Below, piece by piece: positions 1 to 64,000 of a stretch of DNA of 64,000 bases. Below the pieces are notes generated by a model. The model was not told where the DNA came from and did no database searches. It saw nothing but the letters and a program-made list of their open reading frames with translations. The DNA comes from Sciurus carolinensis. Lineage: Eukaryota > Chordata > Mammalia > Rodentia > Sciuridae. Every line of letters starts with the position of its first letter. The first letter of the stretch is position 1. The DNA is taken from positions 31,516,954 to 31,580,953 of the forward strand of contig NC_062232.1 of NCBI RefSeq assembly GCF_902686445.1. The letters are read 5' to 3'. The position numbers and the translations under genes are program-made.

Positions 1-559
1 CTACTTCAAATTGAGCATAATATGAAATCATGGTCCTGTGAGTATGAGAACCCCAAAGGACAAAGGAAACATGCAAGAAAATTTAAAGGCATAACTGGCT
101 CTCATGAAGTTAATTAGCATCCTCCATTCTGAGTGAGACTCCAGTCAGGGGTCATGAAAGGAAAGGCAGAAACTGCTGACGGCTAGAGGCTCCAGGATTG
201 GGGAGATATCCCCTAGCCAGAGACAGTTTTCTTGGCACAGGCACCCATGTTCTGTTCCCTTTCATTTTTTAAAAATTTTTGTTCAGAGGGATGACCTAAT
301 CACAGTTGAGATAAAGGAGATGCCTCATAATTTTATGCATCTAAACCTGGCCTGATTACAAACTGGGGAAATGAAAAATGGTTAAAATGCCCTGTGCATG
401 AGGTTTTGTTCAAAACAGCAGCTTCCCTTACTGAGCTTCTGCCAGATCTCTATCTCTGCAAGTCTTACAGAGCTTGCAAGATTTAAAAGGCTTGCAGAGG
501 CAATTGCCCCAAACCAGTTTAAGACCAAATGAAAAACATAACCTCCCAAGAGCATGCAA

Positions 560-1079
560 AAGTCATTTTCCTCCTTCACTCACAACATGACTCTCCTGAG
601 TCCCAAAAGGAAGGAATCATGTCGATGTTCCCTCTGTCTGCACCCCACTCAAGCCAAAACCACCAAGACTTTATAGGAACCTAAAATACCCCTTATGCTC
701 TTATCTTCTTCCAGATCTCTAACAGGGAATTCCCTACTCTGCACCTCTGCAACAGGAAATAGCCAGATATGACAATGTCGCCCCAACTCATTATACCTCT
801 TTTAGAATCTGGAATGAAGGAGGTAGAAACTTACAACTCCTCAGAGGGAAAAAGGAAACTGAGGACGCTGACCTTTTGCAATTTCCCTTATCTGCCAAAG
901 TTCCGCTGCCTGCCAAATGTAAGCCTGCCAAAAGTATATGACAAATTCCTCCCATGATGTGGCCCTGCTAAACCCTATAAAACTCAGACCCTTGCTGTAG
1001 CCAGTTGCCATTTTCCTCTTGAAAATGTGCCCCTCTGCTGTTTAATAAAGCATCGCTGATCCGCTGGGGTCGGCTTCCA
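560..1079 (+). mobile_element. Probable solo LTR of an endogenous retrovirus
   Basis: The 3' part looks like an LTR promoter and polyadenylation region: TATAAAA near 978, AATAAA near 1043, and a short U5-like end near 1079. I could not find a matching target duplication, and the 5' edge is a guess. No coding remnant flanks it. It could instead be the 3' end of another retroelement. Confidence 0.4.
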
Positions 1080-1099
1080 TTTCTTTTTTTGTATTCTCT

Positions 1100-1639
1100 T
1101 TAATTTGCTTCAGAAGTGGGGAAGGAGGGAAGGAGAGAAGGAGTGATGGAGGGAAAGGAAAGGAAAGAGTGGGCAAATGAAGTGACAGCTATTCCTTCAG
1201 CCTGTTGCCACCCAGGAGCAGCTTTGTGCAAAACCACCTTATTAGGCCTTGTTGGCCAAAATAGACACCAGTGAGTCCCAACACAGGTGTTTTTAGCTTG
1301 CAAGGAGAAAGAAGGACCTACTATTTAGTCAACATACACTACCCCAGGCAGTGCCTTGAGCAATTTACATAAATTAGGTAAGTTAATCAGTGTATTCATA
1401 TGAAACCTATCTAAAAAGAAGGGGAAATGCATACGAAGTGTTTTGCATCCCTTCAAGAATTGCCAGTGACAGTTTTGTTGGTATGGGTCTCTGAATGTTT
1501 TTCTGGGTGTATCTACTCAGGTCACACTCAAATTTGCACAACAAAATCCATTAGGGTGTGGGAGCTTCTTCTTTGTTAAGGATGCATCAGGAAAGTAAAG
1601 ATATGGGCATTTTCAGAGCCTGAATGCTGGTGTGCCCTA
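1100..1639. other. Tract without a recognised feature
   Basis: A purine-rich GGAAGG/GGAAAGG run lies at 1120-1170. The rest is AT-rich unique sequence in which I recognise no gene or repeat family. Confidence 0.5.
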
Positions 1640-1643
1640 CAAC

Positions 1644-2095
1644 TGAAGGGGCTCAATTGAACCAACCTGACTCCATCTTAGGGAACAGCCTCCATCTCAG
1701 TCCAGCTCCCAACCCCCCAAAGAACAAAATGGCCCACTCCCAGACCAATCATAGTGCAAGAGGAAAGTCCCTATGAGCTCAGAAGTTCCTGTTCTGAGAT
1801 CATGCCCACCCCCTGACCTATCCCCAACAAGGATAGGTACGCCCCACATACCCTTACCCAATCCTGAAACCCTAAGGCATAAAACCCCCACTTGCGGTCC
1901 CCAACTCCCTGCTTGTGGTTTTTTCCTATAAAAAAGGAACCCTTGTAACGGTCAGGGCCGCTCCTTCTCTGCCTGCTGCGTCGGTGCATTGGATGATGTT
2001 CGGACTCGAGTCTGCTAATAAATGGTCCTTTTGCATTTGCATCGTACTCTGGCTCCCTGGTGGTCTTTGGGGGACTCGTCAACTTGGGCATTTCA
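1644..2095 (+). mobile_element. Solo LTR, gammaretrovirus-like, 452 bp, 4-bp target duplication
   Basis: The element starts TGAAGGGG and ends TTTCA, so it has the TG...CA ends of an integrated LTR. The four bases CAAC occur immediately before (1640-1643) and after (2096-2099) it, the duplication size usual for gammaretroviruses. A TATAAAAAAGG box lies near 1927 and AATAAA near 2018. No internal sequence is left, so it is a recombined solo LTR. Confidence 0.72.
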
Positions 2096-2429
2096 CAACT
2101 ACACCTCTTCAATGAAATTCTAAGCAAAGAACTATAAATGAAAAATTAAACCAGGCAGTAAATAGGAAACATCCTAGGCAGGTTTTTCCTCTCTTCCCTT
2201 GGTGAACACACACACAAAATTCTCAAGTATTAACAAATATCAACTTTTTGTTTTATTGTAAAATCTTGAACAAGTGTTATGTTAGCTATGTCCCCTGAGA
2301 ATTTTCTATTTTGCAAATCTAAGGAGGGCAGGTTGAGGAAGTTTCTGGGTCTTTCTGAGACAGGGGCAAATGATGGAAGGAAAGGTAGTCATCTTAGATA
2401 GTAAATGATTGAGTTGGAAGGAGGAGGGC

Positions 2430-2780
2430 TGATTATCAAAGAAAAGGAAATGGGTTGCTAACACCTCCAGAGGACTTCCCAGCACAAGGAGTTGTTATTG
2501 TTAATGTTACCCCCTGGCTGCTCCTTCCTGCCCTTAGGAAAAAAGAGAAGGTGAGGAGAGAGAGGAAATCTGAGATCTATAAAGGGGCAAGACACAACCA
2601 CCTCCTGTGGGCACCCAGTTATGGGCTCTGACTTCTCTCCAGAGCAGTTTGCTATCTTTATTCTTTTCCTTAAATAATACCTGCTTTCTGTGCTTGCCTT
2701 GGCATTTCTTGGGCATTTAATCTTCAACACCCAGGAGAATGAGGACCCTAACCTGATGTCCAAGACCAGTATCACTTTGA
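2430..2780 (+). mobile_element. LTR-like repeat, copy 1 of a pair within the window
   Basis: This stretch is similar to the reverse complement of 53400-53800. Shared landmarks in the same order are GATTATCAAAG, AAGGAAATGGGT, CCCCCTGG, TATAAAGGGGCA, TTAAATAA and GGCATTTAATCTTCA. The order TATA box then AATAAA-like signal suggests an LTR. Its ends and family are unresolved. Confidence 0.55.
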
Positions 2781-2789
2781 CTCATCAAA

Positions 2790-3577
2790 TTACTAGATTA
2801 CTCCAGTCCAATTCCCCCAAATGTACTGAAAAGTAATGATTGGTTGAAAGGGAATCACTTTCAAAATCAAGCAATTAGGATGCTATTTCAGGTAGTATGG
2901 TGAGCCATTTGGCCTGACTGTGCTCACATGAAAAGTGACTCAAAATTCTGGATGAAAAATGTTTTTAAAGATTTCAAAATTTACTGTGAGCTTGCAGAAA
3001 AGCAACGAATGTTCAGAGCCAAAACCTCTGCAAAAGCAGGATGCTGGCCAGGTAAGCAGATATTGAGGCTTGCCTTTCATTTTGAGGACAGTTGCCTAAA
3101 CTGAGCTTTGATTTCCATGGACTGGTTAGGTCTGGATTATACAAGACAAACTCCAGGGACCAGTCAAGGTCAGCAGTTTTAGAAAAGACCTCCCCCCTCT
3201 TCTCACCCTTGCCCCATAAAATTGATACCCTGCCACCCTGTACTTTCAGTGTACAATGAACTGGAAATAAATCTACCACTTGTATGGGAGTTACAAAGAA
3301 AATTTCTTATCTTGTACCCTGGCACCAAGTGGAAGATGACAAAACCCTCTCCTGAGAATTCATAACCATATTATTATTTGATTGCATTATTACAAAAATC
3401 TCATTAACAATAAACTAAAATCATAATGATATCATTGCTTCACACCTCTTAGTTTGAAAAAAAGTTTAAAAATCTAACTAGATCAAGTGTTTGAGCAACA
3501 AAAACACACATTGGTAGTACAAGTTCAAATTGTTGTTATCTCTTTAGTAAATAATTTGGCATTTCTAAGCAAAGTCA
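2790..3577. other. Tract without a recognised feature
   Basis: AT-rich unique-looking sequence. I see no coding frame, tandem repeat or SINE/LINE signature. Confidence 0.5.
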
Positions 3578-3701
3578 AGGTCAGGCAAGGTGGTACATGC
3601 CTGTAATCCCAGCAACTCAGGAGGATGAAGCAGGAGACTTGCAAGTTCAAGGCCAGCCTCAGCGACTTAGCAAGACTCTGTCTCAAAAAATTAAAAAAAA
3701 A
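3578..3701 (+). mobile_element. B1-type (7SL-derived) SINE half
   Basis: Contains the 7SL-like core CCTGTAATCCCAGCAACTCA and the GCAAGTTCAAGGCCAGCCTC block, then CTGTCTCAAAAAATTA. The ID half normally joined to it in this genome is absent. Confidence 0.85.
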
Positions 3702-4440
3702 TATCTAAACGAAATCAAAGATATGCATGCACTATCATTCAGCAAACCCACTCATAAACTTCTAGAAAAATTCCTGCATGTTGTTCCAAGGAAATGGACA
3801 AGAATCTTACCAACAGCACTGTTAATAAGAATATAAACTAGCAACAACCCAACCATCAAGAGCTGAATAGGTGAACTATGATGTATTTACACCATAGAAT
3901 CCTAGAAGTAATGTGTATGTGGTTTGTTTAAGCCACAACCACATGCAACAATATGAATAAATCTCAAGAATCTAATGTTGAATAAAAAGAAGCAAATTGC
4001 ATAGGAAAATATTCAGTACAAGCCCACTTATACCAAGGTCAAAAGAATGTAAAAATAAGTAATACGGGGGCTGGGGAGATAGCTCAGTCGGTAGAGTGCT
4101 TGCCTTGTAAGCATAAGGCCCTGGGTTCGATCCCCAGCACCCAAAAAAAAAAAAATAAGTAATACACTGTTAGAAATTTGAACATATTCAATAATACCAT
4201 AATGAAAATCTGAAAAATGGCAGGTAGACAATTTAGGGTATTGGTTTACCTCTGAGGAGACAGGGAAAGTGATATAATGCAGAAGGGGAATAGCAAGGTC
4301 CTCAGAGTAATATATATGTTCTTTTTTGACAATGTTCTTCTTATTAAACTGGCAGGGAAGTACAGTAGTGTTTGTCATATCTTTTACTCGATCCATATCA
4401 TATAAATATTTTTTTGCTCGGTTCAATGTTTAATTTAAAA
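3702..4440 (+). mobile_element. Old L1 fragment, split by an ID SINE
   Basis: The wording is that of a diverged L1 3' region: ACTCATAAACTTCTAG, then CAACAACCCAACCATCAA, GGTGAACTATGATGTATTTA and AGAAGCAAATTGC. The ID element at 4066-4150 interrupts it. No frame is open over a useful length. Confidence 0.5.
4066..4150 (+). mobile_element. Young ID SINE with 15-bp target duplication
   Basis: A tRNA-like pol III head with A box TAGCTCAGTCGGTAGAG and B box GGTTCGATCC, followed by an A tail. AAAAATAAGTAATAC flanks it exactly at 4051-4065 and 4151-4165. The anticodon-arm region (CTTGTAAGCATAAGG) matches the 51341 copy better than the common AGCATG type, so at least two ID subfamilies are present. 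Confidence 0.92.
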
Positions 4441-4992
4441 AATATAAGCCACAGCAATTAATTTGTCTTTGATGTAAAGAGTTTGTTTGTTAGATTTCTC
4501 TCTCATTTGTTTGCAATTATCAGAACTTGTTTATTCTAGAAGTTCTTAAGAAGAACCATTTGGGACTTCAACTAAAAGGCATGTTTTACCAATAAAATTA
4601 GAGAGCCTTAGATCTGGAAATGTTTTTGGAAGATCATCTGATGCAGGCACTAGCTTCAAGGACTGAGAGTGTCCCAGTGAAAACCCACAGTTTGGAAACA
4701 CAGCCATCCCAGCTTACTCTCAAGCTGTGCTCAACATTTTACCTTCAAGACAGTCAAAAGTTCTTCCTTAAACTCCACCTAAAATCCTTCTTGCTTTAAT
4801 ATGCATGGTAGGAAAAGTCACTGATTAGGAAGAGGGGCTTGAAACTCAAGAGCTGCTGGCTGCTTTACTTGAGGTTAAATTTTCCAGATCCAGGGAAACT
4901 ATCTCAGGGCCTAAAACAATATAGAGGGCAGATAGTGCAATTATTCAGATAGTGCAATTATTCTTCATGACCACTGAAAAATTAAGGGAAAC

Positions 4993-5395
4993 TGTGTGAG
5001 TCAGCTTTTCATCACTGTGGCAAAACACTTGATGTAAACAATTTAAATGAGAAAAAATTTATTTTGGCTCACAGTTTCAGAGGTTTCAGTCCATGGTCAC
5101 CTACTTCTAATGCTTCAGGGCCCATGGTAAGACAGAACTTACGTAATGGTGGAGAGTATGTGGAAGATCAATGCGGCTCACATTATGGCAGACAGGAGGA
5201 GGAAGAAAAGAAGGGAGAGATGGGGGGAGAGAAAGAGAGAAAAGGAGGAGAAGGAGGAAGAAGGGACAGGGGTCCCAATATCCCCCTCCAGGGTATATCC
5301 CCAGTGGCCTACTTCTTCCAACTAGGCCCCACCTCAGCTGGGACCAAGTCTTCAACACATGGGCCTTTGGGGGACATTCCAGATCCCAACAGAAA
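4993..5395 (-). mobile_element. MaLR-type LTR, antisense
   Basis: The reverse complement shares its line-up with the LTRs at 47461, 48225 and 63414: GTTTCAGAGG..TCAGTCCATGG, ..GGGCC..GTAAGACAGAAC, and the far end TTTGGGGGACAT. A GGAGGAAGAA-rich insertion or expansion lies at about 5197-5270. The 151-residue frame that opens here at 5064 is therefore repeat-derived. Confidence 0.65.
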
Positions 5396-5399
5396 CCAA

Positions 5400-6884
5400 G
5401 GAACTGTCAAAGACTATAGATGGGCAATTTTCAAACCTATAAAAGCACAAAATATGGAAACTATAGATATGGAATTTGTCGAGTCTACCCTCTGCTTTAA
5501 TTTTAGAACCTATTATTAACCAGCAAAAATAGGAAGAGATTTTTAGAGTAGTGACATAACTTGGAATCAGCATTGGTTCAAACAAAGAACAAAGCAGGTC
5601 AAATTAAACTTATTTCCTGAGTTTACTCAAGAGAATGACTCCTCCATTATACCACATTTAGTGTGCATAAAGCCACAGTGACTTAAAGAAGTGCTGATTT
5701 ATGGAGAGCAGTGATTTTTCAACTTTCCTGACCACAACCTACAATAAGAAAAAAATTTTATCTTGTGACTCAGTACACACATACATTTGCATGACTGAAT
5801 GTAAGTTTCACAGAACAACACTGAAAGTGTGATGCCCTTCCATATTTTCTCTTCTTTTCCATTTTAGTTTTGAAAAGAGTGTTCTTCATGACTCATTCAA
5901 TGAATTTCACAACACATTAACAGGTAATGTCCTCTTGGAAAGTGTGCTGTAGGTCTCTTTGTAGTTCCATGAGTGAAAGAATTAAGAATAAATCTGTAGA
6001 ACAAAGCTGAAGAGACAGATATTAGTTTTGATTCTCCCAAAGCATACCCTTCCTGAGACAAGGACTTGAGGGTACATAGTTCATTTGTGAGGTGATCCCC
6101 AGAAGTAAGGGGTAGAGAAAGTGGGAAAAGAAAAAGCCCTTAAAATTGTGGTGATGAGCAGGTTACTTCTGGGGACAACGTGGGCTCATTCCTACTGGGA
6201 AAACTCTGGGGAAATGCAATTCAGGGATGTGGAAGCTGAGTTCTTTTATCGACTGACTCCTGCCCCTTCTTGACTGAAGGTTAGCCCCTGGGTGGTAAAT
6301 CCCACATATTCCAGAACTTTCTGTTGAGCAAGCTCCCACAGCACTGGAGAAAGCCTGGAGGCAAAGCCTCTGAGACATGCAGACATCTGGGGTGAGAAGC
6401 TGTCAGTACATGTGGGAAGTATTTGCCTCAGCTACAGGTGAATGTGGTGGGCTGAGGGAAGATGGTGCCAGGGTATCAACCGTGTTCATTACAGATGGGT
6501 GAAAATAACAAATGAAGAAATCCTTATAGGTGGTAATTGGTTTGAAACATATAAGGAAGAATTTAATTGAGACTATAAACAGGAAGTGTTGTATTTCTCT
6601 TCCCACACTAAACTATACAGACAGCATGGGGAAGACTTGCCCTGGCAAACTTAAGAGAGAGCAGCCAGCCAGTTGCCCACATTATGAGCCAACAGGCAAG
6701 GAAGTTTCTAAAAAAGAGAAAGCAACAGTGGTCTGCAACAGGACAGAGGCTATACCACAGTAATCTGGCTTGTCCTAGACTGAACCAAACACACTGAAGT
6801 ACCAGGCAATTTAGGCTGATTTTTGAGATGGCACCTTAAGAAGGATGCAGATACATTAGATGATGCTAGAAAGAAATACCAAAA
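5400..6884. other. Intergenic or intronic tract, nothing recognised
   Basis: Unique-looking sequence. Short frames at 6163-6378 (-), 6403-6606 (-) and 6530-6763 (+) show no domain and are of a length expected by chance. Confidence 0.5.
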
Positions 6885-7012
6885 GGTGTGGGACACAGTG
6901 GCACACATCTGTAGTCCCAGCTACTTGGGAGGCTGAGGCAGGAGGATCACTTGAGCCTAGGAGTCCAAGACCTGGGTAACATAGCAAGACTCCATGTCAA
7001 GAAAAAAATAAA
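6885..7012 (+). mobile_element. Diverged 7SL-derived (B1/Alu-like) SINE monomer
   Basis: Has TGTAGTCCCAGCTACTTGGG, GAGGCTGAGGCAGGAGGATC and CTTGAGCCTAGGAGTCCAAG. This last block is closer to the ancestral 7SL monomer than to the GCAAGTTCAAGGCCAGCCTC form of the other SINEs here. It looks like an older copy. Confidence 0.8.
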
Positions 7013-9126
7013 CAGTGACAACCATGGGCTTACTTTCGTAACAAATCAACAAGTACACAAACAAATTAAAAATTGATTGAATATTGAAGAAATTTTAGAT
7101 TTGTAGTCTGAAGAAAATGAGACTTAAGAAAAATAATATCCTTGTGTTCTGATTTCTCAGTGGTCATCATATAAATAAAACTAGAGCAAGATAAACTTAA
7201 CTGTGTAATTTAAAAAGTGAGAAACAAGAACAATGGCTAGAAGCTATGCAGAGCTGGGTTCAGCTTAATGTGAGGCAGGATTTTCTAAGGCTGCAAGATC
7301 ATCCTAGGACATCATCCAAACTTACTAAACCTGGAAATGTTCCCATGAGGCTGGAGAATGCTTGCAAGAGAGGTAAAATGGAAAAATTACTGCACTGGGG
7401 ACAAGGTGGAGCTGTAAAGCTCCCTTCAGAGTTAAGATTCTGCAGTTCTATGAAATTATTATACCAAACAATGTCTTGCACACAGATCCCAGTTCAACTT
7501 TTACATTATGGAAAATCAACCTTTAGGAAGGAAGTGGCAGACAGAAAGATGGATGTAGGGATAAATCAAGATTCTAAAAATAAAAGAGAGAAATAATAAA
7601 AAAGGCAGAGTGAAGGATGCCCCCAAAAGATCATTTCCTCAGCTGCAGGGAAGAAGGAAGGCTCTTTCAATGCACTGTTGGTTACACACTTGGGTTCCTG
7701 CCCCTCCCTCTGCTATAAAAGAAAAATGGGGAGGGTGAAGAGAGAAGCCTCAGGGAATACTGATTTCAAGTGTCTCAGTTTCAACAGAAAAAGAGAAAAC
7801 CCTGTGGTTTCAGTGCTGTCATTTAGAAAATAAGCTGCAGACCCTTTATCACACATCTTGTTGGAGGATCAGAGCACAGACATGCAGGGAATGTATGGAT
7901 ACAGATGTGTCCTGGCTTGTTAGAATAACTCACAGCAAACATTAAACAAGAAGCACCCTGGGGTGGGGGCCAAGATCACTGAAGGATTATTGTGAATCTG
8001 GGCTGCGGCAAATGCCTCCTTTTAAGTAGGATTCTGCACAACTAATGGTACAAACATTATGCAGGCGCCAGGAAACAAAAGCACCCTAGAGAGTAGAATA
8101 AAAGGGTTTTAAGAAGAAAATGAATTGTTAGGATGGAGGGGAGAGGTGGCTTGTTACATAATGAAGGGCATTAGTAGAATATTAAGTTGTGCAACCCAAG
8201 CAAAAATCAGGGATATGCCATAAACCATTTGTCTCTTCTCTTCCCAATATTTCCCAGTCTATCCACTACTGAAGTTACTTCTCTTTTCTATACTTTGTAT
8301 AAACATTTTATTTTTTTTTACAAAACACAGTTCAATGAATTGCCACAAACTAAACACACATATAACAGCACTCAGATAAAGAAACAGAACACAACCAGAA
8401 CCCTGCTACCATCTTGATTTCTAACATCTCAAGTTGCCTTTTTTTCATATATTTCTAATGTATTGAAAAAAAATGTTGTGAGTGGATTAAAAACTCTGTG
8501 CTATCTTCAGAAGTGAGAATCTGGGACCAGCACAGAGTCTTTCTAGAAGACTAGGAGTAAAACAATGTAGTGGAGTGCTAAAAATTCTTATCTAGCTCAC
8601 CTACTTTTTGGTCTCGTTGCTTTGGCCAGTCCCACCATATCTCAGGAAGCTTAGTTTCTGCCTGTTTAAATACAAAATTGGTGTATTCTATTAAAGATTT
8701 TTAAATTGAGAAAAAGGCATTGTACCAGAGGGAAAGACTGGATATCAAGAGTGTGAGTAGGATACACATAAAGAAGGAGCTGAAATTGATGAAATTATAG
8801 AGTGGCTGGAGAAAAGGAGAGAAGGTCTCAGATGCCAGGGTTAGATGCTATATCTACAACAGTAGGGCTCCATTTTAAATTTCAATGCTGGTACATATTC
8901 TTGAAGTGTTTTTATGAGCTAATGATGAGTTATATGTCAACTACATTGGTTCAAAAGAGAAGATTTCAAAGGAGCCTATTAAATTGAGGGATTTGACTTA
9001 ATGATGATTTGACTAGAACTTGGATGTTAACACAAAAGTTGTTTTCCAAACCTCAGCTGTCACTGGAATTAGGCTGGGGTCAATTTCAGATGTCTGCTCA
9101 AAATAAGGAGGTGTGTGGTTGGCAGT
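7013..9126. other. Intergenic or intronic tract, nothing recognised
   Basis: AT-rich with short frames only, the longest at 7246-7596 (+, 116 codons), which has no recognisable motif. I see no SINE core or LTR. Confidence 0.5.
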
Positions 9127-9141
9127 AGAAATAGTTTGGAT

Positions 9142-9228
9142 GGGGGATGTAGGTCTAGTGGTAGAGTGCTTGCCTAGCATGTTTGAGGCCTTGGGTTCAA
9201 TTCCTGGAAACACTAAAAGAAAGAAAAG
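9142..9228 (+). mobile_element. ID SINE with diverged target duplication
   Basis: A box region TAGGTCTAGTGGTAGAGTG and B box GGTTCAATTCC. Flanks AGAAATAGTTTGGATGG and AGAAATGGCTTGGATGG match apart from two positions. Confidence 0.85.
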
Positions 9229-9701
9229 AAATGGCTTGGATGGAGCAGGAAATTGAGCCAAACATCTGAATTAGGGCCATTTATCACATGATCCATAAGG
9301 CTCATGGATCTAGTACAGGAAGTAGCTTCTAGCTTCACCTGACTGTACCAGGAAGGAAGTGGCACACAGTTCCTCTGTGCATAGGATGAAAGAGCATATT
9401 TTCCTGAATCTCTTCCAATTTCAAGATTTCCATTTCTCAGGTCACAAGGTGTATTGCTCATCATTACTTGGATGGGTAAGCCAATAAGTAAGAAGGACAT
9501 ATAGGGTTTGATGCATAGTCATTGTACATGGTTATGTTCCTTTCATTATTAACATACATTTATTGACATTGCCTTATGAATAAAAGACATTGGGTGGGAC
9601 TGAGTTTACTTCAAAGAACAGATGTAACTTGTGTCTGTGCTGGGTACAGATATATTATCTTTCTGAACTTTCAAGGTAACTCCATAAATCATTATTCCTG
9701 A

Positions 9702-9918
9702 CTTTTTTGGGGAGGTTACTAAGGATTGAACCCAGGAGTGCTATACCACTGAGCTACATCCCTAATCCTTTTTATTTATTTATTTATTTAAATTTTGAGA
9801 CAGGGTATTGCTAAGTTGCTTAGGGTCTAAGTTGCACAAGCTGTCTTTGAACTTGGGATTCTCCTGTCCCAGCCTCTTGAGTAGCTGGGATTACAGGTGT
9901 GGGCCACCATATTCAGCC
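9702..9918 (-). mobile_element. B1-dID composite SINE, antisense
   Basis: Read on the minus strand it has a 7SL-like head (GTAATCCCAGCTACTCAAGA) followed by an ID half with GGTTCAATCC. A TTTATTTATTTATTTA linker at 9770-9790 joins the halves. Confidence 0.88.
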
Positions 9919-10055
9919 TATTCCCCACTTCTAAGTTTTTCCTTCTCTCATTCTAGTAGATATATCTTTGAAAAGAAGAATTTTCTAATGATAAGCATCC
10001 CAATCATTTCTCTAAATTATAATATTAAAAAACTTCATGCAAATGACTTTTCATC

Positions 10056-10133
10056 AGGTTCTGAAGATGTACCTCACTAGTAGACTGCTTGTGCAAGGTC
10101 TTGGGTTTTAATTCCAGTACCATTAAAAAAAAA
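10056..10133 (+). mobile_element. Diverged ID SINE
   Basis: The weak ID line TACCTCACTAGTAGACTGCT..TTGGGTTTTAATTCCAG ends in an A run. GACTTTTCATCA before and GACTTTTCACCA after support an insertion. Confidence 0.7.
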
Positions 10134-10219
10134 AGACTTTTCACCATTGAAAACAAAATTGAGTCCAAAGTTATTTATCAAATTCTAACAGTATACTTAT
10201 CACCATAGTTAAGAAAATT

Positions 10220-10335
10220 TGCCTGGGGATGAGGCTCAGTGGTAGAGCACTTGCCTAAGCATGTATGAGACCCTGGGTTCCATCTCCAGAACTGATAAAT
10301 AAATAAATAATAAATAAATAAATAAATAAATAAAT
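10220..10335 (+). mobile_element. ID SINE with (AAAT)n tail
   Basis: A box GAGGCTCAGTGGTAGAGC, B-box region GGTTCCATCTCC, then about 50 bp of AAATAAAT repeats to 10335 that grew from the SINE tail. Confidence 0.88.
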
Positions 10336-11105
10336 GTAGGAAAGAAAGAAAAGAAGAAACATTGGGAAAATAAGAAAAAAGGGAAGAAGGGAATCACTCA
10401 TTTGACTACCATGAAAAAGATAATATTATGTTATGTTATATTTAAAAAAAAAACAGGTCACAAGATTCCAGTTCAGGGTAAAATGGAGTAATTACATTCC
10501 ACTCTCTTTCCTACTAAATGCAGCTGAAAAATCTGAAAAAGTACTTCGAACAGTAGTTTGAAAACTCTGAAAAGTAAACAGTAGCAGGCAGATTGCAGAA
10601 AAAGGCAAACTTTGAAATACCACTGATTGTAGCTAACCCCATTTTTTCTTCCGGTACCTGCTGGACTGAAGTCAGCCCAAACACAGAAGTAGACACCTGG
10701 TGTAGAGCGTTCAAGGAGAAGCCCCCCTAGCTTTGACTCTAAGAGTGGGAAAAAGGACTCCCAATGCTTCAGAGAGAATGGGGAAAATTTCCTACATTTG
10801 TTTTAGGTCTGTATTCTCAATTCTATCATGATCCAACCCCTGTGCAATCCTGTGGTGGCAATACAGGTGCAGCTACAGCACTAGTAGTAGGGGCCTAAAA
10901 TTGCCTAAAACTCTGATAAAAGGGAGTGTTTCTCTCTGGAGAAGATATAATCAAGAGAGTGGGGAGATCCTACATGGCTTTTTGTCTTTCTATGTCTTCC
11001 CTTTGCTCAGATAACATTTTTCCAATTTCTTTTTCTTTTTAGTCACTCAGGGATCTGTGGGACAAGATCAAAAAATCTAACATTTGAGTCATTAGAGTAG
11101 AAAAG
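10336..11105. other. Tract without a recognised feature
   Basis: A-rich then mixed sequence. No open frame beyond 66 codons and no clear repeat. Confidence 0.45.
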
Positions 11106-11316
11106 AAAGGAGAAAGAGTGCAGTAGATACAGTTAAAGCAGTGTTCAGAGGAACATTTATAGCATTGGAGGCATATATTAGAAAAGAGAAGTGACCTCAC
11201 AACAATATCAACTATCACAACTTAGATAAAATGGACCAATTTCTCAAAAATCACAAGGTATCAAAAACTCATCCAAGATGAGACAGATAGTCTTTCCAAG
11301 AAGAAATTTCCATGTA

Positions 11317-11623
11317 GACTGGGTGTGCTGTCGCATGCCTGTCTGTAATCCCAGCAACTTGGGAGGCTGATGCAGGAGGATCGCAAGTTCAAGGCCAGCC
11401 TCAGCAACTTAGCAAGGCCCTAGCAACTTAGCAAGACCCTGTCTCAAAATAAAAAATAAAATAAAGGTTAAAGGCTGGGGATATAGCTCAGTTGGTAGAG
11501 TGCTTACCTTGCAAGAATAAGGCCCTGGGTTCAATCGCCAGCACCACAAAAAAATAAATAAATTAAATAAATAAATAGAAATATAGGTTAAAATGAAAAT
11601 AAATCCCTCCCCCCCCACAAAAA
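11317..11623 (+). mobile_element. B1-dID composite SINE with 16-bp target duplication
   Basis: Complete composite: 7SL-like head, GCAAGTTCAAGGCCAGCCTC, then an ID half with the TTGCAAGAATAAGG variant. AAGAAATTTCCATGTA occurs exactly at 11301-11316 and 11624-11639. The C run at 11607-11617 lies in its tail. Confidence 0.93.
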
Positions 11624-11650
11624 AAGAAATTTCCATGTATTACATATTTT

Positions 11651-11781
11651 TTAAAACATTCTTAGTTGTAGATGGACATAATACCTTTATTATTTTATTT
11701 ATTGATTTGGTGCTGAGGATCAAACCTAGTGCCTCACACATGCTAGGCAAGCACTCTGCCACTGAGCTACAACCCCAGCCC
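11651..11781 (-). mobile_element. ID SINE with sciurid-type long tail, antisense
   Basis: On the minus strand: GGCTGGGGTTGTAGCTCAGT, B box, then a tail with an AAAGGTAT-like motif and TCCATCTACAACTAAG. CATGTATTACATATTTT is exact at 11634-11650 and 11782-11798, so this SINE landed directly next to the older SINE's duplication. Confidence 0.92.
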
Positions 11782-12850
11782 CATGTATTACATATTTTAA
11801 CAAATATTATAACAGAAGATTATATTGAATAAAATATTAATGTATTATAAAACTTCTCCATGTTATCTGCTCTTTCTAGTTTATGTTAATGGTTCATAAT
11901 ATTTTATCAACTTGATGTAATATTTATTTAACCATTACCCCATTTGCTTATTGTTTCCAATTTTATCTGTTATAAAATACAGACATAATGAATACCAAAA
12001 AAGAAAAAATGAAATCTCTAGGCTCAGATGACTTCACTGGTGAATTCTACCAAATCTTTAAAGAAGAAATAACATCAGTTCTATAGAATCTCTTTCACAA
12101 AGTAGAAGTGGAAAAAACATGTTCCAAGTTATTCTACAAGGTCAGCATTAATCTGATGACAAAACTACCCAAAGACATTACATGAAAATAGAACTATGGA
12201 AAGATATCTATCAAGAACACATATGCAAAAGGCTTCTGCAAAACACCACCAATGAAACCCAGCAATACAAAAATAAGAACATACCAGTATCAAATGGTAT
12301 ACATCCTGAGGATGTAGGGCTGGCTTAATATTAAAAAATCAATCAATCAATGTAATCTACAACGTTAATGATCTGAACAAGTAAATACACATGACCATAT
12401 CGACTGATATAGGAAAAACGTTTTATAAAATGTAATATCCAATCATAATGACAAAAACTCATACGAAGTAGGAAGAGAAGAGGACTTCTCAACCTGATGA
12501 AAGGGATCTACAGAAAACCTACAATTGGTATCATACTTCATGGTGAAAGACTGAGGCACTTTCCCCTAAGATGGGAATAACACAATGACAACCACTTTCA
12601 CTACTCATATTCAGCATTACACTGGGGTCCCAGCCAGCATGATAACATGAGAAAGAGAAATAAAAGACATGAAGATTGGAAAGGAATCAATAATCCTGTC
12701 CTTACTTATGAAAGACATGATTGTCTATGCAAACAATCCTAAAGAATGTATAAAATAACACCTGAAATGAAAAGTTACAAAGTCAAAACATGAAAATCAA
12801 CTGATTTCTATATGCTAGCAATGAACAAGTAGAGTGGATTTCATACACAT

Positions 12851-12851
<1 letters not shown>

Positions 12852-12884
<33 letters not shown>
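12852..12884 (+). repeat. (CA)n microsatellite
   Basis: About 16 uninterrupted CA units inside the L1 fragment. Likely to vary in length between individuals. Confidence 0.95.
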
Positions 12885-12886
<2 letters not shown>

Positions 12887-13101
12887 CTAATAGTGCCAGA
12901 AAACATTATAGTCATAAATCTAACAAAACATGTACTAGATACACCAAAAACTACAAAATGCTGATGAAAGAAATCAAATAAGATCTAAGTAAAAGGAGAG
13001 CTATATTGTGTTCATCGATTGGAAGATTCAAATAGTAAAAATGTCAATTTTCTGCACATTTACCAATAGATTTAAAATAATTCTAATCAGAATCTGAGCA
13101 G

Positions 13102-13252
13102 GGTGGCTGGGGTTGTGGCTCAGTGGTAGAGCATTTGCCAAGGATGTGGGAGGCATTGGGTTCGATCCTCAGCACCACATAAAAATAAATAAATAAAACA
13201 AAGGTATTTTTTAAAAGTACTTAAGCATGTAAATGACATTTATTAAAAAATG
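13102..13252 (+). mobile_element. ID SINE with long tail in L1
   Basis: A box TGGCTCAGTGGTAGAGC, B box GGTTCGATCC, tail AATAAATAAATAAAACAAAGG. AATCTGAGCAG is exact at 13091-13101 and 13253-13263. Confidence 0.92.
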
Positions 13253-14269
13253 AATCTGAGCAGAAATGTTTTGTAGATAGACAAACTCAATTCTAAAATT
13301 TATATGTAATTTATAACCAAAACAATTTTGGAATAAAACAAAGTTGGAAGAATCACACTATCCAATTTTAAGACTTATTACAAAACTACAGTGATCAAGA
13401 CATTATTGGTATTGGCAAGAGGCTGGGTACATGGATCAATGAATCAGAATAAAGAACCAGAAACAGATCTACATAAAAACTGCCCATTAATTTTTGAAAA
13501 AGTTGTAAGGGCAACTCAGTGGAGTTTATTACATGTCACGTATACCTCAAGTATAAAACTGTTTTTAAAAACCCCTGTGGGTTCTCCTCACATTTTTTTT
13601 ATTCCAAGAATTTCAGGAATGTTAAATGCATGAAGAGGGGCCTTTGGGATTCACAGAAATGGAAAATTATTTGGGACTTTGCAGATGTTCATCCAAGTTT
13701 CTTGTTCCAAATTTAGAAACTAGATGAAAAATATTCTGTTACTTACTCCTCACATAATCAGTATCCTTATTAAACAGTCAGCATTGAATTTAACATTAAG
13801 TCCTAAAGAAAAATAACATATGATAATATAAAATATTTCAGACTTAACCACTGATTACAAATGAATTCAAAGAAAAAATCAAGGTCAAAGCAAATCTCTT
13901 ATGTATCAGTAGTACCAAGAACACTAAAGCCCTTTGATATGGGGCCTAAATGATGCAAGTTCCTTGAAATGAAAAGACATTAGGATACTTGAGGGTAGAA
14001 TGTAGGCAGTGGAAGATTTTTAAGGGAGCCCTAACAACCAGACTAGTTTGGAAAAGCATGGTGGGAGACACCCACGTTCACTTGAACTTACCGTAAATGA
14101 TCTGCCTCAAATTGCTAGTGGCCAGTGGTTACTTAACAGTCATGGCTAGCAATTTGTGGATGTGTGTCACATAAAGTCCAGTAAGAGAAACAGAGAAAAT
14201 GGCTAGTCAGCCCTCTCCAAGGATCAGAAATGTGTGTAAGTTGCTTTGGGGGGAATAATAACCATACCT

Positions 14270-14390
14270 TATATTTGCACTGTACATTACAAATCACCTC
14301 CCTATGAGAGCAGGTGACTTTGCTCATATTTGACAGATGAAAACAGAAGGTGGCCAATTTCATCCAGCTAGCAAGTGAATAACAATGTTG
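14270..14390 (-). mobile_element. MIR-like remnant
   Basis: The run GACAGATGAAAACAGAAGG..CAGCTAGCAAGTG matches the conserved mammalian MIR core wording in degenerate form. Confidence 0.45.
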
Positions 14391-14463
14391 AGCATCTCGC
14401 TATGTGTCTTCTTTGGTTTAAGTGTCTGTCCAAACTTTTGCCTGCCTTAAAAATTGGATTGCT

Positions 14464-14568
14464 TGGGTTGGGGTTGTGGCTCAGTGGTAGAGCACTTGTC
14501 TAGCATGTGTGAGGTACTGGGTTCGATTCTCAGCACCACATATCAATAAATAAATAAAATAAAGGTAA
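14464..14568 (+). mobile_element. ID SINE with near-exact target duplication
   Basis: GTTGTGGCTCAGTGGTAGAG and GGTTCGATTC boxes with an AATAAATAAATAAAATAAAGG tail. AAAAATTGGATTGCT / AAAAATTAGATTGCT flank it with one difference. Confidence 0.92.
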
Positions 14569-14583
14569 AAAAATTAGATTGCT

Positions 14584-14915
14584 AGTTTTCTTGTTATTAA
14601 CTTTAGAGAGTTCTTTATATATTGTGGGAAAAGTCCTTGATCAGATATGTCATTTACAAATATTTTCTCCAGTCTGTGGTTTGTCTCTTCATTCTCTTAA
14701 CAGTATGTTTTGAAGAGCAAAAGTTTTAAATTTGGATGAAGTACAATTGATCAATTACACATTTCACCGACCATGTTTTGGATGTCATATCTAAGATATC
14801 TTTGCCTAACTTAAGCTCACAAAATTCTCTCTCATGTTATCCTCAAGAAGTGTTATACTTATAGGTTTATATTTAGGTCTGTGATCAATTTTGAGTTAAT
14901 TTTCATTTAATAAAG
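14584..14915 (-). mobile_element. L1 ORF2 fragment, antisense
   Basis: Plus-strand wording such as ATTTACAAATATTTTCTCC, GGATGTCATATCTAAG and GTCTGTGATCAATTTTGAG is the reverse of the L1 ORF2 3' part. Heavily diverged. Confidence 0.65.
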
Positions 14916-14930
14916 TAATTGCCTTTGGTT

Positions 14931-16590
14931 AAGGATGAGAGAGAGAAGTCTGGAGAGTAGGGAAGGGAGGAGGCAATAATACCAGAAAGCACTGGGAAAT
15001 GAATCTTGGATATTTCCAAGGCTGCAGCTTGACTCAGTTTTATGGACTTTCAACGAACATAGGCATGCCATATTCTATAGATAAACTGCCTAATGCACTT
15101 GAATAGCTAACCAGAGGTCCAACATTTAATCAGAATGCACTCAGAAAACATTCTAGGAAATTAAACGCATATGTCTAATATGTCCTCCCAAATCAGCCCA
15201 GTAGTGGATTACCTGCTAAGTGGACCACCATCATTTCCTCCCACTCTGCACATGCAAATCACTCCTCCCATGAAGAGTAGAATCTGCACTACCACCACCA
15301 GCCTAAATCTGGGCCTACCTTGTGATTTATTTTAAATAATGAATTCAAGAAGAGTAATGCTGTGACAGTTCTGGGTTTATGCCTTAAACATCTTGGCAGC
15401 TTTGGCTTTTATCTACTGGGAAGCTAACTTCATGGAAAGATGTCCATTTACCCTAATGGACAGATATAGAAAATATAGACAATGGAGACTACCAAAAATT
15501 GGAGAGAGAAGCCTGGCCATCCCAGCCATTCAGTCATAGAAGATGAAGTAAGTGCCAAACATGTGAGTGGAGCCATCTTGGATCCTGCAGCCCCAAATGA
15601 ACCACCATGACCAATGATACCACAGGGATCAGAAATGAGCTGTTGCCACACAGCCCTGGCCAAACTATGGAATCATGAGCAAATATATAGTTGCTTATTT
15701 GAATCACTAAATTTTGGGGTAGTTTCTTATACAACAATACATAGGTGAAATAATTTCCAAGTTTGCATGATAGAAGCTCCTCTTACAGTTCACTGACCAA
15801 CCCAGATAGCTCTACTCAGCAGGAATCAATTTACCAATAGAAAGAACTTCAGATGGGAAACCCAAATCTTGAGTTAAGTTCCAGCTTAGTCATTGTTTAT
15901 GTGAGTTCCCTGCAAAACAGGTCCCAAGATAATGTATAAGAAGTTCATTTTGGAGGTGAGAACAGGAAACACATTAATGGATTGGAGAAGAGAGACAGAG
16001 ATGGAAGGAAAAGCAATACGGTCGCTGCTTACTGGGCAATTGCTGTGGGTCATCTTACTAGAGACTCTTCTTCCCTCTCTTACAGCCAACCACCACCCTT
16101 GTGTAACTTCTTTCTCCATTAAGGATACTCTTAAATGTGTATTTTAACTTGATTTCATCCACAAAAATATGGCAGTAAAGTGGGTAGAGTGGTCAGTTGA
16201 TTCCTGCCAGACATGAACTCTTGGAGTCAGCCTTGCTTCCATAGCTGCTTCATGTAAGACAATGTTCCACACTCTAGCCCAACTCTTCTGCACAAGAGCT
16301 CAAAAGGAAGGCTCTAGGCAGAGTGGATAGCACCCACAATCCACAGGCACAATAATTAGCAAAGAAAATGAAGGCAGCCTGTGACTCGTGAAATTTAATT
16401 GTGACCATATTTTACAGAGCTAACAAAAATAAAGTTAAAAGGATAACTTTATAAATGAGGGCATTACTCTGGTCCAAGGGAAAAAGAATATTTTTCCAAT
16501 TTAGTCTCCTTCTATCCTTTAATATTATGAAGGGTCAAAATATGACCCTTCCCATTGCATAGAGTTGAGAGAGAGAAGAAACAGGAAAAA
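14931..16590. other. Tract without a recognised feature
   Basis: Unique-looking sequence with short frames only (for example 15448-15663 -, 15886-16119 -). No splice-flanked exon or repeat that I can defend. Confidence 0.45.
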
Positions 16591-16601
16591 GACAGGCACC
16601 T

Positions 16602-16793
16602 AGCTGGGTGTGGTGGCTCATGCCTCTAATCCCAGTTACTCAGGAGGCTGAGGCAGGAGGATCACAAGTTTGAGGTCAGTGTCAGCAACTTAGTGAGACT
16701 TTGCCTCAAAATAAAATAAATAAAAGGGTTGGGGACATAGCTCAGTGGTGGATGCTCCTGAGGTTTAATCCCCAGTTCTATACACACACCAAA
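16602..16793 (+). mobile_element. B1-dID composite SINE
   Basis: Full head, then AAAAGGGTTGGGGACATAGC ID half missing part of its middle (GGTGGATGCTCCTGAGG). AGGCACC flanks both ends. Confidence 0.9.
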
Positions 16794-16799
16794 AGGCAC

Positions 16800-17668
16800 C
16801 TTAATCTGAGGAGGTCAATTGAAAGCAGGGGTCCTCAATAGATGCCAATTCCTGTTCCCACTATGGGGCATCTCCAAAGACCTGGAGTTTGACTGTCTTC
16901 ATTCAACACAGACAGATAAAAAGAATTTGCCTTTGAAGTAAAACCAGACAGCAGAACAAAAGCAAATTTTTTGATGTGGCATATGGTCCTCCAAAGTTTG
17001 ATTTGTCCTCCACAGAGGTCACCTGGGACACACTGAAAATTCCCAAAAGGAAGGGAGGTTGCAGCAAGACCTTCAGCAGGACCTCAGGCCAAAGCAGAGG
17101 CTGCATGGCACCTGAGAGCCACAAGGCATGGGAGGGAGCTGCTGAGCTAGAGAAGATTTCTCTTTTGCACCATCTTCACATTTGGGGACCAACAAATTGC
17201 TTCTCTTTCCTAGCAAAGGAGATGATTTCACTTTTTCACACTTCTGTTCAGAAGGCAAAAGCAAATCAAGAATCCACTCATCTACATGAACTCTGGAGGC
17301 TTCATCTCCATTTAAACAAAGGCAGAACAAAGATCTAGGCAAAACTATTTCAAAGGTACACCTATGTTATGAAAATCTGTATAGTAGAACACTGAATATT
17401 AAAAACAGCATTTCTCAATGTAGTGCTAAGGGAATTTTGAGGGGACCAATTATTCATTGTGCAGGCCTGCCTCACACATTTTAAAGTGTTCAGCACCCTT
17501 AGCCTGGGCTCACTAAATGCCAGAAGGGCCCCTTCCCCATCATCATGATGACCAAAATCACCACCACATATTTCCAAGTGCCCTCTGGAAGACTGCTGAT
17601 GATGAAAGCTGCAGAACTTTCTTAAGCCCATTTAGGCCCTGTCCACACATACCTTTGTAAATACGTTT
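16800..17668. other. Tract without a recognised feature
   Basis: A 120-codon plus frame at 16976-17338 carries no domain I recognise, and a minus frame overlaps it. Neither has convincing support. Confidence 0.4.
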
Positions 17669-17748
17669 CAGTGTGTGTGATGCTGGGATGGACCCCTGGG
17701 CCTTATGCATGCTAGGCAAGTGCTCTACCATTGCACCACATCCCAACT
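17669..17748 (-). mobile_element. ID SINE, antisense
   Basis: Antisense of the ID head: ATGCATGCTAGGCAAGTGCT and CTACCATTGCACCACATCCC. The B-box area is diverged. Confidence 0.78.
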
Positions 17749-17829
17749 CATCTTTCTTCTCTATAGTCTAGTTAAACACATACAGTTCAGTGCACACATC
17801 TTAAGTATATACAGCTCAATGTGGATTTT

Positions 17830-17874
17830 TTTGGTGATGCTAGAGATTGAACCCAGGGTCTTGTGCATGCTGGG
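17830..17874 (-). mobile_element. Truncated ID SINE, antisense
   Basis: Only the B-box half remains (GATTGAACCCAGGGTC). TCAATGTGGATTT / TCAATGTGTATTT flank it. Confidence 0.72.
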
Positions 17875-18180
17875 TCAATGTGTATTTATATATGAAATCT
17901 CAGTACAGATCAAGATATAGAACACTTCCAGCACCAAGAAAATTCCCATGCGGCCCCTTCCGCTTGCTACACCCTCCCAAGACAACTGCTATTTTGACTT
18001 CTAACACGATGGGTTAGTTTTGCATGTTGTTCTTGAATTTCAACTCAATGGAAGCATCATGTGTACTCTTTTGTGTCTGAAGTCCTCCACTAAGCTTTAC
18101 GTGTGTGAGATTCATCATTGTTGCTGAGTATGGCAACACATTCCTTTCCACCTCTTATTTCTTTAAAATCATACATATCA

Positions 18181-18406
18181 CCAGACATGGAAGTGCACGC
18201 CTGTAATCCCAGCAACTTGGGAGGCTGAGATGAGAGGATCACTAGTTTAAGATTAGCTTCAGAAAGTTAGTGAAGCCCTAAGCAACTTAATGAGACACTG
18301 TTTCAAAATCAAAAATAATTAACTAAAAAGGGCTGGGGTTGTAGCTCAGTGGTTAAGCGCCTTGGGTTCAATTCCCAGTACTAAATAAATTAATTTAATT
18401 AAAATT
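18181..18406 (+). mobile_element. B1-dID composite SINE
   Basis: CACGCCTGTAATCCCAGCAA head and GGGCTGGGGTTGTAGCTCAG half, with the ID middle deleted (GTTAAGCGCCTTGGG). Flanks AAAATCATACATAT / AAAATCACACACAT. Confidence 0.92.
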
Positions 18407-18646
18407 AAAATCACACACATAGAAAAATGTCTAGACATTTATATCAAATGATTAATAGTCGCAACTTCAGAAAAAGGGAATGGAGTCAGGAGGAAAATGA
18501 GGGGTGAGCCTGCTTTAAACTTTTATGCCTCTGAATATTTTCACACTGAGCATGTTCTATTTTTATAATTTTTTTAAAGGCGCTGTTAAAGCACATTCAT
18601 CAAAAGAGAGTTTCAGCTTGCCTGAAACAGCAAAAGGGCCATTTTA

Positions 18647-18837
18647 TTGTGTTTTTGCAGTACTGGGGACTGAACTGAGGGTTGCTCTACCACTAAGCTC
18701 CATTGCCAAACCTTTTTATTTATTTTGAGACAAGTTCTCGCTAAATTGCCCAACTGGCCTCAAACTTGCAATCCTCCTGTCTCAATCTCCCAAGTCACTG
18801 GGATTACGGGTGTGCACTGCTGCACCCAACTCAAATG
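18647..18837 (-). mobile_element. B1-dID composite SINE, antisense
   Basis: Antisense GGGATTACGGGTGTGCACTG head and TACTGGGGACTGAACTGAGG ID half. CCATTTTA is present on both sides. Confidence 0.88.
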
Positions 18838-19262
18838 AACCATTTTAAAGATAAGCATAACTATTCAGATCACAGGGTCAAAAGAAGCAAATTATAACAT
18901 AAGAGTTCTGTTTTCTTCCCCAAATGAAGTATAAAAATGGAGGTTGTCAGTTGTCTCATCTATTTCTGTTGAAAATCTAGGTCTGGGTGGTTTTCTCATC
19001 CCTCACTCCCCTCTGTGGCCCTCACCCACAACACTCAGTGATACCAAGACTTTCAAACTATGTGACAACACAGCAGTTACAAACCCTCTGAGAGGAAACA
19101 AGGAAAAGTGTTCACATGCAGGCCCAAAGTTGTGACAATGCTAGCCCTGAGAAAAATGGCAAAGGAGAAGTTCTGGAATTACAGGGAGTGAGTTGAACTC
19201 TGAGAAGCAAGAGCAGTTCCTCTGTGCTGAGAGTCACAACTTCCAATCTAAATGCTTACAGA

Positions 19263-19475
19263 AGCTGGGTGCAGTGGCTCAGGACTGTAATCTGAGCATC
19301 TCGGAAGGCTAAGGCAGGAGGATCTCGAGTTCAAAGCCAGCCTCAGCAACTTAGGGAGAATCTCAGCAACTAGTGAGACCCTGTCTTTAAATAAAATATA
19401 AAAATGGGCTGGGGATGTGGTTCATGGTTAAGTACCCCTGGGTTCAATCCCCAGTACCAATAAATAAATACATAG
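19263..19475 (+). mobile_element. B1-dID composite SINE
   Basis: AAGCTGGGTGCAGTGGCTCA start, CGAGTTCAAAGCCAGCCTC, then GGGATGTGGTTCATGG ID half and AATAAATAAATACATA tail. Confidence 0.9.
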
Positions 19476-19995
19476 TACATACACACTTCCAGGGGCTTTC
19501 CCATGGAGAGAAGGCTTACTCCCTGTGAGCTAGGACACCAGCAAAAGCCATTCGGACTTGGCTGGCCTGGAAAGATGAGTCTGGGATTTGGATTAGGAAA
19601 TTTTCAGAGGAGAGGAGAGTATTCTGAAAGGAAGAAATGTGCAGAGGAGGAGAGGGAAATACCCCAAGGTTATTCCCCAGCTTTCTTCATATTTTAATAT
19701 ACAGAAACACATTTTAAAGAACATATGTTTGTAACAGTCAAAAGTTGGTGGCTTTCAACTTAAGGAAACTTTCCTTAAGCAAGTATGCACATAAACTGCT
19801 TGGAGGGACAGATGTAGGACAGATGATTCCACCCAAAGATTGCCTCACTTTGAGCATGCAGTAGTGACTGCCACACTAAATAGTTTGATAAATTCAATGT
19901 CATATTCCCGAATGTCCTCTTCTGAAATTAAAAACAGTTCTCATTAAAAACAACAAACACGAAACACTAGTCTAATGAGATGCTCTGAGAAAATG

Positions 19996-20187
19996 ATGTG
20001 GTTCTCATACTTGAGTGTACATCAGAATCAGTCAGAGAGTTGATTAAAACAGATTACTGGGTCCAATTTCCCCTATGCCCTACTTCTGATTCAGTAGCTT
20101 TACGATGAGGCTTGGAAATTTTTATATCTAATATGTTCCCAGGTGATGCTGCTACTGGTCTGGGGACCATACTTTGAGTTTCTGTGG
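19996..20187 (+). mobile_element. MER5A-like hAT-Charlie remnant
   Basis: Matches the remembered MER5A line: GTGGTTCTCATACTTGAG, ACATCAGAATCAGTC, TCTGATTCAGTAGC, CCCAGGTGATGCTGCTACTG and GGGGACCATACTTTGAG. Non-autonomous and old. Confidence 0.8.
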
Positions 20188-20189
20188 TC

Positions 20190-20385
20190 CTCAGCCAGGG
20201 TCAGTGGTGCATGCCTGTAATCCCAGCAACTTGGGAGGCTGAGGCAGGAGGAACACAAATTCAAAGCCAGCCTCTGCATCTTAGCAAGATCCTGTCTCAA
20301 AATAAAAAATAAAAAGGGCTGGGAATGTGGCTCAGTGGCAAAGCACCCCTGGGTTCAATCCCTGGTACCAAAGGAAAAAAAAGGG
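20190..20385 (+). mobile_element. B1-dID composite SINE
   Basis: Inserted at the 3' end of the MER5A copy. Contains GCATGCCTGTAATCCCAGCA, CTGGGAATGTGGCTCAGTGG and GGTTCAATCCCTGG, and ends in an A/G-rich tail. Confidence 0.9.
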
Positions 20386-20521
20386 GAGAAAGAGAAAGAG
20401 AGAGAAAAAGTTTGATCGAGTCTATGATCCTCCCTATTCCTCCCTGTCCTGTCTTGTCTCAGTTACAAGATACAGCAGCATATGAATGACTACAAGCAGT
20501 TGTACAATAAAGACACCTATA

Positions 20522-20884
20522 ACCCAGTGTCTTTAGCCATTTTGTCTTGCTGTAGTAAGACACCTGAGCCTGGGCAATTTATAAAGGAAAGAGACTTATT
20601 TGGGCTCATGGTTCTGGAGTCCGGGAAGGTCAAGATTGGACAACCAGATCTGGTATGGGCCTCATGGTGCTATAAACTCAGAGTGAGGAGGGGAAGGACA
20701 AGTGGTGGGCATACACAGAGACAAAACAGCCTCTCTATAATAACTCGCTCCCTCCATGACTAATCAATCTTGTGAGAGCAAGAACTCACATGAGAAAGGC
20801 ATCAATCCTTCCCAATAACCTAATCACCTCTTAAAGGTCTCACCTCCCAACATCACCACATTGGCAATCAAATTTCAACATGAG
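20522..20884 (-). mobile_element. MaLR-type LTR (MST/MLT1-like), antisense
   Basis: Plus-strand wording is the usual reversed MaLR LTR: GACACCTGAGCCTGGGCAAT, TTATAAAGG, GGTCTCACCTCCCAACATC. It resumes after the SINE at 21247-21290 (TTTTGGAGGAGACAAAC). Confidence 0.75.
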
Positions 20885-21246
<362 letters not shown>

Positions 21247-21874
21247 TTCAACATGAGTTTTGGAGGAGACAAACAATATTTATAGCACCCAGCATTTCCC
21301 TTCGTCATGCATCATCTGCCCACAGGACATCTATGAACCTCCCTGGGAAGTGATGCTTCAAGGAAGTGGGTAGGAGGCCATGGAGGGCTGTGGGCCACGT
21401 ATCAGAATCCTGGCAGTGGAAGCAGATCTGGTGGGACCAGAGCCTATTTCCAGAAATCCAGGCAGCATCAAGGAAATTTGTCAGCAGGCAGCAAAGGCCA
21501 GTCCATTTGCAACTTGGATTAAGACACTGGGTCTTAGCCAGTGATCGGCAAGAATAAAACAGGGACCTAGTTTCTAGAGGGTTTAAGATCTCCAGATGTT
21601 AAAAGCCTCAAACCTAGAGAATGAGACACCCAGCTACGTGCCCCACAAATTAACAGTACATTCTATAATGTTAGTTACAGCATGCTGGCCCGGACCTCCA
21701 ACATGAGTCCTCAGCTGAGCTGCACAGTGGGGAAGAAGCAATTCCAAACACCTAGGCCTTCTGTTAAAAGGTCAGTTCTGATTTCATAGGTCTAAGATGG
21801 TGTTCAAAATTCTACACTTTTGTAAAGCTTTCAGGTGAGGCCAGTTCTGGAATCACACTTTCAGTAACAAGGCC

Positions 21875-22095
21875 TTAGGTTAGAGGTTGGCAGAATATTT
21901 CTGTAAAGAAAAGGGATTTTTTTTTAGCTTTATAGGCCATATGGTCTCTGTCACAACTACTCAATTCTATTATATCACCAAGTAGCCATAGGCAATACTC
22001 AAATGAATAAACACAGCTGTGTTCCTATGACAAGGAAATTTGAATTTTATATAATTTTCATGTGTCACAAAACATTATTCTTCCCTCGAGTTTTT
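21875..22095 (+). mobile_element. Old hAT-like DNA transposon remnant
   Basis: TTTCTGTAAAG..GCTTTATAGGCCATATGGTC, then GTCACAACTACTCAATTCT and AGCCATAGGCAATAC match a common mammalian non-autonomous DNA element. I cannot name the subfamily with confidence. Confidence 0.55.
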
Positions 22096-22156
22096 CAACC
22101 ACTTAATTTTTAAAAAAACATTCTTAGCTTAACTGATCATATAAAAGCAGAAGGTG

Positions 22157-22372
22157 GAGCTGGGTGTGGTGGCACATGCCTGTAGTCATGGAGACTAGGG
22201 AGGCAGAGGTAGGAGGATTGCATGTTTGAGGTCAGCCTCATCAACTTAGTGAGGCCATAAGCAACTTAGGGAGATCCTGTCTCAAAATTTAGAAAAAAAA
22301 TAGCTGGGGATGTGGCTCAGTGGTTAAGCACCCGTGGGTTCAATCCCTGGTACTCCCTCCCCCCAAAAAAAC
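22157..22372 (+). mobile_element. B1-dID composite SINE
   Basis: AGCTGGGTGTGGTGGCACAT start and GGGGATGTGGCTCAGTGGTT second half. The tail contains a C run (CTCCCTCCCCCC). Confidence 0.9.
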
Positions 22373-22379
22373 CCCAACA

Positions 22380-23265
22380 GCAATAATGAAAAACAGATGG
22401 AGGAAAAATCTGGACTAATTTGCAGACCCCACACCCCCAGATTACTATTACCCCAGATTACTATTCCCTATCCCAGATCTACCAAATCAAAACCCAGAAG
22501 TGGGACCTGGGAAACCTTATTTTATTAGACTCCCCAGATGACCCTATTTTTGCCCATGGCTGGGTTAGGAACCATATACCTACCAAACTCCCAAAAGGCA
22601 AGAAGTCCCCTTTACATGTTAGCAGCTCATTTTTCCTGATTTGCCAATTTGTGGAGCTTGGGGGGCTTAATGTGAAGGGTTGGGGGTGCTCCCAACCTCC
22701 CCACAAGTTTCACTCTCACCCTTTCCCAAGGAGCCACTTCCTCCCCAACCCCATTGGCATTGAATTCTGATGTGAAGATGTGTAGTCCTTCTGTCTCTAG
22801 TGGTTGCTCAGCTCTGGCGATTCTCAGCACTAGGACAGGGTCTGGTTAGAAAGGCAGGGAAACCCTGATCACACTAGCCTAGTTTTCTTAATAGGCAGAG
22901 GTTATTAATTAGGTACATCTTAGCTGCAGGGAAAATCCATGCAAAGGCCCCTGGTACCAAGCCATCTGAAAATGTGCTTTGCTGTTACTACAGGCAGGGC
23001 TGCACTCCCAGAAGGAGGACTTAGGAGGAGATGAAGTCAAAGTCCCCTAAAGAGTTGGTTTTGTTTTTGAGTTAGGGAAGGAAGGAGAAACCTAAAGGCT
23101 GTATGTGCTTATCTCTGGAATGTGGGGGACTTAGGAAAGGAAGTCTAGCAGATTCAGTGATGAAGCCAAAGCCAACAGGAAAAGGGAGAGAAAGGGAAGT
23201 GAGACATTGTGTGGCAGTGATAAACAGGCAAGCCACCCAGTCTTGGCAGAGGGTTGAACTCCAGT
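22380..23265. other. Tract without a recognised feature
   Basis: Moderately GC-rich. Overlapping short frames on both strands (for example 22420-22770 +) show no motif. A small tandem CCCCAGATTACTATT duplication is at 22435-22467. Confidence 0.45.
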
Positions 23266-23271
23266 CATTAG

Positions 23272-23405
23272 ACCAGCGCTTCTCAAATTTCACTGTGTCT
23301 AAGAATCATCAGCAGGATCTTGTTAAAATGAAGATGCTGATTCAGTAGGCCTTGGGTGGGGACTGAGTTTCTGCATTTCTGACTTGGTACCAGGTGACCC
23401 AAGGG
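23272..23405 (+). mobile_element. Second MER5A-like remnant
   Basis: GCTTCTCAAATTTCACTGTG, AAGAATCATCAGCAGGATC, GATTCAGTAGGCCTTGGG and CTGCATTTCTGAC, with internal deletions relative to the 19996 copy. Confidence 0.72.
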
Positions 23406-23471
23406 TACAGGATTCTGCTGACATGCAAGCACAGCTTTTCATTCTGTTCTCCTTTTAAATAGTCACAGGCT

Positions 23472-23701
23472 GGTGGAGTGTGGCTGGCAGGGTGTGGTGG
23501 TGCACGCCTGTAATCCCAGTGGCTCAGGAGGCTGAAACGGGAGGATGGTGAGTTCAAAGCCAGCCTCAGCAACTTAGCGAGGCCTTAAGCAACTCAGCAA
23601 GACCCTGTCTCTAAATAAAAACTGAAAAGGGCTGGAAATGTGGCTCAGTGGTTAACAGCCCTGGGTTCAATCCCCAGTACCAAAACAAATAAATAAATAA
23701 G
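23472..23701 (+). mobile_element. B1-dID composite SINE with 12-bp target duplication
   Basis: TAGTCACAGGCT flanks it exactly (23460-23471 and 23702-23713). Has both halves and an AATAAATAAATAA tail. Confidence 0.93.
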
Positions 23702-24139
23702 TAGTCACAGGCTACAAAGAGCCTGGGGCCAAACCACTGACATTCAGGACTGCATATATGGTTGTTCAGGGAGGTCCTTACACCACAAAAGCCACTGTCA
23801 CACCCACCAAAAGAGCAAGCAGGGTCCCAATTCTAATTTGCCCTCCCACTCTCCAAATCTTGAGTTCCGGACCTGCCTCTATCATTTTCTTAACTAGCCC
23901 AAAGTCTGTCTCCTGACCAAGCCTTTGTCCACTGAACTACTTGGGAACAGACATGGCATCCTTGTCTCATTCACTCAAAGGTGCACAGTAGGCTAGCAGG
24001 GGCCCTGAACCAGCAGTGAGAAGGGGCAATCACCATTGACTGACTCTTGCCAGTATTCCGCCATAGTGGGAAGAAAAGGTACCGCTTTGTTCCTCAAACC
24101 TTGAGTGGAAGCTATTAATGAGCAGGCACAAAATGATCA

Positions 24140-25030
24140 CATTTAATAAAAGAAGACAGAAAATATAAGGGTTGGAGAGAATGTACAGAAGATAGGATCA
24201 TCACACACTGCTAGGGGTAGTCTTGTACTTCCTGGAAAACAGTCTAGTAGTTTCCCAAATGTTTCAACCTAGAGCTACCATAAAACCCAGCAGTTCCATT
24301 CCTAGGTACATACCCAAGAGAAACAAAACATAAGTCCACATAAAGACCTGTTTCATTGCGGCATTATTTCTAATAGACTTAAAGTGGAAACAATCCAAAC
24401 GCCCGTTAAGTGATGAATGAAAAAATCAAATGTGGTATATTCATAGAATGGAATTTTTTTCTTTTCTTTTTCTTTTTGTTTTTCATGCTGGGGATTTAAC
24501 TCGGGCACTTTACCACTGAGCCACATTCCCAGCACTTTTTATTTATTTATTTTGTTTTATTTTGAGACAGGGTCTCGCTAACTTACTGAGGCTGGCCTCC
24601 AACTTGCAATCCTCCTGTCTCAGCCTCCTAAACGACTGAGATTACAGGAATGAGCCAACACACCAGGCTTAGAATAGAATACTTGGGAGGAATCAAGTAT
24701 TGATACATATTACAAGTGAATAAACCTTGAAAGCATTATGCTAAGAGAGGACAAATGTTGAATCAGTCCACTTAAACATACAATGTCAAAAGCAGCAAAT
24801 TTATAGAGACAGAAAATGGACTATTGGTTGTCTAAAGATAGAGGTGATGAGGGATTTGGCAGTGATGGGTAAGAGCCACAGCACTTGTTTTCAGGGTAAT
24901 GAAAATGTTCTAGAATTGACTATGGTAATGGATATACAACTCAAGGAATATACTAAAACCATTGAACCATACAGTTTAAATGAGTGAATTGTGTAGTATG
25001 TGAATTATATCCCAATAAAGCTGTTAAGAT
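24140..25030 (+). mobile_element. Old L1M-like 3' end, split by a SINE
   Basis: GTTGGAGAGAATGTACAGAA, CAGTTCCATTCCTAGGTAC, GTGGTATATTCATAGAATGG, then after the SINE TTGGTTGTCTAAAGATAG and the terminal CCCAATAAAGCTGTT typical of old L1 3' ends. Confidence 0.75.
24455..24669 (-). mobile_element. B1-dID composite SINE, antisense, in L1
   Basis: TAGAATGGAA / TAGAATAGAAT flank it. Antisense ID GGGGATTTAACTCGGGCACT and antisense head CTCAGCCTCCTAAACGACTG. Confidence 0.9.
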
Positions 25031-25374
25031 GTCATCACAAATCAGGTAAGGAACTCAAAGCAAGTAGTATAAGAAACAAAGCTTTTGGGACCCTGATGTC
25101 CTCAAAAGGGAGCAAGGTCTGGTTTTGGAGCAGCAACTTCTCAGTACTGTTGAGAAACATTCAAACGACCTCAGATATAAGACCTGAAGAGTGCAGCCAA
25201 GTGTCCACATAAATAATAATGCTGGGCTGACCCCTGGACAGAGGCTCAGTTAATGCTGCAAAGTGATTTATTCTTGCCTAGCTCTGGAGCCCGGCAGGGT
25301 GCCTAGCACACAATGGTCACTCAGAAATTGAATTCAAATACAGGCCTATGGTAGTGAAGGGAATTCACTTCACC

Positions 25375-25455
25375 GAGTTCCAACAGCAGGTCTGCTTCTA
25401 ACTCTCTGTGTGACCTCAGACATATCCCTTCAACTGACTGAGCCAAGAGGCTCTT
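25375..25455 (+). mobile_element. MIR-like remnant
   Basis: CTTCTAACTCTCTGTGTGAC..CAGACATATCCCTTCAACTG follows the mammalian MIR core order. Confidence 0.5.
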
Positions 25456-25859
25456 GCTAAGACCCAGAGAGAATTACGTCTTGGGCATCCTCTTAGTCTA
25501 ACATTGCATAGTTCCATGAATTAGGGAGTCCACATAGCAGAGGCTAGCAGAGCCTGGGTATGATGGGGGAAACTTGTACAGGAATCTACACAGAGACACC
25601 CACCCAGAGGCTCAGGACTCGCCAGAGGCATGATCCCCAGCAGATGTCACCCATACCCACGGAAATCCTCCCAGGAACCAGGTTCCCTGCTAGTCTGTGA
25701 GGATAAAAAAATGAACAAGACCCTACAACCTGCCCTCATGGCATCAGATCTGTGAGTGGCTGATAATGAAACACTGCAATTTTGCCCCTTGAAAAGCTGA
25801 ATTAAAATCTAAATGTAAACAGAATTTCAATATCTATTAGCTATTGAAGAAATTGGAAA

Positions 25860-26040
25860 CTGGGCCCGGTGGTGCACACCTGTAATCCTAATGACTCAAG
25901 AGACTGAAAGAGGATCACAAGTTTGAGCACAGCCTGAGCAACTTTGCGAGACCCTGTCTCGAATTACAATAAAAAGGATTGAGGGGTACAGCACACTGAT
26001 AAAGCATCCTGGGTTCAATCCAAAATTAAAAAAGAAAGAA
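25860..26040 (+). mobile_element. B1-dID composite SINE, diverged
   Basis: GGTGGTGCACACCTGTAATC head. The ID half is short and altered (GATTGAGGGGTACAGCACAC). GAAATTGGAAC / GGAATTGGAAC flank it. Confidence 0.85.
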
Positions 26041-26051
26041 AGGAATTGGAA

Positions 26052-27270
26052 CCTTGGCCTGACAAATGCTGAGTCATTAGCAACATGTCTGTCAGAGTTC
26101 CTATAAGGAATGGCCACTCTGGGAACAGTTTGTGAAGGTGGGGGACGTAGCCACACCACCACTTCCTCATCATTCCACAATATGCCTGTAAAGCCTTGGT
26201 TCAATTCGCATCCTGTGGCCCTAATTTAACTGGTGTTTTAGAACATTCTTGGACGCCTGAAATTGGCAGATCCATTCAGCTCAGCCACCCACACAATAAG
26301 TGGCAGGCCAGGGTCAACCATTAGAGATCTTGGGGTATAACTGGCATTGAAGACATGCTCATTAAGCATAACTTGATGGACATTGCAAATAGTCGGTGAC
26401 AGCTGGGAAAACAAGTCACTGGTTCATGGAGATGATACTACAGGTCAGTATAAGAGCAAGACACAAAAAGTATTACAATGATATTTCAAGGCCAAGGCAG
26501 AAAGTCTGCCCTCAATTTCTATGTTTGGATCTGTCTATTGCTCATAAAAAAAGTTTTAAAACCGATATACGCAATTTACAACCCCAAATCTCTGGGATAA
26601 TCTAAACCATTATATCCAAACCCATTTATCTTCTCCCTGGAGAACAATGCAGAAAAAGGCATCCAATATGAGCTAATGATTACGGGTGAGTGAATCATTC
26701 AGCTCAGGAATGAGTGCTCCAGAGTGCGCCATGCTACCCGTAAGATCCAGGTGCAACCAATTATCATCTGGAAACCTTGGGTGTTTAGCAGTGCTACCAA
26801 TGACTTTTGTCTTGCGCAAGCTTTTCCCTTAAATTTTCGTCTGGAAAGACTGGTGTTACTAAATCTCTTAGAGTAATGTCCTGGGGTGATTTGATATCCA
26901 AGAGTCTCAGCAATTGATTATGCCCTGCCTTGTTGCCTGTCCAGTTGGATTCTTCAGTTCAGGGCACTGTTAATTTCCACTGACATTTTGCTATCTCGCA
27001 TTCCTTTTCCTTTGGAAAGTATCATCTTGGAAATTCTCATTAAATTCTGCAAGAATATTTGAAATAGAATGGTTCCATTCTCTGTCACAATTACTTCAAT
27101 TAATTAATCAACACACAAATATTGATTCAAGATCCTCCCCCAGCTCCCAGACATTGTGCTGAGGGGAGGTACAGTAAGTTGTCCGACCAGACCTGAAGGC
27201 AAGTAGAATCAATAATTATAGCTATCTTGTTTGGTGTTGCTATTTATTCATTTTTAACCTCCCCTCTCCT
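26052..27270. other. Putative intron tract, nothing clear
   Basis: Unique-looking AT-rich DNA. Wording near 27110-27190 (ACACAAATATTGATTCAAG..CAGACATTGTGCTGAGG) hints at an ancient mammalian L2/MIR relic, too degraded to call. Confidence 0.4.
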
Positions 27271-27276
27271 TTTTGT

Positions 27277-27350
27277 AGGTGCTGGTGATTGACCCCAGGG
27301 CTTCACACATGGTAAGTATGCACTGCATCATTGATCTTCACCCCAAGTTT
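27277..27350 (-). mobile_element. Diverged ID SINE, antisense
   Basis: GGTGCTGGTGATTGACCCCA and TCACACATGGTAAGTATGCA correspond to the antisense ID line with many changes. Confidence 0.7.
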
Positions 27351-28043
27351 GGTGCTGCTTTTTAAATGAGAACTGGAAACTGTACAGCTGGCTATAACTG
27401 GAAAGGCCACCTGCTCATTGGTTCAAAGTTTTCCTACTTTGTTGATTTCTGTGCCCATTAACTATTGATTTCTGGGCCCATTAAGTGCACATGTTTTTTC
27501 ATAGAATTCATGAAGACGATCTAGTGACAGGTGGTTCTCAGTTGGGGTAGGTCCTTCTCCCCAGAAAAAGGATATCCACACAGATTTTTGTTTCCAATTT
27601 CAAAACATTCTTAGGGAAGCCCACAGACCTCCTGATTTAACCTCCTTGGACCTTCAGCATCGCCATCTGAGCATCAGCATCTCTTGGCATCAACCTTCAG
27701 TATCCAGTCCAGTATTTCTGTGTGTCTCCTCTTTGTCCCCCTAGTATCTAGTGACCCATTTGTATTATAACATTTGCCAGCTGAGATAACTCTGTGTCTG
27801 TTTTCCCATAAGACAGATAAATATGGAAGAGAAGGAATTATATACCTTCTTCATCCTCAAATCGCAAGCATATTAACTATTTCACCATTCATACTCACTT
27901 GAAATCTCTGGATAGAGCCCAGGTTTCATGAGAGAAGGCAGAAACTGATTCTATTTCAAAACCTAAATTACCCAGAGAAGGAGCAGGATTAAAAGATCAC
28001 ATTCCTCCCCTCCAAAAAATGGCCCACAGAAGTTAGCAGTCAA

Positions 28044-28249
28044 CCAGGTGTGGTGATGCACACCTGTAATACCAGCTACTCAGGAGACTGACATAGGGAG
28101 ATCAAGTTCAAGGCCAGCCTCAGCAACTTAGCAAGGCCTTTAAGCAACTTAGTGAAACCCTACCTTGAAATAAAAATAAAAAGAACTGGGAATGTAGGTC
28201 AGTGGTAAAGCACCCCTGAGTTCAATCCCTAGTACCAGGAAAAAAAAAA
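28044..28249 (+). mobile_element. B1-dID composite SINE with 13-bp target duplication
   Basis: AGTTAGCAGTCAA is exact at 28031-28043 and 28250-28262. Both halves present, with an A10 tail. Confidence 0.93.
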
Positions 28250-28834
28250 AGTTAGCAGTCAAGAAATCACACAGTTGAGAACTAAGGGGCTGGCTTGAGA
28301 CTCTCTCTCCAAACTGGAACTTGTGATTATTCACACTGCTATTTTGGAAGTGAATCTTTAGCCTGAATATTAATCATCATTTGGCTGCTACAAATTTCAT
28401 CCGATGCTATAGCCTGGCAAAAGCAAACCTTCTTCTGTTTAAACTCTCTCTTCACTTTCAATTGCCAATTTCAGTTGTGTTCGCTGAAAGGGGAATTGAT
28501 GTAGCACACATATTTGCATTTACTAAGGAAACCATTCAACTACTTTGGAAAGGCCTGGAGCAAAGCATCCAACAAAAATAATAAATGCAAACTCCAGCTT
28601 GTGGCTGCTCTCAGTCTCTCAACTTACAGCCCCCAACAGAGAAAGTTATTGCTTAAACAGAGGGTGTTCATGGATTTAAAAGGAACTTCTGTAGCCAGCA
28701 AGCCATAGTGTCTATATAAATTCATGGTGGCACAAGGCCCTGTTTACCTGTGCATATTTCTTTCAGGTTCATTCCTATCTAATAGCTCAATACCAGAGTT
28801 GCAGGGTATAGTTAATTCAATGAGCACAAATATC

Positions 28835-29000
28835 CACTTGGCACTAGGTAGCAGTGCTAGGCATCGTGAGAAATACAAATAAGGGTAAGATATACCACAG
28901 CCCTGCTTTTAAGAGCTTAGAATTTAGGAGACGCAAGAGGAGTGCATAGATTATTATAATGCATGGCATATGTGATAAATACCACCAGAGAGCCATGAAG
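28835..29000 (+). mobile_element. Ancient mammalian LINE/MIR-type relic
   Basis: TTGGCACTAGGTAGCAGTGC, GAAATACAAATAAGG, CCCTGCTTTTAAGAGCTTAG follow the order of a common ancient mammalian repeat (L2/MIR class). Diverged. Confidence 0.45.
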
Positions 29001-29064
29001 AGCTGTGGGTCTTTAAAGAAAAGCAGAAGGTTTCCTATTTCAGGGATCAAAGAAAGGTTTCAGG

Positions 29065-29193
29065 GCCTGGGATTGTAGTTCAGTGGTAAAGTGCTTGCTT
29101 AGCATATGTGAGGCACTGGGTTTAATTCTCAGCAGCACATAAAAATAAATAAATAAAATAAAGGTCTATCAACAACTAAAAAAATATTTTAGA
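29065..29193 (+). mobile_element. ID SINE, first of two at one target
   Basis: GGGATTGTAGTTCAGTGGTA head and AATAAATAAATAAAATAAAGG tail. AAGAAAGGTTTCAGG is at both ends (29050-29064 and 29195-29209). Confidence 0.92.
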
Positions 29194-29209
29194 AAAGAAA
29201 GGTTTCAGG

Positions 29210-29290
29210 AGACTGTAGGTGTAACTCAGTGGTCAAGCACATGCTTAGCATGTACCAAGATATTGGTGTGATACCCAGCATCACTGAAAA
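29210..29290 (+). mobile_element. ID SINE, second at the same target
   Basis: GTGTAACTCAGTGGTCAAGC, AGCATGTACCAAG and a B box GTGTGATACCC. It begins right after GAAAGGTTTCAG and is followed by GAAAGGTTTCAT near 29292, a third copy of the same short target. Confidence 0.85.
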
Positions 29291-29624
29291 AGGAAAGGTT
29301 TCATCAAAGTGTGTATGTTGTGGGGTGGGGGGCTGGACAATGGGCAGAATTTGGTCAGACAAGTGGCCAGGGGCAGGCGTTCCAGGTGTAGGAAACAGAA
29401 CCTGCCAAGAAGAAAGAGATGTAACCCAAATTTTGTAAGGACAGGTAGTCTATTTTAGCTGAGTTATAGAAAATCAGGGGAGAGGGGCTCAAAAATTAGG
29501 CTGGAAGCAAACTGTGTACCCCATGATAACCACAGAGAAGGAACAGGGATCTGCTGCTTGGAGTTTCTGAGCAGTGGAGTAATGTGATTAAAAAAACAGT
29601 GTAAAACTTATCAAGAATACAAAT

Positions 29625-30045
29625 AATAATAAGTGTTGGTGAGAATGTGGAGGATGCGGTAGATTTATACATTGTCGGTAGACTGAAAATTAGTGTAACC
29701 ACTCTGGAAAGCAGTATAGAGATTCCTCAAAAACTAGCAATGGAATCACCCTATGACCCAGGTATCCCGCTCCTTGGTATTTATCCAAAAGTTCCAAAAT
29801 CAGCATACTATAGGCATACAGCTACATCGATGTTTATGGCAGCACAATCCACAAAAATCAAGCTTATGGGAGCAACCTAGGTGCCCTTCACCAAGATGAA
29901 TGGATTCAGAGGAAAGGGAACAGGGGGAGGGAGGAGGAAAGGGGAAGGGGAAGTAGTGGGGACTGAATTAGAGCAAATTATATTCCATACTTGTATAATT
30001 ATGTCAAAATGAACCTTAGTATTATATATAACTAAAAAAAGGTGT
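29625..30045 (+). mobile_element. L1 3' end fragment
   Basis: GTTGGTGAGAATGTGGAGGA, ACTCTGGAAAGCAGTATAGA, CTCCTTGGTATTTATCC and TTTATGGCAGCACAATCCAC are L1 ORF2 C-terminal wording. A 3'UTR with GGGAGGGAGGAGG and a CATACTTGTATAATTATGTC end follows. Confidence 0.85.
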
Positions 30046-30049
30046 GAAG

Positions 30050-30724
30050 TCAATGTTCTTAAAAGACCAGTATCTAACTAAAAGAAAAATGAGTTCAAAT
30101 GAGAGAGATTCAAAGGGAAAATGTTACAGCAATAACCTAAAAGAGAATGGTTGTCGTTAATTATGGTGTAAAGACTGAGGACGTGGGAAGGTTTGAAGTC
30201 GGCACTTTAATGATGGTTTCTGGAGTCTCATTCAGCTCACAAATCCGTGAAATGAGAAGTAGTAACAAAAACATACTGTACCCAAAGTGTCATCAATGAA
30301 GACAATGTCAGACATAAAATGGCCTGCTCTCCCTAGCATATCTCCTTTCTACTGCAGAGTAATTTTGTCATCTGATTACATGTTTAAACCCAAATAGAAA
30401 TTTCTAGCCTGCTCCGGGTGAGATTTTAATTATATAGCTTGAGCCAGGTGCTCTGTTCCTAATACTTATCTCCAAATGTGACATTTCAGAAGACTGCCTT
30501 GACTGATATGGTTTGCTTTGATGTTTTGCAAACATGCTCAGTTTTTCTCACTGGTGAAGCTACGCTACTTTACCAGTGCTCTCCAAACCTAGGAATATTC
30601 TGAAAGCCTTTCTTAGTGGCTATAGTACTCATTCCCCATCTTCAGCTTTGTTTGCTGAAGGAGGTGGAGTGAACTTCCAAAATCTCAGATGTAAGTAAGG
30701 AATAGAATCAATCAAAATTCCCAT
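30050..30724. other. Tract without a recognised feature
   Basis: AT-rich unique-looking DNA between an L1 and a SINE. No frame longer than chance. Confidence 0.45.
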
Positions 30725-30730
30725 CTCAAC

Positions 30731-30952
30731 AGCATGCAGTGGCGCATGCCTGTAATTCCAGCCGCCTGGGAGGCTGAGGCAGGAGGATTGTGAGTTCAAA
30801 GCCAGCTTCAGCAACTTAGCCAGGCCCTGAGCAACTTAGTGAGACATGTCTTAAAATAAAATATTTAAAAAAGGGCAGGAGATGCAGCTCAGTGGTTAAG
30901 AGCCCCTGGGTTTAATCCCTGGTACCAAAAAAAAAAAAAAAAAAAAAAAAAG
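30731..30952 (+). mobile_element. B1-dID composite SINE with A tail
   Basis: GCAGTGGCGCATGCCTGTAA start, GCAGGAGATGCAGCTCAGTG second half, GGTTTAATCCCTGG, then about 23 A. Confidence 0.9.
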
Positions 30953-30954
30953 AA

Positions 30955-31508
30955 TTCATACAATAATAAATGCAGGGGAAAGGAACACTTTTACACTGTT
31001 GGTCAGATTGTGAATTAATACAACCACCCCTATGGATATCAGTATGGAGGTTCCCCAAAAGACTCCAAATGGAACCATCATATGACCCAACAATACCACT
31101 CCTTGGTATTTATCTTAAAGAATAAAAAGTCAGCATAACCACATTTATAGCAGCACAATTCACAATAACCAAACTATGGAACCAGCCTAGATGTCCATGA
31201 ACAGATGAGTGGATAAAGAAAATGTGGTATATATACACAATGGAGTTTTACTCAGTCATAAAGAAAAATGAAATTATGTCATTTGCAGGAAAATGGCTAG
31301 AACCAGAGACCGTTATGTTAAGGGCATAAGTCAAACTCAGAACATCAAGGATCACACGTTTTCTCTCATATGTGGGAGCTAGAGAAGAAAAAGGAAGAGA
31401 AAAGTAGCTGGGGACCGGGGGTGGGGATGCATGTCATGTGAAACTACATGGGAGACCAGTAGAGTAGAGGAAGAGGACTACGGAAGGGAGGAGGAGAGAG
31501 AAAGGGGA
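30955..31508 (+). mobile_element. L1 3' end fragment
   Basis: TACACTGTTGGTCAGATTGT, CTATGGATATCAGTATGGAG, GTGGTATATATACACAATGG and TTTTCTCTCATATGTGGGAG are L1 ORF2 end and 3'UTR wording. An in-frame break near 31130 removes part of the usual text, so it is a relic. Confidence 0.88.
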
Positions 31509-31625
31509 GGTTCAATTCCCAGTACCAAAAAATTTAAAAAATAAAACAAAAAGGTTGAGGATGTAGCTCAGTAGTAGAGCACCCCTGGGTTCAACTCCCA
31601 GTACCAAAACAAAACAAAACAAAAA
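31509..31625 (+). mobile_element. Two partial ID halves in tandem
   Basis: GGTTCAATTCCCAGTACCAA, then AAGGTTGAGGATGTAGCTCA..CACCCCTGGGTTCAACTCCC. The first lacks its A-box end, which is joined directly to the L1 tail. Confidence 0.8.
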
Positions 31626-33000
31626 AACCTCCCATCATCTCTTCTCATAAGCAGACAAACACAATCACAGACAACTTTACTAGGAATTCTCCATAGACTT
31701 CATGTTTTTTGGTAGACACTGCATCTTTGCAAGGCTGCAAAAAAATAAAAGGGCCAGAAAAGCTGCATCAAATTCAAAGATGGAAGAACTCCAGAGACCT
31801 TCCAGGGGTGGGAATGGGAATAATTTACTCTTACTCTGACAGATTTGCTATAAAAGCTCAGATGGTTACATAATTGGGGTGCCGATGAGGCCCTAGATCT
31901 CTTCCTCCCTCTTTGAGAAGCTCCAGATTCAAAACCGCTTACTTTCTCTCTTACTAGAGACATGATGTCCACTCTGAAATGATCTTTATTAAAATCGGTC
32001 GCCCACACTTAGGGTGAACTCAGTTGATGCGATCTGCCTCCAGACCCACAGGTCTAGAGAGTTCCCCTCCCCAGCCTTCCCAAACCTCTGGCTTGGACTG
32101 AAATCCTCTCCTGTGGATTCAACAGCCCCTGCAGAGCTCATTTCCCAAGATATCCCATTGAGGTGTGCCAAGAAAAGGCCCAGAGGAGTGCTTTTCAAGT
32201 TGCTCCAACTGGCTTCAGCTCATCTGTGGTCTGAGCAGAGTCAGAGGGCAGGTTAGGAATCAATGGAAGTGGTGACAAAGAGGAGCACAGTGGCTCCCAG
32301 CTGGGGGGACCTGCAGGCTGGCAGAGGGAGCCAGGAAAGCCAGGGGCAAGGCCCCAGACGCGAGGAATAGTAAGTGCCCAAACTGGCAAATATCTGATCC
32401 CTTGGGTGGCTGGGCCCTGGTAGCAAGCTGTACTATATAAGGGTAGAAGCTGAGAGAAAGGAGTGGGGAGGGCAGAGAAAGGGGGGTCAGGGTCACATGG
32501 AAAAGGAGAGGAGGCTCCTCCCCAAGAAAGGCTCAAATCAAGAAGTTGCAATTCTGAGGTGGCTCACAGGCACCTCCCAATTCAGTGTGAAAAGCTCCAC
32601 TTTCTCATCTCCTTCCCCTGCTCCCCTAAAGCTGCTCCTGGTCCACGTACTGACTCCTCTGCTCACTCAAGGTTTATTTTATCTTCACTCCTGCCAAAGC
32701 AGGTGGGAGCAGGGACACCAACACACTATGGGAATGGCAATTGCCTGGCGCTGAGAATAGTCTCCTTTCTGCTTTGCCCCAGGGTCAGTTCCTACAAAAA
32801 AGCTTAAAACTTACGAGAATTAGCTCAGAGCACAAATGTTCCTGTTTATTAATCTATACATTTGTTTTACACATTCATTCATTTGCCATATTCAGAGGAT
32901 TTCCAACAGCCATCCCTACATCTTCCAAACATCTACCTGAGAACCCCTACACATTTTATCACAATTTGAGAGGTTCTTTCTTAGACCCTTCTTTGTTTGT
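31626..33000. other. Putative SRPX intron 1, unique sequence
   Basis: Relatively GC-rich between 32.0 and 32.8 kb, with overlapping frames on both strands (up to 118 codons) but no domain or splice-flanked exon that I can defend. It lies 1-2.5 kb inside the gene from the CpG island, so regulatory sequence is possible but not shown. Confidence 0.4.
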
Positions 33001-33004
33001 TTGT

Positions 33005-33196
33005 TTGTTTATATTTATTGGTGCTGGGAATTGAACCCAGAGGTGCTTTACCCCAAGAACTACATCCCCAGCTCATTTTTATTTTTTTATTTTGAGACAG
33101 TCTCCCTACGTTGCTGAGGCTGCTCCTGAACTTGTCATCTTTCTGCCTCAGCCTCCCGAGTCTCTGAGATTACAGGCCTGTGCCACTCAGACCCCA
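33005..33196 (-). mobile_element. B1-dID composite SINE, antisense
   Basis: TTGTTTGTTTGTTTATATTT tail, GGTGCTGGGAATTGAACCCA ID half, CTCAGCCTCCCGAGTCTCTG head. It sits just inside the gene from the CpG island. Confidence 0.9.
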
Positions 33197-33479
33197 GATT
33201 TAAACCGTTCATAATGCTGATGAACACAAAGCCATATATGTACAAGTCCTACGGTTCATGTCACCCACTTTCCCATTAATAGTAAATTAAGAGCCCGCGC
33301 ATGGATTTCTTTTTCATTCCAAGGCCACAGGGATGCATGGCAAGTCGCTCTGCTCCCCTGAAGCTCTCGGTTAACATCACTGTAAAGAAGTTAGCTGGAG
33401 TTTTGTAAAGGGCATTTCCAGAGAGAATTTTACGCACATCTTGAGAGCTCCCCCAAAACACTAGGGTTCCCTTAGATGC

Positions 33480-34560
33480 TGGAGACCACGCCCTCCATCA
33501 ACAAGAAGCCGCACCCCGTGCCCAGTGGAGCTGCGCGCGTCTCCCTCTTTCCCTGGGGCTAACCAAGTGCATGCCACATGTCACCACTCTCCGTTGGCAC
33601 CTTTCCCTCAGAGAAGCAGACTTTCTCGGAATCCCCAGCAGGGGGGGTTTCGGAGATGCAGAGGAGGCTCCGCCCGTGCGGTCCACAGGAATCGCTCTCC
33701 CAGCCCCTGCCTGGGACTTCCAGAGGGAGGGAGTAGGGACTTCTTCCAGGACAAGCTGCCAAGACTGGAGCCCTGGCCGTGAGCGTCCGTGTGAGAGGCA
33801 AAATGCCGGGTGATGAGAAAGCAGCAAGCCTGCAGCCAAACTTTCTCTTCGAAGCCTCCTATGCGATCAAGGGTGTGATTTGAACTTTGGAGCCCTGGAC
33901 ACTGAAGGAGTCGGGCTTGGGTTCCGGGCGCCGCAAGGGCACCCCGCACCTGGTGATGCAAGAGACTGCTCTGCCTTCCAGGTGCCCAGGAGCGAACCCC
34001 GCTCCACGATGCCGGGTTCCTGGGCTACGAAAGACGAGTTCAGAGCAAACAAAGGGTGCCCCCCGCACCTCCCTGGGTCGAAGCAAAGTGTTCCAGAGGC
34101 GGCTCCGGGGTCCCCGGTGTCCAGCTGCAGAGAAAACCCCACCTCTGGCTCCTACCTGGGAAGCCGCGGCTCGGCGGGACACGCAGGAGGAGCAACAGCA
34201 GCAACGCGGGCTGCAGCAGCAGCGCGGGCCGGAGTACCGGGCTCCCCATGGCCAGCTGGCGCTTCGCTGGGCTCAGCAGCGCAGCGCAGCGCGCTTCCAG
34301 GGGGCGGCAGGAGACCGAGCAGACCTGGGGGTTGCGCTGCTTGCCGGCGAAGGCCAGGCTGGAAAACTCCTCCTCTCGCCTCTTTCCCTCCCTCTCTCCC
34401 TCCCTCTCTCCCTCCCGCCTGGGGCCTGCCCTCCTTCCTCCGCCTCCCTGGAACACAGCACAGTTTGGGGCTCCGACCCACCCACCTACCCGCTCCTTTT
34501 GTGTCAGTGATTCTTCTGGAAAGGAGGCTGTCCCGTAGGGCCAGAGATCGCCAGGGAGGT
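33480..34560. promoter_or_regulatory. CpG-rich promoter island of the SRPX-like gene
   Basis: GC content and CpG density jump here (for example GAGCTGCGCGCGTC near 33528 and AGCGCAGCGCAGCGCGC near 34276) and fall off on both sides. A polypyrimidine stretch (CCCTCCCTCTCTCC) lies at 34385-34425, upstream of the minus-strand ATG. Many long frames here on both strands come from high GC. The exact transcription start cannot be read from sequence alone. Confidence 0.75.
34156..34249 (-). CDS. SRPX: SRPX first coding exon (signal peptide)
   Basis: On the minus strand an ATG in the CpG island opens a 94-nt coding segment giving MGSPVLRPALLL, then QPALLLLLLLRVPPSRGFP: a short N-region, a leucine-rich core and a small-residue end, a typical signal peptide. 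It stops at CCCAG|GTAGGA, a good splice donor, in phase 1. From memory the start and the RVPPSR..FPG end match SRPX, a secreted or cell-surface sushi-domain protein encoded on mammalian X chromosomes. The rest of the protein (sushi and HYR domains) would be coded by exons at lower coordinates, beyond this window or unseen within it. The identification rests on about 31 residues. Another secreted protein with a leucine-rich signal is possible but unlikely. Confidence 0.8.
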
Positions 34561-35371
34561 GCCCCAGCAAACCAAAATATTCTAAAACTATAATTCTTTG
34601 CTCCACTTACATGCCACCCCATTACCCCCAATACACACACTGGTGGCTCCACCGCCTTGCAGCTCCTGGGACCCTAGAATGATGCCATCCGCGCAAAAAT
34701 CTGCCGGAGTCGCACACAGAGAGAAGTAGCTACCTAGTGGTCCAGAGTAACCCGCTGAGGCTGGATACCACAGCCAGGATCGCTGATTTGACCCTAACGA
34801 CCGCGCCCCAAGTTCGCTGTTATTGTGTTCACGGTACCAAAAAGAAAATGACGCTTAGAAACTTGCCTAGGTTCATGCTGTTATTGGCAGAGTGGGAATT
34901 AGAATTTAGGTGTGCATATATGCCGGCGCCAAAGTCCATGCTACTGGGCATTTTGATTCTCTTTTGCAAAGAAATGAATCAGAAGCCGGGCTGGGTGCGT
35001 GCCTGCCGAACTAAGGTTTAAGATGGGACTTCAGGCTCTTTGCAGGGTCAGCTGATGGGAGGGAGCACAAAGCACAGAAAGTTCCCTGTCTCATCCTCAA
35101 GGATCCAGCTGCAGCTTCCTGCAGCCATATCTCCCACATTTCCTGGGTTGTTCTCAGCCACCCCAAGGACATCAGGACCAGCCCAGAGTCTCCACCCTGT
35201 GGCCTGGCATCAGGATAGGATTTCTAGGCTGTCCCCAGGATGGATTTGGTTTCTTTGAGGCAAAGAGAAAGCTTCTCACAGTTTTGATTTTTGTTGTATT
35301 TTTGATAAACCCATAAGGTAAGTCCCTTTACTGCTCAAGAGAGATCATTTTTGTTTTGTTTTTTTGTTTTT
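34561..35371. other. Upstream flank of the CpG island
   Basis: Unique-looking sequence on the upstream side of the promoter. The 94-codon plus frame at 34737-35021 has no motif I recognise. Confidence 0.4.
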
Positions 35372-35573
35372 CATATTGGGGATTGAACCCAGGGTTGCTC
35401 TACCACTGAGCTACACCCCCGGTTCCTTTTATTATTTATTTGTTTGTTTGTTTGTTTGTTTTTATTTTGAGACAGTCTCAAAGTTGCCGAGGGTCTTAGT
35501 AAGTTGCTGAGGCTGGCCTTGAACTTGGCAATCCTCCTGCCTTAGCCTCTTGAGGCAAACCACAGCTCCCAGC
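35372..35573 (-). mobile_element. B1-dID composite SINE, antisense
   Basis: GGGATTGAACCCAGGGTTGC and CTACCACTGAGCTACACCCC, a TTTGTTTGTTTGTTTG linker, and a head that is deleted near its end (CTTGAGGCAAACCACAGCTC). Confidence 0.88.
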
Positions 35574-36027
35574 CAGAAAGACCTTAACTAAGGCAAATTC
35601 CAATAGGGGCCACTACATTAAGTTATACAGTTTGGGCACTGCCCAAAGGCTCCAAGAGGAAAGGGCAAGAGAGAGCCCAAATCCATCTGCCTCTAGGTGC
35701 TGGGAACCCTGTGCATTGACAGGGGTCACATGCACTGTAGAGATACATCTTTCTCTTTGTCACAGTTGTCTGGTTTCTTAGCTAGGCTAAGGTCCCTGGG
35801 AGCGCTCACTCAGAAGGTTTTGAATGTGTTTATCCAGAAGGGATGCCTTTCCTAATTCTCAGGAAAGCCCCTGGGCTTGAACTTTCATCTTACACTCTCT
35901 AGTGCCTGGGGGAAATTCTTTCTATCGCCTGCTGATACCTCCTCAGGGAGTCAACAGCCCTTTTTGAGTCTCAGGAAAATGGGGAAGTCAGGCTCCTCTG
36001 TGACTTTTATCAGACCAGACTCTCTAG

Positions 36028-36145
36028 GGAGTAGTTTTCAATCCTGTCCATGCACAGGAAAGGCCCCCAGGGGAGCTTCATGAAAATACCATATTCAGAC
36101 TGTACCCCAGACCAATGAAATCAGAAGCCTTAGGGACGTGACCTT
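36028..36145. mobile_element. Degenerate MER5A-like remnant
   Basis: GTAGTTTTCAATCC..CAGGGGAGCTTCATGAAAAT..CCCCAGACCAATGAAATCAG follows the MER5A word order with many changes. Confidence 0.5.
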
Positions 36146-36182
36146 GAGTTTGACTACATACATATTTTTGTTCCTCTCTGTT

Positions 36183-36455
36183 CAGTGGTAAAACATTGCA
36201 CAGTGTTGAGGAGGATAAATTTGAGTTTCTCATCCTAGGCAATAGTGACATTGAGGGTCATGTAATTTTTTGTTGGGGAAGGAGCTTCCCTGTGCATTGA
36301 AGGATGTTTAGCAGCATTGCTGGCATGTACACGCTGGATATCAGTAGCAACTCCCCACTTCCTAGTTGTGACAACCAAAAAATGTCTCCAGACATTGCCA
36401 CGTGTTCCCCAGGGGGGCTCTGACCTCCGGCTGGGAACTATTTTTCTAGGCTTGT
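36183..36455. mobile_element. Old non-autonomous hAT-like remnant
   Basis: GAAGGATGTTTAGCAGCATT, TTGTGACAACCAAAAAATGT and CTCCAGACATTGCCACGTGT are wording of a common mammalian DNA-transposon relic ending in GCTGGGAACTATTTTTC. Subfamily not resolved. Confidence 0.6.
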
Positions 36456-36640
36456 GAACAAGGGTTAATGGGCACCCCAAATCCCAGGTCCAGGTTAGCT
36501 GTCCAGTGGCCTTCCTTTCCTGTGTCACCTCTAGAGCAAGGTCTCATAAATACTAGCACACATTCTATTACTGGGCTGAAAAGGAACATCTGGCTCTCTC
36601 CTATCACCTGAGTCTGACTGAATTACAAGAAGCAGCACTT

Positions 36641-36770
36641 TGCCGGACATGGTGCCACATGCATATAATCTCAGTGACTTGGGAGGTTGAGGCAGGAGGA
36701 TCAGAGTTTTGAAGACAGCCTCAGTAACTTAGCAAGTCCCTAAGCAATTTAGCAAGACCTCTGTTTTACC
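36641..36770 (+). mobile_element. B1-type SINE half
   Basis: GGACATGGTGCCACATGCAT and CTTGGGAGGTTGAGGCAGGA. Ends at AGACCTCTGTTTTACC with no ID half. Confidence 0.82.
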
Positions 36771-36774
36771 AAAT

Positions 36775-37540
36775 ATCTTGGTAAACAATAGGGTAGTTAA
36801 ATAGATTCACAATCTGTCAAATACCTATTGAGTTAATGAGTCGATAGAAATGAATGTCACAGAGCCATGATCTCATTCTTGGACTGCTTGACATTACCAC
36901 TAATGAACTAGAAAAAAGATATTTTTGATCTGAGACATGAAGATGGGAAGGCAAGGAATAGGTCTCAAATACCTGTACAGGCAGGAATGATATAGGGACT
37001 TGAAACCTCAAAAACAGAAGGACAAATACAATGCCATATGTTAGATTTCAAAACTCAACCACACACAAAGAAACTAAGAAGTCCTAGATTAGTAGTCTCC
37101 TCTCTCCATCAAGCTCATCTGTACAAGTGTGTAGAATGTTTCTATTGAGCAGTATCATAGTAGCAAAAGGATGGTGATGTTTCTATAATATAAAAATCCA
37201 TTAACAGGGGAATCATTTTCTTGAATATGTATATCTGTGTGATGAAGTACGATGCAGTCATTAAAAAGAATGAACGATGTGCACTGATATGAAATGTACT
37301 CCAAGATATCCTGTTATGAAATAACAAGGAACAAAATAATGCATTTATCTTGTTACCCTTTGCAGTATGGGGACAGTAGAATACCATACCGGGGTTTTGG
37401 GAAAGCAGAGGAGGAAGAATTGGGTTTTATTACTATACAATTCTACATACTGTTTAAATGTTTCACCGTGTGATGATATTCCCCTTTTAAAATTAAACAA
37501 ATAAATAAATCATTGAAAAAGCTTTTCAAAATACCCAGCC
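36775..37540. other. Tract without a recognised feature
   Basis: AT-rich. Wording at 37200-37330 (TCATTAAAAAGAATGAACGA..ATGAAATGTACTCCAAG) hints at an old L1 3' relic. Not strong enough for a separate call. Confidence 0.4.
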
Positions 37541-37545
37541 ATATC

Positions 37546-37745
37546 CAGGCCCTGTGGCATACACCTGTAATTCCAGAAACTCAGAAGGCTGAGGCAGGAG
37601 GATCACAAGCTTGAGACCAGCCTCAGCAACTTAGCAAGACCCTGTCTCAAAGTAAAAAAATAAAATAAAATAAAAAGGGCTGGGGATGTAGCTCAGTGGT
37701 ACAGTGCCCAGAGCTCAATCCCTAGTACAAAAAAAAAAAAAAAAA
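37546..37745 (+). mobile_element. B1-dID composite SINE
   Basis: ACACCTGTAATTCCAGAAAC head. The ID half has an internal deletion (GTACAGTGCCCAGAGCTCAA). A16 tail. Confidence 0.9.
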
Positions 37746-38197
37746 CTTCAACTATTCACATATATCACATATAGAAGAAGGGAACGTTAACTTCCCAGCA
37801 GTACCTGAGAGAGTGGCAGCCCAGTGGCTCACATGAAAGGTTCCAAGATGCCTCAGAAGCATGTAGACAGTGTCTGCCTTGTTCTCTGAAACTTTCCCAA
37901 GTGCTGGGCAAAGTGCCAGAGAGGAGGAGAAGAGAACACAGACTAGCAGGAGGGATGGAGGTGTATTTCCACTCTGCAGTGTTGAGAAGGTCAAATTCAT
38001 TAACACAGTCTTGTCCCCTGAACCAGCAGAATGAGTTACAGTGGAGAAGGAAGGAAATGGAGTCCCAAGATTCACTCCCATTTTTTTTCCATGAGCTTGT
38101 CCTCTCAGAGCCAGCACTGGAGGAGGATGTCACAGTCATCCATCCATTGCAGGAGAGGGGTTTCCTGAGAGAGTCAAGTCTAGCCCCTGTCCCCTGT

Positions 38198-38393
38198 ACA
38201 GTACTGGGGACTGAACCCAGGGATGCTCTACCATTGAGTTACATCCCTTTTTGTTTCGTTTTGTTTTTATTTTGAGACAGGTCCTCGCTAAATTGCTTAG
38301 GGCCTCACTAAATTGCCCAAGCTGGCCTTGAACTTGTGATCCTCCTGCCTCAGCTTCCTAGGTTGCTGGGATTACAGGCATGAGACAGCTCAC
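38198..38393 (-). mobile_element. B1-dID composite SINE, antisense
   Basis: GTACTGGGGACTGAACCCAG, linker TTTTTGTTTCGTTTTG, and TTGCTGGGATTACAGGCATG. Confidence 0.9.
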
Positions 38394-38643
38394 CCCTCTC
38401 TATGTCATCCTTTCTCCCATACCTCCTCACTTTCCCACTCTATCAAACCAGTTCTTCACTTCTTTTCTTTCCACATCCTCTCACAGTAATGGGATGGAAG
38501 TTTAAGGGGAATTTTGGAGGCTCAGCCTTGGGAAATGAGTTGCAGTAGAGTAAAAGCCATGGAGACACTCAGCAGTGAGGCATTTTAGGGTAGTGCTTCT
38601 CCAACTATCAGCAGTGAAAAGCTGTTTTTTAAAATTTCCAATC

Positions 38644-38846
38644 CAAGTTGTGTGTGGTGGCACATGTCTGTAATCCCTGTGGCTCCAGAGGCCGAAGAAG
38701 GAGGATCTAAGTTCGAGGCCAGCCTCAGAAACCTAATGAGACCCTGTCTCAAAATTTAAAAAATGTTTAAAAGGACTGGTAATGTGACTCAGTGGTAATG
38801 CACCCCTCCCTGATTCAATCCCTGGTCCACACACCCACACACACAA
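38644..38846 (+). mobile_element. B1-dID composite SINE
   Basis: TGTGTGGTGGCACATGTCTG start. ID half GGACTGGTAATGTGACTCAG. Ends with a CA-rich tail. Confidence 0.88.
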
Positions 38847-39732
38847 AAATTCCAATTCATCATGGATTCATGCTTTTATAAAATCAATAAATGACTCACT
38901 AGCGAATTATAATGAAAACCAAATCAAAATTCAAACAGGATCAGTTGAACAATTTGTCCCTATGGGTCAAATTCTTCTGCTGATTCTTCAGTTGAACAAC
39001 ATTTGTCATGAAGTACACAAACATTACTTTGACCTATATCACATGCAGCCTGGTGGGCCAGCTCATTATGATGAGTCCTATATTAGCCACAGAATCAAAT
39101 TTTATCACAGCCACGCTCTGGAGAGGGAAATACAGGGTTTTGTTTTTGTAGATACTACTCCTCAATCAGTTATTATTCATTCATCAGGATCATGCTGCAC
39201 AAAATCAGCTCTCTCTCTTGCAACACATAATTCAACCTGGATCTACCATTTACTCCAATTCATGAGTTTTGTATGACATTCAGCCTCTCCATTTCTGACA
39301 TTCTCAGGTCTACCACAGTAATGCCAACTTTTGTGTCACCTCTTGGCAAGCATTCCCAAAACTTTGGGTCCTATTGAAGCAAATGTAAAACAAAGTGCAA
39401 GACCATGACAGAAGTTTGTCATGAATTTGATCAAATTTATGTGGCACAATTGATTGGGAAATAGTTCTTTCAATTCTCTTTCACTGCATATAGCAAAAGA
39501 ATTTCCTGTTAACTAATATGATATTTCCTTTTACTGCATATATCTGAATAGTTTCCTGTTAACTAATGTGGTATTTTGACTTTTGGTTTTAGGGTGTTTT
39601 AGTATAAATAGCCAGGGATAATTTATTCAATTGAATACATTGGAGAGACAAATTGTTCCAAAGCAATGACATACAAAATAAAAGCCTAAGATTTTATTAT
39701 TAGATTCTACAAATGTCGAATTGTGGTAACAA
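38847..39732 (+). other. Tract with one unrecognised 104-codon frame
   Basis: The plus frame at 38962-39276 begins MGQILLLILQLNNICHEVHK and includes DTTPQSVIIHSSG. I do not recognise it, see no repeat family in the DNA, and see no splice sites that make it an exon. A frame of this length is expected by chance several times in 64 kb. Confidence 0.3.
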
Positions 39733-39742
39733 TTTCTAAAGT

Positions 39743-39932
39743 GCACACCAGTAATCCCAGTGACTGGGTAAGCTGAGGCAGGAGAATCTTGAGTTCAATG
39801 ACAGCCTCAGTGACTTTGAGAGGCCCTAAGTGACTCAGTGAGACCTTGTCTCTATTTAAAAAATAAAAGGACTGGGGATGTGGCTCAGTGGTTAAGTGCT
39901 CCTGAGTTCAAACCTGGGTACCCCAAATTCTT
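39743..39932 (+). mobile_element. 5'-truncated B1-dID SINE
   Basis: Starts inside the head (CACCAGTAATCCCAGTGACT). TTTCTAAAGTG is exact on both sides, so the truncation happened at insertion. Confidence 0.9.
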
Positions 39933-40198
39933 TTTCTAAAGTGTTGCCCTACTTTTTGTACTTATCTTAAGATGGACAGTATCAAATAATTCAGAGAGCA
40001 ACACCAGTCCTGGGCTTAGTCTTTCACATAATGTGCCCATACAAAATAAGGATTACACCACACTTTCTAAGAACTAAAGACTAGAAGGAGAAGGTGATTT
40101 GATGCAAATCTATTGGAACCATGCTAAATGAATGCCAGATGAGTAGTGTGAGTTGGGCTAGAACTTGTGCTCACTGGTGTCTATTAAAAATCTAGCTT

Positions 40199-40317
40199 GG
40201 GCTGGGGCTGTAGCTCTGTGGCAGAGTGCCTGCCTAGCACGTGTGAGGGACTGGGTTCGATTTCCAGCACTGCATAAAAATAAAGGCATACTGTCCAACA
40301 ACAACAACAATTTTTTT
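40199..40317 (+). mobile_element. ID SINE with long tail
   Basis: GGGGCTGTAGCTCTGTGGCA, GGTTCGATTTCC, tail AAAGGCATACTGTCCAACAA. AAAAATCTAGCTT / AAAAATCTACCTT flank it. Confidence 0.92.
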
Positions 40318-40359
40318 AAAAATCTACCTTAGTGAATGGTAGCGGTTGTGCTTAACTTT

Positions 40360-40447
40360 TTTTTTTTTTTTTTAATGCTAGGGATCAAACCCAAAGCCTC
40401 ACACATACCAGACAAGCACTTTATCACTGAGCCACATCCCCAGCCCC
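40360..40447 (-). mobile_element. ID SINE, antisense
   Basis: TGCTAGGGATCAAACCCAAA and CACTTTATCACTGAGCCACA. TGTGCTTAACTTT / TGTGTTTAATTTA flank it with changes. Confidence 0.85.
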
Positions 40448-41292
40448 TGTGTTTAATTTAGCATGCACAAGGACATGGGCTCAGTTCCCAGTATCCCCTA
40501 CTTTCACTAAAAAGAGTTTTAAAAAATCTAGCTCTGAGAGGGTTAAAGTCAGATCACTCAAGGTCAAGATCAAAGAAGCTAAGTACTGAATAAGAATAAT
40601 ATCTGTTTACAATCCTCTGATTTAAAGAGATTTCTTCTCTTTTTAGGATAAAAAGGTTGAAACAAATTCTGCAGCACAAGGAAAAGGGAATATTTTTACT
40701 CTAAAGATTAAAAGGAAAACAATCTGTTATTTAAAAAAACTACAAAAAAGGCAATTTCAGAAAATATTTGGTGTTTACAGTAAAGATTCAAGGAAAATAC
40801 TTTCATAAAGTAAAACTAGGTGGTCATAAGGGGAATGAAGAATGCAAAGTTTAAAAATGAAATTAACAACTTTCAGTTGCTGCTGTCACATGCTTGGAAG
40901 TCATGGTTCTCGTCCTTACAACAAGAAAAAGCTGGGCATACTGAAAATTGATGACTTTTCTCCATCTCAAAAGAGAACTGAGCTTTCAGGGCAAATTGCC
41001 ATTCTTCACCATCTGGAAAGACAAGTCCAGAGAGTCACAGCCGAGATCTGAAGCAGAAGACATGCTGAAGCCATAAACTTAAATGGCAAATTGGAAAAAT
41101 TCCTGGAGACTTAATGTGGAATAATATGAGAATGAGAGACTTCTGGTGGCTAGAGACATAGCCAGGACACACACACTATTGTGCACTTTACCTTCAAGAA
41201 TCCTCCCAATTTTCATGATGAAGGTCTAAGAAAGACCTTTCTTGCTCTTGTAAAGATGAAAGGAAGATTCATCATTTGAAATATGCTCAGAT

Positions 41293-41505
41293 AGCCAGGT
41301 GCGGTGAAGCACACCTGTAATCCCAGTGACTCAGGAGACTGAGGCAGGAGGATCACAAGTTTGAGGCCAGCTTCCACAATTTAACAAGGCCCTAAGCAAC
41401 TTAGTGAGACCCTGTGTCAAAATAAGAAATAAGAAGGGTTGGGAATGTGGTTCAGTGGTCAAGTACTCCTGGGTTCAATCCCTGCCACCAAAAAAAAAAA
41501 AAAAA
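41293..41505 (+). mobile_element. B1-dID composite SINE
   Basis: GCCAGGTGCGGTGAAGCACA head, GGGAATGTGGTTCAGTGGTC half, A17 tail. It lies 200 bp before the provirus. Confidence 0.9.
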
Positions 41506-41698
41506 TACTCAGACACTCTTCCATAAAAAAGGACTACTCTACAAGGGGAAAGACTTCACTGGAGCCTTATCCAATCCAGAAGAGGACATATTCCTGACTT
41601 CAGCCCTCTTGACCACTTTCTGTCTTACATGAGGGAGGAAATATAAAAAGCTTAAGAAACATTTGTGAAGGTCACAGTCAATGGACACAAGCACATTA

Positions 41699-41704
41699 AA
41701 AGAT
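41699..41704 (+). repeat. Provirus target duplication, left copy
   Basis: AAAGAT directly before the 5' LTR. The same six bases follow the 3' LTR at 45070-45075. Six bases is the betaretrovirus/IAP size. The pair shows that both LTRs belong to one integration event and the outer ends are not rearranged. Confidence 0.85.
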
Positions 41705-42062
41705 TGTCGGGGTTTCGGCCGGACCCCTGGCCCTAGGTGTGGCAAGGCTAAGATGGCGCCTGGCAGTGAGCCAGAGCAGCTAACTTTTACATAAACAACT
41801 GACATCGTATTGAGGAAGTTCGAGGGATTGGCTGAGCTCCCTGATGGACAGTGCAGGTCCATGTATGCCTGCCTTTGCTGCCTATATCTGTGCATGCTCT
41901 CCCCTCGTGCTCAAAGGCTGATTGGTTACAAGTACTGTATATATTGGAGTGTAAGTTCCTCAAAGAGGAGAACAAAGAAAGAACGATGAGGAAGTAGACG
42001 CGCGCAATAAAGAGCTGAAAAGAACCAGGTGTCGTGTCTCTCTGCGGGCAGGGAGTGCGATA
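41705..42062 (+). repeat. Provirus 5' LTR (358 bp)
   Basis: Starts TGTCGGGG. An inverted CCAAT motif (ATTGG) is at 41921-41925, a TATATAT box at 41938-41944 and the AATAAA signal at 42006-42011, so U3, R and U5 can be ordered. A three-codon upstream frame (ATGAGGAAGTAG) starts at 41986, inside the likely transcript leader. The right end is placed at GCGATA. Shifting one base would make a 7-bp target duplication instead. Confidence 0.92.
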
Positions 42063-42064
42063 GG

Positions 42065-42082
42065 TGGCGCCGAAACCCGGGA
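42065..42082 (+). other. Primer-binding site, tRNA-Phe-like
   Basis: TGGCGCCGAAACCCGGGA, two bases after the LTR. It fits the 3' end of tRNA-Phe at 17 of 18 positions (fourth base C instead of T), the primer known for IAP-type elements. Confidence 0.85.
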
Positions 42083-42094
42083 ATCTACAGATAA

Positions 42095-42096
42095 AG
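42095..42096 (+). promoter_or_regulatory. Candidate major splice donor
   Basis: AAA|GTAAGAG just after the primer site matches a 5' splice-site consensus. Joined to the acceptor at 42958, it would give a short leader and place the ATG at 42988 first after the LTR upstream frame. Confidence 0.5.
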
Positions 42097-42114
42097 TAAG
42101 AGGTAATTATTTAT

Positions 42115-42274
42115 TTTCATTTATGACCTTGAGTCCGTCATTGGTATTTCATTTATGACCTTGAGTCCGTCATTGGTATTTCATTTATGACCTTGAGTCC
42201 GTCATTGGTATTTCATTTATGACCTTGAGTCCGTCATTGGTAGTTCATTTATGACCTTGAGTCCGTCATTGGTA
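42115..42274 (+). repeat. Five tandem 32-bp repeats in the leader
   Basis: The unit contains GACCTTGAGTCCGTCATTGG. The TTATGACC landmark recurs at 42121, 42153, 42185, 42217 and 42249, exactly 32 bases apart. The first three full unit junctions read GGTATTTC; the last junction reads GGTAGTTC. The repeats lie where retroviral packaging and dimer signals usually sit, which is suggestive only. Confidence 0.95.
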
Positions 42275-42499
42275 GCCGGCAGTGAAGGGTAAAGAACCCA
42301 GAAAAAAATTAAAACTTCATAGATAGATGCAGTGGTACCAGATTGTTTGTGTGGTGTGTGTTATTTTTGTGTTTGTTGTGTGGCTTGTTTGTGTGCTTGG
42401 AGCTCTTAGTGCTGTAAGATTTAATCATAGGAACAGAACTGTCTAAGACTGGAATGCAGCAGCCTAACAGCTTGAGCATTCCTTGATACCATAAAAAAG

Positions 42500-42893
42500 G
42501 TCTCTCCGTGGTTTTTAGATAAGGGTTGTTAAATATATTCCTCAGTGGAAGCACCTGGGAGAGGATCTACACTTAACAAAAAAACAAAAGCTGTTACCTG
42601 TTGGAACTTTAGCCATTTGGTCCCTGATTAAATCTTGCTTACAACATAAAGATAAACAAAATCTAAAGGGACCCCTGGAAGAGGGAAGTCAGGTTTTAGA
42701 AGAGATTAAAGAGAAACGGTTCTGTTCTCAGAACTCAGAAAGAAATAATAACTCAGAAGGGGAAGATTCAAAAGAGGAATTTTCAGGGGGGGAGCTAGAA
42801 AGGACATTTGGGAAGCTAACAATGCAGTCTAAGCGCCCTATTAATGATGACATTGACACCGGTGAAGACTCGAGACCTGTGGGCAATAGTTAA
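42500..42893 (+). pseudogene. gag matrix remnant, frame-disrupted
   Basis: Two open pieces in different frames look like the start of a betaretroviral Gag matrix domain. The first, at 42500-42532, contains SPWFLDKGC and ends at a stop. The second, open from 42519 to a stop at 42893, contains LPVGTLAIWSLI and then an acidic serine-rich stretch. No in-frame gag start, capsid, nucleocapsid, protease or polymerase is present. The tail of the second piece overlaps the beginning of the env open frame. The element cannot make Gag particles. Confidence 0.55.
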
Positions 42894-42911
42894 AGCTTGG
42901 CCATATCCTTT

Positions 42912-42958
42912 ACCGCTAACTAACACCTCCCCTACCCTCCCACCTTTGTTTTCTACAG
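42912..42958 (+). promoter_or_regulatory. Candidate env splice acceptor
   Basis: Branch-point-like GCTAACTAAC at about 42915-42924, then a pyrimidine tract CCCTACCCTCCCACC and TTTGTTTTCTACAG ending at 42958. It lies inside the open frame that begins at 42844, which argues that the first 38 or so codons of that frame are not used in a spliced env message. Confidence 0.7.
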
Positions 42959-42987
42959 GACCTAGGACTGGATTGCCGACTGTCATC

Positions 42988-44520
42988 ATGGATCCCAAGG
43001 AAGAACCTTATAATTTTTCTACCCTTTCTCTGCCAGGTACCCTTTGCTTTGATATCTCTACCAATAACAAATTTGTTAATGACACTTCTCTTAGGCCTTG
43101 CATTCTATTACAGCGTGAAGTGCAAGGGTTATTTTTAAGACAGCCTACTAAAGGGATTGATTTCCAAGAATGTATGACTATCACCCAGGGTAAAGCTACA
43201 GGGACAAGTAAGATTACTATTTCAGGGCGAGTTGTCTTTCTTGAAGGTTTAATCCCAAAGCGACTGGAGCTGCCATCTACTGGATTTCATACACCTCGTG
43301 TTTTCCCTCCTTGTGACCCCAAATTTTCTAGTCCTCCCTTTTGGACAGGTTGTCAACATGCTAAAGGAGCAGCTCCTATTCAACATGGATTTTATTTCAC
43401 CCCAAACTTTACATACCAGCAATCTGTGAACAATTTTATCCAAAACCTCGTCTACCTTGGCTTTTGTCAAGATATAAATCCTTTTGATAATTGGTTCCTA
43501 TTTACCTCCCAAGCAGGATATACTAATCTTCAGCCTTTGTTTGCTCTACAAGGAGGTTCGTTTAAGGCCTGTTATTGGAATCACACTTCAGATCATACTG
43601 GCACGGGCCCTTTCCAGACCAGTGAGATAGCTTGTAACAATACTATAACATTGTATTCCACTCCTGTGTGTGTCTATCCTCCTTTTATGTTCCTATTAAC
43701 TAATGTTTCTAATGGCACGACCCTCAACTGCTCTGGAACTAACTGCTATCTTTCTCAGTGTTGGAACGCAACAAAATATTCCCGAGCCGTCATTATGCGT
43801 ATTCCTACTTTCTTGCCCATACCAGTCTCTGTTACAGATGATGAATTGCCAGTATTGCTTTCCAGAAATAGGAGAGACTTTGGAATCACCGCAGCAGTCA
43901 TTACCGCTATAGTTGCATCAGCGGCAGCTGCCACTGCAGCAGCTGTAGCCTTAACTACATCTGTACAATCTGCAGCCACAATCAATAAGGTGGTTCAACA
44001 GACTGCTACTGCCTTATCTACTCAGCAGACAGTGGATCAACACTTAAAAGCAGGAATTCTTTTAGTAAACCAGCGAGTGGACTTGCTTCAGGAACAAGTG
44101 GACATCTTACAAGAACTGTTAAACGTGGGATGTATTTATCGTCTGACGGGACTGTGCGTTACACCTGTAGCTTACCATAACCTTAGCTATGCAGCAAACT
44201 TGTCTAGAATCTTGTCTGCTCAGCTACAAACAAATTGGTCTTATACATTTGATAATCTTACTGCTATTCTTAGATCTCAAATTGTTAGTCTCAATGCTAC
44301 TAGAGTTAATGTAGCCCCTATGTCCGAAGTGCTAAGTTGGCTATCCTCTTCTTTCAGTTTTGTAAAGCAATGGGCAGGTATGGGAGCCTTTTGTATGTTC
44401 ATGGTTGTTGCTGTTGTCTTCCTCACACGCTTTATCATGCGCATGCGCCGAGATCAAGCTAGAGATCGTATCATCTTCCATCAGGCCATGGCTGCCCTAG
44501 AGGCCGGCAGTTCCCCATAA
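42988..44520 (+). CDS. env: Endogenous retroviral envelope protein, betaretrovirus-like, intact frame
   Basis: The frame is open from 42844 (558 codons). I start at 42988 (510 residues): that ATG has a good context (A at -3, G at +4) and follows the splice acceptor at 42958, whereas the 42844 ATG has a weak context and lies before it. Surface subunit: residues 1-296, about nine N-glycosylation motifs, ending in a furin-type RNRR site. Transmembrane subunit: alanine-rich fusion-peptide-like stretch from 297, heptad region about 325-375, a two-cysteine loop (C382 and C390, no third cysteine), about five N-glycosylation motifs, membrane span about 462-480, tail of 30. No hydrophobic signal peptide is seen from either start, so surface delivery is doubtful unless an unseen upstream exon supplies one. 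Probably a class II env related to IAPE/HML types. Confidence 0.88.
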   Translation: MDPKEEPYNFSTLSLPGTLCFDISTNNKFVNDTSLRPCILLQREVQGLFLRQPTKGIDFQECMTITQGKATGTSKITISGRVVFLEGLIPKRLELPSTGFHTPRVFPPCDPKFSSPPFWTGCQHAKGAAPIQHGFYFTPNFTYQQSVNNFIQNLVYLGFCQDINPFDNWFLFTSQAGYTNLQPLFALQGGSFKACYWNHTSDHTGTGPFQTSEIACNNTITLYSTPVCVYPPFMFLLTNVSNGTTLNCSGTNCYLSQCWNATKYSRAVIMRIPTFLPIPVSVTDDELPVLLSRNRRDFGITAAVITAIVASAAAATAAAVALTTSVQSAATINKVVQQTATALSTQQTVDQHLKAGILLVNQRVDLLQEQVDILQELLNVGCIYRLTGLCVTPVAYHNLSYAANLSRILSAQLQTNWSYTFDNLTAILRSQIVSLNATRVNVAPMSEVLSWLSSSFSFVKQWAGMGAFCMFMVVAVVFLTRFIMRMRRDQARDRIIFHQAMAALEAGSSP

Positions 44521-44534
44521 GTATGGCTCACGAT

Positions 44535-44680
44535 GCTGGATCGCTAGCCAGACGGGTAAGGAAGGAGGTGACCACCGTACCGACCTAAGACAGGAGCTGT
44601 AGCATGCTCTGCAGTTATCCGATGACGGGTAAGGACGGTGGTTGACCACTCCGCCTAAGACAGGCACGGTCCCGAGCTTT
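44535..44680 (+). ncRNA. CTE-like RNA export element
   Basis: Between the env stop and the polypurine tract two motif pairs repeat: GACGGGTAAGG at 44551 and 44624, and CCTAAGACAGG at 44584 and 44654. These are the internal-loop motifs of the constitutive transport element of simian type D retroviruses, which recruits NXF1/TAP to export unspliced RNA. GACCACCGT (44570-44578) can pair with ACGGTGGTT (44635-44643), and CTGTAG with CTGCAG near the apex, giving the long two-loop hairpin expected. Confidence 0.82.
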
Positions 44681-44692
44681 CCTTTTCTTTTT

Positions 44693-44711
44693 AAAAGAGA
44701 AAAGGGGGAAC
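44693..44711 (+). other. Polypurine tract of the provirus
   Basis: AAAAGAGAAAAGGGGGAAC lies directly before the 3' LTR, the usual plus-strand DNA primer position. Confidence 0.9.
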
Positions 44712-45069
44712 TGTCGGGGTTTCGGCCGGACCCCTGGCCCTAGGTGTGGCAAGGCTAAGATGGCGCCTGGCAGTGAGCCAGAGCAGCTAACTTTTACATA
44801 AACAACTGACATCGTATTGAGGAAGTTCGAGGGATTGGCTGAGCTCCCTGATGGACAGTGCAGGTCCATGTATGCCTGCCTTTGCTGCCTATATCTGTGC
44901 ATGCTCTCCCCTCGTGCTCAAAGGCTGATTGGTTACAAGTACTGTATATATTGGAGTGTAAGTTCCTCAAAGAGGAGAACAAAGAAAGAACGATGAGGAA
45001 GTAGACGCGCGCAATAAAGAGCTGAAAAGAACCAGGTGTCGTGTCTCTCTGCGGGCAGGGAGTGCGATA
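44712..45069 (+). repeat. Provirus 3' LTR (358 bp), same as 5' LTR
   Basis: Reading both LTRs side by side I found no difference over all 358 positions. Every landmark is offset by exactly 3,007 (AATAAA at 45013-45018). The 3' end runs into AAAGAT, then host sequence. Confidence 0.92.
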
Positions 45070-45075
45070 AAAGAT

Positions 45076-45637
45076 TAAGATTTAATCATAATATTATAGA
45101 TACTTCCCCTCCCCATACCTAATCACCACACGAATAGGGTTTCAGCACAATGGCTGTGAATTTTGCTAGAAGAGAAGCAAGACACAGACTGTCTCTGAGG
45201 AGGAACATTCAGGAAGCACAAAGTCAAGCAGGAAGATAAGAACAGACACTAGAGAAATACAAAGCCCCTGGCACCAAGGGCTACAGCAGACACTAAACAC
45301 AGCCCAGGTTCTACCCAGTCAGGTCCTTGTAGTTGTAAGACTAGAGTTCTGTTTTTTTTGCTGGTTATTGGTTAAGGACTACTACTAGAAAGTAGACACC
45401 TCTCTGTGCTCTGCTGTGAGTTACTCCATGATGTATAGAACAGCAGTTTTCAGACTGTGCCTAAACCTGTGTAACTCCATTTTGTAATGTAGTAGTTTGC
45501 CATAAGCTACTCCATTTTGAGTGTAAGTGCTGAGGTGAAATGACTCCCCAACTTGTTTTTACAAGTAAACAACCACACCTACCTAGTATAGCCATAAGGT
45601 ACAAAATTAATTGTGCTAATAAAAATGACCACCTATG
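45076..45637. other. Right flank of the provirus, nothing recognised
   Basis: Unique-looking DNA that continues the pre-insertion sequence from before 41699. No coding evidence. Confidence 0.5.
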
Positions 45638-45836
45638 GCCATGCATGGTGGTGCACACCTGTTATCCCAGCTACTTGGGAGGTTGAGGCAGGAGGATTGC
45701 AAGTTTAAGGCCAGCCTCAGCAACTTAGTGAAAAATCTGTCTCAAAATTTTAAAAAATACATAAAAAAGCACTGGGAATGTAGCTCAGTGGTGGTTAAGC
45801 ACGCCTAGGTTCAATTCATGGTACTAAAAAAAAAAA
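45638..45836 (+). mobile_element. B1-dID composite SINE
   Basis: GGTGGTGCACACCTGTTATC head, GCACTGGGAATGTAGCTCAG half, A11 tail. A second SINE follows ten bases later. Confidence 0.9.
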
Positions 45837-45845
45837 GGTTAATCC

Positions 45846-46040
45846 AGCCAGGTGTGGTGATGTGGTGGTGCACGCCTGTAATCCCTGTGACTAAGGAAGC
45901 TAAGGCAGGAAGATCACAAGTTTGAGGCCAGCCTCAGCAACTTAGTAAGACCCTGTCTAAAAATAAAAAATAAAAAGGGCTGGGAATGTAGCTTGGTGAT
46001 AGAGCATCCCTGGTTCAATCTCCAGTACCCATCCTTTCAA
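45846..46040 (+). mobile_element. B1-dID composite SINE
   Basis: Starts CCAGGTGTGGTGATGTGGTG with a small GTGGTGATGTGGTG duplication in the head. The ID half GGGAATGTAGCTTGGTGATA is mutated at the A box. Confidence 0.9.
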
Positions 46041-46325
46041 ATAAAAGCTCAGGAGTAGGCACTGAACATCATTTGGGGATGTTCATCTAATCACAAGATC
46101 CCTCAAACCCTGGTCATAGGTGTCATTGCATGAATTAGGCTGGATCAATAGAATTTTGCTCCCAGGTCACTGTAATTACAGGGGTAAGCACAGGTCCAAG
46201 TCAAGTCTGTCAGAGGCAAGCAATTTTAAAAACAGAAGCTGGTTGAAAGAATCCCCTTTATTTTCCTCTTTTTTAAGACACTGTATAAATGTGATGTAGG
46301 AAATGTTAGTTCCACGTGGGCCTCA

Positions 46326-46855
46326 TGTTATGGGGCACAACTTAAGAACAGACCAATCACCACTGAGAAGTCCAAATTTGAGATTCTTTATTAAGCCAGA
46401 CGACTGACTGTCTCACACAATGCCCCAAAAAATGGCTATTGGGAGAACTGCCCCGACCACAGGGTTGTAGGGGTTCTTATACCAAAAATCACATTAATCA
46501 TAAGTGTTTGTTGCTATGATTCGAAATTACACATTAACATCATGAGATCATCGACAGAGGGGGAAGTGGGTCAAAATGACCCTTACCTAGGTACAAACTA
46601 AAGAATGGTTGCTAACATCTACACAATCCCTGTTCACATGGTACATTGTTTAGGAGCAATAGGAATCAAAAGAGAGCAATTCTTTACTACATAGGAGTTG
46701 CCATTGTATATTATTAAACATGTCACACCAAGTAACTGATGATGGACACAGAGGCGGGGTGTTCCCATGGGAGAAGCTTATTTCCTATATAACATGGAGT
46801 CTCAGAGCAAAATGGAGTCTGTTTAGTCATTTCCTTTAGAGTCTGGCCTATAACA
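46326..46855 (-). mobile_element. Solo LTR of an endogenous retrovirus, antisense
   Basis: On the minus strand it starts TGTTATAGG and ends CCCCATAACA, so it has TG...CA ends with short inverted repeats. GGTATAAGAACCCC (TATA region) and TTAATAAAGAATC (polyA signal) lie in the right order. CTCA occurs directly on the left and two bases away on the right, so the target duplication is uncertain. Confidence 0.72.
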
Positions 46856-46859
46856 TTCT

Positions 46860-47240
46860 CATGGAGCCAGATCTGTCAGCCCATCACACCCCAGAACAAG
46901 AGAAGACTTTCATCTGGGCTGCTGTATAAGCTGCTCTGCCACTTGGGCCACGTAACCCAGGAGATCTAGTAGTGCTTAAAGTGCCAGGGACAGATAGAGG
47001 TGCATTTTGAAGTGTATGGCAAGCCCCTGTGGGACAGCAACACCAGACCCTTAGAGTTTTAAAGAAAGCCCTGTCATCCTCTGCAGGTAACTGCTCTTCA
47101 AAAACAAGTTTTGACTTGTCTCTTGGCCTTAGGAGACACTGCTTCACCATGAGTCACCAAGTTACCATGTAACCTGAGCTGTTCATCATAGTCCTACTGG
47201 CCAAGTCATAAGGTGGGTACGCATAGAATCTCACTGTCAT
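46860..47240 (-). other. Possible retroelement remnant beside the LTR
   Basis: An 88-codon minus frame (46884-47150) begins MVKQCLLRPRDKSKLVFEEQ and ends in YTAAQMKVFSCSGV. The DNA looks like a widespread repeat, but I cannot name the family. It is not a clear host exon. Confidence 0.35.
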
Positions 47241-47460
47241 CAAATGGAAGAGGTGTGTATGTGATCAGTTTCAAGTAGGCCCTGAACACACAAGCAAGTT
47301 GCATGAGGATGTGACCCAAAAGCCCATGGCTCCTCCTTCTTCCAGCCTACACCAATAGCCTGATGGACAGTTCCCTAAAGTGAATTGACAGAAAAGGAAA
47401 ACCTAAGGACTAGTGATTCTATTTGCCATAAAGTCACCACCTGAAAGTAGACAGGAGCAG

Positions 47461-47913
47461 TGGTATCATTTAGATATAGGGTGTGCCTCCAAAACAACTC
47501 CTATTAGGCAATGGAGCTATATTCAAAGGTGGAATGATCAGATTATGAGAGTTTAACGTAATCACTGGATTAATCCATTTGATAGATTAATGATTTGAAA
47601 TTACTACTCTACTGGGTAGTAACTGTTGGCAGGTGAGGCATGGCTGGAGGATGTATGTCCCTGGGGGTATTCATTTGGGGTTATCTTAACTCTGGCACCT
47701 TGCTTGCTCTGTTTCCTGGCTGCCATGAGTTAATGAACTTTCCTCTGCCATGCCCATCCACCATGATGTTCTCCCTCACTTTGGGCACAGAGCAATGGAG
47801 TCAGCCAACAACGGGCTGAACTTTTGAAACCATGAGCCCCAAATAAACTTCTCCTGCCCAAGTTGTTATTTTCACATACATTGTGTCACAGCAATGAAAG
47901 GCTGACAAACACA
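47461..47913 (+). mobile_element. MaLR-type LTR with 5-bp target duplication
   Basis: AGCAG is exact at 47456-47460 and 47914-47918. Internal order GTGCCTCCAAAA, TTAATCCATTTGATAG, CCATGATGTTCTCC, AATAAACTTCTCC matches the 48225 and 63414 copies. A 5-bp duplication is usual for MaLR/ERVL. Confidence 0.85.
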
Positions 47914-48224
47914 AGCAGCATCTATAGCTCTATTCTATGACATCCTTGAAAGACAAGTGTGTGTGGAAATCCTCACACCTCACAGTGGTTAGAACTATGA
48001 GTAGTCTACCTGGTTACTTGAATGAACACTTAAACTGGATATGGATTTACCTTCTCTGTTCACAATGCTTCTGCCAAAACCATCATCTCTGGACTTTTAT
48101 GACACCCCACTATCATGCTATTCCATGGAGCATCACTTCCAAATGAAAAACTTATTTCACAGCAAATGAAGTGCAGCAATGAACCCAGGTTCATGAAATT
48201 TACTGATTTTATTATATTTCTCAT

Positions 48225-48658
48225 TGTTATGGTTTAGATAGGAGATGTCCCCCAAAAGCTCATGTGTGAGACAGTGCAAGAAAATTTAGAGGTGAAATGA
48301 TTGGATTATAAGAGATTTAATTAATCAGTGCATTAATCCATTTCAGTGAATTAACTGGGTGATAACTGCTGGTGGAGAGTGTAGCTGGACAAGATAGACC
48401 ACTGGGGACATAGCTTTGGGGTTTATATTTTGTCACTGTTTAGTATAGCTCTCTCTGCTTTCTGATTACCATGTCCTGAGCTGCTTTTCTCCTCCACACA
48501 CCTTCCTCCATGATGTTCTGCCTCATCTCAGGCCCCGAGCAATGCAGTCATCTGTTTGGACTGAATCCTCTGAAACCACAGGCACCAAATAGACTTTTTG
48601 TCCTCTAAAATTGCTCTTGTCTGGTGTTTTGGTCAGTGAGGGAAGAACTGACTAAAAC
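48225..48658 (+). mobile_element. MaLR-type LTR with 5-bp target duplication
   Basis: Starts TGTTATGGTTTAGATAGG. CTCAT is exact at 48220-48224 and 48659-48663. The terminal CA has mutated to CC. The polyA signal is changed to AATAGA (CCAAATAGACTTTTTG). Confidence 0.87.
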
Positions 48659-48663
48659 CCTCA

Positions 48664-49625
48664 TCATCCAGAAACATCTGATTTGATAGAAATCGAGTGG
48701 GTTTTGAGAACACAGTTATGGCACCAACTAGGTAGCAACACCTTGAAGGATTGGGGAATGTCCTCCCAGATGCTTTAAGTCAGAGTCCAACATGTGGTGT
48801 TATTTCTCCCCGAGTCAGTATTCTTAGATCCAGGAGGCCAGGGATAAAAATGGGAGCGCCATCACTATTAACTCTAGTGATCTAGAAGCAAATGTTGCTC
48901 CCCTCCCTGTGATATAGGCTCTGTTGGTTCTAGTTCCAAAGGGAGGAATTCTTCCAATAGGGGACCTAACAATGATTCCATTTAATGCAAGTTGAGACTC
49001 TTGCCTGACCACTCTGGGTACTTTATTCCATTGAATTAACAGGCACAAAGGGGGGTTACTGGCTAGGGTGTTTGCTCCTATCAGGGACAAATTGTGTTGC
49101 AGTTATTGCACAATGAGTTTAACAAGGAACATATTTGGGATACAGGAAATCCTCAGATGTGCCTCTTAATACTCACATGCCCTAGATTAAAGCCAACAGA
49201 AAACTATAATAATGCAATTCAGGCAGGACTGCTAATACCCAAGAGTCTGTACAAGTGAAGATTTGTGTCACTTCAGTGAGCAAAGAAATATGACCAGGTG
49301 AGGTACTTGCTGACCGCAAAATGAAGAGCAATGGGTAGAATGTGGGAAGAGGGTAGTTGCTTATATCAGCTACGACCATTGCAGAAATGAGGGCTACAAT
49401 AGTTATGAGTATCTCCTCCTCATTTTAATATAATCATGTTTGTATATATGCTAACTGGATATTTTTATTTTCTTCCCTTTCTCACCACCTTATTATTTAA
49501 CACAAGATACCCTTCAAAAGTTTACTTCGTATCTCAGTATTCACATATTTATGTTATGAGATTCTGAAGGAAGTGTGTAAATCAGCTTGGGAAATAATCA
49601 TTCAAGTATTAAAAGAAAAAGGAAC
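48664..49625. other. Tract without a recognised feature
   Basis: Unique-looking sequence. An 88-codon minus frame at 48824-49090 (MSLIGANTLASNPPLCLLIQ) has no domain I recognise. Confidence 0.4.
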
Positions 49626-49629
49626 TTTG

Positions 49630-49812
49630 TAGCTGGGTGTGGTGACACACACCTGTAATCCCAGTGACTCGGGAGGCTGAGGAAGGAGAATCAGAAGTTC
49701 AAGGCCAGCCTCAGCAACTTAGCAAAACCCTGTCTCAAAATGAAGAAATAAAAAAGCTGGGGATACAGCTCAGTGGTACAATGCCAATGGATTCAACTCC
49801 CACTACCCAAGA
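49630..49812 (+). mobile_element. B1-dID composite SINE
   Basis: AGCTGGGTGTGGTGACACAC start. ID half AGCTGGGGATACAGCTCAGT with a shortened middle (GTACAATGCCAATGGATTCA). Confidence 0.9.
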
Positions 49813-49829
49813 AACGAAAAACAAAACAA

Positions 49830-50640
49830 AAACTATGTACTTTCTTCTGGGGAAAGGGTAAATTATTTTTTTCAGTTGTATAGTGTTAAACAGAAGTATG
49901 ACTTTGGTATTGCCATTATTAAAAGATTAAGCACACTTTAAGGAGATGTGTGTGGATACCAAATTAACCAGGGGTGGATTTTGTTGGCTTTGTGATGTAT
50001 CAACTTGCCTAGGCTGAGCTACATTCCCAGAATTCATTCTTTTGTTTGTTTCCAGTTAGGATCAGTCACAGGGGAGATTTTAAGGAGATCTGGAGGCTGG
50101 AAGGGAAGCACTAGCCATTCTGGAGCTCACACATGTTGCTGATCTGCTGACTCACCTCGTTGGTGTGAAGCAACCACTGGGCCTACAACTGGTCTTCTTT
50201 GAGTTTCTCTGAGTCCTAGGCCAGGTGGGTGCATTTGGCTCGGTGACAAGAAACCACACTTCTGCTGGAGAGCCTCATCACCAAGGTCAGAGAATAGAAG
50301 AAGTAACACGAGTTCCAGTTATCCTTCCTTATGAGGTTCCAGTTCATGCTTATTGGTTCCAGCTTGTTCTTAATCTCCCCCACTTTACATCTGTCTTTCC
50401 TCCCTTACTTTCTGCCCCATGAGATTCTGACTCCAGCATCAGACTCTGAGAAAACAGTCACACAGAGACAGCTTAACCAGCTCCCACAGTTGCGCAAAGG
50501 CAATTGCCTGTAACAAATCCACATTGATCTGATACTATCTATCCCCTACTGATTCTGCTTTTCTGCTTGATCCTGGACTAACACAGTTGAGGAGCCAGTG
50601 TGTAGAGAAAATAAGATTAGTTTTGAACATATCAAGATTG
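49830..50640. other. Tract without a recognised feature
   Basis: Unique-looking sequence. Overlapping short frames near 50127-50513 on both strands carry no motif. Confidence 0.4.
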
Positions 50641-50644
50641 CAGT

Positions 50645-51290
50645 GCAGCAGGGTGTAGTGGTGCATGCCTATAATCCCAGCAACTTGGGAGGCTGAGGCA
50701 GGAGGATGGCAAGTTCGAGGTCGGTCTCAGTACTTAGCGAGATCTTGACTCAAATAAAAAGTAAAAGGACTGGGGATGTGGCTCAGTGGTTAGGTGTGGA
50801 AAGCCTACTTATTTAGCAGAATCAGACTAGGTTGAGTCATGTGACACAGAGGCCTGGCTTCTAGGAACTGCCAGGAAGCATGTGGCACTGCATGGGAGTG
50901 GTTCCCTGTCTCCTTCTGGAATTTTCCCCCTAAGAGAATGGCTCCCCTAACTCCACCCTATCCTGTCCATCACAGAAGAAGCTTTTCCTGGTCCTGGCCC
51001 CCTTACCTGTGTGTCTGTAAATAAAAGAGAATTGGGTTACTCCGGGTCGAATGTTGAAAAGAGGCCAGAGCTGGTATGACCAGACTCCTCACACGCCCTC
51101 CCTCATAAAAAGAGTATTGGCTCTTGTGTGTTTATTGAGTAGATGAGTTTTTTTGGGTAATAGAGAACAACAGTCAACATCCTCCTCCAGCAGTCAACCC
51201 TTTCCTCCTCCATGTGGGACGTGGCAGAGAGGACCCCAACAGTTAAGCACCCCTGGGTTCAACCCCCAGTACAAATTTAAAAAAAAAGAA
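50645..51290 (+). mobile_element. B1-dID SINE split by an LTR
   Basis: The body runs to GGCTCAGTGGTTAGG at 50794 and resumes GTTAAGCACCCCTGGG at 51242. Removing the 447-bp insert and one duplication restores a normal SINE order. Confidence 0.92.
50795..51241. mobile_element. Solo LTR inserted in a SINE, 447 bp
   Basis: TGTGGAAAG...CCCAACA with GTTAGG / GTTAAG (5 of 6) on its flanks, suggesting a 6-bp duplication of class II size. AATAAA-like signals occur on both strands (plus near 51020, minus CTCAATAAACACAC near 51135), so orientation is open. Confidence 0.8.
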
Positions 51291-51340
51291 CACAATTTGA
51301 AATTTAGAAGAGAGAAGAGGGTATAGACTTCAAATCCTTG

Positions 51341-51427
51341 GGCTGGGGAGATAGCTCAGCTGGTAGAGTGCTCGCCTCGCAAGTACAAGGCCCTGAGTTC
51401 GATCCCCAGTACTGAAAAAAAAAAAAA
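51341..51427 (+). mobile_element. Young ID SINE with exact 16-bp target duplication
   Basis: AGACTTCAAATCCTTG is exact at 51325-51340 and 51428-51443. TAGCTCAGCTGGTAGAG, CCTCGCAAGTACAAGG and GAGTTCGATCC keep tRNA-like arms, making it one of the least-decayed ID copies. Confidence 0.93.
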
Positions 51428-51524
51428 AGACTTCAAATCCTTGCCTGAAGGTAAAAGCAGAAGTCAGTGCAGTGGATGAGATCTTTGAAGATATTGGAGA
51501 AAAAGAAAGACGGGGAGAAATAGG

Positions 51525-51600
51525 GGCTGGAGATGTATCTCAGAGAAAGAGAGCTTGCCTAGCATGCAGGAGGCCCTGGGTTCAATCCCCCAAGAAAGGA
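51525..51600 (+). mobile_element. ID SINE
   Basis: GGGGCTGGAGATGTATCTCA, AGCATGCAGGAGGCCCTGGG and GGTTCAATCC. The A box has an AGAAAGAG change. Confidence 0.85.
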
Positions 51601-51714
51601 ACAAAAGGGGAAGGGCTAGGATACAAACAAGGGAGAGTGAAGGAAGCCATAACAAACATCAGCTTCTGGATCTTGATGTAGGACATTTGAGTCCCAAGGG
51701 AAGAGTTTTCCTCT

Positions 51715-51768
51715 TTTTTTCTTTTCTTTCTTTCTTTTTCTTTTTCTTTCTTTTTTTTTTTTTTTTGG
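51715..51768 (+). repeat. Pyrimidine-rich tract (CTTT)n/T
   Basis: TTTTCTTTTCTTTC-like units followed by a long T run ending at GGCC. The K/R-rich frames on the other strand are read from this tract. Confidence 0.85.
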
Positions 51769-52022
51769 CCAAATAAGACCTGGGGATGAATATATACAAG
51801 TACGAGCAAGCATGCATGTGTATAATGGAATAAGGTGAGGAAATATCCATTGTACTGGGTTGCTACGCCTTTTTCCTGCAAGGATTGAACCCCCTAACTT
51901 CCAAGTCTTCACCTACTTTGGTTTGTGGCACTACTCTTTCTGCATAAGAAAGAAGCAGGAGGCCAGAATACTGAGGTAGGAACACTTTAATGCCACAATA
52001 AGGAAACAATCAATATGGACCC

Positions 52023-52383
52023 TGTAAGGAACCCAGCCTCCCAATCCACCTGTCAATCTGTGCTACGCCCACCTCTCCCTTTACAGGAATTTCCGGCTTA
52101 CGTTGCCATAACCTTCCTGCCTCCCACATTAAGTTCTAATATGTCATTGGTCCATCAGTCAGTCTGTAATAATTCTCCTCCGCGATTGGTTCCTCCCAGC
52201 CCGCGAAATTCCTATAACTGAGGAGAAACCCTGCGCCATCTTCTTTTCCTTCTTCCCTTTCCCCCCAGCGGATGTGATTTGTCCGCATAAAATAAAAAGT
52301 TCCCCGTGTGGGACCTGTGTCTGCGGAGCGTTTTTCTGGGAGTTATCGACTAACCAAAACTGCCCCTAACATCTGGCCTAACA
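52023..52383 (+). mobile_element. Solo LTR of an endogenous retrovirus, about 350 bp
   Basis: Starts TGTAAGGAACCC. Two inverted CCAAT motifs (ATTGG near 52147 and 52184), CTATAACTGAGG near 52213 as a TATA region, and AATAAAAAG near 52291. It ends at TAACA, either 52371 or 52383. The second choice gives GGACC / GAACC flanks. Confidence 0.72.
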
Positions 52384-53400
52384 GAACCTTGAGGCTATGC
52401 ATTCAAAAAGGAGTATAACTGGTATGGAACTGGGACTTTTTCTGCATAAAGACTGTCCTCAGAGGTGTGCATTCACCCAACCATTATGATATTGATCACC
52501 CCCAAAAGCAACCCAGTCCTAGGCACAGTGGAATCCACTCAGTGTCCTCCTGAGGTAGCTTTGGTTCTTTCACCTCTTACTCTCAACAAAAGTCTTGGGC
52601 TGCCAATTTTGAAGATGGTGCAACTGTCTCCCCTCCCCTGCATCCATTCAACTCTCTCTCTCCTGGCTGATTTTATTGATGCTTTGGCACAACCTGGGGC
52701 TGGGTCTTTTAGAATGCTTACTCATTCAGAAAGCATCTGCTGGAGGTTATCAGCCTTGTCACATGTTTCAAGTCGAATAATGATGTGTTGGAGGAGAGGG
52801 AAAGCTTTCATGTACTCATTTGTAATCAACCCAAAGGTCAACATCATTGCCATGACTTGGACTAGAAAATTCATCCTGGAGGCTAGAGAAGGGCTTCCAG
52901 CTGCAAGAATAGCTAACACACATCTCCTGTTTCACTCTGTCCTCCTCCCCTGTTTCCTCTATGGGTGCACTGAGCATGGGCTGCCTCTCCACGTACTTAT
53001 GTCCATGACCTTTCTCCTCTTTTTCCTAAAGACCTCTCTTGGATGTTGAGCATTTCTGGCTCTTTGGGAGGTCTTCAGGGAGGCCAGAGGACATGCAGAA
53101 ACCCTGCTGTTTGGCCAGAGCTCTAAGGGCTGGAGCCAGGAACAAAAATCAGGCCAAGTTCAGAAACAATGAGTTAATAGAACTTCCTGGGTTTGCATCA
53201 TGCTGTTAGTGATAAGTAATCAAATGCTTCATTTAGTCAAATCCTGTTGGACTTTTTGTTCCAAGGGTTTTCCAAGGATCACTCTTTCTCTGACCCTTGT
53301 GAGCAACTAGCCAAAGAAAAGTTGATGCATGGAATGGTTACAAGAGTTGCACAAACACCCACAAGAGTTGAACATACTGAAGCTGAACAGATTCTGAGCT
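52384..53400 (+). other. Tract with a 194-codon frame of unknown nature
   Basis: An open frame runs 52465-53049 (starts MCIHPTIMILITPKSNPVLG). A frame this long is near the limit of what chance gives in 64 kb on both strands (my rough expectation is about half a case). I see no domain, signal peptide or splice context. Confidence 0.3.
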
Positions 53401-53505
53401 CAGTGTTGGAATTGATACTGCGTTCCCCACCAGTGCTGAAGATTAAATACCCGAAAGATGAGGAGGCAAGAGCAGAAAGTAAATTTTTATTTAACAGATA
53501 GGGGG

Positions 53506-53554
<49 letters not shown>

Positions 53555-53800
53555 CCTGAGAGGAGCAGGGACCCAGAGCTGGTGCCCGTGGGAGTATCAT
53601 GCCCCTTTATAGATTTTAGGTTTCCTTTCTTCTCTTGACCAAAAGGCAGGAAGAGAGCCTTCCAGGGGGTGATTGCTTGCGTTGAAAAGTGTGATCCTCC
53701 CCCTCCCCCAAAGGCTGTTAGCAAAAGGTTGATGGGAAGTGCTATCTACCCATTTCCTTTGCTTTGATAATCAGCTACATGTCCTTTGCCCTGGTCTCAG
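53400..53800 (-). mobile_element. LTR-like repeat, copy 2 of a pair within the window
   Basis: The reverse complement aligns with 2430-2780 over its length (see that entry). In the plus direction it shows TGCCCCTTTATAGAT and AAATTTTTATTTAACAG as the reversed TATA and polyA areas. A GA microsatellite has grown inside it. Confidence 0.6.
53508..53551 (+). repeat. (GA)n microsatellite
   Basis: About 20 GA units inside the LTR-like repeat. The homologous place at about 2565 holds only GAGAGAGAGG, so this is an expansion. Confidence 0.93.
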
Positions 53801-53860
53801 GATCCATTAATATTTTTCATGCTGCTGCCTGAAGCTTTCCTGCATTGTGCTGGTGTGTCC

Positions 53861-53862
53861 TT

Positions 53863-53913
<51 letters not shown>

Positions 53914-53941
53914 TTCTTCTTCCCTCTCTCTCTCTCTTTCC
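53861..53941 (+). repeat. (CT)n microsatellite
   Basis: CT units with TTTC interruptions, 310 bp from the GA tract and complementary to it. Confidence 0.93.
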
Positions 53942-54245
53942 TGGTGTGGGCCGGTTTCTGTTTGTCTGGAACACATAAGATATAGGCATGTTCCCCATAT
54001 GCATTATGCTCCCTTCTTTTAAAAGGAGAACAAACACAGTGATGTGTCTCTTGATCGTATGATGTGGTACTGTGAAATCCAATGTCTGGTAACTTATTCT
54101 CAAAATGGACTGTTACATGATGATCATGTCAAATAGTTTTCCTCCAACTCTTTCCTTTTCAAAAATGTTGTCTACACTCTCCACTTTTATCATTATACTC
54201 CTTCAGTCTGTGTCCTGTTCCTTTCTGTCTCAGGGTCTCTGCACA

Positions 54246-55262
54246 TACTCTTTTTTTTATTTGTTCCTATTAGTTCTACATGACAGTAGAGTGTATTTTG
54301 ACATATTATACATACATGGAGTATAATTCCCCATTTTTGTGGTTGTACAGGATGTAGAATTATACTGGTCGTGTATTCCTATATGAACATTGTAAGGAAC
54401 AAGGCTGCAGCTATTCTCCCCTGATTCTGCCCCCTCCCCACACACCATATTGTAACCTAGACTGTTAACTTTCTTGTCAATCATTGGTCCAATTAGCCCA
54501 CGGGCTTTCACTATTTAGGGGAATTCCCCTGCTATTTGCTCTCTTTTCTCTCTCACTTTCACTCTCACTCTCACATTCTTGCTCTAACTTTCTCTTTCAA
54601 CCTTAAGGCAGACACTTTGTTCATCTGATAATAAAATCTCTTGTGTGAGTTCCCAAGTTCTGAGTGGTTTCTGGGTGCTTTCAAATATAGGAAAATTATG
54701 TCTGATTCATTCTACTGTCTTTCCCATTCCCATCTTCTCTCCCTTCCCTTCATTCCCCTTTGTCTAATCCAATGAACGTCTATTCTCACTCCGCCTTATT
54801 GTGAGTTAGCATTCACGTATCAGAGAGAGCATTCAGCCCTTGTGTTTTTTGGATTGGCTTATTTCACTTAGCATGATAGTCTCCATGTCCATCCTTTTAC
54901 TGGCAAATGCCATAATTTCATTCTTTAAGGTTGAGTAAGATTCCACTGTGTATATATACCACATTTTCTTTATCCATTCATCTGTTGAAGGGCATCTAGG
55001 TTGGTCCCATAGTTTAGCTATTGTGAATTGAGTTGCTGTAAATATTGATGTGGCTGTGTCACTGTAGGATGCTGATTTTAAGTCCTTTGGGTATGTGCCA
55101 AGAAGTGGGATAGCTGGGTCAAATGGTGATTCCATTCCAAGTTTCTGAAGAATCTCCATACTGCTTTCCAGAGTGGTTGCACCAATTTGCAGTCCCACCA
55201 GCAATGTATGAATGAACATTTTCCCCACATCCTTGCCAACATTAATTGTTCTTATATTCTTG
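54246..55262 (-). mobile_element. L1 3' end, antisense, split by a solo LTR
   Basis: The minus-strand frame 54833-55228 contains KKMWYIYTVESYSTLKNEIM and PFDPAIPLLGTYPKD, C-terminal L1 ORF2 wording. The 3'UTR continues to 54246 and is interrupted at 54391-54683. Confidence 0.9.
54391..54683 (+). mobile_element. Solo LTR of 293 bp inside an L1 3'UTR
   Basis: TGTAAGGAAC...GTGCTTTCA. The left flank AACAT and right flank AATAT differ at one base, and removing the insert restores GAACATAGGAAAATT of the L1. AATAAAATC near 54631 is the polyA signal. It contains a CTTTCACTCTCACTCTCAC pyrimidine run. Confidence 0.82.
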
Positions 55263-55305
55263 ATAATTTATACATGCTTTCCTTAGTCTTTATTCTAAGG
55301 TAACA

Positions 55306-55307
<2 letters not shown>

Positions 55308-55341
<34 letters not shown>
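55308..55341 (+). repeat. (GT)n microsatellite
   Basis: About 16 GT units that run straight into an antisense ID SINE at GGTGCTGGGG. Confidence 0.93.
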
Positions 55342-55342
<1 letters not shown>

Positions 55343-55414
55343 TGCTGGGGATGGAACCCAGGACCTCATACGTGTCAGGCAACTACTCTAATACTGAGCT
55401 GCATCCCCAGCCCA
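55342..55414 (-). mobile_element. ID SINE, antisense
   Basis: GGGGATGGAACCCAGGACCT and CTAATACTGAGCTGCATCCC. The GT microsatellite abuts its tail side. Confidence 0.87.
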
Positions 55415-55599
55415 ACATCTTATTTTTTAAATCTTATCTTAAAGGACACTTATTCAGGAAAGCTTTCCCTGATTCTGCAATAGATAATTTTGCCTGCCTG
55501 TCTTAAGAATTGTGTATTTTCCAAGATGGCTGTAACGATACTTCCCAATCCTTATGCTCTGCTTACAACATGACATTGACACTCCTCCCATAGAGTCTT

Positions 55600-55868
55600 T
55601 ATGTTTTTTTTCCTATTTAATATTTTTTTATTGTAAACAAATGGGATACATGTTGTTTCTCTGTTTGTACATGGAGTAAGGCATACCATTTGTGTAATCA
55701 TAAATTTACATAGGGTAATGTTGTTTGATTCATTCTGTTATTTTTTCCCTTCCCCCCACCCCTCCCACCCCTCTTTTCCCTCTATACAGTCCTTCCTTCC
55801 TCCATTCTTGCCCCCCTCCCTAACCCTAACTCTAACCCTAACACTAACCCCTCCCACCTCCCTGATCT
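55600..55868 (-). mobile_element. L1 3'UTR fragment with telomere-like repeats, antisense
   Basis: ATTGTAAACAAATGGGATAC, TACATGGAGTAAGGCATACC and the pyrimidine-rich CCCACCCCTCCCACCCCTC are typical of this genome's L1 3'UTR. CCCTAACCCTAACTCTAACC lies at about 55818-55850. Confidence 0.65.
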
Positions 55869-55919
55869 TTTTTCTTTCTTTTTTTTTTTTCTTTCTTTTT
55901 AAAAAATATTTTGGTATTT

Positions 55920-56104
55920 AGGATTGAACCCAGGGGTGCTAAACCACTGAGCCACATCCCCAGCTCATTTTTATATTGAAAAAGGGTCTTACTGAGTTCC
56001 CCAGGACCTTACTAAATTACTGAGTCTGGCTTTGAATTTGCAATCCTCCTGCCTCAGCCTCTGGAGCCCCTGGGATTACAGGTGTGCACCACCACACAAG
56101 GCTC
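55920..56104 (-). mobile_element. B1-dID composite SINE, antisense
   Basis: GGATTGAACCCAGGGGTGCT, then CAATCCTCCTGCCTCAGCCT and CTGGGATTACAGGTGTGCAC. Confidence 0.9.
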
Positions 56105-56454
56105 TTTTGTTTTTTCTTCTGTTAAAGATACTCATTCTTGGAAGCCAGCAACCATATTATGAAGAAGTGGCATGGAGACCACTGGTATCCCAGTTAAAAG
56201 TTAAAATCAACTGCCAGACGTGGGAGTAAGGAAACCTTTAAGATTACTCTAACCCTATCACTATATGCTGCAGCAGCATGAGAAACCCTGAGTGAGAATT
56301 GCTCAGTTAAGCCAAATTAAACCCAGAGATGTGAAAGATAATAATAAATGATAGATATTGTTTTAAGTCAATAAATTTTGAGTTGATTCATTATGCAGCA
56401 ATAGATAAATAAGCAATAGCATGAATCTATTTTATAAACTGTTTGGATCCGTGT

Positions 56455-56990
56455 ATTAGGGTTCTGTACAGGAACAGAATCAACAGGAGGTATGATTATA
56501 AAAAGGGGATTTATTAGATTGACTTACATGATCAGAAGCTGGATAGTCCACAATGGCCGTCTGCAGCTGGAGAGCTGTAGGAACCAGCAACTGTGCAGTC
56601 CAAGACACAGAAACCCCAGAACAAGAAAGATCAACAGTGCTACCCTAGTCTGAGACCAAGGCTTCTGGAAACTACCTGGATAATCACTGGTAGAGTCTGC
56701 TTTGGAAGAGTGAAGAAGCGAGAGTCTGATATCCTCAGATGACCCAAGGCACAATCAGTTCAAGAAAAGTCGAGCTTTCATCTGCATCTGCTTCCTTGTT
56801 CTTCCAGCTTTTATTCCATCCTACTGGACAGTGCCACCCACGCTTAGGGAGGGGCTCCAGTTCAATTCACTATCCCACATTCCAATCATTCCTAGACACG
56901 CCCTCATGGACACACCCAGAAGCCTCTTGATCATAGGCATCTCTTAATCCAATCAAGTTGACAATTCAAATTAACCATTAGGATCCATCA
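56455..56990. mobile_element. Interspersed repeat, family unresolved
   Basis: TATTAGGGTTCTGTACAGGAACAGAATC..GGGGATTTATTAG and the end ACACGCCCTCATGGACACAC..CAATCAAGTTGACAATTCAA are wording I know from many mammalian genomic copies. I cannot assign the class safely. Confidence 0.45.
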
Positions 56991-57208
56991 CAGTACTTAC
57001 TTGTATAAAGCATTTGAATAATATCTGCATTTCCCAATAAACCAAAATCTCCTTGATGCAAGTGGGGACAGTGTTCTATTTGCTCATTATTGTATTATGA
57101 CAATAGTAATGAGCACTTGGTAGGTACTCAAATAACACTTTTGGAATCAATTAATAAATGAATGAATTCCATTTTCTGTGCAAGTCTTAAAAACTTTTCC
57201 ATGTCAAG

Positions 57209-57292
57209 GTTGGAGATGTGACTCAGTGGAAGAGCACTTGCCTAGCATGTGTGAGAGACCCTGGGTTCCACCCCCAGCACAGAAAAAAAGGA
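57209..57292 (+). mobile_element. ID SINE
   Basis: TTGGAGATGTGACTCAGTGG, TAGCATGTGTGAGAGACCCT, and a purine-rich GAAAGAAAGAAAG tail that continues to about 57318. Confidence 0.88.
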
Positions 57293-57392
57293 AAGAAAGA
57301 AAGTAAAAAAAAGAAAAACATAGAAAACAACTTTTCATATGAAAGCTTGAATGAACACTTTAATAGATATAATTATATACTCTTTTTAAAAA

Positions 57393-57517
57393 TTTTGTAG
57401 TTGTAGATGGACAGCATGCCTTTATTTTATGTTTATTTATATGTGCTACTAAGGATTGAACTCAGTGCCTCACACATGCTAGACAAGCACTCTGACACTG
57501 AGCTACAGCCTCAGCCC
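57393..57517 (-). mobile_element. ID SINE with long tail, antisense
   Basis: TAGTTGTAGATGGACAGCAT and CCTTTATTTTATGTTTATTT are the reversed tail. GCCTCACACATGCTAGACAA is the reversed ID head. Confidence 0.88.
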
Positions 57518-57576
57518 TGTATAATCTCTTAATGCTTATTTGAGGTGATATTTCACAGTAAAAATAATAAATGATG

Positions 57577-57802
57577 TCAGGGTGGTGGTGCACACCTGTA
57601 ATCCCAGCGGCTTGGGAGGCTGAGGCAGGAGGATAGCAAGTTCAAAGCCAGTCTCAGCAACCTAGTGGGACCCTAAGCAACTTAGTGAGACTCTGTCTCA
57701 TAATAAAACATAAAAAGGGCTGGGGATATGGCTCAGTGGTTAAATGCCCTTGGGTTCAACCCCTGGTACCAAATAATAATAATAATAACAATATTATTAT
57801 TA
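57577..57802 (+). mobile_element. B1-dID composite SINE
   Basis: GGGTGGTGGTGCACACCTGT head, GGGCTGGGGATATGGCTCAG half, tail of AATAATAATAA and a TTATTATTATTA mirror that could fold back. Confidence 0.9.
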
Positions 57803-57973
57803 TTAAATGATGATTTAACATTAGTTCATCAAATGTTTATTGGTCCTATGTAAAGTCACTTTGGGAATATCAAGAATTACACCACAGGGTTTCTGCACTC
57901 TAGTTACTCACATGTAGAATATTTCCAGAACTTACCAAAGACCATTGGTATTTAAGGATTCCACATTCCCTGT

Positions 57974-58345
57974 TGCTATGGTCTGAATGTCTGAGTTCCT
58001 CCACTATTCACATGTTGAAATCCTAGCCCCTAACATATTGACATTAAGAGATGAGGCCTTGGAGAGAGAATTTACATCATCCGAGTAGGGCTTTCAAGAA
58101 TGAGACTAGAGACCTCATAAAAGATGCCCAAGAGAGCTTGGTTGCCTCTTTCACCATATAGGGATGCAGTGAGTAGGCACTACTTAGAAATCATAAAGCA
58201 AGCCTTCACTACACACCAGATCTGCTGGCACCTTAATCTTGGACTTTCCAGGCTCCAGAACTGTGAGAGATAAATGTCTGTTGTTCATACACTACTTAGT
58301 TTTTTTTTTTTTATAGCAGCCTGGATGGACTAAGATAATTAAGTT
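57974..58345 (+). mobile_element. MLT1-like MaLR LTR
   Basis: TGCTATGGTCTGAATGTCTG, TCACATGTTGAAATCCTAG, CTTAATCTTGGACTTTCCAG, CCAGAACTGTGAGAGATAAA and AGCAGCCTGGATGGACTAAG are MLT1 landmarks in order. A T13 run is inserted near the 3' end. Confidence 0.88.
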
Positions 58346-58494
58346 TAATTTTTGGTGACAAATTAATAAAACACTTATTCAAATCTTAAGAGTTTAGCTG
58401 CTTAGTTGATGAATGAACAACCTTGACTCAAGCATCTACATCTCATTAGAATTTTCTTTTCTGTCTGTTGAATGGTCTTTCTCTCTTTCTTTCT

Positions 58495-58710
58495 CTTTTT
58501 TTCTTGGTACTAGGGACTGAACCCAGGGGTGCTTAACCACCAAGCCACATCCTCGGCCCTATATATTTATTTATTTATTTAGATGCAGGGTCTTTCTAAG
58601 TTGCTTAGGACCTTGCTAACTTGCTGAGGCTGACCTCAAACTTGTGGTCCTCCGGCCCCAGCCTCCCCAGTAGTTGGGATTACAGGTGTGGACCACCATA
58701 TCCAGCTACA
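58495..58710 (-). mobile_element. B1-dID composite SINE, antisense
   Basis: GGTACTAGGGACTGAACCCA, a TATTTATTTATTTATTTA linker and GTTGGGATTACAGGTGTGGA. Confidence 0.9.
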
Positions 58711-59002
58711 TGTTGTTAAGCTGATTATGCCTCTGTATTTTTGTTTCAATTAACTTGTAATACTGTCACGTCTAGGAATCACTTGATTCTACCAAAACGT
58801 GATTAGGGAAAAGGCTGGGAAGACATAGAGAAATATCTTTAGTTTATATCTTGATGCTTTAGAGGGCCTTAGTGAATGCCTAGGATCTGGTGGGGGACAT
58901 TAAAAGTAGTAAAGTAGAAGAGAAGCCAAAGTGGGATGGAGTAGTCAAGAAAACCATTATGGAAGAGGTAAGACTTAAGGCAGATTTTGAAAAATGGAAA
59001 CA

Positions 59003-59225
59003 GCTGTGTGTGGTGGCACACACCTGTAATCCTAGCTACTTGAGAGGCTGAGGCAGAAGGATCTGAAGTTTGAGGCCAGTGTAGGCAACTTAGTGACACC
59101 CTCAGCAATTTAGGGAGATCCTGTTTCAAAATTTAAGAAAAGGGCGGGGGATGGAGATGTGGTTCAGTGGTAAAGTTCCCCTGGGTTCAATCCCTAGTAA
59201 CGGAAAAAAAAAAAAAAAAAAGAAA
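59003..59225 (+). mobile_element. B1-dID composite SINE
   Basis: CTGTGTGTGGTGGCACACAC start, GGGGGATGGAGATGTGGTTC half, and an A19 tail followed by GAAAAGAAAG. Confidence 0.9.
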
Positions 59226-59702
59226 AGAAAGAAAAAAGAAAAAGAAACAGCAATGTGACCAGAATCATGAAATTGGGCATGTGCAATGCAATAAGATGAA
59301 ATACAACAGTCAGGTGGGGAATTGTGGAAAGGTCACTGGAAAGGAAAATTGGAGCCAAATTACCTGGGTATTTACAGAGCAGTCTAAAATCTACTTGATC
59401 TTAGAACCTAGAACTTACAGGTGAGTGACTGTCTAGGACAATGCAATGTGGCCTCCTGGGGTTGTCAAAAGTACATGCATCTGGATGGCCTGATTTGCAC
59501 TATTCCATCTGGGGTACCCTTCTCCTCCCTACTTTTCTAGGGTCCCTTCTGTAGGGGCAAGCAGCAAGCCCTGTGACTGGTGAGCATGTTTTTTCTCTGG
59601 GTGGGTTGGTGCAAGAAGAAAATAAAATGAGAAGATTGAAATTATCTATAATATGATCTGAGGGCATCCTCTGAAGTTCTGTGGGTTTTTGCTGTTTTGT
59701 TT

Positions 59703-59908
59703 TTTAATACCAGGAATTGTACCCAGGGCTGCTTAACCACTGAGCCACATTCCCAGCCCTTTGTAGTATTTTATTTAGAGACAGGGCCTAAGTTGCTAAG
59801 TTGCTCAGGGCCTCGCTAAGTTGCTGAGACTGGCTTTGAACTCGTGAACCTCCTGCCTCAGTCTCCTGAGCCACTGGGATTACAGGCATGCACCACCACA
59901 CCTGGCCC
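59703..59908 (-). mobile_element. B1-dID composite SINE, antisense
   Basis: ACCAGGAATTGTACCCAGGG ID half and CACTGGGATTACAGGCATGC head. Confidence 0.9.
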
Positions 59909-59910
59909 TT

Positions 59911-62470
59911 TGAGGGTTTATTTTTTTTAAGGCATAAAAGTTATACAAAAAAGGCAGGCTCTAAGGAAGACACTATGACAGTGGGTCCAAAGAGTAAGAA
60001 GAAAGGCAATCTAGAGGCAGAAAGTTGATGCCTCGGACCTTGCTGGGTATCAACCCAATATCCACTGCCTGCTTTTTCATTGCTTGGCAGAGCCCCATAT
60101 TTGTCCCATTTCCACCCCTGCTCCATAAGAGTCGGGGGAATTTAACCCCACTCCCAACTCTAGGGACAAATCCTACTTGCTGTTAGTCTGAGAAGGTCCT
60201 GTTTCCACTACCAGAAATCCACTTAGGGTGCACATGTGGCACAGAAGGACACTGAGATGTGAGGGAAGACTTGTGAAAGCTTTCTTCACTTCTCATTGAT
60301 GACCAGGTTCCCTGAAAAGCAGATTGTGGGATGGCGATGAGCATGCCAGAAGTTCATGAAGGACACTTATGGGAGGAAAATGAAGGCAGCAGGAGGGGCC
60401 GAGGGGCAAGTCCCCTGTGATGTAGTTTCCGTGAAGGCCTCAGATGACCCAACGAGGAACTCTGAAGATAGCTCTGTGCAGTTGTATTGAGTTGGGGTGA
60501 GGAAACAGGACTTTTTTATATGCTTGTGGAAAACTGTTATTGGATATTGGCTACTCCCTGGTAGGGAACGTGAACTTAGACAAGGCAGGAGTCTTCAACA
60601 AAGGGTATTTCCAAAAGGGCTGAGAGCTCAGGCTCTTTGCAGGAAACACTCCTAGAAGCTAGAAGAATAAGTCCTTCAGTCTTAAAGAGGGATACAGGCA
60701 GTACAGTGCAGTGTCTGCATATTCTTAAAAGAATCATACAGACATGAAAAAGCCTCTCCTTTCCCATTGATGTTCCTTCAATATGAATGCAATGTGTGGA
60801 ATGAGGTGGCCATTTTACAACCAGGCTGAAATTGGAGTCAACATACAGAGAAGAAAAGAATGAAGAGACCTGCAAGAGAAACAGAAACAGAGGCCATATA
60901 TGTGGTATCCAGAGCATACTTGGAGTTCTGGACTCCTTTATAAAGGTGGTAATAAATGTCCCTCCTGTGCATCAGTTGAGTTATGTGTTTCTCTTACTTG
61001 CATCCAAAGCAGCCCAGCTTTGGAAAAGCATCATCAGCTTTGGAAAACATACAGAGAATGGATGGAAAAGGCATTCGGACAAAAAAAAGTCATAAAGAAA
61101 GTGTGAGTAAAACCTTGGTCTTGGCAGCATATGGGGTACTATGGTGACTTAGTAGTTCTAATCATTTTTGGTTTTGTAGCAAATGATAGAAACAATATTC
61201 TGGCAGATATTTTAAGTGACTGATATAGTAGATATGTGTTTTGTCATAACCCAGAACCCCTCACAAGTGGTCCCCTATTTTTCTCTGGGGAACTACCTGT
61301 CCCTATTGTGAAATATCTGGTAGTATGGGAAGTCAAATGGCTTCCCCTCCAACTATTAAAGGCCAACAATTTTCAAGAGGTAGCAACTGTCCGATTCTTC
61401 CTTAGTTTCTCAATACAGTGTAAGGTATTTTCTTGACCATTTGGACCTTGAATATAGAATCAGTGACAGCAGAAATGATGAAATGGTTGTATTTTTAAAA
61501 TCCTCAATAGTACCATCTGTTTCTATAAAGCCTATTTTTCACAAAGCAGCCTTTCTTTTGCTTGTATCTGAACCTTTTTCTTCTGCCTTCCTGTCAACAT
61601 TGTGTACTCCAAAAATCCTACTCACTTTTCCCTAATATCCAATTTCCCTTTATTTAGTAATATAAGTCTCGAGTTTTAGTTAGGCACTTGAAATATAAGC
61701 TAAGGATGATATTTCACCTTTATTTGAAATTTGATGTGGCCATGATACTAAATTCTGGTCACTGGTAAGAAGTAGTAATATATACTACTATCAAATTGTT
61801 CCTCTGCTATGGAAAGATCATATGTTCTCCCTTTAATACTGACTGCGAGAGGATGAGAACTGGTCAGCCATCTTGAACCATGAAATGGAAGCCCCTTATT
61901 GAGGCTCACAGAATGACTTTACTAGCCTTGAACATCACATTTCTGTACTGTGATCTGAAAGAGAAACATATATCTTGAATCAGCCATTGAATAGTGGGCC
62001 TCTGTTGCAGCATCTTGGCATGTACTCTGAGGAATATGAGTTCCAGTAAGTTCTTCATTAATGAACAAATAACTTATTTAACATGCCTAGTAAATTAATG
62101 TTGATAACATGAAAATATTAATAAAATTCAAACTTCTGTGGTTTTTTGTAGCTCAAATATCAGCAGACATAAAATATTTGAACAGTTCTGCAGCCAAAAG
62201 AAGCTGCTGCAGACACTGGAATATTTATAGTGGAAGACAGGAAGACTCATGGTATTTGTGTTTCCATAAGACTGAGGAACCCTTTCCATCTTGGATCCAA
62301 TCTAGAAATTATTTTTTCCTGCCAAAGCCTAACTTGGATAAGAACCTCTCCTTTACAAATCTGGAGCAGAAGCCATAGGAGGAGAAAACTGACTTTCTAC
62401 TGAGCAGAGAAGAGTCACAGCACAGAGAATGAGATTGAATTTTCAGAGTTGTATGATAAAAGGAATGACC
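59911..62470. other. Longest repeat-poor tract of the right half
   Basis: About 2.5 kb without a SINE, LTR or L1 signature that I can see. Short frames (at most 113 codons, 60576-60917 -) lack domains. It is a reasonable place to look for conserved non-coding sequence or a missed exon. Confidence 0.4.
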
Positions 62471-62474
62471 TTTT

Positions 62475-62702
62475 TAATTAAAAAAAAAATTTCGTACATG
62501 TATATAGGGTAATAATGTCCATCTCATTTTACCATCCTTCCCATCCCCACTGCCTGACCCCTCCCCTCACTCCCCTCTGCATAATCCAAAGTTCCTTCAT
62601 TCTTCTCTACCCACCCCCCACTATGGATCAGCATCCACTTATCAGAGAAAACATTCAGTCTTTGGTTTTTTGGGGTTGGCTTATTTCACTAAGCATGATT
62701 TG
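62475..62702 (-). mobile_element. L1 3' end fragment, antisense
   Basis: Pyrimidine-rich CTGACCCCTCCCCTCACTCC, then CAGCATCCACTTATCAGAG, TTGGCTTATTTCACTAAGCA, the same wording as 54770-54880. Confidence 0.82.
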
Positions 62703-63139
62703 GAATGGCCTTTTTGCAGTGTTGGAGAGAACAACCCAGCCTAATTATATAGTTGCTACATCTCAGGATTTCAATTTTCTATACATTTTTTCCAAAAGAC
62801 CCTAAGACACACATTTACTGACCACCAAATATTGATGTGCTCCTTTACATTTCCTAGCCTTGTGGTTAGGTGCAACCATGTGGCTGGTTCTGACTGTGCA
62901 AAATGTGATGCTTCATTCCTAGGTTTAAGAGCCAACACGTTATGTTAAAAGCCTTTCCACAAAAAAAACTCTGGGCCCAGTTGTCTTCATTCATAAATGC
63001 TGCCTACCATTTAAGGCAGAATTCACACCAATTCTTATGAACTCTTAGAGAAAACTGAAGAGGAAAGAACATGTCCCTACTCATTCTAAGAGGACAGTGT
63101 GATTCTGACAGCAAAATAGACAGAGACATTATAAAAAAG
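62703..63139. other. Tract without a recognised feature
   Basis: Unique-looking AT-rich sequence. Confidence 0.45.
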
Positions 63140-63149
63140 AAAACTATGG

Positions 63150-63251
63150 GCTGGAGTTGTGGCTCAGTGGTAGAGCACTTGCCTAGCATGTGTGAGGCAC
63201 TGGGTTTGATCCTCAGCACCACAAAAAACCAAATAAAATAAAGGTATTATA
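63150..63251 (+). mobile_element. ID SINE with 10-bp target duplication
   Basis: GAGTTGTGGCTCAGTGGTAG, GGTTTGATCC and tail AAATAAAATAAAGGTATTAT. AAAACTATGG is exact at 63140-63149 and 63252-63261. Confidence 0.92.
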
Positions 63252-63413
63252 AAAACTATGGCCAGTTCCCAGATGTAAAAGTTCTTTAAATTGAATCAGA
63301 TGATACATGATATAAAAGTGTAATACATCATGACCAAGTGGAGTTTACCTTAGGAATATAAACTAGTTTTAGCATTCAAAATCCAACCAGTATAATTTAC
63401 CACATTAACAGAT

Positions 63414-63853
63414 TGTTATGGTTTGGATGTGAGATGTCCCCCAAAATCTCACAAGTGAGACAATGCCAGAAGGTTCATAGGATAAATGATTGGGTTGTCA
63501 GGGTCTTAACCCAATCAGTGAATTAATCCCTGATGGGATTAATTGACTGGTAACTAGAGGTAGGTGAGGTGTGGCAGGAAAAGGTGGGTCACTGGCGGCA
63601 TGACTTTGGGGTATATATTTGTATGTGGCAAGTCGAGAACCCTCCCTTTGCATCCTGATCATTATGTGAACTGCTTGTCTCTGCCACACTCTTCTGCCAT
63701 GATGTTCTGCCTCACCTGAAGCCCTGAGGAATGGAGCCAGCCTTCTATGGACTAAGACCTCTGAAACCATGTACCCTCTAATAAACTCTTCCTCCCCTAC
63801 AAATGTTCTGGTTGGGTCTTTTAGTCACAGCAGTGAAAAGGCTGACTAGAACA
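63414..63853 (+). mobile_element. MaLR-type LTR, youngest-looking of three
   Basis: TGTTATGGTTTGGATGTGAG...GCTGACTAGAACA keeps TG...CA ends. CAGAT / AAGAT flank it. AATAAACTCTTCC near 63780 is the polyA signal. Confidence 0.87.
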
Positions 63854-64000
63854 AAGATCAAAAAAGAAAATCTTTAATTTGACATCTATTTCTGGAAAAA
63901 ATGTCCAGCAAACTAAGACTAGAAGGAAACTTCCTAAACCTGAAAAAGAATATTCCAGAAGAACTTCAGTTAATATCATAATGGTGAAGATGGAATAACT

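What the first reader, a model, noticed from the sequence alone, without database searches (positions are those of the whole stretch)
41705..45069. Env-only provirus with two seemingly identical LTRs: a non-autonomous element that moved recently
Seen: two 358-bp LTRs with no difference by eye, an intact 6-bp duplication, and a body that lacks pro, pol and most of gag. Inference: the deletion pre-dates this copy, so the RNA was packaged and reverse-transcribed by proteins from another element. Unlike most defective trans-mobilised families, the part kept is a full env frame. At usual mammalian neutral rates, no change over two 358-bp LTRs suggests an age of at most a million years or so (assumed rate, not measured). 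It may be polymorphic in the species.
Basis: partly seen in the sequence, partly recalled or inferred. Interest (0 to 1): 0.93.

Follow-up and report, generated by a model that had tools for sequence, protein, structure and literature searches.

The report
Young recombinant of two defective retroviruses
A likely squirrel genome carries one young retroviral insertion that joins the broken front part of a many-copy defective element to the envelope half of a different element, likely made when a borrowed reverse transcriptase switched between two RNAs in one particle; its envelope gene is not complete, so it is probably a passenger rather than a working protein.

Summary
The identical LTRs (358/358) and 6-bp duplication AAAGAT are confirmed. 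The 5' part (41705-42894: LTR, leader, broken gag scrap, last 64 bases of pol) belongs to a family, A, whose stretch 42560-42880 is matched in 40 of 40 scored places, own locus included, at 99-100%. The 3' part (42830-45069) belongs to env-bearing copies, nearest L009: 14 differences in 1882 bases. Only the own locus carries both parts: 1 of 40 scored places. The crossover lies in a 65-base patch, 42830-42894, shared by both. U3 is nearer L009; R-U5 is nearer the closest A copies but divided over all A copies, suggestive of template switching. So the gag-pol loss pre-dates this copy and is shared, but the layout with env looks private. Env is not full: its signal peptide is cut at 42830 and its tail has a private stop. 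A CTE-like RNA follows env. The kind is known (bovine D-type ERVK, ETn, IAP 1-delta-1); this is a new member.

The parts
41699..41704 (.). target-site duplication AAAGAT, left copy
41705..42062 (+). 5' LTR (TG...TA), TATA-like at 41938, AATAAA at 42006
   Evidence: 358/358 identical to the 3' LTR
42065..42082 (+). primer binding site, tRNA-Phe type (sequence match recalled; IAP and IAPE use tRNA-Phe, PMC7472051 passages)
42115..42274 (+). five 32-bp tandem repeats in the leader; number varies 0 to 5 in the 16 loci counted, own included
42421..42656 (+). gag matrix (MA) scrap spread over three frames, with a stop inside
42657..42829 (+). further gag-side sequence up to the deletion junction
42830..42893 (+). 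3' end of pol (integrase C-terminus and its stop)
42830..42894 (.). 65-base patch shared by both parent groups; inferred crossover interval
42844..44517 (+). open env frame of 558 codons from its first ATG; signal peptide truncated; SU and TM present
43864..43875 (+). SU/TM cleavage motif RNRR (furin reading recalled), followed by the fusion-peptide-like stretch
44131..44157 (+). TM cysteine motif CX7C, the beta-retroviral type
   Evidence: motif class from PMC7354474 passages
44518..44520 (+). env stop not seen in the other copies read
44545..44668 (+). CTE-like RNA with two AAGACA half-sites (44587-44592 and 44657-44662)
44693..44709 (+). polypurine tract
44712..45069 (+). 3' LTR
45070..45075 (.). 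target-site duplication AAAGAT, right copy

Best explanation
This is a young provirus made of a family A front (41705 to 42830-42894: LTR, leader, broken gag) and an env-bearing back (42830-42894 to 45069) taken from a relative of locus L009, likely formed when reverse transcriptase supplied in trans switched templates between two co-packaged RNAs inside a 65-base patch that both share. Shown: the two resemblances and the shared patch, identical LTRs, an intact 6-bp duplication, a broken gag, an env without a complete signal peptide, and many other copies of the same broken 5' end. Suggestive only: U3 is nearer L009 while R-U5 is nearer the closest A copies. Inferred: the RNA was exported with help of the CTE-like element after env, packaged by Gag of another element, primed on a tRNA-Phe-type site, and copied and integrated by another element's Pol. 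Synthesis would have started on the A RNA (giving R and U5), jumped to the 3' end of the env-bearing RNA (giving U3, the export element and env), and switched back to the A RNA at 42830-42894. Env is then a passenger rather than the reason for mobility.
For: Identical LTRs and duplication. 42560-42880 matched over its whole length, or all but its last base, in 40 of 40 scored places of 392 candidates, own locus included. A query over the junction is covered in full only by the own locus; the other 39 of 40 start at 42830 (of 683 candidates, of 1123). Family A homology ends at 42894 in 17 of 17 copies; env-type homology starts at 42830 in 8 of 8 reads from 7 loci. SU 99.7% and TM 98.8-99.0% to L009; gag side 97.9-100% to A copies. 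U3 nearer L009 in 15 of the 16 A copies with data, 1 tie; TM nearer L009 in 14 of 14 (13 A copies and L015). R-U5: the nearest A copies (L010, L011, L014, L016) beat L009 by 8-9 sites to 0-3. The gag stop is shared by 17 of 17 other A copies, so gag was dead before this insertion. LTR pairs of nine fetched copies differ at 0 to 4 sites, so the group moved recently. Precedents: passages of PMC10924933, PMC7472051 and PMC6466679.
Against: Over all 16 A copies with data R-U5 is divided: 8 for the A copy, 7 for L009, 1 tie; the leader 42063-42114 is 2 for A, 6 for L009, 6 ties; post-env is 1 for A, 5 for L009, 2 ties. Six of the U3 wins rest on one or two sites. L009 itself carries the A type of LTR, so the real donors may be other copies. 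Only 40 places are scored per search, so a second copy of the mosaic could be missed. No working helper was found, because the gag search did not complete. LTR identity can also come from conversion between LTRs.
Confidence: 0.78

Rival explanations
1. A longer provirus inserted here and lost gag-pol afterwards by a private deletion.
For: Only one scored place has the full layout.
Against: The 42830 gag/pol-end junction is shared by at least 39 other scored places and the gag stop by 17 of 17 A copies, so the loss came first.
Confidence: 0.03
2. The window copy is a relict of the ancestral form from which family A arose, not a recombinant.
For: Family A carries the first 65 bases of the pol-end/env patch, so an ancestor with that junction joined to env likely once existed.
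Against: SU and TM are 98.8-99.7% identical to L009, closer than the TM parts of A copies (63.3-98.3%; TM nearer L009 in 14 of 14 comparisons), and the copy is young.
Confidence: 0.07
3. An A copy and an env-bearing copy recombined as DNA (ectopic exchange or gene conversion) at this site.
For: Both kinds are present in many copies; R-U5 is divided between parents.
Against: Both LTRs are identical and the duplication is intact; reverse transcription yields two identical LTRs at once.
Confidence: 0.07
4. A spliced env mRNA was packaged and reverse-transcribed.
For: Splice-like sites are seen by eye near 42096 and at 42959.
Against: 767 bases of leader and gag side remain up to 42829, the junction cuts the env signal peptide, and family A shares the junction without SU.
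Confidence: 0.02
5. Env is kept because it works for the host or the element (entry, interference or placental fusion).
For: The 558-codon frame is open; syncytin-Mar1 is a squirrel-clade captured env (title seen in the reference list of PMC9367772).
Against: The signal peptide is cut and the tail has a stop not seen in relatives; the copy is too young for openness to mean much.
Confidence: 0.03

Closest known systems
Bovine ERVK[2-1-LTR] D-type elements (PMC10924933, passages read)
   Same: Non-autonomous class II ERV carried by others in trans, young and numerous; keeps LTRs plus parts of gag and env while the centre is replaced; recombines with competent relatives.
   Different: The window copy has SU and TM in an open frame and no foreign centre; no competent partner was identified here.
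IAP 1-delta-1 and ETn/MusD of mouse (PMC6466679, PMC7472051, passages read)
   Same: Deleted elements moved by proteins of relatives; IAP and IAPE share the tRNA-Phe type of primer site.
   Different: IAP 1-delta-1 keeps a gag-pol fusion frame and these groups lost env; the window copy has dead gag and keeps most of env.
IAPE / HERV-K-like betaretroviral Env
   Same: GP41 domain (PF00517), best solved-structure hit HERV-K TM, CX7C motif; named relatives mostly in rodents, also Microcebus and Manis.
   Different: Closest named protein is a Sciurus carolinensis predicted protein at 61%; no family assignment by Gag or Pol was made.
Type D retroviral CTE (SRV-1/MPMV)
   Same: Lies just after env, two AAGACA sites, 14 consecutive bases shared with the SRV-1 half-CTE oligo printed in PMC4330393.
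   Different: The second oligo does not match clearly better than chance; no Rfam model matched at its curated score; here it is coupled to a beta-type Env.

Membership tests
Class II (beta-like) endogenous provirus | paired LTRs, 6-bp duplication, PBS, PPT | tested here: met
Class II (beta-like) endogenous provirus | beta-type Env with CX7C TM | tested here: met
Trans-mobilised non-autonomous ERV family | many copies sharing the same loss of gag-pol function | tested here: met
   40 of 40 scored places; gag stop in 17 of 17 A copies
Trans-mobilised non-autonomous ERV family | recent insertions with own duplications | tested here: met
   nine elements (eight A-like and L009), LTR pairs 0-4 differences; 8 of 9 show matching 6-bp duplications as cut
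Trans-mobilised non-autonomous ERV family | a competent partner supplying Gag-Pol | tested here: inconclusive
   open pol stretches exist in env-bearing copies; gag search unanswered
   1 of 40 scored and, own locus only; 683 and 1123 candidates not all scored
Functional retroviral Env | complete signal peptide | tested here: not met
IAP/IAPE group | tRNA-Phe primer site | tested here: inconclusive
   tRNA match recalled; the window has the same site as 4 of 15 other copies, 9 of 15 have one that differs at one base, 2 differ otherwise
IAP/IAPE group | placement by Gag or Pol phylogeny | not tested
   -
[quoted passage not shown]
   inner half-site is in the minimum-energy fold; both can form together 2.5 kcal/mol above it; AAGACA invariant in 30 of 30 rows
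CTE (NXF1-binding export element) | compensatory base changes | tested here: inconclusive
   none seen; too little variation
CTE (NXF1-binding export element) | export activity | not testable with these tools
   -

The most novel reading that the evidence does not exclude
Family A is a modular parasite of other retroviruses. It keeps a fixed 5' half and two fixed joints, the 65-base pol-end/env patch and the CTE-like RNA, and repeatedly swaps in new envelope halves from co-packaged relatives through these joints; the window copy is a freshly caught product of that exchange, with the donors of its parts still readable.
Probability: 0.3. Interest if true: 0.62.

Novelty: new member of a known kind. 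Interest (0 to 1): 0.42.

Why it matters
It looks like a natural record of one reverse-transcription recombination between two defective groups, with the crossover narrowed to 65 bases. It also adds a likely squirrel example to the small set of ERV systems in which defective elements are numerous and young. If the conserved joints are really recombination cassettes, that would explain how dead elements keep refreshing their 3' halves. As an env story it is less than it looked, since the envelope frame is not complete.

Tried and rejected
Rejected: private deletion after insertion, spliced env RNA, a functional env, and an env-only family (see rivals). Led nowhere: viral-contig scans with the env protein, its alignment and a CTE pattern (no relatives); Rfam (nothing that fits); a fold signal in the leader repeats (four of the five units, z -0.84); a protein-database search for the junction peptide (none of 7 candidates scored); covariation in the CTE-like RNA (none). 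Before the genome search answered I read 42830-42893 as gag and looked for the junction near 42860-42871; searches corrected that. A 44-base loss in gag counted from P0025 is not shared by all A copies, so only the stop is used as the shared lesion. Limit: every genome search scores 40 places only.
Full report
Observation. The two LTRs (41705-42062 and 44712-45069) are identical over 358 bases and the insertion is flanked by AAAGAT on both sides. With zero differences the 95% upper age is 0.9 to 1.9 million years for assumed rates of 4.5e-9 to 2.2e-9 per site per year (rates recalled, not measured). The element sits in a 131.7-Mb contig of a 2.8-Gb, 752-contig assembly, so LTR collapse is unlikely; conversion between LTRs cannot be excluded. 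The window holds SINEs that I recall as squirrel-type, and the closest named Env is from Sciurus carolinensis at 61%, so a squirrel host is likely but not named by any search.

Anatomy. After the 5' LTR come a primer site of tRNA-Phe type (match recalled; IAP and IAPE use tRNA-Phe according to passages of PMC7472051), a leader with five 32-bp repeats, and a gag matrix scrap. Pfam gives a weak Gag_p10 match (E 0.0028, below the curated cut-off). The close relative P0025 aligns in three pieces in three frames with a stop inside. Env follows: GP41 domain, HERV-K TM as best solved-structure hit, CX7C motif and cleavage motif. Then come a CTE-like RNA, a polypurine tract and the 3' LTR.

Where the junction is. 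Env-bearing copies in the same genome align with the window from exactly 42830 onwards (8 of 8 reads from 7 loci; 39 of 39 other scored places). In L003 and L009 the sequence just upstream is pol: L003 has an open stretch with RNase H and integrase domains, and its pol frame ends with the same ten residues and stop as the window frame at 42891-42893. So 42830-42893 is the end of pol, not gag. The env frames of L003 and L009 start upstream of 42830 with a hydrophobic stretch that fits a signal peptide. The window keeps only the end of it: after its first ATG (42844) the best 11-residue hydropathy in the first 25 residues is 0.65, against 0.95 to 3.12 in seven database relatives. The last residues of the tail lie behind a stop that 30 of 30 relative rows (29 loci) do not have. 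Env is therefore not full.

Family A. The stretch 42560-42880 is matched at 99-100% in 40 of 40 scored places (own included) of 392 candidates. Seventeen of the places were read as A copies. All align with the window up to 42894 and then leave it (17 of 17). Twelve come back at 43795 after about 2.2 kb of other sequence, the short copy L010 at 44470, and four (L018, L019, L025, L027) were not fetched far enough to tell. L015 has the same A-like LTR and 3' part but lacks the 42560-42880 stretch and is not counted among the 17. The stop in the gag scrap is present in 17 of 17 A copies besides the window. Nine complete elements (L009-L017) have LTR pairs that differ at 0, 1, 1, 2, 2, 2, 2, 3 and 4 sites, and 8 of 9 show matching 6-bp duplications as cut. 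So A is a large, young group with dead gag; the fetched copies have at most scraps of pol (for L012, the only one whose centre was read), so they were most likely moved by proteins of other elements.

The mosaic. A query across the junction is covered in full only at the window's own locus: 1 of 40 scored (683 candidates) and 1 of 40 (1123 candidates). The other 39 hold only the part from 42830 onwards. The window is 97.9-100% identical to A copies on the gag side and 98.8-99.7% identical to locus L009 over SU and TM, with 14 differences in 1882 bases between 42830 and 44711. Over TM it is nearer L009 than the A-type copy in 14 of 14 comparisons. Both parents share the 65 bases 42830-42894, so the crossover lies there and cannot be placed more finely. 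L009 is a 6.2-kb element with an env frame and pro- and pol-like open stretches interrupted by stops (read by eye, not scanned); no match to the window's gag side was found in it. It is named here only as nearest relative of the env part.

Why reverse transcription. If synthesis began on an A RNA, jumped to the 3' end of an env-bearing RNA and returned to the A RNA in the shared patch (general knowledge of retroviral strand transfer), U3 should resemble the env donor and R-U5 the A donor. U3 is nearer L009 in 15 of 16 A copies with data, with one tie, though six of these rest on one or two sites. R-U5 is divided: 8 for the A copy, 7 for L009, 1 tie; A copies vary much there, and the nearest (L010, L011, L014, L016) beat L009 by 8-9 sites to 0-3. 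The leader next to the PBS (2 for A, 6 for L009, 6 ties) and the post-env stretch (1, 5, 2) do not help. I take this as suggestive, not as proof; the intact duplication and identical LTRs speak for reverse transcription in any case, and the true donors may be copies not read.

The RNA after env. AAGACA occurs twice, inside two copies of CCTAAGACAGG (0.04 expected by chance in the whole window) and after two copies of GACGGGTAAGGA. The stretch 44521-44700 folds better than 198 of 200 shuffles. The inner AAGACA sits in an internal loop of the minimum-energy fold; the outer one there forms a small hairpin instead, but both half-sites can form together at 2.5 kcal/mol above the minimum. PMC4330393 (passages) states that each symmetrical CTE unit has AAGACA in its internal loop and prints SRV-1 half-CTE oligos. 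One shares 14 consecutive bases with the window (0 of 2000 shuffles; 10 is the longest elsewhere in the window), although its ungapped score of 16 of 22 is equalled elsewhere in the window. The other does not beat chance (longest run 10, with 10 and 11 elsewhere in the window; ungapped 65 of 2000 shuffles). AAGACA is invariant in 30 of 30 rows at both sites. The stretch is 94.8-95.8% identical in copies whose TM is only 63-68% alike (L011, L015), 91.1-98.4% in seven copies whose U3 is 77.6-79.7% alike, and 86.9-88.5% in eleven copies whose LTR did not align. No compensatory changes were seen, so the structure rests on motif, position and conservation. A nuclear-export role is likely but untested.

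What is known. Passages of PMC10924933 describe bovine D-type ERVK elements moved in trans that keep flanking gag and env parts and recombine with competent copies, and list ETn/MusD, IAP 1-delta-1 and RecKoRV as parallels; PMC6466679 (passages) says about 1000 mouse IAPs have fully identical LTRs. So the kind is known and identical LTRs alone are common. I found no paper on this family in the listings of searches; the library is partial. [quoted passage not shown]

Verdict. The best reading is a single recent recombinant between a defective family and an env-bearing copy.

Noticed in passing
42115-42274: Five 32-bp tandem repeats in the leader; repeat number varies from 0 to 5 among the 16 loci counted, own included, with no unusual fold.
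   Followed up: partly
L010-L017 (A-like copies): TM parts range from 63% to 98% identity to the window while the CTE-like stretch stays at 94.8-100%, suggesting repeated 3' swaps.
   Followed up: partly
L012:1612-3833: The roughly 2.2 kb that replaces SU in family A includes an integrase-like scrap (read by eye); the rest was not identified.
   Followed up: no
L028-L047: Of 20 env-bearing 3' ends read, 9 have a U3 that is 77.6-90.9% alike to the window's and 11 have an LTR that did not align, so more than one LTR type shares the same env and CTE-like stretch.
   Followed up: partly
P0023, P0024: Cricetulus and Scotinomys predicted proteins join a Gag p24 part to Env, hinting at similar gag-to-env joins in other rodents, or at merged gene models.
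   Followed up: no
54833-55267 (-) and 11126-11239: LINE-1-like coding scraps (identity recalled from the residues).
   Followed up: no
   Followed up: no
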